Below are positions 1 to 54,903 of a DNA stretch of 54,903 nucleotides, piece by piece. The notes beneath the pieces are model-generated. The model did no database searches. It was not told where the DNA came from and saw only the letters and a list, made by a program, of their open reading frames with translations. This DNA comes from Oscillospiraceae bacterium (GTDB lineage Bacteria; Bacillota; Clostridia; Oscillospirales; Oscillospiraceae): contig JAFQHV010000019.1 of the NCBI GenBank assembly GCA_017397835.1, forward strand, positions 1-54,903. Direction: 5' to 3'. Position 1 is the stretch's first letter. Every line of letters starts with the position of its first letter. The position numbers were made by a program, and so were the translations under genes.

Positions 1-1695
<1,695 letters not shown>

Positions 1696-1710
1696 AACTC
1701 TTTCACCTCC

Positions 1711-3672
1711 TTAGTAGTCCAGATTGGTGGCGTCCTTGGCCTTGCGCTCGATAAACTGCTTGCGGGGCTCCACTTCTTCGCCCATCAGGACGGTAAAGAC
1801 CTGATCGGCCAGCACGGCATCGTCCAAAGTGATGCGGCGCAGGGTGCGGCGCTTGGGGTCCATGGTGGTCTCCCACAGCTCCTCGGGGTTCATTTCACCA
1901 AGGCCCTTGTAGCGGTTGATCTCCACCTTGGCGTTGGGGTTATCCTCACGCATTTCGGCGGACACGCGGTCGCGCTCCTCGTCGGAGAAGGCCACGCGCA
2001 CGGTCTTGCCGCGGGTCAGCTTGTACAGGGGGGGCACGGCGGAGTAGACGTAGCCCTGCTCGATCAGCGGGCGCATGAAGCGGAAGAAGAAGGTCAGCAG
2101 CAGGGTACGGATGTGGGCGCCGTCCACGTCGGCATCGGCCATAATGACGATCTTGTGGTAGCGCAGCTTCTCCGGATCAAATTCGTCACCGATACCGGCG
2201 CCCAGCGCGGTGATAACGGGCTGAAGCTTCTCGTTGCCGTAAACTTTATCCACACGGGCCTTTTCCACGTTGAGCATCTTGCCCCACAGGGGGAGGATGG
2301 CCTGGAAGCGGGAGTCTCTGCCCTGGGTGGCAGAGCCGCCGGCGGAGTCACCCTCAACGATGTAGATTTCGGTCAGTTCGGGATTGCTCTCGTTGCAGTC
2401 ACGCAGCTTGTCGGGCATAGCGGCGCCGCCCAGCGCGGTCTTGCGGCGGACGGACTCGCGGGCCTTGCGGGCGGCCTCACGGGCACGGGAAGCCATCAGG
2501 GCCTTTTCCAAAATGGCCTTGCCCACCTGGGGATTTTCCTCCAAATAGACATCCAGCTTCTCGCTGACCACGTTGTTGACCAGCGTGCGGATCTCGGCGT
2601 TGCCCAGCTTGGCCTTAGTCTGGCCCTCAAACTGAGCCTCGGTCAGCTTGACGGAGATAACGCAGGTCAGACCCTCCCGGCAGTCCTCGCCGGAGAGCTT
2701 GTCGTCGTCCTTCAAAATCTTCATGCGCCGGCCGTAATTGGTCAGGGCGGTGGTCAGGGCGCGGCGGAAGCCTTCCTCATGCATACCGCCCTCGGGGGTG
2801 CGCACGTTGTTGGCAAAGGACACCATGTTCTCCTGATAGCCGTCGTTGTACTGCATGGCAATTTCCGCCATGGAGTCTTCCCGGGCGCCGGAGACGTAAA
2901 TGACCTCGTTATGGACCGGGCTCTTGTTGCTGTTGAGCCAGGTGACATACTCCCGGATGCCGCCCTCGTAACACATGGAGTGGCGGCGGTCTTCCTCGGC
3001 CTTGTCCGCGCTTTCCGCGCGCTCGTCGGCAATGGAGATGCGCAGACCGGCGTTCAAAAACGCCTGCTGCTGCATACGGGTATGGAGGGTATCGTAGTTA
3101 TATTCGGTGGTATCGAACATCTCCGGGTCGGGTTTGAAGGTGACCATGGTGCCGGTACGGTCGGTGTCCCCGATGACCGTCATTTCCTGCGCGATATGCC
3201 CACGGGCAAACTTCATCTGGTGGATCTTGCCGTTTTTGTGCACCTGCACCTCCAGCCACTCGGACAGAGCGTTGACCACGGAGGCACCCACGCCATGCAG
3301 ACCGCCGGACACCTTGTAGCCGCCGCCGCCGAACTTGCCGCCGGCGTGCAGGATGGTGAATACGACCTCCAGCGCAGGCTTTCCGGTCTGGGGCTGGATG
3401 TCAACGGGGATACCACGGCCGTTGTCGGTGACGGTGATGGTGTTGCCCTCGTTGATGGTGACGGTGATCTCGTCACAATAGCCCGCCAGGGCCTCGTCGA
3501 TGGAGTTGTCCACAATTTCGTACACCAGGTGGTGCAGGCCGGACTCGCTGGTGGAGCCGATGTACATACCCGGACGCTTGCGGACTGCCTCCAGTCCCTC
3601 CAGCACCTGGATCTCGGAGCCGCCGTATTCGTGTTCGACCTGTGTGGAGTTCAGTTCCAGTTCTTCAGACAT
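1711..3672 (-). CDS. gyrB: DNA gyrase subunit B
   Basis: ATPase subunit of gyrase, 653 residues, normal for the family. The GHKL ATPase domain shows [15 protein letters not shown], the GRGIPVD box and [14 protein letters not shown]; the TOPRIM domain shows EGDSAGG and [11 protein letters not shown]; the C-terminal tail [21 protein letters not shown] is typical of short GyrB. It lies directly upstream of gyrA and downstream of the recF/remB genes, the classical origin order. Oddity: the usual PLRGK segment reads PLWGK ([13 protein letters not shown]). ParE is the alternative, but the dnaA-dnaN-recF context favours GyrB. Confidence 0.97.
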
Positions 3673-3713
3673 AGTTTACCTCCGCTGTTTCGCTATGCGA
3701 TGTTCGATATTCC

Positions 3714-3989
3714 TTAATCGTTTCCTAACTCGAATGTGCTGCGCTCTGCGCGGCCCTGCAGGGCGGCAGAGGACAGCTGGGTGACGTAGACCTGCCAGTT
3801 CTCGCTGCCGTTGTCGGTGACTACAAAGGACCGGGGCAGGTCCTCGCACAGCCAGATGACCCGGCCCTCCTGCTCGGCGAGTTCCAAAAACTCCCGGGTC
3901 TTAAAGGCCCAACTGGCATTATCCATATCAAAAATACCAACCACATCCCGGTAGGGAACTACGGTGGATTGGCCCAAATGCAGATACAT
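3714..3989 (-). CDS. remB: DUF370 / RemB-like regulator
   Basis: A 91-residue protein of the DUF370 family beginning MYLHLGQSTVVPYRDVVGIF, close to Bacillus subtilis RemB (YaaB), which sits at the same place between recF and gyrB. RemA of this family is a DNA-binding regulator of extracellular matrix genes; the role of RemB is less clear. The frame is open further upstream to 4025, but the start at 3989 is chosen because family similarity begins there and GGGAG lies 9 bases upstream. The last ~15 residues (GRAERSTFELGND) have no family counterpart that I recognise. Its start lies at the edge of a palindromic repeat. Confidence 0.85.
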   Translation of the reverse strand: MYLHLGQSTVVPYRDVVGIFDMDNASWAFKTREFLELAEQEGRVIWLCEDLPRSFVVTDNGSENWQVYVTQLSSAALQGRAERSTFELGND

Positions 3990-4005
3990 AAAGCATTTCT
4001 CCCAG

Positions 4006-4117
4006 TATCTCTGCCTTCCCCCCAAAGGGGGCGGATGAGGGGGTGTGCCGTCTATGTAGGAACCCCTCAGCAGTCACAGCTGCGCCGTGCCAGCTTCCCC
4101 CACAGGGGGGAAGCCTT
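4006..4117. repeat. C/G-tract palindromic intergenic repeat, copy 1
   Basis: The recF-remB gap holds a degenerate element with two halves: CCTTCCCCCCAAAGGGGGCGG, then TGAGGGGGT, and facing it ACCCCTCAG, a small hairpin CAGCTGCGCCGTGCCAG and CTTCCCCCACAGGGGGGAAG. The halves are roughly inverse to each other. The same motif order is seen around 14371-14420 and as a fragment at 33254-33282. It looks like a REP/MITE-like family; no gene is visible in it. Confidence 0.6.
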
Positions 4118-4121
4118 TATT

Positions 4122-5225
4122 TCAAACCAGCTTGCCGTCCCGGATATGGAAGGCCTTTCCGCCCTCCAGCCCCTCCAGCTTTTCCTCCTCACAGCAGGTA
4201 ATAAACACCTGCCCGCCCTGAATGCGATTGAGGACGAAGGCCTGCCGCTTGGGGTCCAGTTCGCTGAGCACGTCGTCCAAAAGAAGCACCGGCCACTCGC
4301 CGGTCTCCGCCTGTACGATCTCACGCTGGGCCAGCTTCAGGGAAAGGGCCGCGGTACGGGTCTGTCCCTGAGAGCCGTAAGTTTTGGCAGACAACTCGTT
4401 CAACGTCACCGTCAAATCGTCCTTGTGGGGACCGGTCAGGCACTGGCGGCTGTCCAGCTCGGCCTGTCGGTGGCTCTCCTGATGGTCCAGCAGCTGAGGC
4501 AGGATGAATTTCGGCTGGGCCAGCGGGTCGGTGACGGTGGAAACGGTTTCGTACTGAAGCGCCAACTGTTCCCGCCCGCCGGAGAAATCCCCGTGAATGG
4601 CGGGTGCGTGCTCCATTAGGCGGCGGATATAGTGGGCGCGGTAATGGATGAGCATGGCACCGGTTTGGGCCATACGCAGGTTGAAGTCATCCAGCGTAGC
4701 CAGCAGGGACGGATTTTCCGGCCAGTCCCGTAAAATGCGGGTCTTGTGCTCGTACAAACGGCTGTATTCGGCCAAAGCCTGCGCATAGGCGGGCCGCAGC
4801 TGGCAGATCGCGTTGTCCAGAAAGCGCCGCCGGGCGGCACCGCCCTCACGAATGAGGTACAGATCCTCCGGGCAGAACAGCACGCTGGTCATAATGCCTG
4901 CCAGTTCCCCCGCGGTTTTCAGCCGCACACCGTTGGAGTAAAGCTGCCGGGCCTTTCCCCGGGACAAATGCGCCTCCAGCTCAAAGGTGCGCTGGCGGGA
5001 CAGGATTTCCGCCTTAATAAAGCTGTCGTCCAAACCCAGCATGATCATTTCCCTGTCAAACCGGGCGCGGTGGGACCGGGCGGTAGACAGGTAGGCCAGC
5101 GCCTCCAGCAGGTTGGTTTTCCCCTGTGCGTTTTCGCCGTAGATCAGGTTGACCCGGGGGTCAAATTCCGCCTCCAAATGAGGGTAGTTGCGAAAAAAGT
5201 CCAGTTCCAGTTTCCGAACGATCAT
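4122..5225 (-). CDS. recF: DNA replication and repair protein RecF
   Basis: SMC/ABC-type ATPase that, with RecO and RecR, helps load RecA on gapped DNA. 367 residues, usual length. Walker A GENAQGKT is at residues 30-37, the [15 protein letters not shown] signature region and the [12 protein letters not shown] Walker B/D-loop lie in the last third. Its start ATG overlaps the stop codon of the upstream S4-domain gene (ATGA-type overlap at 5222-5225), so the two are translationally coupled. The region after its stop is a palindromic repeat rather than a clear terminator. Confidence 0.97.
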
Positions 5226-5437
5226 TCCACGACCAGCTCCAGCTCGTTGTCAATGGCGCACCGGTCACCGGGGCGCATTTTTTTGCCGCGCATGGTGCAG
5301 GTTTCTCCGTTAACGGTGACCCGGCCCTCCTGAATGATGAGCTTGGCGTCGCCGCCGGTCTCTACCGCGCCGGCAAACTTCAAAAGGTCCTGCAATTTGA
5401 TAAATTCGGTATGAATTTGAATGTTATGGCTTTCCAT
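5222..5437 (-). CDS. yaaA: S4-domain RNA-binding protein YaaA (RlbA-like)
   Basis: A 71-residue S4 domain protein. Residues 11-60 show the S4 alpha-L motif ([21 protein letters not shown], then [19 protein letters not shown]), typical of proteins binding structured rRNA. Position between dnaN and recF is the conserved one for B. subtilis YaaA, implicated in 50S ribosome assembly. It starts 11 bases after dnaN and overlaps recF by 4 bases, so it belongs to the dnaA-dnaN-yaaA-recF transcription unit. Confidence 0.92.
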
Positions 5438-5448
5438 AGTTCCCTCTT

Positions 5449-6558
5449 TTAATTCGCTTTTAACCGCACAGGCAGGACCATGTAAACGAAATTCTGTTCC
5501 CCCTCGGCGGGCAAAATGATACAGGGTGCCACGCCGGAGGACATCTCCAACCGGACCCGGTCAGCGGGGGCCGCTTTCAGAGCGTCCATCAAATACTTGT
5601 TGTTAAAGCCGATCTCCAAACCGCCGCCATTTCCGTCAATGGGGCACTGGTCGGCGGCATCACCGATGCCGGTCTTGGTGGTGATGGACAGGATTCCATC
5701 ATCAAACACGCAGCGCAGAGGGCTTTTCAGCTTGTCACTGATAATGAGGGATACGCGGTCAATGGATGCCAGCAGAGCACGCTTATCACCCTCGACTTTA
5801 ATGGAGCTGTTGGTGGGAATGGCGTTGCGGTAAGCAAGGAACTCACCTTCCAGGCGGCGGCTGACCAAAATGGTGTCGCCAGTGTCCACCTGAATGTGAC
5901 GGGCACCCTGAATAACGGTAACGGGGGCATCGCCGCCGGAGCAGATTTTTTCCACTTCGTTCAAAGCGGCACCGGGCACCACGAAGGAGAAGGACTGTCC
6001 GCCCTTTTTATCGGTCAGCTGCTCCCGGCGCAGGGCCAAACGGTAGCCGTCAACGGACACCACGGTCAACTGGTTCCCCTCCACCTCGAACAGAGATCCG
6101 GTATGGACGGGACGGCTTTCGTTGTCGCTGACGGCAAACAGAGTCTGGGAGATCATGGCCCGCAGAGTTTCCTGAGGCAGGGTCAAGGCATTTACGTCAT
6201 CCACAGAGGGAAGCTCGGGAAATTCCTCGGGATCGGTAGCCAAGATATTGAACTCACTCATGCCGCAGCGTACCTTGACCATGTAGTTGTCGGAAGAGAA
6301 ATAAACGATGTCATCGGGCAGTTTGCGTACGATCTCGCCAAACAAACGGGCGGACAGGACCAGGCTGCCCGGTTCGGTCACGTCGGCGGGAACAACGGTA
6401 CGGATACCGGTTTCCAGATTGTAGCCGGTCAGGCGGAGAACTCCGGTCGCCTCCAGCAGCAGGCCCTCCAACGCGGGAATGGAGCTCTTGGGCGAGACGG
6501 TGCGGGAAGCAGTGGCAACCGCGTTCATCAAAAGTGCTTTCTCACAGGAAAATTTCAT
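5449..6558 (-). CDS. dnaN: DNA polymerase III beta subunit (sliding clamp)
   Basis: Ring-shaped processivity clamp, 369 residues, three repeated clamp folds. The start [21 protein letters not shown] and the C-terminus [11 protein letters not shown] are typical. An AGGAGG site lies just upstream of the ATG at 6558. It is separated from dnaA by 234 bases that carry DnaA-box-like sites, and is followed closely by yaaA and recF. Confidence 0.98.
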
Positions 6559-6792
6559 GAGGAAAAAACCTCCTTCGTTCTTTCTCTTTCAAAAGAGAAG
6601 ATAAATAATAGTTTTCGTTGTGGTTGTAGTAGGCGTTTTTTTTGTGGACAAACCGGGCTTTCCGCTGGGGCGCAAGGGACAGGCCGTCCACAGGGCGTGT
6701 GCGCGGACGGGGCTGCTTTTCCACAGGCGGTTTTTTGGAAAAACCTGTCCACAGCGGGTTTTACACATTTCCACTTTTTCTGTGGAAACGGG
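6559..6792. other. dnaA-dnaN spacer with DnaA-box-like cluster (putative oriC part)
   Basis: Five sites ending in TCCACA are packed in about 150 bases: TTGTCCACA (6643-6651, minus), CCGTCCACA (6684-6692), TTTTCCACA (6717-6725), CTGTCCACA (6745-6753) and GTTTCCACA (6781-6789, minus). Against the TTATCCACA consensus two have one mismatch (6643, 6717) and the others two or three. An AT-rich stretch adjoins at about 6595-6645. Clostridial and bacillar origins often have a box cluster on each side of dnaA. No perfect box is present, so the assignment rests on clustering and position. Confidence 0.65.
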
Positions 6793-8109
6793 TCATTCGT
6801 AGCGGGCGTTTATATTTGCCGTGATATCCTTGACGATCTCGGCAAGTTCGGGCTGAAGCTTAATTTGTTTTTCAATGCGCTCAATGGCGTGCAGGACGGT
6901 GCTGTGATCCCGGTTATCAAACTCCCGGCCGATCTCCTTCAGTGCCAGGCTGGTCATACTGCGGATGAGGTACATGGCGATGTGCCGGGCCATGGCAAGA
7001 TCCTTGGTGCGGCCCTGGCCCCGGAGCTGCTCGGGTTCCACGTTATAGAATTTGCAGACCTCTTCGATAATGACGTCCGCCGTGGGCAGGATGTCGGCAC
7101 GGTCCTTGAATACGCCCTTGATCGCCTCAATAATGGTGTCTTTATCCACCTTATCGCCCAGCAACTGCTGGTAGGCCAGGATTTTATTGATGATACCCTC
7201 CAGCTGGCGGACGTTGGCCGTGATGTTTTCCGCGATCAGCTGAAGCAGGAAATCGGGCAGGTCGATACCCCGCTGAATGCATTTGTTTTTGATGATCGCC
7301 ATGCGGGTTTCATAATCGGGGGGCTGAATGTCGGCCAGCAGTCCCCACTCAAAGCGGGTTTTCAGTCGATCCTCCAGCCGGAGCATCTCTTTGGGCGGTC
7401 GGTCAGACGTGAGTACGATTTGTCGCTTGGATTCGTACAGCGTGTTAAACGTATGGAAAAATTCTTCCTGCGTTGCTTCACGGCCGGCGATAAACTGGAC
7501 GTCGTCCATCAGGAATACGTCGGCGGCGCGGTACTTGTTGCGGAACTCCTGATTTCGACCCTCCCGAACGGCGCGGATCAACTCATTGGTAAAATCGTCG
7601 CCTTTGATGTACACGATACGGTAGTCCGGATGATTTTGCTGTATGGTGTGGGCAATGGAATAGAGCAGATGCGTTTTTCCAAGACCGGATTCACCGTAAA
7701 TAAACAGGGGATTGTAACTCTCCGCGGGGTTATCGGCCACAGCCTGAGCGGCAGCGTGGGCAAATTTGTTGGAAGAACCGACGACAAAGCGGTCGAAGGT
7801 GTAGTCATCCGTGCCCGGTATTGCGCTGGCGACTTTCGGCCGATTCAGGGCATCCACTTCCTCCTGAGAGAGGACCTGCACCTCAAAGTCAACGGAAAAC
7901 AATTCTTTCAACGCTTTTTGGATCGTGGGGATATAAAGCTTTTTGATCATACCCCGATTGAATTGAGAGGGAGAACACAAAACCAGACGATCCGCTTCAA
8001 TTGCCACGGCGGTGGCATCGGAGAACCAGGTCTCGATGGTGACGGGAGTCATATCAGCCTGCATCAGCAGCAGCACTTTCGCCCATACGTCAGCAGCGGA
8101 ATTTATCAT
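6793..8109 (-). CDS. dnaA: Chromosomal replication initiator DnaA
   Basis: AAA+ initiator that binds DnaA boxes and melts the origin. 438 residues. Domain I spans about 1-80, a very short linker domain II about 81-103, Walker A GESGLGKT at 139-146, Walker B in VFLMDDVQF near 200, and the DNA-binding domain IV at the C-terminus with the DnaA signature around NRDHSTVLHAIERI. The gene is first in the leftward dnaA-dnaN operon and diverges from rpmH. A sigma-A promoter (TTGCTC, 17, TATAAT) lies about 120 bases upstream. Confidence 0.98.
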   Translation of the reverse strand: MINSAADVWAKVLLLMQADMTPVTIETWFSDATAVAIEADRLVLCSPSQFNRGMIKKLYIPTIQKALKELFSVDFEVQVLSQEEVDALNRPKVASAIPGTDDYTFDRFVVGSSNKFAHAAAQAVADNPAESYNPLFIYGESGLGKTHLLYSIAHTIQQNHPDYRIVYIKGDDFTNELIRAVREGRNQEFRNKYRAADVFLMDDVQFIAGREATQEEFFHTFNTLYESKRQIVLTSDRPPKEMLRLEDRLKTRFEWGLLADIQPPDYETRMAIIKNKCIQRGIDLPDFLLQLIAENITANVRQLEGIINKILAYQQLLGDKVDKDTIIEAIKGVFKDRADILPTADVIIEEVCKFYNVEPEQLRGQGRTKDLAMARHIAMYLIRSMTSLALKEIGREFDNRDHSTVLHAIERIEKQIKLQPELAEIVKDITANINARYE

Positions 8110-8226
8110 AAAACGAAACCTCCTGTGTTGATTATTTTTTATGGCGCGGACAGAAAAACAGGTCGTTTTGAAACGGGAAAATTCCTTGGGCCTGCAAGAA
8201 AAAAATACAACGGGCCATTTTGGTCT

Positions 8227-8255
8227 ATTATATCAAAAATCCGCTTGGAGAGCAA
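8227..8255 (-). promoter_or_regulatory. Sigma-A-type promoter for dnaA operon
   Basis: On the minus strand a -35 TTGCTC (8250-8255) is followed after 17 bases by a perfect -10 TATAAT (8227-8232), which would give a leader of about 110 bases to dnaA. Confidence 0.6.
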
Positions 8256-8261
8256 GGAAAT

Positions 8262-8291
8262 AATACACATTTTTATTTATAAATGTGTATT
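8262..8291. repeat. Perfect 11-bp inverted repeat upstream of dnaA
   Basis: AATACACATTT (8262-8272) and AAATGTGTATT (8281-8291) are exact inverse copies around TTATTTAT. It lies just beyond the -35 of the dnaA promoter and about 80 bases before the -35 of rpmH. It could be an operator, a weak bidirectional terminator or part of the origin; the sequence does not decide. Confidence 0.7.
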
Positions 8292-8368
8292 CATTATGGG
8301 TTGAAGCAGAAAGGTTCCACAATATCTTGTGGCAGAGGGAAAACACACATTTTTTCCGAAAAAATTGG

Positions 8369-8398
8369 TTGACAGAAACACTTTTTATAGACTATAAT
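8369..8398 (+). promoter_or_regulatory. Strong sigma-A promoter for rpmH operon
   Basis: Consensus -35 TTGACA (8369-8374) and consensus -10 TATAAT (8393-8398) with an 18-base spacer, about 110 bases upstream of the rpmH start. Confidence 0.85.
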
Positions 8399-8510
8399 GA
8401 TGGACGCGCTATGTTTGCCCATAGCTGTTTTGACGACCGCAGCCGGATTTGTTCGGCTGTTGTGGTGAGCTGCTTCGGCAGCTTGAGTATTCTATCAGGA
8501 GGTGTCCCGT

Positions 8511-8645
8511 ATGCTTCGTACCTATCAGCCCAAAAAGCGTCAGCGCTCCAAGGAGCATGGCTTCCGCAAGCGCATGGCTACCCGTAACGGCCGGAAGGTT
8601 CTGGCCCGCCGCCGCGCCAAGGGCCGCGTGCGCCTGACCCACTGA
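8511..8645 (+). CDS. rpmH: 50S ribosomal protein L34
   Basis: 44-residue, strongly basic ribosomal protein: [20 protein letters not shown] at the start and [13 protein letters not shown] at the end, full length for L34. AGGAGG lies 9 bases before the ATG and a consensus promoter lies further upstream. It is first in the rightward rpmH-rnpA-yidD-yidC-jag set that classically faces dnaA. Confidence 0.98.
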
Positions 8646-8681
8646 GGTGGCGCCAACAAGCGATGACATCGTTTAATTAGT

Positions 8682-8711
8682 AGGGGCGTGGGATGGAAAT
8701 CCCCCGCCCCT
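8682..8711 (+). other. GC-rich hairpin between rpmH and rnpA
   Basis: AGGGGCGTGGGAT, GGAA, ATCCCCCGCCCCT forms a long stem with one small irregularity and no following T-run. It may be an RNA processing or stabilising hairpin that lets rpmH mRNA be more abundant than rnpA mRNA. Confidence 0.5.
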
Positions 8712-8748
8712 GCGTGAGCATTCCAGCCTTTTTGGAGCGTGAGGACGG

Positions 8749-9102
8749 ATGAAACACACGGTTTCCCTGAAACTGAATCATGAGTTCCGCCGTCTTTACA
8801 ACAAGGGCCGCACGGCTTCCTGTCCCTATATGGCCGTATACTGCCGCAAGACCCGTCTGCCCTACAGCCGCCTTGGATTTACCACCGGCGTCAAGCTGGG
8901 CAAAGCGGTCAAGCGAAACCGGGTCCGCCGCCGCCTGCGGGAGATCTACCGCACCAACGAGTGGCGACTGACTCCCGGCTGGGACATTGTGGTGGTGGCC
9001 CGGGTCAAGGCAGTCTACGCCGAGTACGGTCAGCTGGAGCGCAGCTTTTTGGCCCTTGCCGACAAGCTGGAACTGCTGGACCGGGCCGGGAAAAACCAAT
9101 GA
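8749..9102 (+). CDS. rnpA: Ribonuclease P protein component
   Basis: 117-residue basic protein subunit of RNase P, which helps the RNA subunit remove 5' leaders from pre-tRNAs. The family motif is clear as [20 protein letters not shown] at about residues 49-68, with the preceding FTTGVK strand. It follows rpmH by about 100 bases, and its stop overlaps the start of yidD (ATGA). Confidence 0.97.
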
Positions 9103-9317
9103 AACGATTTGTTTTGTGGCTGATTCGGTTTTACCGCCGGTACCTGTCGCCCCTTAAGGCCCCATGCTGCCGCTTTATCCCTACCTGCTCCCAGTATGCG
9201 CTGGAGGCGGTGGAAAAGTACGGCCCATGGAAGGGCGGCTGGCTTGCGCTGAAACGATTGTGTCGCTGTCATCCCTTTCACCGGCAAAAATCCATCGAAT
9301 ACGACCCTGTGCCGTGA
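9099..9317 (+). CDS. yidD: Membrane protein insertion efficiency factor YidD
   Basis: 72-residue member of the YidD (UPF0161) family, with the signature [19 protein letters not shown] and [15 protein letters not shown], and three clustered Cys residues. It is thought to assist YidC-dependent insertion at the inner face of the membrane. The start at 9099 (ATGA overlap with rnpA) is chosen over an earlier frame-open Met at 8961 because family similarity begins here. It lies between rnpA and yidC as in most bacteria. Confidence 0.95.
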
Positions 9318-9366
9318 GTGGTGGTCCGCCTGAGGGGCGGTAAAATTGCATACTTTGGAGGAAAAT

Positions 9367-10602
9367 ATGGACTTTATCATTACTCCGTTTTCCTGGCTGC
9401 TGAATGTATTTTATGACTTCACACAGAACTACGGTCTGGCCATTATCCTGTTCGCCTTTATCGTAAAGGTCGTTCTGTTTCCCATGAGCCTGAAGGGCAA
9501 GAAGAGCATGATCCAGATGTCCATGCTGTCCGGCAGGCTGGACCAGCTGAAAAAGCAGTATGGCAAGGATCAGGCCCGCTATCAGCAGGAAATGCAGAAG
9601 CTGTATGAGAAGGAAAAGATCAACCCCATGGGCGGTTGCCTGTGGTCTTTTCTGCCCCTGCTGATCCTGCTGCCCCTGTACGCCATCATCCGTGAGCCGC
9701 TGAAGCACATGATGAGCCTAAGTCCCGAACAGATCACCATCGTCAGTGAGCAGCTGGGCGGTACGTTCGCCAAAAACGGCTATGAGCAGCTGCAGATGGC
9801 GGCCCAGATCACCGGCGAAAATTTGGCCGAGCTGGCTGCCAGGGTAGGCGAGGGCGCCAATCTGTTTGCCGTCAACTTCAACTTCCTGGGTATCGACCTT
9901 GCTGCCATGCCCACTTGGAAGATTTGGACCGGAATTACCGACTGGGCCACCGTTCTGGGTCCGTTCGTACTGGTCATGGTGTCCACCCTGCTCAGCGTAC
10001 TGATGGGCAAGGTCTCCAACATGACCAACCAGATGAGCCAGAGCCAGCAGAGCAACAGCACCAACCGGACCATGATGCTGATCATGCCTTTGATGTCCCT
10101 GTGGATCGGCTTTGTTATGCCCGCATCCATGTGTATCTACTGGATTGCCAACAGCGTGTTTTCCATGCTGCAGGAGATTTTGGCTGCCAAGCTGTTGAAG
10201 AAAGACTATGAAAAGGCCCGCGTTGCCGCCGAGGAGCGGGAAAAGCAGGCCAAGGAAGAAGAAAAGAAGCGCAAGGAAGAAGCCCGTCTGGAGAAGGAGC
10301 GCCGCGCCGAAGAGGCCAAGCAGGCCCGTAAAAAGGGGATCAAGCCTGCTGCCGAGGACAACGGCGTCAATAAAGACGACAGCCGAGAGGGTCTGCGTGC
10401 CCATGCCCGGGGCCGCGCCTACATTCCTGACCGTTTCGGCGGTGTGACAGAGTATACCGACCCGGATCTGATGTTTGCTCAGCAGGCGCAGCAGACCAAG
10501 GAAAAGAAGACCGTGTCCGGCAAAGTTGACCTGACCGGCGTAAAAGAGAAAACCGAACCTGCTGCCGATAAGCCGGAGCAGAAGAATGAGGAGCGTGTGT
10601 AA
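9367..10602 (+). CDS. yidC: Membrane protein insertase YidC (Oxa1/SpoIIIJ family)
   Basis: 411 residues. Inserts membrane proteins alone or with SecYEG. The core has hydrophobic segments near residues 17-38, 96-113, 195-220 and 235-270, and the conserved NPMGGCLWSFLPLLILLPLY region. GGAGG lies 8 bases before ATG 9367. No lipobox is visible at the N-terminus. After the last membrane segment a charged tail of about 130 residues, first rich in K/E/R (EEREKQAKEEEKKRKEEARL), extends into the cytoplasm. That is longer than in model YidC proteins and could contact ribosomes or the following KhpB protein. Confidence 0.95.
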   Translation: MDFIITPFSWLLNVFYDFTQNYGLAIILFAFIVKVVLFPMSLKGKKSMIQMSMLSGRLDQLKKQYGKDQARYQQEMQKLYEKEKINPMGGCLWSFLPLLILLPLYAIIREPLKHMMSLSPEQITIVSEQLGGTFAKNGYEQLQMAAQITGENLAELAARVGEGANLFAVNFNFLGIDLAAMPTWKIWTGITDWATVLGPFVLVMVSTLLSVLMGKVSNMTNQMSQSQQSNSTNRTMMLIMPLMSLWIGFVMPASMCIYWIANSVFSMLQEILAAKLLKKDYEKARVAAEEREKQAKEEEKKRKEEARLEKERRAEEAKQARKKGIKPAAEDNGVNKDDSREGLRAHARGRAYIPDRFGGVTEYTDPDLMFAQQAQQTKEKKTVSGKVDLTGVKEKTEPAADKPEQKNEERV

Positions 10603-10603
10603 G

Positions 10604-11362
10604 ATGCGCAAATGGATCGAAACCACCGGCCGTTCCGAAGAGGACGCCATTGCCGCCGCCCTGTTCCAGCTGGGTCTGGACCGGGACGATGTTTCCGTTG
10701 AAGTAATTGACCGTGCCAAGCCCGGATTCCTGGGTTTTGGCGGTAATCCTGCCAAGGTTCGTGTCAGCTACGGCCCCGACGACCAGCCTGACGAGGCTCC
10801 GGCCGTTCCCGCCGAAGAGGTCCCGGTCGCTCCTGCCAAGGACGGTCTGCTGCCCGATGATGAAGTTATCATCGCCAAGGAGGCGGCCCCTGCTGCTGAC
10901 GATGCCAAGGCCCAGCGTATTCGTGAGTTCATTACCGGTCTGATGGCTCAGATGCAGGTGGATGCCACCCCCGAGGTGACCCGCGGCGAGAACGGCTATC
11001 AGGTCGTGCTGCAGGGTACCGGCCTGGGTGCCATTATCGGCCGCCGGGGTGAGACTTTGGACGCGATCCAGCAGCTGACCAACTATACCGTCAACCGCGG
11101 CCAGTCCAGCCGTACCCGCATCCACGTGGATGCCGAGGGATACCGCGCCAAGCGCGAGGCGGCTTTGGAGGCCTTGGCCCGCAAGATAGCCGGCAAGGTT
11201 GTTAAGTACCGCAAGAACGTTACGCTGGAGGCTATGAATGCGTATGAGCGCCACGTGATCCACAGCGCACTGCAGGAGTACCCCGACGTGACCACCTACT
11301 CCACCGGTACCGAGCCCAACCGCCGTACCGTGGTGGCCTACGCCCCCGGCGAACACCGCTGA
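10604..11362 (+). CDS. khpB: RNA-binding protein Jag/KhpB
   Basis: 252-residue protein with the Jag N-terminal domain (KWIETTGRSEEDAIAAAL and FLGFGG, roughly 1-50), an acidic Pro/Ala linker, a KH domain with the GRRG loop (GAIIGRRGETLDAIQ) and a C-terminal R3H motif (ERHVIHSALQ). KhpB with KhpA binds many transcripts and affects cell elongation and division in Firmicutes. ATG 10604 follows the yidC stop by one base, so translation is coupled. A strong terminator ends the operon. Confidence 0.95.
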   Translation: MRKWIETTGRSEEDAIAAALFQLGLDRDDVSVEVIDRAKPGFLGFGGNPAKVRVSYGPDDQPDEAPAVPAEEVPVAPAKDGLLPDDEVIIAKEAAPAADDAKAQRIREFITGLMAQMQVDATPEVTRGENGYQVVLQGTGLGAIIGRRGETLDAIQQLTNYTVNRGQSSRTRIHVDAEGYRAKREAALEALARKIAGKVVKYRKNVTLEAMNAYERHVIHSALQEYPDVTTYSTGTEPNRRTVVAYAPGEHR

Positions 11363-11370
11363 ACCGAATG

Positions 11371-11410
11371 AAAAAGTGCCGTATGCAAGGAGCATACGGC
11401 ACTTTTTTTA
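11371..11410 (+). terminator. Rho-independent terminator after khpB
   Basis: A perfect 12-bp stem (AGTGCCGTATGC / GCATACGGCACT, loop AAGGA) is flanked by an A-run and followed by seven T. It closes the rpmH-khpB operon. Confidence 0.95.
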
Positions 11411-11440
11411 TCCTCAGCCCACGGGTTGAAAAAAACCTCT

Positions 11441-11468
11441 TTTCTATTTTCGTTTTTTGGAGTATAAT
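11441..11468 (+). promoter_or_regulatory. Possible promoter for darA operon
   Basis: A perfect -10 TATAAT (11463-11468) lies 45 bases before the darA start. The -35 is poor (TTTCTA, 16-base spacer). Confidence 0.5.
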
Positions 11469-11513
11469 AACTGTGTGTTCATATCGCTATGTCCTTTGAA
11501 AAGGAGTGTTTTC

Positions 11514-11837
11514 ATGAAACTGGTCATCGCCATCGTCAACAGTGACGACGTATCCACCGTCATCCGTAACCTGTCCCAAAATGGTTTCTCCAGCACCAGT
11601 TTGGCAACCACCGGCGGATTTCTGATGCGCAAGAACGTCACTCTGCTCATCGGTGTGGACGAGGAAAAGGTCCCCGCCGTGCTCGACATCATCAAGGAGC
11701 ATTCTCACAGCCGCAAGCAGATGATCCCCGCTTCTTCCGGCATGGGTCACGGCTTCATGCCCGGTATGCCTGTGGAGGTCAACGTGGGCGGCGCCACCAT
11801 CTTTGTGGTGGACGTGGAGCAGTTCCAGAGAATCTGA
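11514..11837 (+). CDS. darA: Cyclic-di-AMP receptor DarA (PstA)
   Basis: 107-residue PII-like protein of the DarA/PstA family. It begins MKLVIAIVNSDDVS and carries the conserved ATTGGFLMRKN and VEVNVGGATIFVVDVEQF segments of the c-di-AMP-binding trimer. Start at 11514 is preceded by AAAGGAG; an upstream in-frame Met (11457) has no such site. It is followed after one base by holB, the order seen in many Firmicutes (tmk-darA-holB-ricT). Here no tmk precedes it. Confidence 0.93.
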   Translation: MKLVIAIVNSDDVSTVIRNLSQNGFSSTSLATTGGFLMRKNVTLLIGVDEEKVPAVLDIIKEHSHSRKQMIPASSGMGHGFMPGMPVEVNVGGATIFVVDVEQFQRI

Positions 11838-11838
11838 T

Positions 11839-12642
11839 ATGCCACTGTCCGGCCTTGAGGGCAATCTGCAGTTGAAACAGCAGTTACTGCCCCGGCTGAC
11901 CGGCCGTCGGCTGAGTCATGCCATGATCATCTCCGGCCCGAAGGGCAGTGGGACCCACGCTCTTGCCGGAATTTTGGCCAAGGGGTTGGTATGCTCCGGA
12001 ACGGGCAGTGCCCCCTGCGGGGTCTGTGCCGACTGCCGGAAAGCGGCGGCGGGCATCCACCCGGACATTATCGTCATCCGTCCGGAGGCAGAAAAAAAGG
12101 CGATCAATGTGGATCAAGTACGCCAAATGCGTGCCGATGCCCACATTCGCCCCAACGAAGCACCGCGGAAAGTCTACATTCTGGAGGGTGCCGACCTGAT
12201 ACAGGGCGAGGGGCAGAATGCCATGCTCAAACTGTTGGAAGAGGGGCCGGTTTACGCAGCGTTTATCCTGCTGGCTCGCAACAGCGGTGCGCTGCTGACC
12301 ACGGTGCGTTCCCGATGTGAGGAGCTGCGGCTGACCGTATCCCAGCAGGTCCAGGACGAGGAACTGGTCCAACAGGCAGGGCAGCTGGCCCGGTGCTGGT
12401 TGTCCGGGGATGAGCATGCCCTGATGGAGCTGTGCGTGCCCATGGAAAAATACGAGCGGCAGCAAGTGCTTGCCCTTTTGGGTCAGCTGCGCCAACAGCT
12501 CTGTGACATGCTGACCGATTACCCGGATCGCCGTGCGGTGCTGCGCGGAATTACCCTGGCAGACCAGCTGCTGCAAGCAGCGGACCGAAACGTAGGGTCC
12601 GGCCATTTGTTAGGTTGGCTGTGCGCGGGGGCGAAGGCCTGA
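11839..12642 (+). CDS. holB: DNA polymerase III delta-prime subunit
   Basis: 267-residue clamp-loader subunit. The N-terminal AAA+ domain shows GPKGSGTH (residues 34-41), a four-Cys zinc module (C..CGVCADC), INVDQVRQM, the NAMLKLLEEG block and the SRC motif (VRSRCEEL). The Walker A lacks its Lys (T in place of K), as in delta-prime proteins that do not bind ATP. It is shorter than the ~330-residue norm, mostly in the C-terminal collar. Starts one base after darA. Confidence 0.9.
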   Translation: MPLSGLEGNLQLKQQLLPRLTGRRLSHAMIISGPKGSGTHALAGILAKGLVCSGTGSAPCGVCADCRKAAAGIHPDIIVIRPEAEKKAINVDQVRQMRADAHIRPNEAPRKVYILEGADLIQGEGQNAMLKLLEEGPVYAAFILLARNSGALLTTVRSRCEELRLTVSQQVQDEELVQQAGQLARCWLSGDEHALMELCVPMEKYERQQVLALLGQLRQQLCDMLTDYPDRRAVLRGITLADQLLQAADRNVGSGHLLGWLCAGAKA

Positions 12643-12678
12643 ATTTAACCATACATTATCCCGGAGGCAGTTTTTACT

Positions 12679-13863
12679 ATGACCGAAATCATTGCTGCCC
12701 GCTTCAAAAGCGGGGGAAAATCATATTATTTCTCTCCTAACGGACTTACCTTCCAGCCCGGCCAGGGCGTGGTGGTGGAAACCAGCCGCGGCGTGGAGCT
12801 GGGTGAGTGCGTGGAAGGCAACCGCATGGTGGACGAAACCGAGCTGTTGGCTCCCCTGCGCCCGGTGATCCGTGCCGCTACGCCGGAGGATTACAAGACC
12901 GCCGAGCGCAACCGCGAGAAGGAAGAGAAGGCATTTGCCGTCTGTCAGGAGAAAATCATCCAGCACGGTCTGGACATGAAGCTGGTGGAGGCTGAATGCA
13001 GCTTTGAGGGGAACAAGATCCTGTTCCTGTTCACCTCCGAGGGCCGAGTGGACTTCCGTGCCCTGGTCAAGGATTTGGCCGGTGCCCTCCACGCCCGCAT
13101 CGAGCTGCGGCAGATCGGCGTGCGGGACGAGGCAAAGACCCTTGGCGGCCTTGGTATCTGCGGCCGGCCGTTTTGTTGTTCGCAGTTTTTGGACGAGTTC
13201 CAGCCTGTATCCATCAAGATGGCCAAGACCCAGAACCTGTCCCTGAATCCCACCAAGATTTCCGGCACCTGCGGCCGACTGATGTGCTGTCTGAAGTACG
13301 AGCAGGATGCCTATGAGGATCTGGTCAAACACGCGCCCAAGGCGGAGTCTTTTGTGGAAACTCCCGATGGTGTGGGCACTGTGTGCAACGTCAACCTGCT
13401 GCGGCAGAAAGTGAACGTCCGGCTGGAGGACGACCCGGAGACCCCCCGCTGCTACCACAATTGTGAGATTTGCGTGGTCCGCAGCGGCAAGGGCAAGCGG
13501 CCCGAGGGCTACGTAGCTCCGCCCCCCGAAGAGCTGGCCAAGCGCCGCCGGGTTGCAGACCCGGAGGAAGTTCCCGCGCCGCCTGCCGACCCCATGGGTG
13601 CCGCCCTTGCCAAGGTACTGGACAAGGGAGAGGAGGAAGCGGCGCCCCAGCAGGGGCAGGAGCGCAGCGGCCGCAATCGCCGCCGCCGCGGCGGCTCCGG
13701 CGAGCATGGCGAGAAAAAACCGACTGCCGCGCCTGCCCCGGCCAACGAGGGCGAGAAAGCTCCCGAGCAGGAGGGTGGAGAGAAAAAGCGTTCCCGCCAC
13801 CGCCACCGTCACCGCCGCCGTCCCGGCAGCAAGTCGGAGGGCGGACAGGCTCCTCAGCAGTAA
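12679..13863 (+). CDS. ricT: RicT/YaaT-like PSP1 protein with basic tail
   Basis: 394 residues. Residues 1 to about 270 match the PSP1/YaaT family (RicT), which in B. subtilis joins RicA and RicF in a [4Fe-4S] complex that steers RNase Y and phosphorelay. The Cys-rich core is visible: GGLGICGRPFCCSQFL and GTCGRLMCCLKYEQDAY. After that comes an unusual tail of about 120 residues rich in Arg, His, Pro and Glu (GRNRRRRGG; KKRSRHRHRHRRRPG), likely disordered and RNA-binding. It is last in darA-holB-ricT and is followed by a terminator. Confidence 0.92.
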   Translation: MTEIIAARFKSGGKSYYFSPNGLTFQPGQGVVVETSRGVELGECVEGNRMVDETELLAPLRPVIRAATPEDYKTAERNREKEEKAFAVCQEKIIQHGLDMKLVEAECSFEGNKILFLFTSEGRVDFRALVKDLAGALHARIELRQIGVRDEAKTLGGLGICGRPFCCSQFLDEFQPVSIKMAKTQNLSLNPTKISGTCGRLMCCLKYEQDAYEDLVKHAPKAESFVETPDGVGTVCNVNLLRQKVNVRLEDDPETPRCYHNCEICVVRSGKGKRPEGYVAPPPEELAKRRRVADPEEVPAPPADPMGAALAKVLDKGEEEAAPQQGQERSGRNRRRRGGSGEHGEKKPTAAPAPANEGEKAPEQEGGEKKRSRHRHRHRRRPGSKSEGGQAPQQ

Positions 13864-13870
13864 CACAATG

Positions 13871-13903
13871 ACCCCCGAGGCAGACCACCTGCCCCGGGGG
13901 TTT
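13871..13903 (+). terminator. Rho-independent terminator after ricT
   Basis: ACCCCCGAGGCAG and CTGCCCCGGGGGT pair with one mismatch around a short loop, followed by TTTGTT, eight bases past the ricT stop. Confidence 0.8.
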
Positions 13904-14540
13904 GTTATTAAAGGGGTTTGGAGGTGTTCCGCCTGCGGGCGGGTGTCTTTTGTAACGCCACAAAAGACACGAAAAGGGCGCATAGAAACCCATGGTTTCT
14001 ATGTGCTTCCTTTTGGAAACCTCCGTGGGGTCACACCCACATGGCCGGCGGACACATCTGACCCGTTCAGCGACGATTAGGCTGCCGCACTCTGTACCAT
14101 CTATAAATTGTTCCGTCTAACGAACTCCCGCCGACTTGCACCGCGGGAACGAAATGCCCACCGCAACAGGCGCGTTTGTTCTGTAGGAGTAATATCCGGT
14201 TGATGCGTGGCAGGGCGGTTGCGCAGCCGTCGGCGGCTTTGCCGCCCTACGGATGCGGCATACCCCTTGCGGGTGCAGCCTAAAGACGCAACGTGGTGTC
14301 GTCACAGGTGCGCCGGACGCACGGGACGACTGCCGCTTACGAGCCGTTCTCCTCGGGGTCCGGGGCCGACTCCCCCTATCAGGGGGAGATGTCGCGTAGC
14401 GACAGAGGGGGTAGGGGTGAGTGTTTGAGATGCAGACACGCAGTGTCCAATCTCATCCACTCAAACCCCGGTGGCGGTTTGCCTACTTTGCCGCCGCGGG
14501 CAAAGTAGGTCGTCCCGCAGGGCGAAAGTATTATTTATAA
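13904..14540. repeat. Repeat-rich, gene-free interval
   Basis: About 640 bases between ricT and aspS with no credible gene. It holds several hairpins: GTGTCTTTTGT / ACAAAAGACAC (13943-13970, 11-bp perfect), CATAGAAACC-CAT-GGTTTCTATG (13981-14003), a GC-rich block near 14205-14270, the C/G-tract element at 14371-14420, GAGAT-GCA-GACAC-GCA-GTGTC-CA-ATCTC (about 14427-14455) and CCTACTTTGCC / GGCAAAGTAGG (14482-14509). It resembles a patchwork of dispersed intergenic repeats. No tmRNA, 6S or SRP signature was recognised. Confidence 0.6.
14371..14420. repeat. C/G-tract palindromic intergenic repeat, copy 2
   Basis: CTCCCCCTATCAGGGGGAG, a small hairpin TGTCGCGTAGCGACA and GAGGGGGT repeat the same order of parts as the element between recF and remB: C-tract hairpin, small GC hairpin, (T/C)GAGGGGT edge. 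Confidence 0.6.
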
Positions 14541-14544
14541 TTAT

Positions 14545-14577
14545 AAAAAGCCCCCGTCCGAGTAAATCGGACGGGGG
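14545..14577 (-). terminator. Terminator after aspS
   Basis: An 11-bp stem (CCCCCGTCCGA / TCGGACGGGGG, loop GTAAA). On the minus strand it is followed by CTTTTTATAATTATA, just past the aspS stop at 14586. Confidence 0.92.
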
Positions 14578-14585
14578 TTCTTTCA

Positions 14586-16382
14586 TTATTCTTCGGTAGC
14601 TTCTTCCACACGAGTACAGGCAATGGACAAGTCATCCAGTTGCTTGGCGTCCACCACGTCCGGGCAGGACATCATCAAATCGCTGGCGTTCTGCACCTTG
14701 GGGAAGGCGATGACGTCGCGGATGGAGGAGGCGCCGGCCATCAGCATGCACAGACGGTCCAGACCGTAGGCCAGGCCGCCGTGGGGGGGCGCGCCGTACT
14801 TGAAGGCGTTGACCAGATGGCCAAAGCGTTCCTGAATGTCCTCGTCGGAAATGCCCAAGGCCTGGAATGCCTTCTCCTGCAGGTCGGGGGTATTGATACG
14901 GATGGAACCGCCGCCCAGCTCACAGCCGTTGAGCACGATGTCATAAGCACGGGCGCGGCAGTTGGCCTTATCGGTGAGGATCTTGTCCTCGTCCTCCACC
15001 ATGGGGGCGGTGAAGGGATGGTGCATGGCCTGATAACGGCCCTCTTCCTCGCTGTACTCGAACATGGGGAACTCGGTGACCCACAGGAATTTGAAGTCCA
15101 TGGGATCGATCAGATCCATCTGCTTGGCAACCTCGCAGCGCAGGGCGCCCAGGGCGGCCCAGACGACCTCGTTCTTGGCGTCGCCCACGATGAGCACCAG
15201 GTCGCCGGTCTCGGCGCCGGCACGGGCCAGGATGGCGGCGTTTTCCTCGTCGGTGAGGAACTTGGCGTAGGAGCTGGTGGTCCCCTCCTCGGTCAGGCGG
15301 GTCCAGGCCAGGCCCTTGGCGCGGTAGGTTTTGGCGAAGTCACCCAGCTTGTCGATCTTCTTGCGGGGGAAAGCGGCGGCACCGCCCTTGACGTTGATCA
15401 GGCGCACGGAGCCGCCCTCGGCCACGGGGCCGGAGAACACGCCGAAGCCGCAGTTCTTCACGATGTCGCTGATGTCGGTCAGCTCAAAGCCAAAGCGGAT
15501 ATCGGGCTTGTCGGAGCCGAAACGGTCCATAGCCTCTCTCCAGGGCATACGCAGGAAGGGAGTCTGCACGTCCACGTCCAGCACTTCCTTGAACACCCGC
15601 TTCAAAAAGCCCTCCTGAATGGACATGATGTCGTCCTCGTTGAGGAAGGACATCTCCAGGTCGATCTGGGTGAACTCGGGCTGACGGTCGGCGCGCAGAT
15701 CTTCGTCACGGAAGCAGCGGGCGATCTGGAAATAGCGGTCAAAGCCGGACAGCATCAGCAGCTGCTTGTACTGCTGGGGGGACTGGGGCAGCGCGTAGAA
15801 CTTGCCGGGGTGGACACGGGAGGGGACCAGATAGTCACGGGCGCCCTCGGGGGTGGACTTGGTCAGCACGGGAGTCTCGATCTCCAAAAAGCCCTGCTCG
15901 TCGAAGTAGTCACGGGCGATCTTGGTGATTTTGTGGCGGGTGGCGATGGCGTGCTGCATGTCGGGACGGCGCAGGTCCAGATAGCGGTACTTCAGGCGCA
16001 GCACGTCGTTGGCATTGGAGTTCTCCACGATCTCAAAGGGCGGGGTCTCCGCCTTGGCCAGCAGGCGCAGCTCGGTGACGTAGATCTCCACGTCGCCGGT
16101 GGGGATCTTGTCGGTCTTGGCCTCGCGCTCCCGGACGGTGCCGGTGGCGGCGATGACGTACTCACCCCGCAGGGTGGAGGCCTTTTCGAAGATGTCCTTG
16201 GCGGTGCTGTCATCGAAGGACAGCTGCACCAGACCCGTGCGGTCGCGCAGATCCAAGAAGATCAGGCCGCCCAGATCGCGCTGACGCTGGACCCAGCCGC
16301 ACACGCTGGCGGTCTGGCCAACATGGGCCATGCGGAACTCGCCGCAGTAGTTGGTGCGCTTGAAATTCTGAATGTTATCCAT
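14586..16382 (-). CDS. aspS: Aspartyl-tRNA synthetase
   Basis: 598-residue class II synthetase of bacterial type: N-terminal OB fold (VCGWVQRQRDLGGLIFLDLRDR), motif 2 region (QIARCFRDEDLRADRQPEF), an inserted GAD domain in the middle, and motif 3 (GGLAYGLDRLCMLMAG). ATG 16382 with GGAG 9 bases upstream is chosen over a TTG three codons earlier. It follows hisS by 53 bases and shares its T-box leader, whose specifier codon reads GAC. Confidence 0.97.
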   Translation of the reverse strand: MDNIQNFKRTNYCGEFRMAHVGQTASVCGWVQRQRDLGGLIFLDLRDRTGLVQLSFDDSTAKDIFEKASTLRGEYVIAATGTVREREAKTDKIPTGDVEIYVTELRLLAKAETPPFEIVENSNANDVLRLKYRYLDLRRPDMQHAIATRHKITKIARDYFDEQGFLEIETPVLTKSTPEGARDYLVPSRVHPGKFYALPQSPQQYKQLLMLSGFDRYFQIARCFRDEDLRADRQPEFTQIDLEMSFLNEDDIMSIQEGFLKRVFKEVLDVDVQTPFLRMPWREAMDRFGSDKPDIRFGFELTDISDIVKNCGFGVFSGPVAEGGSVRLINVKGGAAAFPRKKIDKLGDFAKTYRAKGLAWTRLTEEGTTSSYAKFLTDEENAAILARAGAETGDLVLIVGDAKNEVVWAALGALRCEVAKQMDLIDPMDFKFLWVTEFPMFEYSEEEGRYQAMHHPFTAPMVEDEDKILTDKANCRARAYDIVLNGCELGGGSIRINTPDLQEKAFQALGISDEDIQERFGHLVNAFKYGAPPHGGLAYGLDRLCMLMAGASSIRDVIAFPKVQNASDLMMSCPDVVDAKQLDDLSIACTRVEEATEE

Positions 16383-16435
16383 GAAAATCAACTCCAGTTC
16401 GTATAATTGGGTGATAATATTACAAATGGGAGAGG

Positions 16436-17803
16436 TTATTCGCCCTTGTCCAGGATGGGCAGGCCCTCGTTCAGCTTGACAAGGCCGGCGGCGATGTGGG
16501 CAATGGCATCCTCGGCAGGCAGCTTGACCTGCTCGCCGGTCTTCATATCCTTGACGGCCACCACACCGGCGTTGATCTCATCCTCACCAAGGAAGACGGC
16601 GTAGGGAATGGCCAGCTTGTCGGCGTAGGACAGCTTTTGCTTGAATTTCTTCTGCTCGGCGTGGATCTGGGTGCGGATACCGGCAGCGCGCAGTTGGGTG
16701 GCAAGGGCGATGGCGGGGGAGAGATCCTCGGTCATGGGCAGGATCAGCACGTCGGCGGGAGCCGTGTTCAGCGCGTCGTTCAGGTAGCCCTGATCCTCCA
16801 GCACGAAGAACAGGCGGGTCAGGCCGATGGAGATGCCCACGCCGGGCAGCTGCTTGTCGGTGTAGTACTCGGCCAGGTTGTCGTAGCGGCCGCCGGAGCA
16901 GATGGAGCCGATCTCCGGGTGGTCCAGCATGGTGGTCTCGTACACGGTGCCGGTGTAGTAATCAAGGCCCCGGGCGATGGTCAGGTCCACGGCGAAGTGG
17001 CTCTCGGGCACGCCGAAGGCGGACAAATATTTGGTGACGGTGTTCAGCTCGTCCAAACCCAGGTCAAACAGCTCGTGGCGGCCACGGTAATCCTCAAGGG
17101 CAGTCAAAACTTCGGCGTTGGAGCCGGTGATGGCGATGAATTTCAGGATCTCGTCCGCCTGCGCATCAGTCAGGCCGATCTCCTCGTCCACCAGCAGGGC
17201 GCGGACCTTGTCGGCGCCGATTTTGTCCAGCTTGTCCACGGTGCGCATGATGTCGCCGGACTTCTCGGTCAGGCCCAGCATGGCGTAGAAGCCGTTGAGG
17301 ATCTTGCGGTTGTTGACCCGGATCTGGAACCGCTTCAAACCCATGGCGGTGAAGGCCTTGTAGATGATGGAGGGGATCTCCGCCTCGTTGCTGATGTCCA
17401 GCTTGCCGTCACCGATGATGTCGATGTCAGCCTGATAGAACTCGCGGAAGCGGCCCCGCTGGGCACGCTCCCCGCGGTAGACCTTGCCGATCTGGAAGCG
17501 GCGGAAGGGGAAGGTCAGCTGACCGTAGTTTTGAGCGACGTACTTGGCAAGGGGGACGGTCAGGTCAAAGCGCAGGGACAGGTCGGTGTCACCCTTGGAA
17601 AAGCGGTAGATCTGCTTTTCCGTCTCGCCGCCGCCCTTGGCCAGCAGCACTTCGGACGCCTCAATCAGCGGGGTATCCAGACCGGTGAAGCCGTACAGGG
17701 CGTAGGTTTTTTTCAGGGTGTCCGCCATGCGGTCGAACTGGGCCTGACGGGCAGGCAGCAGCTCCATGAAGCCGGACAGAGTGCGGGGTTGTACGATAGC
17801 CAT
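16436..17803 (-). CDS. hisS: Histidyl-tRNA synthetase
   Basis: 455-residue class II synthetase. Motif 1 is near the start after LSGFMELLPARQAQF; the histidine-binding signatures ARGLDYYTGTVYE and CSGGRYDNL are present, as is motif 3 (GVGISIGLTRLFFVLE) and the C-terminal anticodon-binding domain (DVLILPM onward). It lies immediately behind a T-box leader and ahead of aspS, so supply of both enzymes appears to respond to the tRNA read by that leader. Confidence 0.97.
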   Translation of the reverse strand: MAIVQPRTLSGFMELLPARQAQFDRMADTLKKTYALYGFTGLDTPLIEASEVLLAKGGGETEKQIYRFSKGDTDLSLRFDLTVPLAKYVAQNYGQLTFPFRRFQIGKVYRGERAQRGRFREFYQADIDIIGDGKLDISNEAEIPSIIYKAFTAMGLKRFQIRVNNRKILNGFYAMLGLTEKSGDIMRTVDKLDKIGADKVRALLVDEEIGLTDAQADEILKFIAITGSNAEVLTALEDYRGRHELFDLGLDELNTVTKYLSAFGVPESHFAVDLTIARGLDYYTGTVYETTMLDHPEIGSICSGGRYDNLAEYYTDKQLPGVGISIGLTRLFFVLEDQGYLNDALNTAPADVLILPMTEDLSPAIALATQLRAAGIRTQIHAEQKKFKQKLSYADKLAIPYAVFLGEDEINAGVVAVKDMKTGEQVKLPAEDAIAHIAAGLVKLNEGLPILDKGE

Positions 17804-17849
17804 AAATATCAGTTCCTTTCAGGGAAATTGGTTTTGCAGCGGGCGGACG

Positions 17850-18092
17850 GGCAAAAAAATACGCTCCCGTCCCCATTTTGGGACGAGAGCGCATAAAGAC
17901 GCTTCGTGGTGCCACCCAAATTCAGGCGCAGAGCGCCCCTTTTGCCTTCTGTTGCGGGAAGGGGACCGCCCCCGTCTCCGGGGCCGCTGGTAACGCTGTC
18001 TTCACCGGATCTTCGCGCAAGCTTCTCGCAGCCAGGGAAGCTCTCTCTGTGGCGGGGTGTTCCGGGTACTCATGCGCCGTCAACGCGGTACA
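17850..18092 (-). promoter_or_regulatory. T-box riboswitch, Asp specifier, controlling hisS-aspS
   Basis: On the minus strand the leader has a T-box sequence GGGTGGCACCACGAAGC (17901-17917), followed by an intrinsic terminator (stem CGCTCTCGTCCC / GGGGACGGGAGCG with a T-run; 17853-17892) that competes with the antiterminator. In Stem I the specifier loop is framed by GAGTA on the 5' side and TGAA-GAC-A on the 3' side, so the specifier (17999-18001) is GAC, an aspartate codon. Uncharged tRNA-Asp should promote read-through. The first gene downstream is hisS, yet no CAC or CAT is aligned in that loop. Confidence 0.93.
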
Positions 18093-18096
18093 GCTA

Positions 18097-18125
18097 ATCC
18101 TATCTTAAACAGGACAAAAAGTCAA
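18097..18125 (-). promoter_or_regulatory. Promoter for T-box-hisS-aspS
   Basis: Minus-strand -35 TTGACT (18120-18125), 17-base spacer, -10 TAGGAT (18097-18102), just upstream of the T-box leader and just past the mgsA-like stop. Confidence 0.65.
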
Positions 18126-18139
18126 GTTTCAGGCGGAAA

Positions 18140-18556
18140 TTACACCGCAAAAGGCGCGGTTTTGGGGTTAACGATGTCGCGCCAGTCCAAATCGCCCCGG
18201 GACAGACCGTGGATGAGCACCTCGGCAGTGGCCACGTTGGAGGCGAAGGGGACGTTGTGCTGGTCGCACAGGCGGCAGATGTGGCGGATCTCCTCGTTGA
18301 GATCGTTGCTGGTGGGGTCGTCGAAGAACAGGACCATATCGATCTCGTTATAGGCGATGCGGGCGCCCACCTGCTGAATGCCGCCGTGTTCGTGGGAAAG
18401 GAACAGGTTGATGGGCAGACCGGTGGCTTCGCTGACCTGTCGGCCGGTGCTGTTGGTGGCGCACAGGGTGTGGCGGGCCAAAACACCGCAGTAGGCGATA
18501 CAGAACTGGATCATCAGCTCTTTCTTATTGTCGTGGCTCATCAATGCAATGTTCAT
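18140..18556 (-). CDS. Methylglyoxal synthase-like protein, catalytic residues changed
   Basis: 138 residues. Overall it aligns along its length with MgsA (DHAP to methylglyoxal): IALMSHDNKKELM at the start, CATNSTGRQVSEATG, GGIQQVGARIAYNEIDMVLFFDDP and NVPFASNVATAEVLIHGL. The residue equal to catalytic Asp71 of E. coli MgsA (GGDQQ) is Ile60 here, and the PHDPD loop with His98 and Asp101 is replaced by NDLNEE. His8 and Asp80, equal to His19 and Asp91, remain. It is therefore probably not a working synthase and may keep only the ligand-binding fold. It lies 28 bases after a MinD-like gene, as mgsA often does in clostridial mre-min clusters. Confidence 0.85.
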   Translation of the reverse strand: MNIALMSHDNKKELMIQFCIAYCGVLARHTLCATNSTGRQVSEATGLPINLFLSHEHGGIQQVGARIAYNEIDMVLFFDDPTSNDLNEEIRHICRLCDQHNVPFASNVATAEVLIHGLSRGDLDWRDIVNPKTAPFAV

Positions 18557-18584
18557 ACGAAATCATCCCTTTCCTTTCTTTCTG

Positions 18585-19325
18585 TCAGCGGATCCTCATG
18601 ATGGGGGCGCGATGGCCCTCGATTCGTTTGGCGATATTCAGGCAGGCGTTTGCCGCACCACGGCGGCCGGTCAAAATCAGCGGTTTGCCCGCGTTGGCGG
18701 CCAGAACTACCTTGGGATCCTCCGGCACCACGCCCAACAGGGGCAGACCGGCGGCATCCATGGCATCGTCGATGGTGGTGCGCAGGCGGCGCAGCAGCTT
18801 GGGCTGCACCCGGTTGACCACCAGATGCACCTGCCTGATGTGGCCCAGCTCACCCACGGCACGCTGGGCGTCCCGCAGGGAGGAGGCGTCGTTGGTTGCT
18901 ACTACGATGGCCCGGTCGGCGGCGCAGGAGGCCAGCCGAAAACCGGCATCCAGACCGGCGGGAGCATCCAGCAGAATGTAGTCAAACTGCTTCCGCGCCT
19001 CATCCAGCAGTTTGGAAATGCTGGCCTCATCCACGCTGTCGGGCAGGCGGATAGGGGCAGTGAGCATATGTAGGCCGGGCAGGTCCGGGTGAAACACGGC
19101 GGCACGCTCCAGCGTGCAGCGGCCCTCCGCCACGTCGGAAAAGTCCATCAGCACCCGGTCAGTCATGCCAAGGCTGATGTCCAGATTGCGCAGACCGATA
19201 TCCATATCGATGCACAGTACCTTGCGGCCCAGACGGGCAAGGCATGCGGCAATTCCGCCGGTGAGAGAGGTTTTTCCGGTGCCTCCCTTACCGGAGGCGA
19301 TGACGATGGCGGTACCAGTAGCCAT
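18585..19325 (-). CDS. minD: MinD-like ParA-family ATPase
   Basis: 246-residue deviant-Walker ATPase. ASGKGGTGKTSLTGGIA at residues 8-24 has the signature Lys; CIDMDIGLRNLDISLG and DYILLDAPAGLD are MinD-like. MinD recruits MinC to the membrane to block polar division. Two cautions: no minC or minE is nearby, and the C-terminus (KRIEGHRAPIMRIR) does not clearly form the usual membrane-binding amphipathic helix. ATG 19325 with GGAGG 5 bases upstream is chosen over a TTG four codons earlier. It probably forms an operon with the MgsA-like gene. Confidence 0.8.
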   Translation of the reverse strand: MATGTAIVIASGKGGTGKTSLTGGIAACLARLGRKVLCIDMDIGLRNLDISLGMTDRVLMDFSDVAEGRCTLERAAVFHPDLPGLHMLTAPIRLPDSVDEASISKLLDEARKQFDYILLDAPAGLDAGFRLASCAADRAIVVATNDASSLRDAQRAVGELGHIRQVHLVVNRVQPKLLRRLRTTIDDAMDAAGLPLLGVVPEDPKVVLAANAGKPLILTGRRGAANACLNIAKRIEGHRAPIMRIR

Positions 19326-19404
19326 AGGGGCCTCCAATCACATCAATAGTAGTTTATCACAAAACCATGATGGGTCAATAGTTTGCGGGAAAATTTTGCC
19401 GGAG

Positions 19405-20118
19405 TTACAGCGGGTCTTTTTGGATTTTGGCCCACTTGCGGGGATAACCCTTCAGGGTGGGGGCCACCTTGCGGATGACCACCAGACGGTGAGTCACATC
19501 GGTGCCGGGGATGGTGTAGTCGTGACAGGTCTCCACCCGGCCGCCCAACAGCTTGATACAGTGGGCGGCGCCGGCCAACTCTTCGTCGCTGTCGGTGCTT
19601 TTCATGGCGAGGAAGGCTCCACCGACCTTAACGTAGGGAAGACACAGCTCACACAGAAGCCGCAAATCGGCTACGGCCCGAGCGGTGGCAAAGTCAAAGC
19701 TGTCGCGGAACCCTTTTGCAAGGGCCTGCTCTTCGGCCCGGGCGTGAATGGCGGTGACGCTTTCCAGTCCAAGCTGTCCGGCGACTTCGTTGAGCCAGTT
19801 GACCCGCTTGCCAAGACTATCCAGCAGGGTGACCTGCAAGGAGGGGACCAGCGATTTCAGCACCAGACCGGGGAAACCGGCACCGGTACCTACGTCGATC
19901 AGGGTTCTACCCTGGAAATCCACAAGACCGACCAGGGCGGCGCAGTCCAGCATATGCAGCCGAGCCACACCGGCCTCGTCCCGGATGGCGGTCAGGTTCA
20001 TGACCTGATTTTTTTCCAACAGGAGTTTGCCGTAATTGGCCAATGTTTCGGCGGCATTGGCAGGGATACCTTCGGTCAGACCCATCAAGGCAAGACCGGC
20101 GGAAATCATATCCTTCAC
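19405..20118 (-). CDS. rsmG: 16S rRNA (guanine-527-N7) methyltransferase
   Basis: 237-residue Rossmann methyltransferase (GidB). SAM-binding motif TLIDVGTGAGFPGL, followed by VTLLDSLGKRVNWL and the FATARAVADL motif. The GTG at 20118 is chosen because TTGGAGGG lies 7 bases upstream; an ATG three codons later is possible. rsmG normally neighbours mnmG and noc near the origin; here it ends the parB-serS-mscL set and mnmE/mnmG are absent. Confidence 0.95.
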   Translation of the reverse strand: MKDMISAGLALMGLTEGIPANAAETLANYGKLLLEKNQVMNLTAIRDEAGVARLHMLDCAALVGLVDFQGRTLIDVGTGAGFPGLVLKSLVPSLQVTLLDSLGKRVNWLNEVAGQLGLESVTAIHARAEEQALAKGFRDSFDFATARAVADLRLLCELCLPYVKVGGAFLAMKSTDSDEELAGAAHCIKLLGGRVETCHDYTIPGTDVTHRLVVIRKVAPTLKGYPRKWAKIQKDPL

Positions 20119-20137
20119 GGGGTTGCCCTCCAATGTA

Positions 20138-20473
20138 TTAGGTAAAGTTGGCCAGCAGGCCCGCGATACCGGGGAACAGGAACCAAATTGCCACCAGCCA
20201 GCAGAGGATGGCAAGGGTCCACGCTCCGCGCAGGGAGGGGGAACCGGTGGTGCGGTGACTGATCAAGGCCACAGCACCAAGGCCCACCAGACCGGGAATG
20301 GCCAGCAGAGGGGCAATACCGGTCAGGGCAGCGCCGGCAAAGTACATATAGGTGGTCAGTGCCACCAATATGACCATATACACGATGCCCACCCACGCCA
20401 TAGTGCGCTTTACCGGGGAGGCGGGGATGTAACCCTCGTTTTCCGGTAGCTCGGGCTTGTTGACCCCGGGCAT
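20138..20473 (-). CDS. Small membrane protein, unknown function
   Basis: 111 residues with three likely membrane segments (about 26-46, 50-71 and 85-106) after a polar N-terminus [15 protein letters not shown] recognise no family. Its ATG overlaps the mscL stop by one base (TGATG) and rsmG follows 19 bases after its stop, so it is co-translated with mscL. Its role is not apparent from the sequence. Confidence 0.75.
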   Translation of the reverse strand: MPGVNKPELPENEGYIPASPVKRTMAWVGIVYMVILVALTTYMYFAGAALTGIAPLLAIPGLVGLGAVALISHRTTGSPSLRGAWTLAILCWLVAIWFLFPGIAGLLANFT

Positions 20474-20910
20474 CAGTTCTTCTCCTTCAGCAGGTCGCGA
20501 ATCTCGGTCAGCAGCTTCTCCTCGGCAGAGGGCTCAGGCTCGGGAGCGGGCTCGGGAGCAGGCTCTTCCTTCTTGCGGTGCAGGGAGTTGATGGCCTTGA
20601 CCATGCAGAACACCGCAAACGCGATGATGATAAAGTCGAGGATGATGGCGATGGTGTTGCCGTACTTGATGGCGATCTCGGTAGCGGGGTCCGCGACGCC
20701 CTCGGCATTGACTACGGCCTCTTTCAGAACCCACTTCCAATCCTCGAAGCTGATGCCGCCGGTAAGCAGGGAAATGAAAGGCATGATGATGTCGTTGACG
20801 ATGGAGGTGGTGATCTTACCGAAAGCACCGCCAATGACAACGCCGACCGCAAGGTCGATCACGTTGCCGCGCATGGCAAAGGTCTTGAACTCATTGAAAA
20901 ACTTTTTCAT
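20473..20910 (-). CDS. mscL: Large-conductance mechanosensitive channel MscL
   Basis: 145 residues. The N-terminal amphipathic helix and pore helix read [20 protein letters not shown] then [14 protein letters not shown]; the second membrane helix is [20 protein letters not shown]; the cytoplasmic C-terminal helix ([16 protein letters not shown]) closes the protein after a Pro/Glu-rich spacer. It releases turgor on osmotic downshock. The periplasmic loop and spacer are slightly longer than in E. coli. It follows serS by 86 bases. Confidence 0.96.
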
Positions 20911-20996
20911 TTTGGTTTGCTCCTCTCAACTCTCTTTTTTTGGGGGAAAACGCTAAAACGAATTGTATAATTCAAACGGAATATTACCCGCAGGAA

Positions 20997-22298
20997 TTAC
21001 TTTTTAGGAAGCATAACTTCCATGCCGCCCAGGTAGGGGCGCAGGGCGGCGGGGATCTTCACGCTGCCGTCGGCCTGCAGATTGTTCTCCAGGAAGGCGA
21101 TGAGCATACGGGGAGGTGCCACCACGGTGTTGTTCAGGGTATGGGGCAGGTAGGTTCCCTTCTCGCCCTTAACGCGCATCTTCAGGCGGCGGGCCTGAGC
21201 ATCGCCCAGGTTGGAGCAGGAGCAGACCTCAAAGTACTTTTGCTGGCGGGGGGACCAGGCTTCGATGTCGCAGGACTTGACCTTCAGATCGGCCAGATCG
21301 CCGGAACAGCACTCCAGCTGGCGCACGGGGATGTCCATGGAGCGGAACAGCTCCACACTGAAGCGCCACATCTTCTCGTACCAGGCCATGGAGTCCTCGG
21401 GCTTGCAGACGACCACCATCTCCTGCTTCTCGAACTGGTGGATGCGGTACACGCCGCGCTCCTCGATGCCGTGGGCGCCCTTCTCCTTGCGGAAGCAGGG
21501 GGAGTAAGAGGTCAGGGTCTGGGGCAGGTTCTGCTCGGGGATGATCTGGTCGATGAACTTGCCGATCATGGAGTGCTCAGAGGTGCCGATCAGGTACAGG
21601 TCCTCGCCTTCGATCTTGTACATCATAGCATCCATCTCGGTCTGGGACATAACGCCCTCCACCACGTTGCCGTGGATCATGAAGGGAGGGATGCAGTAGA
21701 TGAAGCCTTTTTCGATCATAAAGTCACGGGCATAGGCCAGAATGCCGGAGTGCAGCCGGGCGATATCGCCCATCAGGTAATAGAAACCGTTGCCGGACAC
21801 GCGGCCGGCGCTGTCCATGTCGATGCCGTTGAAGGTCTCCATGATCTCGGTGTGGTAGGGGACCTCGAAATCGGGGGTGACAGGCTCGCCGAAGCGCTCC
21901 ACCTCTACGTTAAACTCGTCGCTTGCACCGATGGGAACGGAGGGGTCGATGATATTCGGGATGGTCAGCAGGATACGGCGGATCTTTTCGGCCAGCTCAA
22001 CCTCCTGGGCCTCAAGGGCTGCCAGCTCGTCGGCATTGGCCTTGACCTGCGCCTTGACTGCCTCGGCCTCGGCCAGCTTGGAGGGGTCCTTCTTGGCCTG
22101 ACCCATCAGCATACCAACCTGCTTGGAAAGGCTGTTGCGGGCGGAGCGCAGCTCGTTGGCGCGGGTTTGGGCGGTGCGGTTCTGCTCGTCCAGCACCAAC
22201 ACCTCGTCCACCAGGGGCAGCTTGGCGTCCTGGAACTTCTTTTTGATATTTTCTTTGACAACGTCGGGGTTTTCTCGGATAAACTTGATGTCGAGCAT
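20997..22298 (-). CDS. serS: Seryl-tRNA synthetase
   Basis: 433-residue class II synthetase. The N-terminal arm is a long antiparallel coiled coil (about 25-100) that grips tRNA-Ser. Motif 2 is near CFRKEKGAHGIEERGVYR and motif 3 is NTVVAPPRMLIAFLENN. Unlike many Firmicutes serS genes it has no T-box: only 51 bases separate it from the preceding gene, suggesting expression with parB. Confidence 0.97.
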   Translation of the reverse strand: MLDIKFIRENPDVVKENIKKKFQDAKLPLVDEVLVLDEQNRTAQTRANELRSARNSLSKQVGMLMGQAKKDPSKLAEAEAVKAQVKANADELAALEAQEVELAEKIRRILLTIPNIIDPSVPIGASDEFNVEVERFGEPVTPDFEVPYHTEIMETFNGIDMDSAGRVSGNGFYYLMGDIARLHSGILAYARDFMIEKGFIYCIPPFMIHGNVVEGVMSQTEMDAMMYKIEGEDLYLIGTSEHSMIGKFIDQIIPEQNLPQTLTSYSPCFRKEKGAHGIEERGVYRIHQFEKQEMVVVCKPEDSMAWYEKMWRFSVELFRSMDIPVRQLECCSGDLADLKVKSCDIEAWSPRQQKYFEVCSCSNLGDAQARRLKMRVKGEKGTYLPHTLNNTVVAPPRMLIAFLENNLQADGSVKIPAALRPYLGGMEVMLPKK

Positions 22299-22349
22299 TG
22301 GTAAGATCTCCCTTTATTTACAAATTATAACTTATACCACAGGCAAAAT

Positions 22350-22844
22350 TCAGAAAAGCGAGTCGTACATGGCCTCGTACTGCTCCAGCGGGGAGCGGTA
22401 ATCGGGATCCACAAGAGGACCGGCGTGGAGCCATTCCTTCAGGCCGGAGGACTCAAATTCTTCTATGAGCTTGCGGGCATTGGAATAACTCTTGCGGAAG
22501 TACTCCCGTTCAATGCGCCACAACCAGTCCATGGCAAGGATGGTCTGCTCCATATTTTCGTTCTGTTTCTGCAGCGTCTCATTTTCGGCTTCGGCGGCAG
22601 AGAGCTGGCTGCGCAGCTCTTCGTTCTGCTTCTGCACGGATTGGGTGATCTGCAGGGCGGAGGCGTTTTTCTGCAGGCCTTCCTCGATGAGCTGCTGGTC
22701 GCTGCGACGCTGCTGCATAAAGTAGGACATCAGGATCAACAGAAAGGCTACGGCGAACAGGGCCACCATGTATGCAAACAGTGCCGGCCGGTTTGCCTTG
22801 CGGCGCGGGGGCTGAGGGAGCTGCGTGTGTTCGTCGGCACTCAC
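22350..22844 (-). CDS. Single-pass membrane coiled-coil protein in the parAB operon
   Basis: 164 residues; no family recognised. A proline-rich basic N-terminus (QPPRRKANRP) precedes one membrane helix at about 21-43. Then comes a coiled coil rich in Q/E/L/N at 45-103, and a C-terminal domain with a WLWRIEREYF and WLHAGPLVDPDYRS segment. The GTG start overlaps the parB stop (GTGA, 22841-22844), indicating translational coupling. The topology recalls division or septum proteins of the DivIC/FtsB kind, but without detectable sequence match, so this remains a guess. Confidence 0.8.
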   Translation of the reverse strand: MSADEHTQLPQPPRRKANRPALFAYMVALFAVAFLLILMSYFMQQRRSDQQLIEEGLQKNASALQITQSVQKQNEELRSQLSAAEAENETLQKQNENMEQTILAMDWLWRIEREYFRKSYSNARKLIEEFESSGLKEWLHAGPLVDPDYRSPLEQYEAMYDSLF

Positions 22845-23755
22845 CGTCCGGTCCCTCCCTTCACTTGTTCCAGCACGTCCAACAGGGCGTTCAGATCATC
22901 GGTATCGTAGTATTCCAGTTCAATGCGGCCCTTTTTGCCCTTGTCTACGACACGGACCTTACGTCCGAAGCGGGAGGTCAGGTTTTTCTCGATCTCGGCA
23001 AGGTAGATAGCGATATCGGAGGTGGGCTGAACAGGCGCTTCCCGTTGGGCCGCAGCCTTTTGCAGGGACTTGATCAGAGCTTCGGTCTGGCGGACGGACA
23101 GGCCCTGCGTGGCGGTCATTTGGGCCGACTTGATCTGCAGCTCTTCGGAGGGAGCGGCCAAAATGGCACGGGCATGGCCGGCCGAAATGGAACCCTCCTC
23201 CAACAGGATCAATACCGCTTCCGGCAAGGCCAGCAGGCGCAGGGTGTTGGCGATGGCGGGGCGGGATTTGCCCATGCTTTGGGCAACTTCCTCCTGCGTT
23301 AGGCCGTGTTCCTGGATAAGCACCTGATATCCTTTGGCTTCTTCCACGGGATTGAGGTCCTCGCGCTGGAGGTTTTCGATCAGACCCAACTCCATGACCT
23401 TGCGATCGTCTGCCTCGATGATGATGGCGGGAACGCAGTCCAGGCCGGCGGCCCGGGCGGCGCGCCAACGGCGCTCACCGGCAATGATCTGATAATAGCC
23501 GGAGGAAAGTTGGCGGACGGTCAAAGGCTGGATGATTCCGTGGGCGCGGATCGATTCGGTCAAATCGGCAAGGGCCTCGGGCTCAAAGCGTTTGCGGGGT
23601 TGATTTAACCCGGGTTCTACCTGCGAGATGGGCAGGGAAACGGCACCGCTTGAGGTGGTGTTCTTGTCTTCGGGGTGGCCAAAAATCGCATCTTGCCCCA
23701 GACCGGACAGGCCATCAAGACCGCGGCCAAGCGCATTGGCAGGTCTTTTTGCCAT
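22841..23755 (-). CDS. parB: Chromosome partitioning protein ParB (Spo0J)
   Basis: 304-residue CTPase clamp that loads at parS. ParB/Srx N-domain with INQPRKRFE-type segment (NQPRKRFEPEALADLTESI), CTP-binding GERRWRAARAAG and ENLQREDLNPVEEA, then the helix-turn-helix QEEVAQSMGKSRPAIANTLRLL, and a C-terminal dimer domain. ATG 23755 has AGAAGG upstream. A perfect parS (23790-23805) lies between parA and parB, so ParB can bind its own operon. Confidence 0.97.
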   Translation of the reverse strand: MAKRPANALGRGLDGLSGLGQDAIFGHPEDKNTTSSGAVSLPISQVEPGLNQPRKRFEPEALADLTESIRAHGIIQPLTVRQLSSGYYQIIAGERRWRAARAAGLDCVPAIIIEADDRKVMELGLIENLQREDLNPVEEAKGYQVLIQEHGLTQEEVAQSMGKSRPAIANTLRLLALPEAVLILLEEGSISAGHARAILAAPSEELQIKSAQMTATQGLSVRQTEALIKSLQKAAAQREAPVQPTSDIAIYLAEIEKNLTSRFGRKVRVVDKGKKGRIELEYYDTDDLNALLDVLEQVKGGTGR

Positions 23756-23789
23756 GCAAAGCACCTTCTTTTTATATCATAATAGAGAA

Positions 23790-23805
23790 TGTTTCACGTG
23801 AAACA
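23790..23805. promoter_or_regulatory. parS site 1
   Basis: TGTTTCACGTGAAACA, a perfect 16-bp palindrome identical to the B. subtilis parS consensus, located between parA and parB. Confidence 0.98.
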
Positions 23806-23819
23806 AACAGGGCGCAATC

Positions 23820-24572
23820 TTACGCTTTTGCAGCAAATTCTTCCGCCAAAGCAGTATACGCCTCGGCTCCGCGGGAGGTGGGGTCGTAGGCCATGATAGG
23901 TCTGCCGTGACTGGGCGCCTCGGACAGGCGGACGTTGCGGGGGATCACGGTAGCATACACCTTGCCGGGGAAATGGCGCTTGACCTCTTCAGCAACTTGA
24001 ACGGACAGGTTGGTCCGGCCGTCATACATGGTCAGCAAAACACCTTCCAGCTCCAAACCGGGGTTCAGGCGCTGCTTCATGCGGCGAACGGTGCTGATCA
24101 GGTCGCTGAGCCCCTCCAAAGCGTAATATTCGCACTGCACCGGGACCAACACGGAATTGGCGGCACAAAGAGCGTTCAGTGTGAGCAGTTCCAAGGAGGG
24201 GGGGCAGTCGATGAAGATATAATCATATTGGTCCGACAGCTTGTCCAACGCATCTTTCAGGCGATATTCACGACGGTCCAGCGAGATCAATTCCACACCG
24301 GCGCCGGCCAGATCCTTGTTGGCGGGCAGCACGTCGCCGTACGGCGTGCTGACGACAGCGTTTTTCGGTTCCACCGAGCGGATAATCAGGTCATAGACGT
24401 TCGGTGCCCGGCCTTTGTCCACGCCGAGACCGGAGGTGGCATTGGCCTGAGGGTCAAAATCGCACAGCAAAACCCGGAAACCCTTGGCTGCCAAGGCGGC
24501 GGAAAGGTTCACACTGCTGGTGGTTTTGCCGACGCCACCCTTCTGATTGACAATTGCGACGATTTTTGCCAT
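23820..24572 (-). CDS. parA: Chromosome partitioning ATPase ParA (Soj)
   Basis: 250-residue Walker ATPase. Deviant Walker A NQKGGVGKTTSSVNL at residues 8-22, CDFDPQANATSGLG and FIDCPPSLELLTLNAL are all typical. Works with ParB in origin segregation and regulates DnaA in B. subtilis. ATG 24572 has GGGGTG 8 bases upstream; the frame is open further to 24605 without a better start. It lies between noc and parB with parS sites on both sides. Confidence 0.97.
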   Translation of the reverse strand: MAKIVAIVNQKGGVGKTTSSVNLSAALAAKGFRVLLCDFDPQANATSGLGVDKGRAPNVYDLIIRSVEPKNAVVSTPYGDVLPANKDLAGAGVELISLDRREYRLKDALDKLSDQYDYIFIDCPPSLELLTLNALCAANSVLVPVQCEYYALEGLSDLISTVRRMKQRLNPGLELEGVLLTMYDGRTNLSVQVAEEVKRHFPGKVYATVIPRNVRLSEAPSHGRPIMAYDPTSRGAEAYTALAEEFAAKA

Positions 24573-24660
24573 AGCGCTGTCACCCCACAATAATCGATTA
24601 AACATATTATATCAACCGGGCGACGGTTTTTCAACTGTTTTCCTGCAAAACAAGCCAATT

Positions 24661-24676
24661 TGTTTCACGTGAAACA
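24661..24676. promoter_or_regulatory. parS site 2
   Basis: TGTTTCACGTGAAACA, perfect copy, in the 169-base gap between noc and parA. Confidence 0.98.
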
Positions 24677-24706
24677 AAGAAGAGCGATATAAAAAGCCTC
24701 CCCCGG

Positions 24707-24722
24707 TGTTTCACGTGAAACA
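24707..24722. promoter_or_regulatory. parS site 3
   Basis: TGTTTCACGTGAAACA, perfect copy, 30 bases from site 2 and flanked by CCTCCC/GGGAGG. On the minus strand the surrounding CCTCCCTGTTTCAC...CCGGGGGAGG could also fold as the noc terminator. Confidence 0.98.
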
Positions 24723-24741
24723 GGGAGGGAGGCCAGGGAGG

Positions 24742-25530
24742 CTATTTCGGTATGCGGATGGTCAAACAAATGGCATCGTCCGTCTCCTGACGCTGACAGC
24801 AGGCATCCACGCCGGCTGACTGGATCATGGATAGTCCACGGGTGACACTGTTCAAGAACAAACGCACATCTTTCATGACAAAGGAACGTTTTGGACGAGG
24901 CTTGCCGGCGGTCAGCAGACTGTTGACGTATTGTTCGGTTCGGGCAACGGTGAAATGACCGGTAGTGATCTGCTCCACGGCGTGTTCCAGACGATGATGG
25001 TGTTCCAACCGCAGGAGCGCCCGGGCATGCCGCTCGGTCAATCCGCTGTCGCGCAAGGATTGCAGGAGATTCAGCGGCAGACGAAGCAGGCGCAGTTTGT
25101 TCGCTACGGCGGATTGTGATTTCCCAATGCGGCGGGCCACCTCGTCCTGTGACAGGCAGTAGGTGCGCATCAGCTTATCCAGGGCGAGCGCCTCCTCTAA
25201 AAAGTCCAAATCCTGGCGCTGCAGGTTCTCGACCAAAGCGAGAAGGGAAGCATTTTGGCTGTCCGCCTGAATGGGCAGGCAGGGAACTCGCTCAAGCCCG
25301 GCCATCGCCGCGGCCCGCAGCCGACGTTCTCCGGCCACCAGCTCCCAGCCGCAATCCGTTTGACGCACAGACAACGGCTGCAAAATGCCCAAAGCGCGAA
25401 TGGAGTCTGCCAACTCATCCAGAGATTGCGGGTCAAAGGTGCGGCGCGGCTGGTCGGGGTTGGGGCGAATTTGATCAATGGGTAAAGACAAAATCCGAGG
25501 CCCGTCTCCACGCCGGGACAAAAACGTCAT
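24742..25530 (-). CDS. noc: Nucleoid occlusion protein Noc (ParB paralogue)
   Basis: 262 residues. Shares the ParB architecture (PNPDQPRRTFDPQSLDELAD, GERRLRAAAMAG, ENLQRQDLDFLEEALAL, HTH SQDEVARRIGKSQSAVANKL). The C-terminus matches Noc rather than ParB (DVRLFLNSVTRGLSMIQSAG). Noc binds its own sites and the membrane to stop division over DNA. The N-terminus is short (MTFLSRRG) and lacks an obvious amphipathic membrane anchor of the B. subtilis kind. A TGTTGTGACAACA palindrome (25549-25561) lies just upstream of its start. Confidence 0.9.
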   Translation of the reverse strand: MTFLSRRGDGPRILSLPIDQIRPNPDQPRRTFDPQSLDELADSIRALGILQPLSVRQTDCGWELVAGERRLRAAAMAGLERVPCLPIQADSQNASLLALVENLQRQDLDFLEEALALDKLMRTYCLSQDEVARRIGKSQSAVANKLRLLRLPLNLLQSLRDSGLTERHARALLRLEHHHRLEHAVEQITTGHFTVARTEQYVNSLLTAGKPRPKRSFVMKDVRLFLNSVTRGLSMIQSAGVDACCQRQETDDAICLTIRIPK

Positions 25531-25642
25531 ATCAGCGGTCTCCCTTCCTGTTGTGACAACAAAATACCATATTTTGGAAATTGCTTTCGGTCGTATTTAG
25601 TCGATAAATTCGCAAAATTTCAAAAAATGGAATGGTTTGGCC

Positions 25643-25672
25643 AAAAAAACGCCGCACCATGTGGTGCGGCGT
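25643..25672 (-). terminator. Terminator after the ECF S-component gene
   Basis: Minus strand: ACGCCGCACC-ACAT-GGTGCGGCGT followed by a run of seven T, 14 bases past the stop at 25686. It isolates noc from the upstream genes. Confidence 0.93.
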
Positions 25673-25685
25673 CTAATCGTGTGGG

Positions 25686-26189
25686 TTAAAGCCGTTCTGC
25701 CAGCAATCGGGTCATCAAACGGCGCAGAGGGACGAACAGGACCAAAATCAGCACAAAATTGGCTCCGCCGTGGATCAGGTCAAAGGGGATGCCGGACAGC
25801 CACCAGCTCAGGGCAAAGGCCGGGCCGCCGGTGATCAGACAGACCGGCGTGAACAGAGCGCCGAACAGCAGACCAAAGGCACCGGCTACCAGGGCCCAGC
25901 CGAGGGGAGACCTCATATCCCGCAGCAGCCATGTCGTCCAGGCGAGAATGGCCCAGACGTAAAGATAGCCAATGGACCAAATACCGATACCAAAGAGTAA
26001 AAGTTCCAAAATCACATAGATATACAGGGGAAACAGGCACTTTTTGCCCAAGGTAACGGCGTAGACCATGACCAGCAGGGACACCGGCTCGATGTTGGGC
26101 ATGGCCATCATGGCCACCTTGGCGGCAAAGGTCAGGCCGCCAAGCACGCCGAACAGGGCCACCTGTGTGGCAACGCGCCGCTTATCCAA
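25686..26189 (-). CDS. ECF transporter S component-like membrane protein
   Basis: About 167 residues with five or six hydrophobic helices. The opening QVALFGVLGGLTFAAKVAMM, PNIEPVSLLVMVY and the many Trp/Leu segments match substrate-binding S components of energy-coupling factor importers. The frame is open to 26309, but that would overlap the preceding gene by 128 bases; a TTG at 26189 that overlaps its stop region is the most economical start, though no good ribosome site is seen. The partner DUF4430 gene overlaps it by eight bases. No ECF A/A'/T genes are in the window. Confidence 0.7.
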   Translation of the reverse strand: MDKRRVATQVALFGVLGGLTFAAKVAMMAMPNIEPVSLLVMVYAVTLGKKCLFPLYIYVILELLLFGIGIWSIGYLYVWAILAWTTWLLRDMRSPLGWALVAGAFGLLFGALFTPVCLITGGPAFALSWWLSGIPFDLIHGGANFVLILVLFVPLRRLMTRLLAERL

Positions 26190-26580
26190 GGGTATATACC
26201 AGGGAGTATCGGTCCCCGTCCTCGATGACCGTGGTGTCAATGCCGGTGGTTGCGTACTCTTCGCCCTCATAAAGTGCCCAATACGCCCCGTTTTCGGCAA
26301 AATCCGCAACTTCTCCGTCCACTTCCTTGATGTACAGGCCGTAGGGGCCGTCCTCCCCTTTTACAAGGCCGTCCTCCATCAGCACGGGGCCGAGAAACTG
26401 GGCATCGGTTTCGTAGTGGAAGGTGCGCTCGCTTTTGTCGCTGTGAACGACGATGACCTCGATGCTTTTTTGGCCTGCAGCGGGAGAGGGGCGAGAGGCA
26501 AGGTGCAGCCCGCCCATCAGTGCGGCAACCACGAAAAGAGCAATTAGGGCGGGGATGAGCTTGGTTTGTTTTTTCATCAT
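26182..26580 (-). CDS. DUF4430 exported protein (transcobalamin-like domain)
   Basis: 132 residues: a lysine-rich start and one hydrophobic signal/anchor helix (about 8-27), then a small domain with YGLYIKEVDG, the GAYWALYEGEE core and TTVIEDGDRYSLVY. These features match DUF4430, a fold related to the C-terminal domain of transcobalamin. Such proteins often neighbour ECF S components and probably present or sense the ligand outside the cell. ATG 26580 lies four bases past the thiolase stop. Confidence 0.82.
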   Translation of the reverse strand: MMKKQTKLIPALIALFVVAALMGGLHLASRPSPAAGQKSIEVIVVHSDKSERTFHYETDAQFLGPVLMEDGLVKGEDGPYGLYIKEVDGEVADFAENGAYWALYEGEEYATTGIDTTVIEDGDRYSLVYTLG

Positions 26581-26584
26581 GGCC

Positions 26585-27844
26585 TCAGCATTTTTCAAAC
26601 ACGGTGGCAACGCCCATGCCGCCGCCGATGCACAGGGTGGCAAGACCGCGCTTGGCCTCGGGCCGGCGGGTCATTTCGTACAGCAGGGTAACGATGATGC
26701 GGGCGCCGGAGGCGCCAACGGGGTGACCGATGGAGATGGCGCCGCCGTTGACGTTGACCTTATCCATGTCAAAGCCCAGCTCACGGGCGACCGCAATGGA
26801 CTGGGCAGCAAAGGCTTCGTTGGCCTCCACCAGGTCGATGTCAGCTACGGTCAGGCCGGCCTTTTCCATAGCCTGACGGCAGGCGGGAACGGGGCCGACG
26901 CCCATGATCTTGGGATCCACACCGCCCTGCCCCCAGCTGACCAGCCTGGCCATGGGCTTCAGACCGTACTTCTGCACCGCTTCACCGGAGGCCAGAACGA
27001 TGGCGGCTGCACCGTCGTTGATGCCGGAGGCGTTGGCGGCGGTGACCCGCTGAATATGGGCTCGGGCGTCGTCGGTGTGGATGCCGGTGGGTTCGAAGGT
27101 GTGAACGATAGAGTCCTCAACCCCCTCGGGGCCAACGGGGAACGCGCCGCGGAGCCTGGCGATGCCCTCGGCGGTGACTCCGGCCTTGGGGTACTCGTCC
27201 ACCTTGAATTCCACAAATTCTTTCTTTTGGCGGACCATAATGGGGGTGATCTCCGCCTCGAACTTGCCGGCGGCGTGGGCGGCCTCAGACTTCTGCTGGG
27301 AGGCAGCGGCAAATTCGTCCTGTTCCTGACGGGTGATGCCCCACACATCGCAGATATTCTCGGCGGTGGTGCCCATGTGGTAGTCGTTGTACACGTCCCA
27401 CAGGCCGTCCCGAATCATGGTGTCCACCACCTTTTTGTCGCCCATGCGCCCGCCCCAACGCTCGTCGGGCAGGGCATAGGGAGCAGCAGACATATTCTCG
27501 GTGCCGCCGGCAACCACCACGTCGGCATCGCCGCAGAGGATGGCGCGGGCGCCCTCGATGACGGACTTCATGCCGGAGCCGCACACCATGCCCACGGTGT
27601 AGGCGGGGACGGAGAAGGGCAGGCCGGCCTTGACACCCACCTGACGGGCCACGTTTTGACCCTGGGCGGCGGTGAGGATGCAGCCGAACATCAGCTCGTC
27701 CACCTGCTCGGGCTGCAGATTGGCGCGAATCAGGGCGTCCTTCACTACGGTTGCGCCCAAATCGGCGGCGGGGATATCCTTCAGACTGCCGCCGAAAGCA
27801 CCGACTGCGGTGCGGCAGCAGCTGACGACGTAGATTTCTTTCAT
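26585..27844 (-). CDS. Acetyl-CoA acetyltransferase (thiolase)
   Basis: 419-residue thiolase II. It condenses two acetyl-CoA to acetoacetyl-CoA, the first step of butyrate or related pathways. Catalytic Cys88 in [10 protein letters not shown], the general-base His in [17 protein letters not shown] and the second Cys in LCIGGGMG are all present. It is about 26 residues longer than usual: an in-frame insertion at roughly 236-265 ([18 protein letters not shown]...) between the ARLRGAF and [11 protein letters not shown] motifs. ATG 27844 has AAGGAG 8 bases upstream. No other butyrate genes are nearby; it sits behind pth. Confidence 0.95.
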
Positions 27845-27862
27845 GTAAAGCACTCCTTTGGC

Positions 27863-28459
27863 TTATCCGTTATAGCGGTTCATGGCACGGTCAAGTCCAT
27901 GGGACAGAATGCATTCCACCGCATCGGCGGCTCGGGAGACAGATGCGTCCATGTCCTTTTTGTCCTGACCTGTAAAGTGACCCAGCACCCAGTCGGCCAA
28001 ATCGTAGTCCGGGTGCGGCTTCTCGCCGACACCCAGCCGCAGCCGCGGAAACTGGTCGGTGCCCAGCTGCTGGATAATGTTTTTCAGACCGTTATGACCA
28101 CCGGCAGAGCCGCTTTTTCGGATGCGCAGCTTACCCACCGCCAGTGCGGTGTCGTCGGAGATGACCAAAATTCGCTCAGCGGGAATTTTATAGAAATCCG
28201 CCGCCTGCCGCACGGCCTCGCCGGACAGGTTCATGTAGGTCACCGGCTTCATGATCAGCACTTTTTGACCGCCAAGCTCGGTGGTGTTGGTCAGAGCCTT
28301 GTATTTCAGTTTTTGGATGGGGATGTTTTTGCGGCGGCCGATCTCGTCGGCCACCATGTAGCCGGCGTTGTGCCGGGTGTTTTCATACTTGTCGCCGGGA
28401 TTGCCCAGACAGACCAGCAGCCAGTCCACACCGCCGCCGGGTTTCCTCTTCAAAAACAT
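27863..28459 (-). CDS. pth: Peptidyl-tRNA hydrolase
   Basis: 198-residue Pth. The active-site His is in NPGDKYENTRHNAGY and the catalytic Asp in ISDDTALAVGKLRIRKSGSAGGHNGLK; both motifs are intact. It frees tRNA from stalled peptidyl-tRNA. As in many Firmicutes it follows prs; a terminator hairpin lies between the two. Confidence 0.97.
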   Translation of the reverse strand: MFLKRKPGGGVDWLLVCLGNPGDKYENTRHNAGYMVADEIGRRKNIPIQKLKYKALTNTTELGGQKVLIMKPVTYMNLSGEAVRQAADFYKIPAERILVISDDTALAVGKLRIRKSGSAGGHNGLKNIIQQLGTDQFPRLRLGVGEKPHPDYDLADWVLGHFTGQDKKDMDASVSRAADAVECILSHGLDRAMNRYNG

Positions 28460-28484
28460 AGCCTACCTCACAGATAGAAATGAA

Positions 28485-28511
28485 GGGGCGGGCATCGGCC
28501 CGCCCCTTTCA
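28485..28511 (-). terminator. Terminator after prs
   Basis: Minus strand: GGGGCGGGC-CGAT-GCCCGCCCC followed by TTCATTT, just past the prs stop at 28522. The T-run is imperfect, so read-through into pth is likely. Confidence 0.7.
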
Positions 28512-28521
28512 GAAGTATGTA

Positions 28522-29505
28522 TCAGGTGAACAGAGTGGAAACGGAAGTCTCCATAAAGATGTGGCTGATGGCCTCGGCAAACATATGGGCCACGGAAATG
28601 TACTTGATCTTGGGGCAGTCGATGCCGGGCTTGCCGGGGACGGTGTTGAGGAAGATGACCTCGTCCAGCACGCTGTTGGTGATGTTCTCGATGGCCTTGC
28701 CGGACAGAACGCCGTGGGTGGCGCAGGCAGTGACGTCCTTGGCACCGCCGATCTTGACCAGAGCATCCGCCGCGTGGCACAGGGAACCGCCGGTATCCAC
28801 CATATCGTCCAAAAGGATAACGTGCTTGTCCCGCACGTCGCCAATGATGTTCATAACTTCGGAAGAGTTGGCCTTCTGACGGCGCTTGTCCACGATGGCC
28901 ATGGGCATTTCCAGCTTCTGAGCGAAAGCCCGGGCACGGGTCACGCTGCCCACGTCGGGAGAAACGATCATGGTGTCTGCGTGGACGGCGGCGAACTTCT
29001 TAAAGAAGTGGTCGACGAAAATGGGGGAACCCAGCAGGTTGTCCACGGGGATGTCAAAGAAGCCCTGGATCTGGTTGGCGTGCAGGTCCATGGTCAGCAC
29101 GCGGTCGGCGCCGGCCCGGGTGATCAGGTTGGCTACCAGCTTGGCGGAGATGGGGTCGCGGGGCTTGGTCTTACGGTCCTGACGGGCATAGCCGAAGTAG
29201 GGGATGACGGCGGTGATGCGGCCAGCGCTGGCGCGCTTCAGGGCATCGATCATGATGAGCAGCTCCATCAAGGCGTCGTTGACAGTGTGCACCTTGCCAT
29301 CCTTGACGAAAGAGCAGGTGGACTGCACCACAAACACGTCGCTGCCGCGGACGGTTTCGTAAATGGAGGCGAAGTTCTCGCCGTCGGAGAAGCTGCCAAC
29401 CTCGGAATTGCCCAGAGGAATGCCCAATTCCTTGCAGATCTCTTTGGCCAGCTCGGGGTTGGAGTTGCCGGTGAAGATCTTAATGTCCTTGCCGTGTGCG
29501 ATCAT
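28522..29505 (-). CDS. prs: Ribose-phosphate pyrophosphokinase (PRPP synthase)
   Basis: 327 residues. Makes PRPP from ribose-5-phosphate and ATP for nucleotides, His and Trp. KIFTGNSNPELA and EVGSFSDGE near the start, the ATP site FGYARQDRKTKPRDPIS and the PRPP loop HVILLDDMVDTGGSL are all present. It follows a GlmU-type acetyltransferase by 57 bases, preserving the common glmU-prs-pth order. Confidence 0.97.
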   Translation of the reverse strand: MIAHGKDIKIFTGNSNPELAKEICKELGIPLGNSEVGSFSDGENFASIYETVRGSDVFVVQSTCSFVKDGKVHTVNDALMELLIMIDALKRASAGRITAVIPYFGYARQDRKTKPRDPISAKLVANLITRAGADRVLTMDLHANQIQGFFDIPVDNLLGSPIFVDHFFKKFAAVHADTMIVSPDVGSVTRARAFAQKLEMPMAIVDKRRQKANSSEVMNIIGDVRDKHVILLDDMVDTGGSLCHAADALVKIGGAKDVTACATHGVLSGKAIENITNSVLDEVIFLNTVPGKPGIDCPKIKYISVAHMFAEAISHIFMETSVSTLFT

Positions 29506-29562
29506 AGCTCAACATCCTTCCAGTTTTCTCTGTTCTTTCGGTGCGGCAAAGCCGCCCGTAGT

Positions 29563-30237
29563 TTACTTTTTAATTTTCTTTTTACGGTGCTCGGCCGCCC
29601 AGCCGGGTTTGACCGTCTGTCGGGAGCGGGCGATGACCAGACTGTCTGCCGGGGCATCCTCGGTCACGGTGGAGCCGGCGGCGGTGTACACGCCGTCCGC
29701 CAGAGTAACGGGGGCCACCAAATTGGTGTTGCAGCCCACAAACACGTCGCTGCCGATGGTGGTGCGGTGCTTGGCGTTGCCGTCGTAGTTGCAGGTGACC
29801 ACGCCGCAGCCGAAGTTGACCCGCTCGCCCACGTCGGCATCGCCTACGTAGGTCAGGTGAGCCATCTTGGTGCCCGCGCCCAGATTGCAGTTTTTCAGCT
29901 GGACAAAGGCACCGATCTTGCTGCCCTCGCCCACGTCGCAGTGGGGGCGGATATGGGTGTAGGGGCCAATTTCGCAGTTCTTGCGGATCCGGCTGTCCTC
30001 CACCTGGGCGGTGTTGATGGTCACGCTGTCTTCCACACGGGTGTCGGTCAGCATGACGTTGGGACCGATGGTGCAGTTTTCACCCACCACAGTATTCCCG
30101 CGCAGGATCGTACCGGGCAGAAGGACCGTGCCGCGGCCCACAGTGACCTGCGGCTCGACCCACACGGCGGCGGGGTCCATCATGATCACTCCGGCGGCCA
30201 AAAGCTCGTCGCGTTTGGTGATGAGAGATTCGTCCAT
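29563..30237 (-). CDS. Stand-alone GlmU-type acetyltransferase domain (left-handed beta-helix)
   Basis: 224 residues equal to the C-terminal half of GlmU only. The start MDESLITKRDELLAAGVIMMD aligns with the linker just after the uridylyltransferase domain; then follow hexapeptide repeats (IGPNVMLTDT; VGEGSKIGAFVQLKNCNLG; VTCNYDGNAKHRTTIGSD) and the C-terminal AAGSTVTEDAP and GWAAEHRKKK. The acetyl-CoA and GlcN-1-P site residues in the TCNYDG region are kept. A strong GGAGGG site precedes ATG 30237 and a promoter is seen upstream, so this is a designed short gene rather than a fragment. The uridylyltransferase must be encoded elsewhere. Confidence 0.88.
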   Translation of the reverse strand: MDESLITKRDELLAAGVIMMDPAAVWVEPQVTVGRGTVLLPGTILRGNTVVGENCTIGPNVMLTDTRVEDSVTINTAQVEDSRIRKNCEIGPYTHIRPHCDVGEGSKIGAFVQLKNCNLGAGTKMAHLTYVGDADVGERVNFGCGVVTCNYDGNAKHRTTIGSDVFVGCNTNLVAPVTLADGVYTAAGSTVTEDAPADSLVIARSRQTVKPGWAAEHRKKKIKK

Positions 30238-30297
30238 AAAGCGCCCTCCTCATGCAATACACGCCCCTGTTTGCGGGGCACGCACATCGTTAAATGT

Positions 30298-30303
30298 ATT
30301 ATA
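30298..30303 (-). promoter_or_regulatory. Probable -10 for the acetyltransferase-prs operon
   Basis: Minus-strand GATATAATAC gives a perfect -10 TATAAT about 60 bases upstream of ATG 30237. A -35 is weak (TGAACT at 17 bases). Confidence 0.5.
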
Positions 30304-30345
30304 TCATATTTTGCGGAGAAAGTTCAGCCTTTTCTGAAAATATTT

Positions 30346-31602
30346 TTAACGAATTTGACCCTCGCCGCGGACGATATATTTGTAACAACACAACTCCTCC
30401 AGACCCATGGGGCCCCGGGCGTGGAGTTTTTGGGTGGAAATGCCCATTTCACAGCCCAGACCGAACTCGCCGCCATCGGTGAAGCGGGTGGAGGCGTTGT
30501 GGTACACAGCCGCGGCATCCACCCCGGACAGGAACCGGCGGGCGGCGGCATCGTCTTCGGTGAGGATACACTCGGAGTGGCCGGTGGAGTGGGCGGCGAT
30601 GTGGGCCATGGCGCAGTCTGTGTCGTCCACCACGGCGACCGCCATCACGTAGTCCAAAAATTCGGTGTCGAAGTCCGTTTCGGAAGCGGGAACGCCCTCA
30701 ATCAAACCGGCAGCGGTGGGATCAAGGCGCAGTTCCACAGGGGGTTGACCTGCCGCCTTGCGTTCGTCTACGAGGCGCTGACGCAGCTTGGGCAGGAATT
30801 GAGGGGCAATGTCACGGTGGACAAGGCAGACTTCCGCCGCGTTGCACACGCTGGGGCGGCTGCATTTGGCGTTGGCAAGGATGTCCAGCGCCTTGTCCCG
30901 GTTGGCGGCCTTATCCACATAGATGTGGCAGATGCCGGTGCCCGTTTCGATGACGTTGACGGTGGCGTTGTCCACGCAGGCACGAATAAGGCCCGCGCCG
31001 CCCCGGGGAATGAGCAGGTCCACAAAGCCGTTGGCAGTCATAAGCTCGTTGGCGCTGGCGCGGGTGGTGTCCTCCACCAGCATCAGGGCGTCGGCGGGCA
31101 GACCCGCCTGCTCCAGACCGCGTTTCAGGGCGGTGACGATAGCGGCCGCAGAGCGGTGCGCCTCTTTGCCTCCCCGCAGCACGCAGGCGGAACCGGCCTT
31201 CAGGGCTAGAGCCGCGGCATCGGAGGTGACGTTGGGACGGCTCTCGTAGATGATGGCGATGACGCCCATGGGGACGGCGGTGCGCTCAATGACCAGCCCG
31301 TTGGGCCGCTCCACACGGCGCAGCACCTGCCCCACCGGGTCGGGCAGGTCGGCAACCTGCCGTATGCCATCGGCCATACCGGCGATGCGGTCGTGGGACA
31401 GGGCCAGCCGGTCCAGCATCACGTCAGATACCGTACCCTTTGCAGCTTCCAAATCCAGCGCATTGGCGGCCAGAATGTCGTCCGCCCCGGCCAGCAGACA
31501 GTCGGCCATGGCCCGAAGGGCGGCGTTTTTGGTTTCGGTATCGGCCAGAGCCATGGCGGGTTTGGCGGCCCGGGCCCGAACCAGCAGTTCCTGTGTGGTC
31601 AT
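30346..31602 (-). CDS. proA: Gamma-glutamyl phosphate reductase
   Basis: 418 residues. NADPH-dependent reduction of glutamyl-5-phosphate to the semialdehyde, second step of proline synthesis. The aldehyde-dehydrogenase-like fold shows [26 protein letters not shown] and the catalytic Cys in [12 protein letters not shown]. Last gene of proC-proB-proA; 59 bases after proB. Confidence 0.97.
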
Positions 31603-31661
31603 ACAAACACCCTCACTTCAAATACAAATGGGATTTTAAGAGGAAGATCATACAAACAGTT

Positions 31662-32429
31662 TTATTTTTTGCCCACAAATCGGGTGCCCACGGCCTTGCC
31701 CTCTATCATATCGTAGAGGACGGCGGGGTTGGCGCCGTTGGCAATGACCATGTCACAGCCGCAGGCGGTGACCATCTTGGCGGCGCGGAGCTTGGTGGTC
31801 ATGCCGCCGGTCCCCAGACCGGAACCCACGCCGCCGGCCAACGCCTCGACCTCAGGGGTGACAGACTCCACCACGGGGATGAGGGCGGCATCGGGATTTT
31901 TGTGGGGGTCGGCGGTGTACAGACCGTCGATGTCGCTGAGCAGCACCAGCAAATCCGCCTCCGTGGTGCAGGCTACGATGGCAGCCAACGTGTCGTTGTC
32001 GCCCACCTTGATCTCGGCGGTGGCCACGGTGTCGTTCTCGTTGATGATGGGCAGGGCGCCCAGTTCCAGCAGGCGGTTGATGGTGTTTTCAAAGTTCTGC
32101 TTCCGATCTTCGTGGTCCACGTCCAGAGCGGTGAGCAAAATCTGGGCCACCGTGTGGTTGTACTGGGTAAACAGCCGGTCATAGGTGTACATCAGCTCGC
32201 ACTGACCCACGGCGGCGGCCGCCTGCTTGGTGGGGATGTCGGCGGGTTTTCCGGGCAGATGCAGCTTGCCCACCCCCATGCCGATGGCGCCGGAGGACAC
32301 CAAAACCACCTCATGCCCGGCGTTGCGCAGGTCGCTCAGGACGGTGACCAGCTCCTCCACGTGGCGGATATTCAGATGGCCCGTGGGGTGGGCCAGGGTG
32401 GACGTGCCGACTTTAACTACAATTCTCAT
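31662..32429 (-). CDS. proB: Glutamate 5-kinase (no PUA domain)
   Basis: 255 residues, the short form with only the amino-acid-kinase domain: VVKVGTSTL, VSSGAIGMG, INENDTVA and GTGGMTTKLRAA. The C-terminal PUA domain of E. coli ProB is missing, as in many Firmicutes. It phosphorylates glutamate and is normally the proline-inhibited step. It lies ten bases after proC. Confidence 0.96.
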   Translation of the reverse strand: MRIVVKVGTSTLAHPTGHLNIRHVEELVTVLSDLRNAGHEVVLVSSGAIGMGVGKLHLPGKPADIPTKQAAAAVGQCELMYTYDRLFTQYNHTVAQILLTALDVDHEDRKQNFENTINRLLELGALPIINENDTVATAEIKVGDNDTLAAIVACTTEADLLVLLSDIDGLYTADPHKNPDAALIPVVESVTPEVEALAGGVGSGLGTGGMTTKLRAAKMVTACGCDMVIANGANPAVLYDMIEGKAVGTRFVGKK

Positions 32430-32439
32430 ATGAAATCCC

Positions 32440-33237
32440 TCACTTCAGTTCCAAAGCCCGCTTGTAGGAGGCTTGTACCGCGGACTGTACCGCGGCGGAG
32501 AAATTGGCGTTCTCCAACGCATAGACGCCCTGAATAGTGGCGCCCCCGGGGGAGCAGACCGCCTGCTTCAGCGCTTCGGGACTCTCGTCGCTCTGTCCGG
32601 CCAGCTTGGCCGCGCCCTCCAGCATTTTGGCGGCGTACAGCAGCGCCTTGTCCCGGGGCAGGCCGCAGGCTTCGCCCCCCCGTGCCAGCGCATCCAAAAA
32701 CATATAGGCAAACGCGGGGCCGCAGCCGGACACGGCGCAGGCCGCGTCGATGAGTTCCTCGTCGATCAGGTCCACAAGGCCCGCGCCGGACAGAAGTTCA
32801 GTCAATTCCTCCAATTCGACCTCGGTCAACCCATCGTGGCACAGCTGAATGACCCCGGCGCCGATGGCGGCGGGAGTGTTGGGCATGATGCGGGCAACGG
32901 GGTAATCCGCCCCGGCCAGCTCCCGGATGCGGGCGGTGGTCAGACCCGCCGCCATGGTCAGCAGCACGAAGCGGTCGCCTCTTGCCGCCAGAACGGGCCG
33001 CAGGTCGGCCAGCACGTCGCCCATCAGCTGGGGCTTGACCCCCAGTGCCACAAGGCTGCACTTGGCAGCCTCCGCATTGCTGCACACCTGACCCACAAGA
33101 CTTTGGGCAAGATCCTCCGCTTTTTCCGGAGAACGGTTGGCAAAAAACAGCTCTGCCGTGGGGCAGGCCAGCCGAAAGGCCCGGGCCATGGCAGAACCCA
33201 TATTACCGCAGCCGATAAAACCGATGGTTGTGAACAT
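32440..33237 (-). CDS. proC: Pyrroline-5-carboxylate reductase
   Basis: 265 residues; final step of proline synthesis. N-terminal Rossmann motif IGFIGCGNMGSAMARAF and the family signature VSGCGPAFAYMFLDALARGG with CSPGGATIQG near the C-terminus. ATG 33237 has GGGAGG 7 bases upstream; the frame extends to 33324 through a repeat fragment and is not used. First gene of the proline operon. Confidence 0.97.
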   Translation of the reverse strand: MFTTIGFIGCGNMGSAMARAFRLACPTAELFFANRSPEKAEDLAQSLVGQVCSNAEAAKCSLVALGVKPQLMGDVLADLRPVLAARGDRFVLLTMAAGLTTARIRELAGADYPVARIMPNTPAAIGAGVIQLCHDGLTEVELEELTELLSGAGLVDLIDEELIDAACAVSGCGPAFAYMFLDALARGGEACGLPRDKALLYAAKMLEGAAKLAGQSDESPEALKQAVCSPGGATIQGVYALENANFSAAVQSAVQASYKRALELK

Positions 33238-33253
33238 AGGAGAACCTCCCTTA

Positions 33254-33282
33254 TAAGCCTTCCCCCCTGTGGGGGGCGCCTT
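33254..33282. repeat. C/G-tract palindromic repeat, fragment
   Basis: AAGCCTTCCCCCCTGTGGGGGGCGCC matches the C-tract hairpin half of the elements at 4006-4117 and 14371-14420, without the second half. Confidence 0.5.
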
Positions 33283-33354
33283 TTGCATTGCAGACATTAT
33301 AGCACATTGTATGGTGTATTTCACCCATTGGCGAAAAATTTTGCCAAATCCTTG

Positions 33355-33383
33355 TTGACAAGGGAAAAAACCTGTGGTATGTT
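33355..33383 (+). promoter_or_regulatory. Promoter of the GntR-ABC operon
   Basis: Consensus -35 TTGACA (33355-33360), 17-base spacer, -10 TATGTT (33378-33383). Confidence 0.75.
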
Positions 33384-33410
33384 AACTGTACTAATACACG
33401 CAGTACAGTT
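33384..33410. promoter_or_regulatory. Probable GntR operator
   Basis: A 9-bp perfect inverted repeat AACTGTACT-N9-AGTACAGTT starts directly at the end of the -10 and covers the expected transcription start, 20 bases before the GntR gene. The position suits autorepression by the YtrA-type regulator encoded next. Confidence 0.8.
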
Positions 33411-33430
33411 GAGACGAAAGGAGGGGCGCT

Positions 33431-33799
33431 ATGCTCCATCTGGACTATCGGGACGCCCGTCCCATCTATGAACAGGTCCGTGACGGCCTGCGGAAATTGA
33501 TGGTCACCGGGGTCATGCAGGAGGGGGAGAAGCTGCCCTCGGTGCGGGCGCTGGCGGCAACACTGGCCATCAACCCCAACACCATCCAAAAAGCTTATGA
33601 GGCGCTGGAGGCGGAAGGGTACGTCTACTCCGTGGCAGGCAAGGGCAGTTTTGTTTCGCCCCAGACCGGGGTGGATGACAGCCACCGCCGCCAGCTTCTG
33701 GAGCAGTGGCAGGCTGCCACCCGGGAACTGCTGTATCTGGGCGTTGACCCGGAGGAGCTGAACCGATTTATCGGTGAACAAGGAGGGAACAAGAAATGA
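33431..33799 (+). CDS. GntR-family regulator, YtrA subfamily
   Basis: 122 residues: winged HTH of GntR type (PIYEQVRDGLRKLMVTGVMQ; LPSVRALAATLAINPNTIQK; GYVYSVAGKGSFV) plus only a short C-terminal tail of about 45 residues. That length marks the YtrA subfamily, which usually represses its own ABC-transporter operon. Its stop overlaps the ATPase start (ATGA), and a clear inverted-repeat operator lies upstream. The inducing signal is unknown; for YtrA relatives it is often cell-wall-active compounds. Confidence 0.93.
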   Translation: MLHLDYRDARPIYEQVRDGLRKLMVTGVMQEGEKLPSVRALAATLAINPNTIQKAYEALEAEGYVYSVAGKGSFVSPQTGVDDSHRRQLLEQWQAATRELLYLGVDPEELNRFIGEQGGNKK

Positions 33800-34695
33800 T
33801 AATGATCAACGATGTGGTCAAGACCTTTGACGGCTTCCGGGCCTTGGACGGACTGACCATGCAGGTGGAAAAAGGCTCTATCTACGGTCTTGTAGGCCCA
33901 AACGGTGCAGGCAAGTCCACCATCCTGCGCCACATTACCGGCGTGTACCGCCCGGATACGGGCAGGGTACTGGTGGATGGACAGCCGGTGTACGAAAATC
34001 CGGACGTCAAGCGGCGCATTTACTCCATCCCCGACGAGCTGGCCTTTTTCCCCGCCGCCTCCACCCGGGATATGATGAAGTTCTACCGGGGAATTTATCC
34101 TAACTTCGATATGGAGCGGTACGAGGCGTTGAGAGATGCCTTCCCCGCCGTCAATGAAAAGCACCCCATCCGCCGCCTGTCCAAGGGTATGCAGAAGCAG
34201 TCCGCTTTCTGGCTGGCCCTGTGCTGCCGCCCCGACCTGCTGGTGCTGGATGAGCCGGTGGACGGCCTTGACCCGGTGATGCGGCGGCAGGTGTGGTCCC
34301 TGCTGATGAGCGACGTGGCCCAGCACGGCACCACGGTGCTGGTGTCCTCCCACAACCTGCGTGAGCTGGAGGATGTGTGCGACCACGTGGGCATCCTGTC
34401 CCACGGCAAGGTGCTGCTGCAGCGGTCGCTGACCGACCTGCAGGACAATGTAGTCAAGCTGCAGGTGGTCTTCAACGGCGATATGCCCGAGCTGCCCGCC
34501 GATCTGGAAGTGCTGCATGCCGCCGAAACCGGCCGCATCCATACCCTCATCGTCCGGGGCCGCGCAGAGGAGGTCAAGAGCCGTCTGGCCGCCTTCAACC
34601 CCCTGCTGCTGGAGGCCCTGCCCCTGTCCCTTGAGGAAATTTTCATCTACGAATTGGGAGGTGAGGACTATGAAGTCCGGGACATCGTACTTTAA
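33796..34695 (+). CDS. ABC transporter ATP-binding protein
   Basis: 299-residue ABC ATPase. Walker A GPNGAGKST at about residues 35-43, Walker B LLVLDEPVDGLDP, H-loop VSSHNLRELEDV. The signature is RLSKGMQKQ instead of LSGGQ, common in the YtrB/BcrA-like group. A regulatory C-terminal domain of about 90 residues follows. It overlaps the permease gene by 26 bases, so the two subunits are translated together. Confidence 0.96.
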   Translation: MIMINDVVKTFDGFRALDGLTMQVEKGSIYGLVGPNGAGKSTILRHITGVYRPDTGRVLVDGQPVYENPDVKRRIYSIPDELAFFPAASTRDMMKFYRGIYPNFDMERYEALRDAFPAVNEKHPIRRLSKGMQKQSAFWLALCCRPDLLVLDEPVDGLDPVMRRQVWSLLMSDVAQHGTTVLVSSHNLRELEDVCDHVGILSHGKVLLQRSLTDLQDNVVKLQVVFNGDMPELPADLEVLHAAETGRIHTLIVRGRAEEVKSRLAAFNPLLLEALPLSLEEIFIYELGGEDYEVRDIVL

Positions 34696-36697
34696 TTGGA
34701 CGCTGTTCAAGAAAAATCTCACCCGGTTCTGGCCGGTTTGGGTGCTGTATACGATCATTTGGATCTACGCCATCCCCATGAACTGCATTATGGTCGTGAC
34801 CCGCAATATGAGCTGGATGGGCACCACCCCGCTGGAGCGGGTAAAAAACTTTGCCAACGGCATCCCCGATCTGCTGACGTTCGGCGCGTTTTTGGCCTTT
34901 GTCTTCGGTGTGCTGGCGGCTATGGGGACATTCTCCTACCTTTACAACAACCGCATGGCGGGCATGATGCATACCCTGCCCCTGCGGCGGGAGGGTCTGT
35001 TCCTGACCAGCTACCTGTCCGGCCTTTCCATGCTGATCATTCCCAACTGCCTTGTCTGGGCGCTGACCCTGGCGGCGGAGGGCCTGTGCTCCGGCTTTGT
35101 GGACATGTACACCATCACCATCTGGTGGGCGGCCATGAGCGCCATGTGCCTGTTCTTCTACTCCTTTGCCGTGTTCTGCGCCCAGTTCACCGGCCACCTG
35201 CTGGCCCTGCCCGCATTTTACGGCATTTTGAACTTCCTGGTCGTCGTGCTGACCGCCCTTATAAATATGCTGTTTGAGCAGTATTTGTACGGCTACAGCG
35301 ACATTCCCGCCAATTTGGAGCAGGCCGTGTTCTGGTTTACCCCGGTGGTGCGGCTGATCAACGAGGTGAACTGGATCAACCCCAACGGCTTCGGCTGGCG
35401 GCTGCTGGGCGTGGCGGAACTGGTGATCTACGCCGTGGTGGGCCTTGTTTTTGCCGGGCTTGCCCTGCTGGTCTACCGCCGCCGCCATATTGAGAGTGCC
35501 GGCGACGTGGTGGCCGTGCCGGTAGTGCGGCCCATCTTCAAGTACGGCGTGGGCATCTGCGCCGGATTGTGCATCGGCTTCTGGGTCTATGCCATCTTCG
35601 GTTACGAGGCCATCGGCGGACTGACCGGCAGCCTGCTGCTGTGGACCGCCGTGGGCTACTTCGCGGCGGAGATGCTGCTGAAAAAGTCCTTCCGGGTGTG
35701 GAAGGCGTGGCGCGGCTGTGTGGGGCTGCTGGTGCTGATGGGTCTGTTCGTTGTTTCGCTGCAGACCGACCTGTTCGGCTTTGGGTCCTACGTGCCTGCG
35801 GTCAACCGGGTGCAGGAGGTCTATGTGGATGCCTTTGGCAGTTACCCCTACGATTCCGGCCGGGATCTCGTCATCGAGACCGAGGATCGGACCATCATCG
35901 AAAAGACGGTGGCCCTGCATCAGGGTTTTGTGGACCAACACAAAGACCCCGATACCGGCGAAGGCCGCGACAGCGACTACATCCGCCTGCGTGTGACCTA
36001 CAAGCTGGACAACGGCACGGTCATCCGCCGGGAGTACGGCGACCACGTGTGGCTGGGCAGCGAGTTTGAGCAGGTGGCCCGGGACTTCTACTGCGACCCG
36101 GAGATCGCCAAGCTGACCTATAATTTGGACCTCATTGACCCGGAGAAGCTGGGCAACGTGGAGATCAGCAGCCTGTGGAACCCCGACACCAAGAAAAACG
36201 AGTACTACAACTTTGCGGACAGGATCCCCGTGGCCGACCGCTACGCCGCCGTGCGCAAGGTGTACGACGCGGTGCTGCTGGACTTTGAGGAGGGCAACCT
36301 CGGCAAGCGGTATCTCTTCGATTTGGAGGAGGACCGTCAGCTCAACACCTGCACCACCGACCTGCACATCTACTGGGAGGATGAAGAGACCAACAACCGC
36401 TATGCCACAAATCCCGCCTTTGTGACAGCGATGGACGAGATGACTTCCGTGGTGTACCACTACACCAAGAGCGTGGCCATCACCCTGACCCCCCAGGCGG
36501 AGCACACCATCGCCGTGCTGACCGAGCTGGGAATTTTGGATGAGGACACCACCCTGCGCCTGTACCGCGATATTGTGAAAGAGGAAAATCAGGCCAAGCT
36601 GATTTATGGCGACGTGAACCTCAATCCCAACTCCGCCATGGGCATCATCGGCGGCGCCGACGGCCCCACCGCCATCGTGGTGGGGGAACCTAAATAA
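34670..36697 (+). CDS. ABC-2-type permease with C-terminal soluble domain and GIIGGADGPT tail
   Basis: 675 residues. The first ~420 hold about ten hydrophobic helices (for example FGAFLAFVFGVLAAMGTFSY, LNFLVVVLTALINMLF, LLLWTAVGYFAAEMLL). From about 425 follows a soluble region of some 230 residues (LFGFGSYVPAVNRVQEVYVD onward), similar in layout to Clostridia permeases with a DUF6449-type domain. The last 22 residues end in NSAMGIIGGADGPTAIVVGE plus two more. That motif is the Na+-site helix of oxaloacetate decarboxylase beta subunits and has no known place in an ABC permease. The substrate is unknown. A terminator follows. Confidence 0.9.
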   Translation: MKSGTSYFNWTLFKKNLTRFWPVWVLYTIIWIYAIPMNCIMVVTRNMSWMGTTPLERVKNFANGIPDLLTFGAFLAFVFGVLAAMGTFSYLYNNRMAGMMHTLPLRREGLFLTSYLSGLSMLIIPNCLVWALTLAAEGLCSGFVDMYTITIWWAAMSAMCLFFYSFAVFCAQFTGHLLALPAFYGILNFLVVVLTALINMLFEQYLYGYSDIPANLEQAVFWFTPVVRLINEVNWINPNGFGWRLLGVAELVIYAVVGLVFAGLALLVYRRRHIESAGDVVAVPVVRPIFKYGVGICAGLCIGFWVYAIFGYEAIGGLTGSLLLWTAVGYFAAEMLLKKSFRVWKAWRGCVGLLVLMGLFVVSLQTDLFGFGSYVPAVNRVQEVYVDAFGSYPYDSGRDLVIETEDRTIIEKTVALHQGFVDQHKDPDTGEGRDSDYIRLRVTYKLDNGTVIRREYGDHVWLGSEFEQVARDFYCDPEIAKLTYNLDLIDPEKLGNVEISSLWNPDTKKNEYYNFADRIPVADRYAAVRKVYDAVLLDFEEGNLGKRYLFDLEEDRQLNTCTTDLHIYWEDEETNNRYATNPAFVTAMDEMTSVVYHYTKSVAITLTPQAEHTIAVLTELGILDEDTTLRLYRDIVKEENQAKLIYGDVNLNPNSAMGIIGGADGPTAIVVGEPK

Positions 36698-36706
36698 ATG
36701 CGTTGA

Positions 36707-36737
36707 CCCACCCCCGGAAGTCCGGGGGTGGGTTTTT
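36707..36737 (+). terminator. Terminator after the ABC operon
   Basis: CCCACCCCCGGA-AG-TCCGGGGGTGGG followed by TTTTTG: 12-bp perfect stem, ten bases past the permease stop. Confidence 0.92.
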
Positions 36738-36739
36738 GC

Positions 36740-39346
36740 TCATCTCCTGCCCAGCCACTTTGCAAGCTCACATACCAAAACGGGTGATACGGCCGATCCC
36801 AGCACCGCCAGCCACTGGACCGGCCCAAGGGACACCACGGAGAACACCCGCTGCAGGGGCGGCAGGGTCAGCACCGCCAACTGCATGGCAAAGCCGATAA
36901 CAAAAGCCCGGTTCATGGCGGGGTTGCTCAGTACGCCGACCGAGAACAGGGATTTATCCTCGCTGCGTACGTCGTAAGCATGGAACAACTGGCACAGAGT
37001 CAGGGTGGCGAAGGCCATGGTGTTGGCGGTGGCTGCCGCACCCGCCGCACCCGGTATGACCGCAAGACCCAGGAAATATGCCAGCAACGTCAATCCCCCC
37101 ACCAGCAAACCCTGCCAGCCAAGTTTGAACATAAAGGTTCGGCTGAACAGCGGCTCTTTTGTGCCCCTGGGCGGGCGGGACATCACACTCCGCTCCACCG
37201 GCTCCACCCCCAGGGCCAGAGCGGGCAGAGAGTCGGTCACCAAATTCAGCCACAGCAGTTGCACCGGCAGCAGAGGCATTTGAGAAAATCCAAGGGCCGC
37301 CGCCGCAAAGACGGTTACGATTTCCCCCACGTTGCAGGACAGCAGATAGTGGATAGCCTTGCGGATATTGGCGTAGATACCCCGACCCTCTTCCACGGCC
37401 CGGACAATGGCGGCAAAGTTATCGTCGGTCAGCACCATCTCGGCCGCACCCTTTGCCACGTCGGTGCCTGCGATGCCCATGGCGCAGCCGATATCCGCCT
37501 CTTTCAGGGCCGGGGCATCGTTGACCCCATCCCCGGTCATGGCCACGATTTGGTCCCGCTTTTTCCACGCCCGGACGATTCGCATCTTATGCTCCGGTGT
37601 CACCCGGGCGAAAACCGAAATATGTTCAATCTCCTGCTCCAGCAGCTGCTGGGGCATGAAATCAAGATCTGCTCCGGTCAAGGCCGTTTCACCGGGGCGA
37701 AAGATGCCCAATTGTCGGGCCACTGCCACAGCCGTGGCCTTGTGGTCACCGGTGATCATCACCGGCCGCACCCCTGCCCGGATGCACTGTGCCACCGCCG
37801 CTGCCACCTCGGGCCGGGGCGGATCGGTCATGCCCAGCAGGCCGGCAAAGACCAGTTCCCGCTCCAGCGCGGGCGCGGTCATGGGCGGCAGACAGTCCAC
37901 GTCACGAAAGGCTACGGCCAGCACGCGCAGGGCGCGGCCTGCCATTGCTCCGTTCGCCGCCACGATTTTGTCCCGCAGCCGGTCATCCAGTGCCGTCACC
38001 CGGTCCGTCCACACCCGGTCACACCGGGTCAGCAGTACGTCGGGTGCGCCTTTGACTACGATGCGCCAGCCGCCGGACTTTCTCTTATGAACGGTGGTCA
38101 TCCGCTTGCGGGCGGAGTCAAAGGGAACCTCGCCCACCCGGGGCAGCTGCCGCTCCAAATCTTCCTGCAGCAGCCCGGCCCGGGCGGCGGCCTCTACCAA
38201 AGCTGCCTCGGTGGGGTCCCCCTGTGCCCGGGGCGTTTGGGTGTCGGTCAGCCGGGCATCATTGCACAACACTCCTGCCATCAGGGCCGGATTTTCATCC
38301 CCTCCCACCGTCCAGATTTCTGTTACTGTCATACGGTTTTGGGTCAGAGTTCCCGTTTTATCCGAGCAGATGACCCCTGCACATCCCAGGGTCTCCACCG
38401 CAGGAAGCCTCTTAATAATGGCTCCCGACCGGGCCATGCGGCCCACGCCCAGCGCCAACACGATGCTCACGATGGCGGGCAGCCCCTCCGGAATGGCCGC
38501 CACCGCAAGGGATACCGCCGTCAGGAACATGTCGGATATTGCTTTGCCTTGCAGCAGACCAACTCCAAAGGTGATGGCGCACACTCCAAGGCACAGCGCG
38601 GACAGGACTTTGGAGATCTCCTCCATCTTCCGCTGCAGAGGGGTGGGCTCCGGCTCGCCGACCAGCAGCAGGCCCGCGATATGCCCCATCTGTGTATTCA
38701 TTCCGGTTGCCACCACCACGGCCCTGCCCCGGCCTGCGGTTACGGTGGTCGCCCCAAGGACCATGTTGTTCCGGTCTCCCATGGGCGCATTACGGTCCAG
38801 CCGGTCCGTCGGTGTTTTTCTCACCGGGACCGACTCACCCGTCATGGCCGATTCATCCACCTGCAGGCCGACACATTCCAACAGCCGTCCATCGGCGGGG
38901 ATCCGGTCTCCGGCCTCCAGAAGGATCACGTCTCCGGGAACCAGCAGAGCGGCATCCGTCTGCTGCAGCTGTCCGTCCCGCACGACACGGGCCTTGGGCG
39001 GCGCCATTTTTTCAAGCGCATCCAGCGCCCGCCGGGCATTGTCCTCCTGACAGATAGAAATGATCCCGTTTACCGCCACAATGACCAAAATGATGACCGC
39101 ATCGATCCAGTCCGCGCCGCCGCTGGCCAGCAGGGACAGTCCCGCCGCCGCCAGCAGCACTAAAATCATGGGGTCCCGCAGCTGCCGCAGCAGCCGAAGG
39201 AAAAGCCCGTCTGCCTTCGGCTTGTCCAGTTCGTTTTTTCCGTATTGCGCCAACCGCTGCCGAGCCTGTGCCGCCCCCAGGCCCTCGGGGCCGGAAGACA
39301 ACTCGTTGAGCACCTCTTTGACAGACATTGCATGCCAATCGCCCAT
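36740..39346 (-). CDS. P-type calcium-transporting ATPase
   Basis: 868 residues, P2A (SERCA-like) type. TGES at 169-172 (actuator), AAIPEGLP at 283-290 in helix M4, phosphorylated Asp329 in SDKTGTLTQN, TGDGVNDAPAL in the P domain, and the M6 segment LLWLNLVTDSLPALALG that lines Ca2+ sites. It should export Ca2+ (or Mn2+) from the cytoplasm. ATG 39346 has AGGAAG 8 bases upstream and replaces a GTG three codons earlier. It converges on the ABC operon and appears to be transcribed alone. Confidence 0.95.
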   Translation of the reverse strand: MGDWHAMSVKEVLNELSSGPEGLGAAQARQRLAQYGKNELDKPKADGLFLRLLRQLRDPMILVLLAAAGLSLLASGGADWIDAVIILVIVAVNGIISICQEDNARRALDALEKMAPPKARVVRDGQLQQTDAALLVPGDVILLEAGDRIPADGRLLECVGLQVDESAMTGESVPVRKTPTDRLDRNAPMGDRNNMVLGATTVTAGRGRAVVVATGMNTQMGHIAGLLLVGEPEPTPLQRKMEEISKVLSALCLGVCAITFGVGLLQGKAISDMFLTAVSLAVAAIPEGLPAIVSIVLALGVGRMARSGAIIKRLPAVETLGCAGVICSDKTGTLTQNRMTVTEIWTVGGDENPALMAGVLCNDARLTDTQTPRAQGDPTEAALVEAAARAGLLQEDLERQLPRVGEVPFDSARKRMTTVHKRKSGGWRIVVKGAPDVLLTRCDRVWTDRVTALDDRLRDKIVAANGAMAGRALRVLAVAFRDVDCLPPMTAPALERELVFAGLLGMTDPPRPEVAAAVAQCIRAGVRPVMITGDHKATAVAVARQLGIFRPGETALTGADLDFMPQQLLEQEIEHISVFARVTPEHKMRIVRAWKKRDQIVAMTGDGVNDAPALKEADIGCAMGIAGTDVAKGAAEMVLTDDNFAAIVRAVEEGRGIYANIRKAIHYLLSCNVGEIVTVFAAAALGFSQMPLLPVQLLWLNLVTDSLPALALGVEPVERSVMSRPPRGTKEPLFSRTFMFKLGWQGLLVGGLTLLAYFLGLAVIPGAAGAAATANTMAFATLTLCQLFHAYDVRSEDKSLFSVGVLSNPAMNRAFVIGFAMQLAVLTLPPLQRVFSVVSLGPVQWLAVLGSAVSPVLVCELAKWLGRR

Positions 39347-39422
39347 GGGAAACACTTCCTTTCTGTCCCATTATATGGGCCTGTCCCGCTGGGGTTGCCC
39401 ACAATCTTTGGACAAAAGGCGC

Positions 39423-39457
39423 AAAAAACCACCCGTTTTCACAAAAAACGGGTGGTT
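39423..39457 (-). terminator. Terminator after the PrsA-like gene
   Basis: Minus strand: AACCACCCGTTTT / AAAACGGGTGGTT, 13-bp perfect stem, then TTTTG, eight bases past the stop at 39465. Confidence 0.93.
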
Positions 39458-39464
39458 TTCGTTC

Positions 39465-40667
39465 TTATTCGGCGGTGGAGCTGTCGCCCTCGGCAGGGTC
39501 GGCCTGCTCCACAGGAGGCTGGCCGAAGCGGTTGCGGAAGGCGGTCATGCGCTCAAACAGGTCCTTCACGTCCACCTCATCGCAGAGCGCTTCCGTTTTG
39601 ACCTCGGACTGTTCCAGCCAGCCGCCCACCAGCTGGCCCATGGCACTGTTGATATAGGCATCGCGGTACTCGGCAGGGTCCATGTCCAGCGGCAGGCGCA
39701 GAATAATATGATAGCCAAACTCACTGGTCACCACATCACTGAACGAACCTTCTTCCAGACCCAAGGAGGCCTGCTCGAACTCCGCTACCATCTGCCCGGG
39801 CTGAGCGGTATAACCGTCGGGACTGGAGGCAACGCCGGGATCCTCGCCATATTCCGTCATCAGTTCATCAAACAGGGCAATGGGGTCCTCCGCCGCCAAC
39901 AGCTGCGCCAACAGGTCGTCGGCAACGGCCCGCTTCTCAGCCACCTGCTCGTCAGGCAGGGGGTTCTGCGCTTCGTCCCGGGTGGACAACAGGATGTGCT
40001 TGACTTTATAGAACCCCTGATCCTCTTCCAACCAGGTCAGCACGTCTTCGTCCGTGGGGACATTGTCTCCGGCAAAGCGGGCATCTCGCATCGCCTCGTA
40101 CATATAATCGCAGCGCCAGTTAAAGGTAAACAGATTTGCATCCAGTGCCATAGACAGTTCTAGATACTCATCCAGCGTGGCGCCCAGCCGGGTTTCACCC
40201 TCGGCCTTAATGGACTCCAGCAGGGTGCTTACCTCCTGCATCTGCTCGGCGGTGGCGTCGACGCCCTCATCAAAGGCCTTTTGGGCCACCATGCGCTGAG
40301 AAAGTGCCAAATTCAGCGATTCGGCACGGACGTAATCCTGGACGGTCACGCCCTCTCCCATGCTGGCATCCCAGGGAATGTCGGTACTGCCGGTATAGTA
40401 GTACGCATTCTGCTGCAGGCTGTCGCAGTTTGCAACCAGCCAGTAGACCAGCTCGTCGGCGGTGACGTCCTCACCATTCAACGTAGCCACGGCTGTATTG
40501 CCGGGGACACCCAGCAGAAATTCGGTCAGGTCGGTGATGGTGGTCGTGTCCAATGTCTCGGGGTCATACTCGGGCAGGTTTGCCTCCACCTTGCCGCAGG
40601 CGGTCAGGCCGCCCAGCATCAGCACGCCGGCAAGGGCCAGCGCAATCAGTCGCTTTGTCCGTTTCAT
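39465..40667 (-). CDS. PrsA/SurA-like peptidyl-prolyl isomerase lipoprotein
   Basis: 400 residues. Lipoprotein signal peptide with lipobox LGGLTAC (Cys25). A SurA-type N-terminal helical region (about 60-200) is followed by a parvulin domain beginning YKVKHILLSTRDE and ending in the SEFGYHIILRL motif, about residues 215-325, and an acidic C-terminus. It should fold secreted proteins on the outer face of the membrane. It lies 89 bases after mfd in the same direction, with its own likely -10 (TATACT). Confidence 0.93.
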   Translation of the reverse strand: MKRTKRLIALALAGVLMLGGLTACGKVEANLPEYDPETLDTTTITDLTEFLLGVPGNTAVATLNGEDVTADELVYWLVANCDSLQQNAYYYTGSTDIPWDASMGEGVTVQDYVRAESLNLALSQRMVAQKAFDEGVDATAEQMQEVSTLLESIKAEGETRLGATLDEYLELSMALDANLFTFNWRCDYMYEAMRDARFAGDNVPTDEDVLTWLEEDQGFYKVKHILLSTRDEAQNPLPDEQVAEKRAVADDLLAQLLAAEDPIALFDELMTEYGEDPGVASSPDGYTAQPGQMVAEFEQASLGLEEGSFSDVVTSEFGYHIILRLPLDMDPAEYRDAYINSAMGQLVGGWLEQSEVKTEALCDEVDVKDLFERMTAFRNRFGQPPVEQADPAEGDSSTAE

Positions 40668-40730
40668 CTTCGTCTTCCTTTCGTCCCGCTGTGCGGGCAG
40701 CTTTCCGAACCAGTATACCGCACTTTTTTC

Positions 40731-40751
40731 AAAAAGAACAGCTTTTTGTTC
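40731..40751 (-). terminator. Weak terminator after mfd
   Basis: Minus strand: GAACA-AAAAGC-TGTTC followed by TTTTT, just past the mfd stop at 40757. The stem is only 5 bp, so termination is probably partial. Confidence 0.4.
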
Positions 40752-40756
40752 GTTGT

Positions 40757-43700
40757 TTACGCATTGTTTTCATTTTCACCTGCGTAATCGTCCACCAGTC
40801 TGCGGGCCGCGTTCAGCACGTCCTCGCCCTTTCGCAGGTGCAGGGATAGATACGGCCGCTCCCCGGCCGCAAACAGCAGTCTGCCCTTGTAGCGCGGGTC
40901 GGCACACAGATCGGACACCCGCTCCAGGTCGAACTTGGGCAGAGTGAACAGCAGACAGCCCTTCTTCTGGTTGATCTCGGTGATGCCGCAGTTGGCGGCG
41001 GCAGCCCGCATCAGGGCCACGCTGATGAGGTTGTTCACCGACCGGGGCGGCTCGCCAAAGCGGTCGATGAGTTCGTCCACCAGATCGTCGGCATCCGCCT
41101 CGCTGCGGATACGGGCGATGCGGCGGTACAGGTCCATGCGCTGTTCGCCCACGGGGACGTAGCGGTCGGGGATGCTGGCGGCAACGGCCAGATCGGCGGC
41201 GCACTCGGGCCGCACGGCGGCCTGCTGCCCCTGCTCGGTCAGCACCGCCTCCTCCAGCAGCTTCAGGTACATATCGTAGCCCACGCTCATCAAAAAGCCG
41301 GATTGCTCCGGGCCCAGCACGTTGCCCGCGCCGCGAATCTCCAGATCCCGCATGGCGATCTTGAAGCCGGAGCCGAACTCCGCAAACTCCCGCACCGCGC
41401 CCAGCCGCTTGGCGGCGATCTCGGTCAGCACCTTGCCCCGGCGGTAGGTCATGTAGGCAAAGGCGCGGCGGGCAGAACGGCCTACCCGACCACGGAGCTG
41501 GTGCAGCTGGGCAAGACCCATCTTATCTGCATCCTCGATGATGAGGGTGTTGGCATTGGGCAGGTCGATGCCTGTTTCAATGATGGTGGTGCAGACCAGC
41601 ACGTTGATCTCGCCGTCGGTCATGCGGCTCATGACCTCGTCGATGGACTCCTGACTCATCTGTCCGTGAGCCACTGCCACCTCTACCTCCTCACCCAGCA
41701 TCTGCCGGATGCGGCTTGCAGTGCGGTCGATGGTCTCCACCCGGTTGTGCAGATAGAATACCTGACCGCCCCGCTCCAGCTCACGGCGCATGGCATCGTT
41801 CAGCACCGACCAGTCATGCTCCAGCACATAGGTCTGCACCGGCTGTCGGTTCTGGGGCGGCTCCTCCAGCACGGACATATCCCGAATTCCGCTCAGGGCC
41901 ATATTCAGAGTGCGGGGGATGGGGGTTGCAGACAGGGTCAGCACGTCCACCTGGGCAAAGCGTTCTTTCAGCTTCTCTTTGTGGGCTACGCCGAAGCGCT
42001 GCTCCTCGTCCACCACAAGCAGGCCCAAATTCTTGAACTGCACATCCCGGTTAAACAGCCGGTGTGTGCCGATCAAAATGTCGATTTTCCCCTCGGCAAG
42101 CCGCTGAAGGGTGTTCCTGATCTGCGTGGGTGTGCGGAAGCGGCTGACCACGTCGATCTCCACCGGGTAGCCGGCAAAGCGCCGCAGGGCGGTCAGGTGA
42201 TGCTGCCGGGCCAGCACGGTGGTGGGGGCCAGAATAGCCGCCTGCTTGCCGTCCAGCACGCACTTCATGATGGCGCGCATGGCCACCTCGGTCTTGCCGT
42301 AGCCCACGTCGCCGCACAACAGACGGTCCATGGGAGTGGGGCGCTCCATGTCCAGCTTGATCTCCTGCACGCAGCGCAGCTGATCTTCGGTTTCCACGTA
42401 TTCAAAGCGGTCCTCAAATTCCTTCTGCCACGGGGAATCCGGGGCGAAGGCGTAGCCCGGCTGGCGCCGCCGCTGGGCGTAGAGCTGGATCAGACCCTTG
42501 GCCAGGTCGGCCACCGCCTTGCGGGTGCGGGTCTTGGCTTTTTCCCACTCCACGCCGCCCAGCTTGGACAGCCGCTTGCTCTCCTGATCCTCGCCGCCGC
42601 CAATGTATTTGCTGACCAGATCCAGCTGGATGGCCGGCACGTACAGCACGTCGGTGCCGGCGTAGGCGATTTTAACGTAATCTTTTTCCACGCCGTCGGT
42701 GGGGATCTTCACCATGCCCTGAAACCGGCCCACGCCGTGATGCTCGTGGACCACCAAATCGCCCACGGACAGGTCGGTGAAGCTCTCCAGTTTGCGGCGG
42801 TTGGTGGCTTTTTTCACGCTGCGGCGGGGGTTTCCCCCCTTGCCCTCGGTCAGCACCGCCAGGTTCAATTCGGGGTACTCCATACCGCCGGACAGACCGC
42901 CCACCGTCACCGTAATGGCGCCGGGAGGGGGCAGCGTGTTCAGTTCAAGCTCCATGGAGCAGGCAATGCCCTGCTCCCGCAGCAGGGTGTGTAGATTTTC
43001 CGCCCGCGGCCGGCTGGCGGTCAGTACCACGGTGGCAAAGCCCGCCGTCCGATACTGGGCCAGATCCGCCACCGCCGTTTCCAAACTGGCACCGAAGCCG
43101 GGCAGCTGCTTGGCCATCAGGGACAGCAGGGTCTTGGGGGGCACGGGATAGGTGGAGAGGGTGAAGGAGTCCAAATAGGCCACCGGCCAGTCCTCCAGCC
43201 GGGCGCACAGCTTATCAAAGGGCAGGATGACCTGGCCGCACTCGCCCGCCAGCTCGCCTCGCTCCAGCAGGGTTTTCACGTCCTCCTCCAGCTGCCACTG
43301 GTAGGTCTTGGCCCGCTCGGCCACACGGCTGCTCTCGGAAAACAGGATACAGGCATCCATGGGCAGATAATCCGCCGCCGTAGCTCCCTCGGGACAGATG
43401 AGGGTCAGGTAGCGGTCCAGTGCAGGCAGACTCATGCCGCTGGCGATGACCTCCCGGTCGGCCCGGAGGGTGGTGGTCAGAGGCTGGTTTTGTTTTTTCT
43501 CCGCTTTTTTGATCAGTTCGTCCAGCCGTCCCAACAGGCCCGCAAGACCGCCGGGAGCAAGCTGGGGCAGCAGCTCCGCCGCGGGCAGCAGCCCTACCTT
43601 GTTAATATTCTCCGTTCTGCGCTGGCTCACCGGGTCGAAGCAGCCCATAGCATCCAGCTCATCACCGAAGAACTCGGCCCGGACGGGCTGCTCCATCTCG

Positions 43701-44254
43701 GGGGAGAACACGTCCAGAATACCGCCGCGGACGGCGAACTGGCCCACGCCCTCCACCTGTTCGCAGCGGGTGTATCCGGCGGCGGTCAGCGCCTCGGACA
43801 GTTCGTTCAAATCGTAGCTTTTCCCGACCTCAAGGGTGCGGCACACAAGGTCCATGGACCGGGGGGCAAGGGTGCGCTGCATCAGGCCCTCCACTGTGGC
43901 CACCAACAGGGGGACTTCGCCGCAGATCATGCGCCGCAGCAGGCTCAACCGGCCGTGCTCCCACTGGCGGGAAACGGTGGCGGCGTTGTGGAAGGTGAAG
44001 CTGCGGGCGCACAGCACCGGCACTTCGTGTCCGGACAGGGCGGCCACATCCCGGGCCAGCCGCTCTCCTTCCCCCTCATCGGCGCAGACCAGCACCACGG
44101 GGCGGTCTGTTTTCCGGTGGATGGCGGCGGCAAAATGGGCGCGATGGACCGCCGCCAGGCCGGACACCGCCGCGGGACAGCGGCCGGCCTCCATGGCGGA
44201 CAGCAGTTGTTCAAATTCGCTCAGCTGCTCCAATGCAGACAACAGCAGTTCCAT
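40757..44254 (-). CDS. mfd: Transcription-repair coupling factor Mfd
   Basis: 1165 residues, full length. The UvrB-homology module is N-terminal; the RNA-polymerase-interacting domain begins near LSVGDLVVHEHHGVGRF. The translocase has Walker A GDVGYGKTEVAMRA, DEEQRFG box and QLRGRVGRS, followed by the TRCF C-terminal domain. It removes RNA polymerase stalled at lesions and recruits UvrA. ATG 44254 with GGGAGGG 6 bases upstream is chosen; the open frame to 44341 runs through the leader hairpin and the -10. pth, its common neighbour, lies elsewhere in the window. Confidence 0.97.
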   Translation of the reverse strand: MELLLSALEQLSEFEQLLSAMEAGRCPAAVSGLAAVHRAHFAAAIHRKTDRPVVLVCADEGEGERLARDVAALSGHEVPVLCARSFTFHNAATVSRQWEHGRLSLLRRMICGEVPLLVATVEGLMQRTLAPRSMDLVCRTLEVGKSYDLNELSEALTAAGYTRCEQVEGVGQFAVRGGILDVFSPEMEQPVRAEFFGDELDAMGCFDPVSQRRTENINKVGLLPAAELLPQLAPGGLAGLLGRLDELIKKAEKKQNQPLTTTLRADREVIASGMSLPALDRYLTLICPEGATAADYLPMDACILFSESSRVAERAKTYQWQLEEDVKTLLERGELAGECGQVILPFDKLCARLEDWPVAYLDSFTLSTYPVPPKTLLSLMAKQLPGFGASLETAVADLAQYRTAGFATVVLTASRPRAENLHTLLREQGIACSMELELNTLPPPGAITVTVGGLSGGMEYPELNLAVLTEGKGGNPRRSVKKATNRRKLESFTDLSVGDLVVHEHHGVGRFQGMVKIPTDGVEKDYVKIAYAGTDVLYVPAIQLDLVSKYIGGGEDQESKRLSKLGGVEWEKAKTRTRKAVADLAKGLIQLYAQRRRQPGYAFAPDSPWQKEFEDRFEYVETEDQLRCVQEIKLDMERPTPMDRLLCGDVGYGKTEVAMRAIMKCVLDGKQAAILAPTTVLARQHHLTALRRFAGYPVEIDVVSRFRTPTQIRNTLQRLAEGKIDILIGTHRLFNRDVQFKNLGLLVVDEEQRFGVAHKEKLKERFAQVDVLTLSATPIPRTLNMALSGIRDMSVLEEPPQNRQPVQTYVLEHDWSVLNDAMRRELERGGQVFYLHNRVETIDRTASRIRQMLGEEVEVAVAHGQMSQESIDEVMSRMTDGEINVLVCTTIIETGIDLPNANTLIIEDADKMGLAQLHQLRGRVGRSARRAFAYMTYRRGKVLTEIAAKRLGAVREFAEFGSGFKIAMRDLEIRGAGNVLGPEQSGFLMSVGYDMYLKLLEEAVLTEQGQQAAVRPECAADLAVAASIPDRYVPVGEQRMDLYRRIARIRSEADADDLVDELIDRFGEPPRSVNNLISVALMRAAAANCGITEINQKKGCLLFTLPKFDLERVSDLCADPRYKGRLLFAAGERPYLSLHLRKGEDVLNAARRLVDDYAGENENNA

Positions 44255-44280
44255 TTTGTTCCCTCCCGGACACGACTTCG

Positions 44281-44306
44281 ACCCCCTCTTTTGAAAAAGA
44301 GGGGGT
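44281..44306 (-). other. Perfect hairpin in the mfd leader
   Basis: ACCCCCTCTTTT / AAAAGAGGGGGT, a 12-bp perfect palindrome with two central bases. It lies between the mfd -10 and ribosome site and lacks a downstream T-run. It could affect mRNA stability or leader read-through. Confidence 0.6.
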
Positions 44307-44329
44307 GTGTTGATTTCTGTTTCTATGCC

Positions 44330-44358
44330 AGTATAGCGCATTTGGGTGTCGTTTTCAA
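44330..44358 (-). promoter_or_regulatory. Promoter for mfd
   Basis: Minus strand: -35 TTGAAA (44353-44358), 17-base spacer, -10 TATACT (44330-44335). Confidence 0.75.
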
Positions 44359-44444
44359 GGATATTTCTTGTCGGGGCATCATACGAAAACGGTGGCCGAG
44401 CCGGGTGAAGCGGCGATTATGCGCTGGAGCCGGCGGATAAACGA

Positions 44445-44471
44445 AGAGAGCGTCCCCGCGGGACGCTCTCT
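44445..44471 (-). terminator. Terminator after nupQ
   Basis: AGAGAGCGTCCC-CGC-GGGACGCTCTCT, 12-bp perfect stem, followed on the minus strand by TCGTTTATC; 16 bases past the permease stop. Confidence 0.8.
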
Positions 44472-44487
44472 TTGTCCGTTGATCGCA

Positions 44488-45486
44488 TTACCGCTCCTCG
44501 CGGAAGTAGTTTAGACCCAGGGCCGCGGGCAAACCGGAGCCCTCCCGTTTGCGGATGGAGGTGACCACCAGCACGATGGCGGTGATGATGAAGGGGAGTG
44601 CCTGATACAGCTGGGTGGGGACTTTGGCCAGCCAGCCAAGGGGTTCGGGGAAGGCCACTGCCAGGCTGGAGCCGGATACACGAAGGGTGTTGAAGAAGCC
44701 GAACACAAAGGTGCCAAGGATGGCGGCGGCGGTGTTCCAGTTGGCGAAGATGACCAGCGCCACGGCGATCCAGCCGTAGCCGTTGATCCAGCAGGCGCTG
44801 TTGAACGAGCCGGACATATTCAGACCCATGTAATAGCCGCCGATGCCCATAATGCCGCAGCCGAGGCAGATGTGCAGGTACTTATAGCGCTTGACGTTGA
44901 TGCCCACGCTGTCGGCGGAGCCGGGGTTTTCACCGATGGCGCGCAGCCGCAGGCCGGGGGAGGTGCGGTTGAGGTAGTACCACATGACAAGGGCGATGAC
45001 GATGCCAAGATAGACCAGAATGTTGTGGCTGAACAGGCCCTTTCCGATTACCGGAATATCGGAAAGAACGGGGATGGGCAGATCGGCAAAGCCGCTTTTG
45101 ATATTGGAATAGTCGCTCATGATGGGCCAGCGCACCGCCTTGATGGCATTGCCCACGAAGAAGTATACGCCGAGGCCAAAGGTGGTCAGGGTCAGGCCGG
45201 TAATGTTTTGGTTGGCCTGCAGACTGACGGTAAGGGCGGCAAACAGCAGTCCCATCAGGGCGCCTAAGGCGAAAGCGGTGGCGATGCCGATGAACAGACT
45301 GTTGGTGTAGCAGCCCACGATATAGCCGAAAATAGCGCCCACGGCCATGATGCCCTCTACGCCCAGGTTCAGGCTGCCGGACTTTTCCACCACGATCTCG
45401 CCCACGGTGCCGTAGAGCAGAGGGATGTTGTAAACGATGATGTTGTGAATAAAAGTAGCGATAACGCCGAGCTTATCCATTTCCAT
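44488..45486 (-). CDS. nupQ: Nucleoside ABC transporter permease NupQ-like
   Basis: 332 residues, about eight to ten membrane helices, BPD_transp_2 family. The LYGTVGEIVVEKSGSLNLGVEG start and the TTFGLGVYFFVGNAI region match NupQ/YufQ of B. subtilis and BmpC-type systems. ATG 45486 overlaps the stop of the preceding permease (TGATG); a GTG one codon earlier is equally placed for the GGAGG site. It is the last gene of xpt-bmp-nupOPQ and acts with nupP as the membrane heterodimer. Confidence 0.92.
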   Translation of the reverse strand: MEMDKLGVIATFIHNIIVYNIPLLYGTVGEIVVEKSGSLNLGVEGIMAVGAIFGYIVGCYTNSLFIGIATAFALGALMGLLFAALTVSLQANQNITGLTLTTFGLGVYFFVGNAIKAVRWPIMSDYSNIKSGFADLPIPVLSDIPVIGKGLFSHNILVYLGIVIALVMWYYLNRTSPGLRLRAIGENPGSADSVGINVKRYKYLHICLGCGIMGIGGYYMGLNMSGSFNSACWINGYGWIAVALVIFANWNTAAAILGTFVFGFFNTLRVSGSSLAVAFPEPLGWLAKVPTQLYQALPFIITAIVLVVTSIRKREGSGLPAALGLNYFREER

Positions 45487-46589
45487 CACTTGCTGCCTCC
45501 TTTCTTGCTGCGCACGATGCGGAAGCGAATGAAGAAGTCTGCCGTCAGCACCAGGAACAGGATCACGCCCTGAAGCATATTGGCAAAGCTGGAGTCCACC
45601 TTGGAGAAGGTGGCGGCGGCGGCCACGGAGCCGTAATGCAGCATGGAGATCAGGGCGGACACCACGAAGATGATGGCGGTGTTCAGCTGGCTGAGCCAGG
45701 CGACGATGATACCGGTCCAGCCCACATCCTCGGTAATGGCGGTGGACAGCACGCCCGCGGTGCCCACCTTGAAGGCGGCGGCAAGACCGATGAGGCAGGC
45801 GGACAGAAACACGGTGCGCAGCACGATGGCGTTGACCTTCATACCCGCGTAATGGGCGGTGCCGGTGCTGTCACCCACCACGCTGATCTCGTAGCCGTGC
45901 TTGGTGTACTTGAGATAGACGAAAACCAGTGCGCCGATGACAAAGGTCAGGATCACGCAGATGTTCAGCCCAAACTTGCCCAGCATGATACGGGGGAAGC
46001 TGGCCAAGGCGGAGAAGTCCTCGAACACGGGGCGGGCGGATTTTTCCTGGAGGAAGAAGTTCCAGTCCGCCTTGGTTTCGCCCAAAAAGATGAGCAGATA
46101 CAGGGCCACGTAGTTGAGCATCAGGGTCATCAACGTTTCGTTGGTGCCAAAGCGGGCCTTCAGCGCGGCAACGAACACACCGTACAGGCCGGCGGCCAGC
46201 ATGGCGGCCAGACACATGAGGATCAGGGTAATTGCGTTGGGCAGGGTGGGCCCCAGCTTCAGGGCCACGGTGGCGGAGGCGATGGCGCCCAAAATGAACT
46301 GACCTTCGCCGCCGATATTCCAAAAGCGCATTTTGAAGGCCAAAGACAGGGCCACCGAGGTCAGGGCTAGAGGGACGAAGACCTTGAGGTAGTTTTCAAA
46401 GGCCTTATAGGCGATCTTGTTGCCCACCATGCCCATGGTGAACATACGGCTGTAATAGGCGAAGGGGTCAACGCCCATGGCAAACAGCAGAATGCCGCCA
46501 ATGACAAGGGCGGCAAGGACGGCGACCACGTAGAAGCCAGCCTTTTTCCATAGGGGGCAGGTGTCGCGCTTTACGATATGGAAGCCCAT
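45486..46589 (-). CDS. nupP: Nucleoside ABC transporter permease NupP-like
   Basis: 367 residues. A cytoplasmic N-terminus, then about nine helices of the BPD_transp_2 type; SLAFKMRFWNIGGEGQFILGA is the family signature shared by NupP/YufP. The gene starts one base after the ATPase stop. With NupQ it forms the pore for the nucleoside captured by the BMP lipoprotein. Confidence 0.92.
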   Translation of the reverse strand: MGFHIVKRDTCPLWKKAGFYVVAVLAALVIGGILLFAMGVDPFAYYSRMFTMGMVGNKIAYKAFENYLKVFVPLALTSVALSLAFKMRFWNIGGEGQFILGAIASATVALKLGPTLPNAITLILMCLAAMLAAGLYGVFVAALKARFGTNETLMTLMLNYVALYLLIFLGETKADWNFFLQEKSARPVFEDFSALASFPRIMLGKFGLNICVILTFVIGALVFVYLKYTKHGYEISVVGDSTGTAHYAGMKVNAIVLRTVFLSACLIGLAAAFKVGTAGVLSTAITEDVGWTGIIVAWLSQLNTAIIFVVSALISMLHYGSVAAAATFSKVDSSFANMLQGVILFLVLTADFFIRFRIVRSKKGGSK

Positions 46590-46590
46590 G

Positions 46591-48192
46591 TCAGTTCTCC
46601 CCCTCCTTGTTTGCGGCGTTCAGGTGTTCCTCGGTAATGTTGGTATCCCGGGCGATACCGGCGGGCTTGTCCTCGTACCGGTCGGTCAGGTCCAGAGCGC
46701 CGGTCATCATCAGGCCCAACTCTTCCTTGCTGGTCTTGTGGGCGTGGACCACACCCATGACTTTGCCGTGGCACAGTACCATGATCTTGTCACACAGGGC
46801 CAGCATCACGTCCAGATCCTCGCCTACGAAGAGGATGCCCACGCCGTCCTTCTTTTGCTGATTCAGAATGTCGTAAATGGCGTAAGAGGAGTTGATGTCC
46901 AGACCGCGGACAGGGTAAGCGGTGACGATGACGTTGGGGCCGGCCTTGATCTCCCGGCCCAACAGGACTTTCTGCACGTTGCCGCCGGACAGACGGCGCA
47001 CGGGGGTCTCGGTGGAGGGAGTGACCACCTCCAGCTCCTCAATAACGCGCTGGGCGTCGGCCCGGCCGGTCTTTCGGTCAACGAAGGGGCCGGGGGTGTC
47101 GGCGTAATTTTTCAAGATCATGTTGTCCGTGATGGACAGGGAGGGGGCAAGACCCATGCCAAGGCGATCCTCCGGGATAAAGGACATGGAGATGCCTTTT
47201 TCCAAAATGGCCTTGGGGGGCAGACCTACGATGTTGTCCCCCTTGTGGATCATCAGGCCGGATTGGACCGGGCGCAGGCCGGCAATGGCCTCGCACAGCT
47301 CCTTTTGGCCGCAGCCGGCAATGCCGGCAACGCCAAGAATTTCTCCGCCGCGAATATAGAAATTCACCTTATCAATGGCCACGGCACCCTCGTCGTTCCT
47401 GATGGTCAGATCGCGGATCTCCAGCAGGGGGCGGGTCTTGTCCACCGTGGGGCGGTCGATGTTCAGGTCGATCTTGCGGCCCACCATCCACTCGGTCAGC
47501 TCCTGCTCGTTAGTTTCGGCGGTGTTGACGGTGGTGATGTATTCGCCCTTGCGCAGGATGGCTACCCGGTCGGAGATCTCCATCACCTCGTTGAGCTTGT
47601 GAGTGATGATGATAATGGAGTGACCCTCCTCCTTCATGCGGCGCAGGACGTTGAACAGCTTTTCGATCTCCTGCACGGTGAGCACAGCGGTGGGTTCGTC
47701 CAAAATGATGACCTTGGCGCCGTAGTACAGCACCTTGATGATCTCCAGCGTCTGCTTTTCGCTGACCGCCATGTTGCGCACCTTTTTCCGGGGGTCAATG
47801 TCGAAACCGAATTTTTTGGACATTTCCTCGATCTCGCTGTACCGCTGACTCTTCAGGGCGAAGCCGGACTTCTCCCGGCCCATCCAGATGTTGTCGGCGG
47901 CGGAGAACACGTCCACAAGCTTGAAGTGCTGGTGGACCATGCCGATGCCCAGCCGCTTGGAGTCCTCCGGTGAACTGATGGTAACGGGGTGCCCGTCGAT
48001 CCGGATCTCACCGGCATCCGGGGCGTAGATGCCCGAGAGCATGTTCATCAGCGTGGTTTTACCCGAACCGTTTTCACCCAGCAGGGCCAAAATTTCGCCC
48101 TGACGCAGGTTCAGGTTGATGTTGTTGTTTGCCACGACACTGCCAAAGGTTTTGGTGATGCCCCGCATCTCAATGGCGTACTGTTCCGGCAT
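46591..48192 (-). CDS. nupO: Nucleoside ABC transporter ATPase NupO-like (double ABC domain)
   Basis: 533 residues with two fused ABC domains, the sugar/nucleoside type. The first has GENGSGKTTLMN (about residues 37-48), MAVSEKQTLEI in place of a classical signature and IILDEPTAVL; the second has a degenerate P-loop (GVAGIAGCGQKEL) and signature RLSGGNVQKVLLGRE, with AYPVRGLDI in place of the usual Walker B DEP. ATG 48192 is chosen over a GTG three codons earlier because AAGGA is better spaced. It is separated from bmp by a 364-base repeat and terminator region. Confidence 0.94.
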   Translation of the reverse strand: MPEQYAIEMRGITKTFGSVVANNNINLNLRQGEILALLGENGSGKTTLMNMLSGIYAPDAGEIRIDGHPVTISSPEDSKRLGIGMVHQHFKLVDVFSAADNIWMGREKSGFALKSQRYSEIEEMSKKFGFDIDPRKKVRNMAVSEKQTLEIIKVLYYGAKVIILDEPTAVLTVQEIEKLFNVLRRMKEEGHSIIIITHKLNEVMEISDRVAILRKGEYITTVNTAETNEQELTEWMVGRKIDLNIDRPTVDKTRPLLEIRDLTIRNDEGAVAIDKVNFYIRGGEILGVAGIAGCGQKELCEAIAGLRPVQSGLMIHKGDNIVGLPPKAILEKGISMSFIPEDRLGMGLAPSLSITDNMILKNYADTPGPFVDRKTGRADAQRVIEELEVVTPSTETPVRRLSGGNVQKVLLGREIKAGPNVIVTAYPVRGLDINSSYAIYDILNQQKKDGVGILFVGEDLDVMLALCDKIMVLCHGKVMGVVHAHKTSKEELGLMMTGALDLTDRYEDKPAGIARDTNITEEHLNAANKEGEN

Positions 48193-48201
48193 GACGATCA
48201 C

Positions 48202-48480
48202 ATCCTTTTCCAGATATGAGATATGAGATAAAAGATAAAAGATAAAAGATATACGCCCGCGGCATATCCCTTATCTTTTATCTCTTATCGAAAAAGACCG
48301 GGCCGACCGGTGGTTCCGGCCGGGTCAGGCCGCCGGTACATTTCCGCCGATGCCGGCAGAAATGTCGGGGCCGGAAACCCGCGCAGCGGGTTTATCGGGG
48401 CGGCCGATCTGATGCGAGGCGGGCGATGCCCCCTCGCGCTCCCCTCGGCATGCACAATGCGTCCGGTTTACCGGAGGAGC
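48202..48480. repeat. Gene-free spacer between bmp and nupO with AT palindrome and GC repeats
   Basis: Contains direct GATAAAA repeats (about 48226-48248) forming the left arm of a long hairpin: 48220-48238 pairs with 48271-48289 with one mismatch over 19 bp. Next is a terminator-like hairpin at 48294-48330, a copy of the bmp terminator. Then come small palindromes ACATTTC/GAAATGT and AAACCCGC-GCA-GCGGGTTT. No gene or known RNA family was recognised. Confidence 0.6.
48292..48330 (-). terminator. Second copy of the bmp terminator
   Basis: Minus strand: CCCGGCCGG-AACCA-CCGGTCGGCCCGG then TCTTTTTCG. Nearly identical to the hairpin at 48486-48527, about 195 bases away. In tandem they would damp transcription from bmp into nupO. 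Confidence 0.6.
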
Positions 48481-48485
48481 CTTGC

Positions 48486-48527
48486 AAAAAAGACCGGGCC
48501 GGCCGGTGGTTCCGGCCGGCCCGGTAG
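48486..48527 (-). terminator. Terminator/attenuator after bmp
   Basis: Minus strand: CCGGGCCGGCCGG-AACCA-CCGGCCGGCCCGG, 13-bp perfect stem, then TCTTTTTT, 30 bases past the bmp stop. It would give more lipoprotein mRNA than transporter mRNA. Confidence 0.92.
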
Positions 48528-48556
48528 TGCTTATCGGGTCTTGCTTGGAGGGAGAA

Positions 48557-49756
48557 TTACACTTCCTCGACACCGGCCACCAGGTAATTCATGGTGCCGG
48601 TGATAACGCCGTCCTCAACGGAGGGGCCGCCGGCAGCAACGATGACGTTGCCGGCGTTGTCCACCAGATCGGCCTCGGCGGGGGTGACGGTGCCGTCAGC
48701 GGCGACGGACAGCTTCACGCCGGAGAACACGTCCCACTCGCCGTCCACCATCAGCTTCTTGGCGGCGGCGATGGCCTTGTCGGTGTTGGCAGCGCAGTTC
48801 TCGGTCAGCTCGGAGGCGTCAACGAAGCCCTCCTTCAGGCCGCCGTAGTAGGCGGGGCCGCCCATCTTGGTCACGAACTGGGAAGCATCGCCCTCGCAGT
48901 CGATAGCGGCCTGCATGGCGGTGGCGTAGTAGACGTTCCAGTTCCAGATGGCAGCGGTCAGGTGAGCGGCGGGAGCATCGGCGGTCATGTCGGAGTTGTA
49001 GCCGCAGCCGAACACGCCGGCGTTCTGAGCGGCGATCTGGGGCTGAGCGGAGTCACAGTGCTGGGAGATCACGCCGCAGCCGAAGGTGTTGATCAGCTCC
49101 TCGGCATAAGCCTTCTCGTTGACCTCGTCGGCCCAGGCACCCAGGTTCTTGACGTAGATCTTGGCATCGGGGTTGGCGGCCTGCACGCCCAGAGCGAAGC
49201 CGTTGATACCGGAAGCGGTCTCGGCATAGGCGGTGGTGTAGGCGGCAACGTAGCCCACGTTGTTATTGCCGGTCTCCAGGCTCTTCAGGCCGGCGGCGAT
49301 ACCGGCCAGGTAACGGGCCTGATAAGCGCGGCCGAAGTAGTTGTTGAAGTTGGTCTCGTTGCTCAGGTAACCGGTGCCGTGAGAGAAGATGACATCGGGA
49401 TAGGTGGTAGCAGCCTCGGCCATAGCGTCGATGTAGCCGAAGGAGATGCCGAAGATGATGTCAACGCCCTGACCAACCAAGGTATCGACGGCGTTCAGAA
49501 CCTGCTGCTTGTCCTCGGGGACTTCGTCCACGATGAACAGCTGGGTCTCGGGATCCAGGCCCAGGTCCTGCATACCGCCCACGATGCCGCTGTGATGGGC
49601 AAAGGTGTAGCCGGCGGTGTCGTTCTTGCTGTTGATGTAGATAGCGCCGACCTTCAGGTCAGCACCGGCGGTCTGCTCGCCGGAGGTGTCGCCGCCGCAG
49701 GCGGCCAGGGACAGGGTCATAGCCAAAGCCATGACCAGCGCGAGAAACTTCTTCAT
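48557..49756 (-). CDS. BMP-family nucleoside-binding lipoprotein
   Basis: 399 residues. Signal peptide MKKFLALVMALAMTLSLAAC with lipobox LAAC (Cys20), then the BMP/PnrA periplasmic-binding fold: DLKVGAIYINSKNDTAGYTF, IIFGISFGYIDAMAEAA, NNVGYVAAYTTAYAETASGI and GCGVISQHCDSAQPQIAA. Members bind purine nucleosides. The gene lies between xpt and the nupOPQ transporter genes, which supports a purine nucleoside ligand. Confidence 0.94.
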   Translation of the reverse strand: MKKFLALVMALAMTLSLAACGGDTSGEQTAGADLKVGAIYINSKNDTAGYTFAHHSGIVGGMQDLGLDPETQLFIVDEVPEDKQQVLNAVDTLVGQGVDIIFGISFGYIDAMAEAATTYPDVIFSHGTGYLSNETNFNNYFGRAYQARYLAGIAAGLKSLETGNNNVGYVAAYTTAYAETASGINGFALGVQAANPDAKIYVKNLGAWADEVNEKAYAEELINTFGCGVISQHCDSAQPQIAAQNAGVFGCGYNSDMTADAPAAHLTAAIWNWNVYYATAMQAAIDCEGDASQFVTKMGGPAYYGGLKEGFVDASELTENCAANTDKAIAAAKKLMVDGEWDVFSGVKLSVAADGTVTPAEADLVDNAGNVIVAAGGPSVEDGVITGTMNYLVAGVEEV

Positions 49757-49817
49757 GTTGGTTTTCCTCCCTAATATGTAGGTTGTTTTATTAAAAACGG
49801 CGTACAGCCGAATTTAA

Positions 49818-50393
49818 TCAATCGACAAAGGTGATGCCGTCGGTCTCGCTCATGGCGGCCACCCGGGCCAGGGACTCCACCCGCATCCCGGATGCACGCA
49901 GGCTGTCGCCGCCGGGCTGGAAGGCCTTTTCAATGACGATGCCGGCGCCTATCAGGTCGGCCCCGGACTGGGACACGATGGAGGCAAGGCCACGCAGCGC
50001 CTCGCCGTTGGCAAGAAAGTCGTCGATGAGCAGGACTTTGTCCCCGGGATGGAGATATTCTTTGGAGACGATGACGTTGTAGACCTTGCCGTGGGTGAAG
50101 GACTCCACCTTGGCGCAGAACACCTCGTCGGAGATGTTGCTGGACTGGGATTTCTTGGCAAAGACCACGGGGCAGCTGAAGTGCCGGGCGGCCAGACAGG
50201 CGATGCCGATGCCGGAAGCCTCAATGGTCAAGATCTTGTTGATTTCACAATCGGAAAAGCGGCGCTTGAACTCCGCACCAATGGCGTCAAACAAGGTCAC
50301 GTCCATCTGGTGATTGAGAAAACTGTCTACCTTCAGCACCTCGGTGCCGCGGATCTTGCCGTCCTTGCGGATGCGGTCTTTCAGCAGCTGCAT
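49818..50393 (-). CDS. xpt: Xanthine phosphoribosyltransferase
   Basis: 191 residues. Converts xanthine and PRPP to XMP. Start MQLLKDRIRKDGKIRGTEVL, substrate segment TIEASGIGIACLAA, and the PRPP motif KVLLIDDFLANGEALRG all match Xpt. It opens the purine-salvage cluster with the BMP lipoprotein and nucleoside importer. No purine riboswitch precedes it: the leader from the promoter to ATG is only about 30 bases. Confidence 0.96.
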   Translation of the reverse strand: MQLLKDRIRKDGKIRGTEVLKVDSFLNHQMDVTLFDAIGAEFKRRFSDCEINKILTIEASGIGIACLAARHFSCPVVFAKKSQSSNISDEVFCAKVESFTHGKVYNVIVSKEYLHPGDKVLLIDDFLANGEALRGLASIVSQSGADLIGAGIVIEKAFQPGGDSLRASGMRVESLARVAAMSETDGITFVD

Positions 50394-50428
50394 TTACTCG
50401 CCCCGTTTCGATCCAAAATAACATCTAT

Positions 50429-50457
50429 ATTGTACTCCCAAATCGGTCGGACTGCAA
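50429..50457 (-). promoter_or_regulatory. Promoter for xpt-bmp-nup
   Basis: Minus strand: -35 TTGCAG (50452-50457), 17-base spacer, -10 TACAAT (50429-50434). Confidence 0.7.
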
Positions 50458-50468
50458 CGGATTTGGGA
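50436..50468. promoter_or_regulatory. Inverted repeat over the xpt promoter, possible operator
   Basis: TCCCAAATC (50436-50444) and GATTTGGGA (50460-50468) are exact inverse 9-mers 15 bases apart, bracketing the -35. A repressor binding there would block xpt transcription. Confidence 0.55.
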
Positions 50469-50484
50469 AAAATTGTGGAAAATG

Positions 50485-50694
50485 TCAAGACAAAGTTTTC
50501 TTCTTTAACGGGGTACGCCGTCCGTTGGGGTGCTGAATGACCGTGTGGTCCAGCTGAGCCTTGAGGTTGCCGGTGACAGACTGGATATATTCCCGGCGCA
50601 GCGCGTCCCGCTCAGCGGTCTCCTCCGGGGTCAGGCCCTCGGCCTTTGCCTTGCGGGCCAGGGCGTTGATGCGGTCAATTTTTTCCTGAGTCAT
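50485..50694 (-). CDS. DUF896 protein (YnzC-like)
   Basis: 69 residues. TQEKIDRINALARKAKAEGL, TPEETAERDALRREYIQSV and the C-terminal HTVIQHPNGRRTPLKKK tail match the DUF896 family of small helical Firmicutes proteins. B. subtilis YnzC is linked to the SOS region, but its role is unknown. ATG 50694 (AAGGAG 7 bases upstream) is chosen over one two codons earlier. It starts 11 bases after ylmH. Confidence 0.92.
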   Translation of the reverse strand: MTQEKIDRINALARKAKAEGLTPEETAERDALRREYIQSVTGNLKAQLDHTVIQHPNGRRTPLKKKTLS

Positions 50695-50705
50695 AATCAT
50701 TCTCC

Positions 50706-51503
50706 TTAAATATAACGCTCGATGGACAGGGTGATGCGCCCCTTGCGGGACAGGCCGCCCACCTCGGTCAGCACGCATTTGCCAAGCCCGCGGCAGGTCA
50801 AAACGTCGCCCTGTGTCACACTTTTGTCCGATTTCAGGCATTCCCGGTGGTTGACCATGACCCGACCGGCGGAGATGAGGTCCGCCGCCTTGCCCCGGGA
50901 GGTGGAAAAGCCGCAGGCCACCACCGCGTCCAGCCGCAGGGCGGAAACCGTGTCCCGGATGGTGCGTACCTGAGGCGGGGCGACGGAAATATCGCTTAAC
51001 GCGGCCCGCTGCAGCTTCAGCCGCCAGCGGCCCGCGCTGTCCCATTGGGACAGCAGAATGTCCAAAGCGTCGGACAGGACGAGAACGAAACAGCCGGTGT
51101 CGTCAATTAAAATGTCCCCGAGCTTTTCCCGGGTGATGCCAAGGCCCATAATGGAGCCCAAAATGTCCCGGTGGCTGAGGTCAGCGTCTTTTGGGAAGGT
51201 GGCCCGCAGGACGGACACGGGTCCCTCGGTGTCGGCCGGCCAATCTTCCTGCGCCTGCCAGTCGGGGAGAAAGACGCAGATCTGCCGTTCCGCCCCCTCA
51301 AACCCGCCGAAGAAGAAGTGCCGGGGATGACCGGCGGCGTTCAGCAGGTCGGTCACCGCCGCCTGCTCGGCGGGGGAGAGAAATTGGGTGTGGGCAGGGA
51401 CGGAGCGGTTTTGCGCTAGATCCAGCTTGTCCAGCGCCCGTGCCAACAGCACGCGGGTATCCGCGTCCCGGGCACATTTGTTCAAAAGATCCGTTTTGGT
51501 CAC
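50706..51503 (-). CDS. ylmH: YlmH-like S4 RNA-binding protein
   Basis: 265 residues. The N- and mid-domains match YlmH (HFFFGGFEGAERQICVFLPD, DILGSIMGLGITREKLGDI), and a C-terminal S4 domain runs from about 185 (DAVVACGFSTSRGKAADLIS; VMVNHRECLKSDKSV). YlmH family proteins bind RNA and have been tied to rescue of stalled 50S complexes. In other Firmicutes ylmH sits in the sepF-divIVA cluster; here it stands with DUF896 only. Confidence 0.93.
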   Translation of the reverse strand: MTKTDLLNKCARDADTRVLLARALDKLDLAQNRSVPAHTQFLSPAEQAAVTDLLNAAGHPRHFFFGGFEGAERQICVFLPDWQAQEDWPADTEGPVSVLRATFPKDADLSHRDILGSIMGLGITREKLGDILIDDTGCFVLVLSDALDILLSQWDSAGRWRLKLQRAALSDISVAPPQVRTIRDTVSALRLDAVVACGFSTSRGKAADLISAGRVMVNHRECLKSDKSVTQGDVLTCRGLGKCVLTEVGGLSRKGRITLSIERYI

Positions 51504-51557
51504 GGTGTTCTCCTTAATGAAGCCGCCCGCTCACCATGGGGGAGCGGGCAGGCAAAC

Positions 51558-53048
51558 TTATCTGTGATAAAGCTTGTTGGTCTGGTACTGGGGCTCGGTC
51601 GTCAGCAGCAAGCCGAGCTTCTTATACGTGGAGCTGTCGGCGTTGGATAGGATGACCGAGCAGTGAGCCTGACAGTTTTTCAATTGACCCAAACAGTCCA
51701 GCGCTTTCTGCGCCAGAGGGTCGGTATTTGCGGAGGTTGCCAGGGCGATAAGCACCTCGTCGCTGTGCAGACGGGGGTTGGCGGAGCCCAGATGGCGCAC
51801 CTTCAGGTTTTGGATGGGTTCGATGGCGGCCTGAGCGATCAGGTGCACGTCGTGGTCGATGCCGGCCAGCTCTTTCAGGGCGTTGAGCAGGGCGGCGGCG
51901 GAGCAGCCCATGAGTTCGGAGGTGTTGCCCACCACCATTTTGCCGCTGGGCAGCTCGATACACATGGCGGGTTCGCCGGTCTCGTCAGCGGCCTCCAAAG
52001 CGGGGATAACGCAGGCCCGGTCGGTGGCCTTCAGGCCCATTTGGCTCATCAAGGTTTGCAGCTTGTCCAACTCCACAGAGCAGTCCTGCCCTTTGCGGCT
52101 GGAGCACACGGCCTGATAGTGCCGGCGGATGATCTCCTGCCGGGAGGCCTCACGGCAAGCCTCGTCATCCACGATGCAGTTGCCGGCCATGTTTACGCCC
52201 ATGTCGGTGGGGGACTTGTACGGGCAGGAACCCATGATCTCACGGAACGTGGCGGACAGGACGGGGAAGATCTCCACGTCCCGGTTGTAGTTGACGGTGG
52301 TCTGACCGTAGGCCTCCAAATGGAAGGGGTCGATCATATTCACGTCATTCAGATCGGCGGTGGCCGCCTCGTAGGCCAAATTGACCGGGTGCTTCAGGGG
52401 CAGATTCCAGATGGGGAAGGTCTCGAACTTGGCGTAACCGGCATCAATGCCCCGCTTGTGGTCGTGGTACAGCTGGGACAGGCAGGTGGCCATCTTGCCG
52501 CTGCCGGGGCCGGGAGCGGTGACGATGACCAAGGGCCGGGAGGTTTGGATATAATCGTTGCGGCCAAACCCCTCGTCGCAGACGATGCGGGCAACGTCGT
52601 TGGGGTAGCCGGCGATGGGATAATGACGGTAGGTCTTCACACCCAGCGAGTTCAGCCGGGATTCAAACGCCACGGCGGCGGCCTGATCGGCCCAGCGGGT
52701 CAGCACCACGCTGCCCACGTACAGCCCGATTTCGCGGAAGGCGTCGATCAGGCGCAGGATCTCCAGATCGTAGGTGATGCCGAGGTCGCCGCGAACCTTG
52801 TTTTTCTCGATGTCGGCGGAGTTGATGGCGATGACGATCTCCGCCTGATCGGCCAGCTGGACCAGCATCTTGACCTTGCTGTCGGGCTGGAAGCCGGGCA
52901 GGACCCGGGAGGCGTGGAAGTCATCAAACAGCTTGCCGCCGAATTCCAGATACAGCTTGCCGCCGAACTGGTCGATGCGCTGGCGGATATGCTCCGACTG
53001 CAGCTGCAGGTATCTGTCATTGTCAAATCCGCGCTTATACACGTACAT
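51558..53048 (-). CDS. DUF1846 protein
   Basis: 496 residues, full length for the DUF1846 (UPF0371) family, whose function is unknown. Recognisable segments are YKRGFDNDRYLQLQSEHI at the start, KLYLEFGGKLFDDFHASRVL, the nucleotide-loop-like VIVTAPGPGSGKMATCLSQL at about 180, and SPTDMGVNMAGNCIVDD. ATG 53048 is chosen because similarity starts there; AAGGAA lies a few bases upstream. It has its own consensus promoter. Confidence 0.93.
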   Translation of the reverse strand: MYVYKRGFDNDRYLQLQSEHIRQRIDQFGGKLYLEFGGKLFDDFHASRVLPGFQPDSKVKMLVQLADQAEIVIAINSADIEKNKVRGDLGITYDLEILRLIDAFREIGLYVGSVVLTRWADQAAAVAFESRLNSLGVKTYRHYPIAGYPNDVARIVCDEGFGRNDYIQTSRPLVIVTAPGPGSGKMATCLSQLYHDHKRGIDAGYAKFETFPIWNLPLKHPVNLAYEAATADLNDVNMIDPFHLEAYGQTTVNYNRDVEIFPVLSATFREIMGSCPYKSPTDMGVNMAGNCIVDDEACREASRQEIIRRHYQAVCSSRKGQDCSVELDKLQTLMSQMGLKATDRACVIPALEAADETGEPAMCIELPSGKMVVGNTSELMGCSAAALLNALKELAGIDHDVHLIAQAAIEPIQNLKVRHLGSANPRLHSDEVLIALATSANTDPLAQKALDCLGQLKNCQAHCSVILSNADSSTYKKLGLLLTTEPQYQTNKLYHR

Positions 53049-53078
53049 CGTTCCTTTCGGCGAAAAAATACATCTACT

Positions 53079-53107
53079 ATTGTACAAGTTGCGTGCGGTC
53101 CAGTCAA
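53079..53107 (-). promoter_or_regulatory. Promoter for DUF1846 gene
   Basis: Minus strand: -35 TTGACT (53102-53107), 17-base spacer, -10 TACAAT (53079-53084). Confidence 0.8.
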
Positions 53108-53142
53108 GGTATAACCGGCAGAAAAACTGCAAAAGCCCCCGA

Positions 53143-54192
53143 TTATTCTACGTCCAGATAGGCAAATGCGCGATCGGGCAGCAGATCGGACAGCTCGATC
53201 AGTGCGGGAGCAAATCCGCCGGCGTAGTCCGCCCGGGGCGTGCGCACGGACAGAGGGGCGTTGGAGGGGCACAGGGGCAGAGCCACGGTGACACGGATGC
53301 CGTTCTGCCGCTCCATCATCAGGGTGCCGTTGTGGAGGGCTACTACCTGTTGGGCCAGGGCGAGACCCAAACCGGCGCCTTCGCCGGCGGAGGGGATATG
53401 GTCTAAAGGCGGGTCGCCGGCCAGCATCCGGACAAGAGAGCCGCCGCGGTCCAAACTGTGGTCGCCGGACAGAGTCAACAGGGCACGATTGTCCCGCCTG
53501 GCCAAAGACAAGGTCAGGCAGCTTTCCGGCTTGGCGGCCCCGGCGGCGTTGGCGATCAGCTCCAGCAGCAGTTTTTCCAGCAAGGTGCTGTCGCCGCTGA
53601 CCAGCAGCGTGGACAGGGGGCTTTCAAAGCGGATGCTCAGGTCGAGCTCGTCCAGCAGGCCCTCCACGGCGGCGGTCACCTCACGGCACAGACCGGCAAG
53701 GTCCAGGGTGACGGGGAGAAAGGTGAATGTGTCGGCCTCCATATTGCGCAGCAGATCCAGCCGCTCGGTCAGCCGCAGCAGGCGGCACAGGCTTCGGTTC
53801 ATTCCTGCAAGGCGCGCGGCGCAGTCGCCTTCCTCGGGCAGACTCCGTCCCAGCAGCTGAGTCGACAGCATCAGATGGGCAAGCTGCTGGCGCAGGCTGC
53901 GCATGACGCCGTCCAGTTGGGGGAGCGAGGCGGCCTCGTGCCGGGCCACGTGGAGCAGATAGAGTACGCTGCCGTCCAGAGGGGCGGCGGACATATGCCA
54001 GGTCTGCCCTCCGGCCAGGACCAGTGCGGCGGCAGGAGGGGTGCACAACAGGCACTCGGGTACGGGCGCACCTTGGGCAAGGCCGCTGAACAGAACGGAG
54101 GCGGCAGAATTAAACGCCTCGATACGATTGCTGCGGGCGACCAGAGCCGGCTCCGGGATGGCCTGCAGCAGGGAAGATTCATAGGGTGACAA
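53143..54192 (-). CDS. Orphan sensor-kinase-like protein, phospho-acceptor His missing
   Basis: About 349 residues, soluble. Residues 1-90 form a PAS-like domain (LLQAIPEPALVARSNRIEAFN). About 92-170 is a HisKA-like helical hairpin; where H-E-L-R is expected it reads R98-S-L-R-Q-Q-L, so the phospho-acceptor His is absent (His106 is the nearest). The HATPase domain keeps the N box (LLLELIANAAGAA) and the G2 box GEGAGLGLALAQQVVALHNG. No response regulator adjoins. The TTG at 54190-54192 with AAAGGTGG upstream is the preferred start, as no ATG is well placed; the frame is open to 54291. Confidence 0.8.
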   Translation of the reverse strand: MSPYESSLLQAIPEPALVARSNRIEAFNSAASVLFSGLAQGAPVPECLLCTPPAAALVLAGGQTWHMSAAPLDGSVLYLLHVARHEAASLPQLDGVMRSLRQQLAHLMLSTQLLGRSLPEEGDCAARLAGMNRSLCRLLRLTERLDLLRNMEADTFTFLPVTLDLAGLCREVTAAVEGLLDELDLSIRFESPLSTLLVSGDSTLLEKLLLELIANAAGAAKPESCLTLSLARRDNRALLTLSGDHSLDRGGSLVRMLAGDPPLDHIPSAGEGAGLGLALAQQVVALHNGTLMMERQNGIRVTVALPLCPSNAPLSVRTPRADYAGGFAPALIELSDLLPDRAFAYLDVE

Positions 54193-54359
54193 ACGGGTCC
54201 CACCTTTACAATGCGTGATAACGTAGCTTATGCAGAAACACGATACAGCTTCCGCCTGTTTGAGTATAGCAAAAACTGGAACGACACACAAGAAAAAGGG
54301 CGTTTTTTGTCAAAAATTATATAAAATGAAGGAAAGGTGCGAAAAACGAAAAATAGGTC

Positions 54360-54387
54360 TTGCGTTTGCGGGATTTTGGGGTATAAT
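54360..54387 (+). promoter_or_regulatory. Promoter for gap
   Basis: -35 TTGCGT (54360-54365), 16-base spacer, perfect -10 TATAAT (54382-54387), about 45 bases before the gap start. Confidence 0.65.
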
Positions 54388-54418
54388 ATTTGTGCAAATC
54401 CGCAAAAAATTTATATAA

Positions 54419-54903
<485 letters not shown>

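Follow-up and report, generated by a model that had tools for sequence, protein, structure and literature searches.

Why should an ABC permease end in a peptide that equals a hairpin tip of the sodium-pump decarboxylase beta subunits? The question arose in a window of 54,903 nucleotides, the whole stretch of Oscillospiraceae DNA that we analysed, where the original prediction had pointed out a GIIGGADGPT-type end on an ABC permease (Table 1). The reading frame confirms this end: it is open on the forward strand from 34670 to 36694, followed by the stop codon at 36695-36697; its translation gives the C-terminus NSAMGIIGGADGPTAIVVGEPK, and the frame closes with the tail LNPNSAMGIIGGADGPTAIVVGEPK.

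Table 1. Features of the permease locus, in positions of the window
Feature	Coordinates	Strand	Evidence
GntR-type regulator, 122 aa, first gene of likely operon	33431..33799	+	ORF; NCBIfam matches
ABC transporter ATP-binding protein, 299 aa	33796..34695	+	ORF; NCBIfam matches
ABC-2-type permease, 675 aa, host of the tail	34670..36697	+	ORF, AlphaFold, Foldseek
C-terminal tail of the permease, LNPNSAMGIIGGADGPTAIVVGEPK, mostly predicted disordered	36620..36694	+	translation; AlphaFold residues 654-675 with pLDDT <50
Module core GIIGGADGPTAI, the tip of hairpin H1 in OadB-type beta subunits	36641..36676	+	translation, sequence matches
GC-rich inverted repeat followed by TTTTT, terminator-like, just past the permease stop	36707..36732	+	by eye; not returned by the terminator scan

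The genes of the likely operon overlap by 4 bases (regulator and ATPase) and by 26 bases (ATPase and permease). NCBIfam matches of the regulator were GntR/MocR-type regulators including PmtR (64 bits), and those of the ATPase were drrA, lantibiotic-protection and PmtA ATPases, in both cases under the curated cut-offs. For the permease, a Pfam scan returned no family above its cut-off. Its AlphaFold model, built on a 20-sequence alignment (mean pLDDT 79.1), has nine membrane helices by our own count, then a folded soluble domain and finally the tail, in agreement with the earlier statement that the motif comes after a soluble domain. Since the basic N-terminus would lie inside, the nine predicted helices would place this C-terminal domain on the extracytoplasmic side. 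In a Foldseek search, the membrane part matched NosY/NosFY and PmtCD best (probability 1.00, E 1.5e-3 to 3.5e-2), and this membrane fold and the adjacent ATPase gene are features of an ABC-2-type permease. As far as the permease host is concerned, the membrane fold and the neighbouring GntR regulator and ATPase genes are those of NosY/PmtCD-sort exporters, to which the window protein adds a large C-terminal domain and the tail.

The tail itself points to a different family. Its core is identical to the corresponding stretch of OadB/MmdB/GcdB beta subunits (OAD_beta, TIGR01109), including the hairpin-tip Asp, and it would lie on the same side of the membrane; the tagged hosts, in contrast, are without the remainder of OadB. 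On the window permease, the NCBIfam OadB model TIGR01109 scored 14.9 bits (cut-off 190.6), covering residues 650-671 only, and Pfam OAD_beta gave no match at E 1; judged by these profiles, the permease does not belong to the OadB family. What it has of OadB is the GGADGPT hairpin tip with its Asp, and the helix T5 segment (YSYMAL..QPP) is absent after the motif, the permease stopping six residues past the core; nor is a second hairpin H2 with its Ser and inverted repeat to be expected, given how little of the permease the profile match covers. In its own genome (43 contigs, 96% complete), the 25-aa tail retrieved at E 10 itself, an OadB-like gene and one chance match. The OadB-like gene (G000:C41) is an OadB-type frame of 399 aa that holds the only further genuine copy in this genome, and it alone was matched by a T5 query.

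We take the Asp of GGADGPT to be Asp203 of OadB. According to the published account, Asp203 of hairpin H1 is required for Na+ binding, and hairpins H1 and H2 enter the membrane from opposite sides (PMC7274780). Given the 10H-2RH-Nout topology described in a second paper (PMC8396727) and a mean of 6.6 Lys and Arg residues after helix T5 in 27 OadB sequences, we infer that H1 enters from the outside. A transport role of the motif in the tagged hosts, already doubted in the original prediction, is improbable, because the remainder of OadB is absent from them.

The motif is by no means confined to this one gene. When the 25-aa tail was searched in 197 genomes of the order, at least 156 matched, among the matches listed; 29 loci were read, together with 33 of 34 fetched stretches that had been picked for frame lengths unlike those of OadB and that included the orthologue stretches L083, L084 and L095. 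In the order, the hosts included lipoproteins of the rhodanese and cyclophilin types, small and HTH membrane proteins, ABC permeases and an exported protein of ~690 aa. Over a genome collection of 84,980 species, the DNA pattern GGADGPTAIxxG returned 73 stretches, six of them repeat copies of genes already counted from other genomes. By reading, 17 are OadB and 28 belong to a soluble ~500-aa family and its ~350-aa relatives; a further 26 are exported or membrane hosts, and the last two are a soluble 214-aa frame (L163) and a chance match (L113). These proportions are shaped by the Gly that the pattern demands at one place, which favours a part of the tags and misses most clostridial OadB. Going by their titles, the OadB stretches lie outside Clostridia save L130, with L144 unplaced; the 55 non-OadB matches presumably all come from Clostridia or Bacillota. 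On viral contigs, only L174, L178 and L182 of 16 pattern matches were taken as real.

At the level of the class, a 23-aa tag from L136 matched at least 94 of 118 genomes, among the matches listed; 70 loci were read and 40 fetched, mainly for odd frame lengths and some places twice, and OadB-sized frames were mostly taken as OadB unfetched. An exported tag is present in at least 16 of the 118 (G000, the window's own genome, G242, G253, G259, G274, G283, G285, G287, G302, G306, G307, G311, G313, G319, G329 and G339), with the variants GGADSPT in G307 and GAADGPT in G339. Across the phylum 74 of 149 genomes matched, and the eight stretches examined comprised four exported tags (L292, L293 and the variants L295 and L297), the soluble relatives L298 and L299 and the OadB-like L294 and L296; exported tags look rarer outside the class. 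With the motif masked, 87 tagged non-OadB entries, six of them duplicates of genes already included, fell into 32 clusters, two of them soluble. After merging ten clusters of small one- to two-helix proteins into one and omitting L138, there remain at least 20 families of exported or membrane hosts, among them rhodanese, cyclophilin, HtrA, BlaR1/M56, PlsY, CDP-alcohol transferase, ABC permeases, HTH and HAAS membrane proteins and an RNase. The earlier suggestion that the motif recurs as a module on unrelated clostridial proteins is thus borne out. Copies per genome are few, one in the window's own genome and at most two exported ones seen, and the hosts vary by lineage.

The module consensus spans 16-17 residues, S-[IV]-G-I-I-G-G-A-D-G-P-T-A-I-x-V-[GST], and its placement is variable: after the lipoprotein cysteine, in outer loops, ahead of the last helix, at mature N-termini and at C-termini. 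The description as a mobile C-terminal tag therefore stands for its mobility only, since many copies are N-terminal after the lipobox cysteine, in loops or ahead of the last helix, and even the permease L083 continues for 19 residues past GIIGGADGPTAI, compared to six in the window permease. C-terminal copies elsewhere are L047, a distant permease homologue in another family of the order that ends in the motif, and L088. Short exported proteins ending in the motif, which the original prediction had brought up, were not among the loci read, and the one candidate for a stand-alone secreted peptide, L138 (L330), was rejected as an exported frame of ~600 aa with the motif near its mature N-terminus. 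Among the other hosts, L115:6901-7491 is a lipoprotein that combines the tag with a ribonuclease domain (PF00545, 3e-21). L065, L071 and L087, from one family of the order, form a large exported family with the motif near the C-terminus; L297, from elsewhere in the phylum, has by eye a similar N-terminus and a variant motif.

Conservation acts on the peptide. In 22 tagged proteins outside the 500-aa family, an identical 12-mer is encoded by 22 different DNA sequences, and the identity at third codon positions is 0.345, where even codon use would give 0.29. As third positions are nearly random, it is the peptide that is kept and not the DNA; and with so many encodings of one peptide in many unrelated proteins, the motif is not a product of chance. 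Of 49 tagged proteins, again from outside the 500-aa family, 48 or 49 agree in each column from the I ahead of GG up to the T of GPT, and 37 to 42 in the outlying G, I, A and I, figures inflated by the fact that most of the proteins were found via the motif. Across 11 aligned small proteins with one or two helices, the sole unchanging stretch is the motif. In proteins of ~90 aa with two helices (L136, L155, L169, L222, L224, L292 and others), nothing but the motif in their outer loop is constant.

Charge counts by flanking helices put the motif outside in 25 of 26 membrane hosts, with L292 as the exception (2 versus 3); these hosts were chosen, several of them are homologous, and they include neither the permeases L001 and L047 nor the M56 proteins L105 and L131. 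In 20 lipoproteins it begins 2-4 residues past the cysteine (19 scored by script, L187 by eye), and the script found other spacings in L035, L081, L088, L115 and L231. At the level of predicted topology, the motif is shown to sit on the extracytoplasmic side, often beside a membrane or lipid anchor; in L065, L135 and L167 it is distant from any predicted helix.

Does a larger part of OadB travel with the motif? As a control, the neighbouring conserved OadB segment AIAIAAYSYMALIPMIQPPLMK (helix T5) was searched in the same 118 class genomes and matched 93 of them. The frames listed were of 364-581 aa or of 228-294 aa; those of the short ones that were read (L228, L230, L234 and L237) are cut OadB, the short frame G301:C79 being left unread. 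In this sample, only the hairpin tip travels; the T5 segment is confined to OadB-type frames. Taking the result of the T5 query as OadB status, OadB is present in 15 of 16 tagged and 78 of 102 untagged genomes; this difference is not significant (Fisher p 0.10), and we claim no dependence of the tag on OadB.

Among orthologues, the tag comes and goes. A permease query matched 40 of 60 genomes, the window's own included. In a 20-sequence permease tree, the tail is present in the window protein, in SIG489 (L110, 74% identity) and in G024 (L083, 64%), and absent from G032 (L084, 60%) of the same closest group and from 16 more distant members, i.e. it is found in three of the four closest permeases and in none of the 16 others. 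The expectation that close orthologues would keep the tail thus held for two of the three closest relatives and failed for the third and beyond. Fetched orthologues outside the tree had no motif at their printed C-termini; seven listed matches were unfetched. For the rhodanese lipoproteins, a domain query without the motif matched 39 of 291 genomes, the scope here being the class, as the order of G311 holds only 6 genomes. Six of the 30 loci returned have the motif, L304 has a decayed form and 23 have none. With four earlier sequences added, our script scored 9 of 34 as tagged, missing the variant IISGADGPT of L070; on the corresponding tree, with L070 scored as untagged, four changes are required, compared to 8.0 in shuffles. 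Tagged and untagged rhodanese orthologues differ by the stretch directly past the lipobox. The tag is dispensable: it is missing from most permease orthologues, absent or decayed in many rhodanese proteins and intact in only two of four orthologues of the 500-aa family. In both hosts that were modelled, the permease and the 500-aa family, it falls within disordered stretches (pLDDT <50).

The 500-aa family deserves separate consideration. It comprises L166:2217-3722 and 22 aligned relatives (FCTPKG...), soluble proteins with the motif in a disordered loop, and occurs also in Desulfosporosinus and Desulfocucumis records. Its members, the related ~350-aa proteins and L036 have the same motif and, by eye, no export signal. 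In the model of the family (mean pLDDT 83.5), confidence drops below 50 only at residues 164-170 and 437-465, counting stretches of at least three, and the second of these stretches holds the invariant motif. A motif-free query in 98 genomes of the order found four near-full-length members and two short ones; of the former, two have the motif, L276 has a degenerate form and L279 none. The member L042 had no Pfam family above cut-off, and Foldseek found no PDB match at E 0.001 (best 0.018).

Based on these results, our best explanation, with a probability of about 0.48, is that the tail is a copy of a linear tag that is read in trans by an envelope component, for docking, retention or processing. 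The module would then be a linear tag of 16-17 residues whose core equals the H1 hairpin tip of the sodium-pump decarboxylase beta subunit; an envelope component would recognise it in trans and thereby dock, retain or process the tagged protein; and the window permease, via its outer domain, would be held near, or handled by, the recognising component. More generally, we tentatively propose that Clostridia have a hitherto undescribed envelope system in which a single reader serves a 16-residue address tag in unrelated outer-face proteins, with gain and loss lineage by lineage. The soluble 500-aa family does not fit and weighs most heavily against a reader confined to the envelope. As judged by eye, neither a reader nor a common neighbour gene emerged from 14 + 10 loci of small membrane hosts and nine loci of the 500-aa family, and the search for a common operon partner was abandoned.

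The likeness to OadB could also be taken more literally. The module may be an autonomous re-entrant hairpin like H1, dipping into the outer leaflet, perhaps in a Na+-dependent manner via its Asp, and needing no reader. Its core is that of the H1 tip, whose Asp203 is required for Na+ binding (PMC7274780), it would lie on the same membrane side (6.6 Lys and Arg after T5; PMC8396727), and it often stands beside a helix or lipid anchor. However, only the tip is common to both: the tags do not keep the outer residues of OadB (E-A-A before, L-A-P after), most tagged lipoproteins allow 2-4 residues for one arm, and the motif occurs also in soluble proteins and far from predicted helices in the three hosts named above, so that we consider a hairpin unlikely. 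We give even less credence to a module that is cut or modified outside the cell, releasing a peptide signal or shedding a domain. This would suit the position between lipid anchor and domain in lipoproteins, the copies near the mature N-termini of L138 and L243 and the CTERM-like succession of motif, helix and basic tail at the C-termini of L239 and L295, but cleavage is hard to explain where two-helix proteins carry the motif in an outer loop, or at the extreme end of the permease, no cognate protease was found, and the sole stand-alone-peptide candidate, L138, is a longer protein.

Losses and decayed copies exist, as would be expected of a functionless relic or drifting piece of oadB, left by fragments, fusions or recombination, and third positions of the tags are closer to oadB of their own genome than to foreign oadB (0.471 versus 0.389; 27 pairs, permutation p 0.004), a difference that genome codon bias could explain. 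With third positions nearly random and the peptide nearly invariant, with confinement to one membrane side, and with the neighbouring conserved oadB segment staying behind, such a relic is improbable. Most improbable of all is a short DNA or RNA element, such as a palindromic repeat, inserted in frame. Insertions in linkers, loops and ends are the traces that such elements leave, but 22 identical peptides from 22 DNA sequences, with a third-position identity of 0.345, argue against a current element, though less so against an ancient one, and the nearly random third positions led us to disfavour a mobile DNA element; moreover, tblastn of short queries gave no match in phage or plasmid collections.

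A further close parallel is offered by the CTERM sorting tags, which likewise are short signatures on many unrelated exported proteins. GlyGly-CTERM is reported to pair with rhombosortase (PMC3237569), and MYXO-CTERM, with its tripartite layout, with myxosortase (PMC11980579). Compared to the C-terminal tags described there, our module is free in position, has few copies per genome and no known cognate enzyme, and in the window permease, which ends six residues past GIIGGADGPTAI, neither a helix nor a basic tail follows the motif. No sorting protease was common to the neighbourhoods read by eye; if a CTERM-like enzyme were found, the module would be better grouped with the CTERM tags. At the ends of L239 and L295, exported proteins of ~260 aa, a variant motif is followed by a single helix and then a basic tail, in a CTERM-like arrangement.

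A literature search on the core peptide strings and more widely found no paper, although few subscription papers were covered, leaving absence from print unproven. We know of no tag that is position-free, present on exported and soluble proteins and identical to the ion-site tip of a pump. That about 20 unrelated exported families carry a near-invariant 12-mer on one membrane side argues strongly for a common function, so far overlooked, in this large group of anaerobes. A reader, should there be one, would represent a new route for handling proteins in the clostridial envelope, with the tag as a means of finding its substrates; an autonomous hairpin would amount to a portable fragment of a sodium site. 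In either case, the recurring module explains why motif-driven profile matches could mislead annotation to 'decarboxylase subunit beta'. L136, for example, has sub-threshold NCBIfam matches of this name. The HAAS-domain membrane protein L178, from a viral contig, alone among the scanned tagged proteins passes an OadB-family cut-off, with a short segment (residues 91-142) scoring 36.2 bits against 31.6 for Pfam OAD_beta, an annotation trap.
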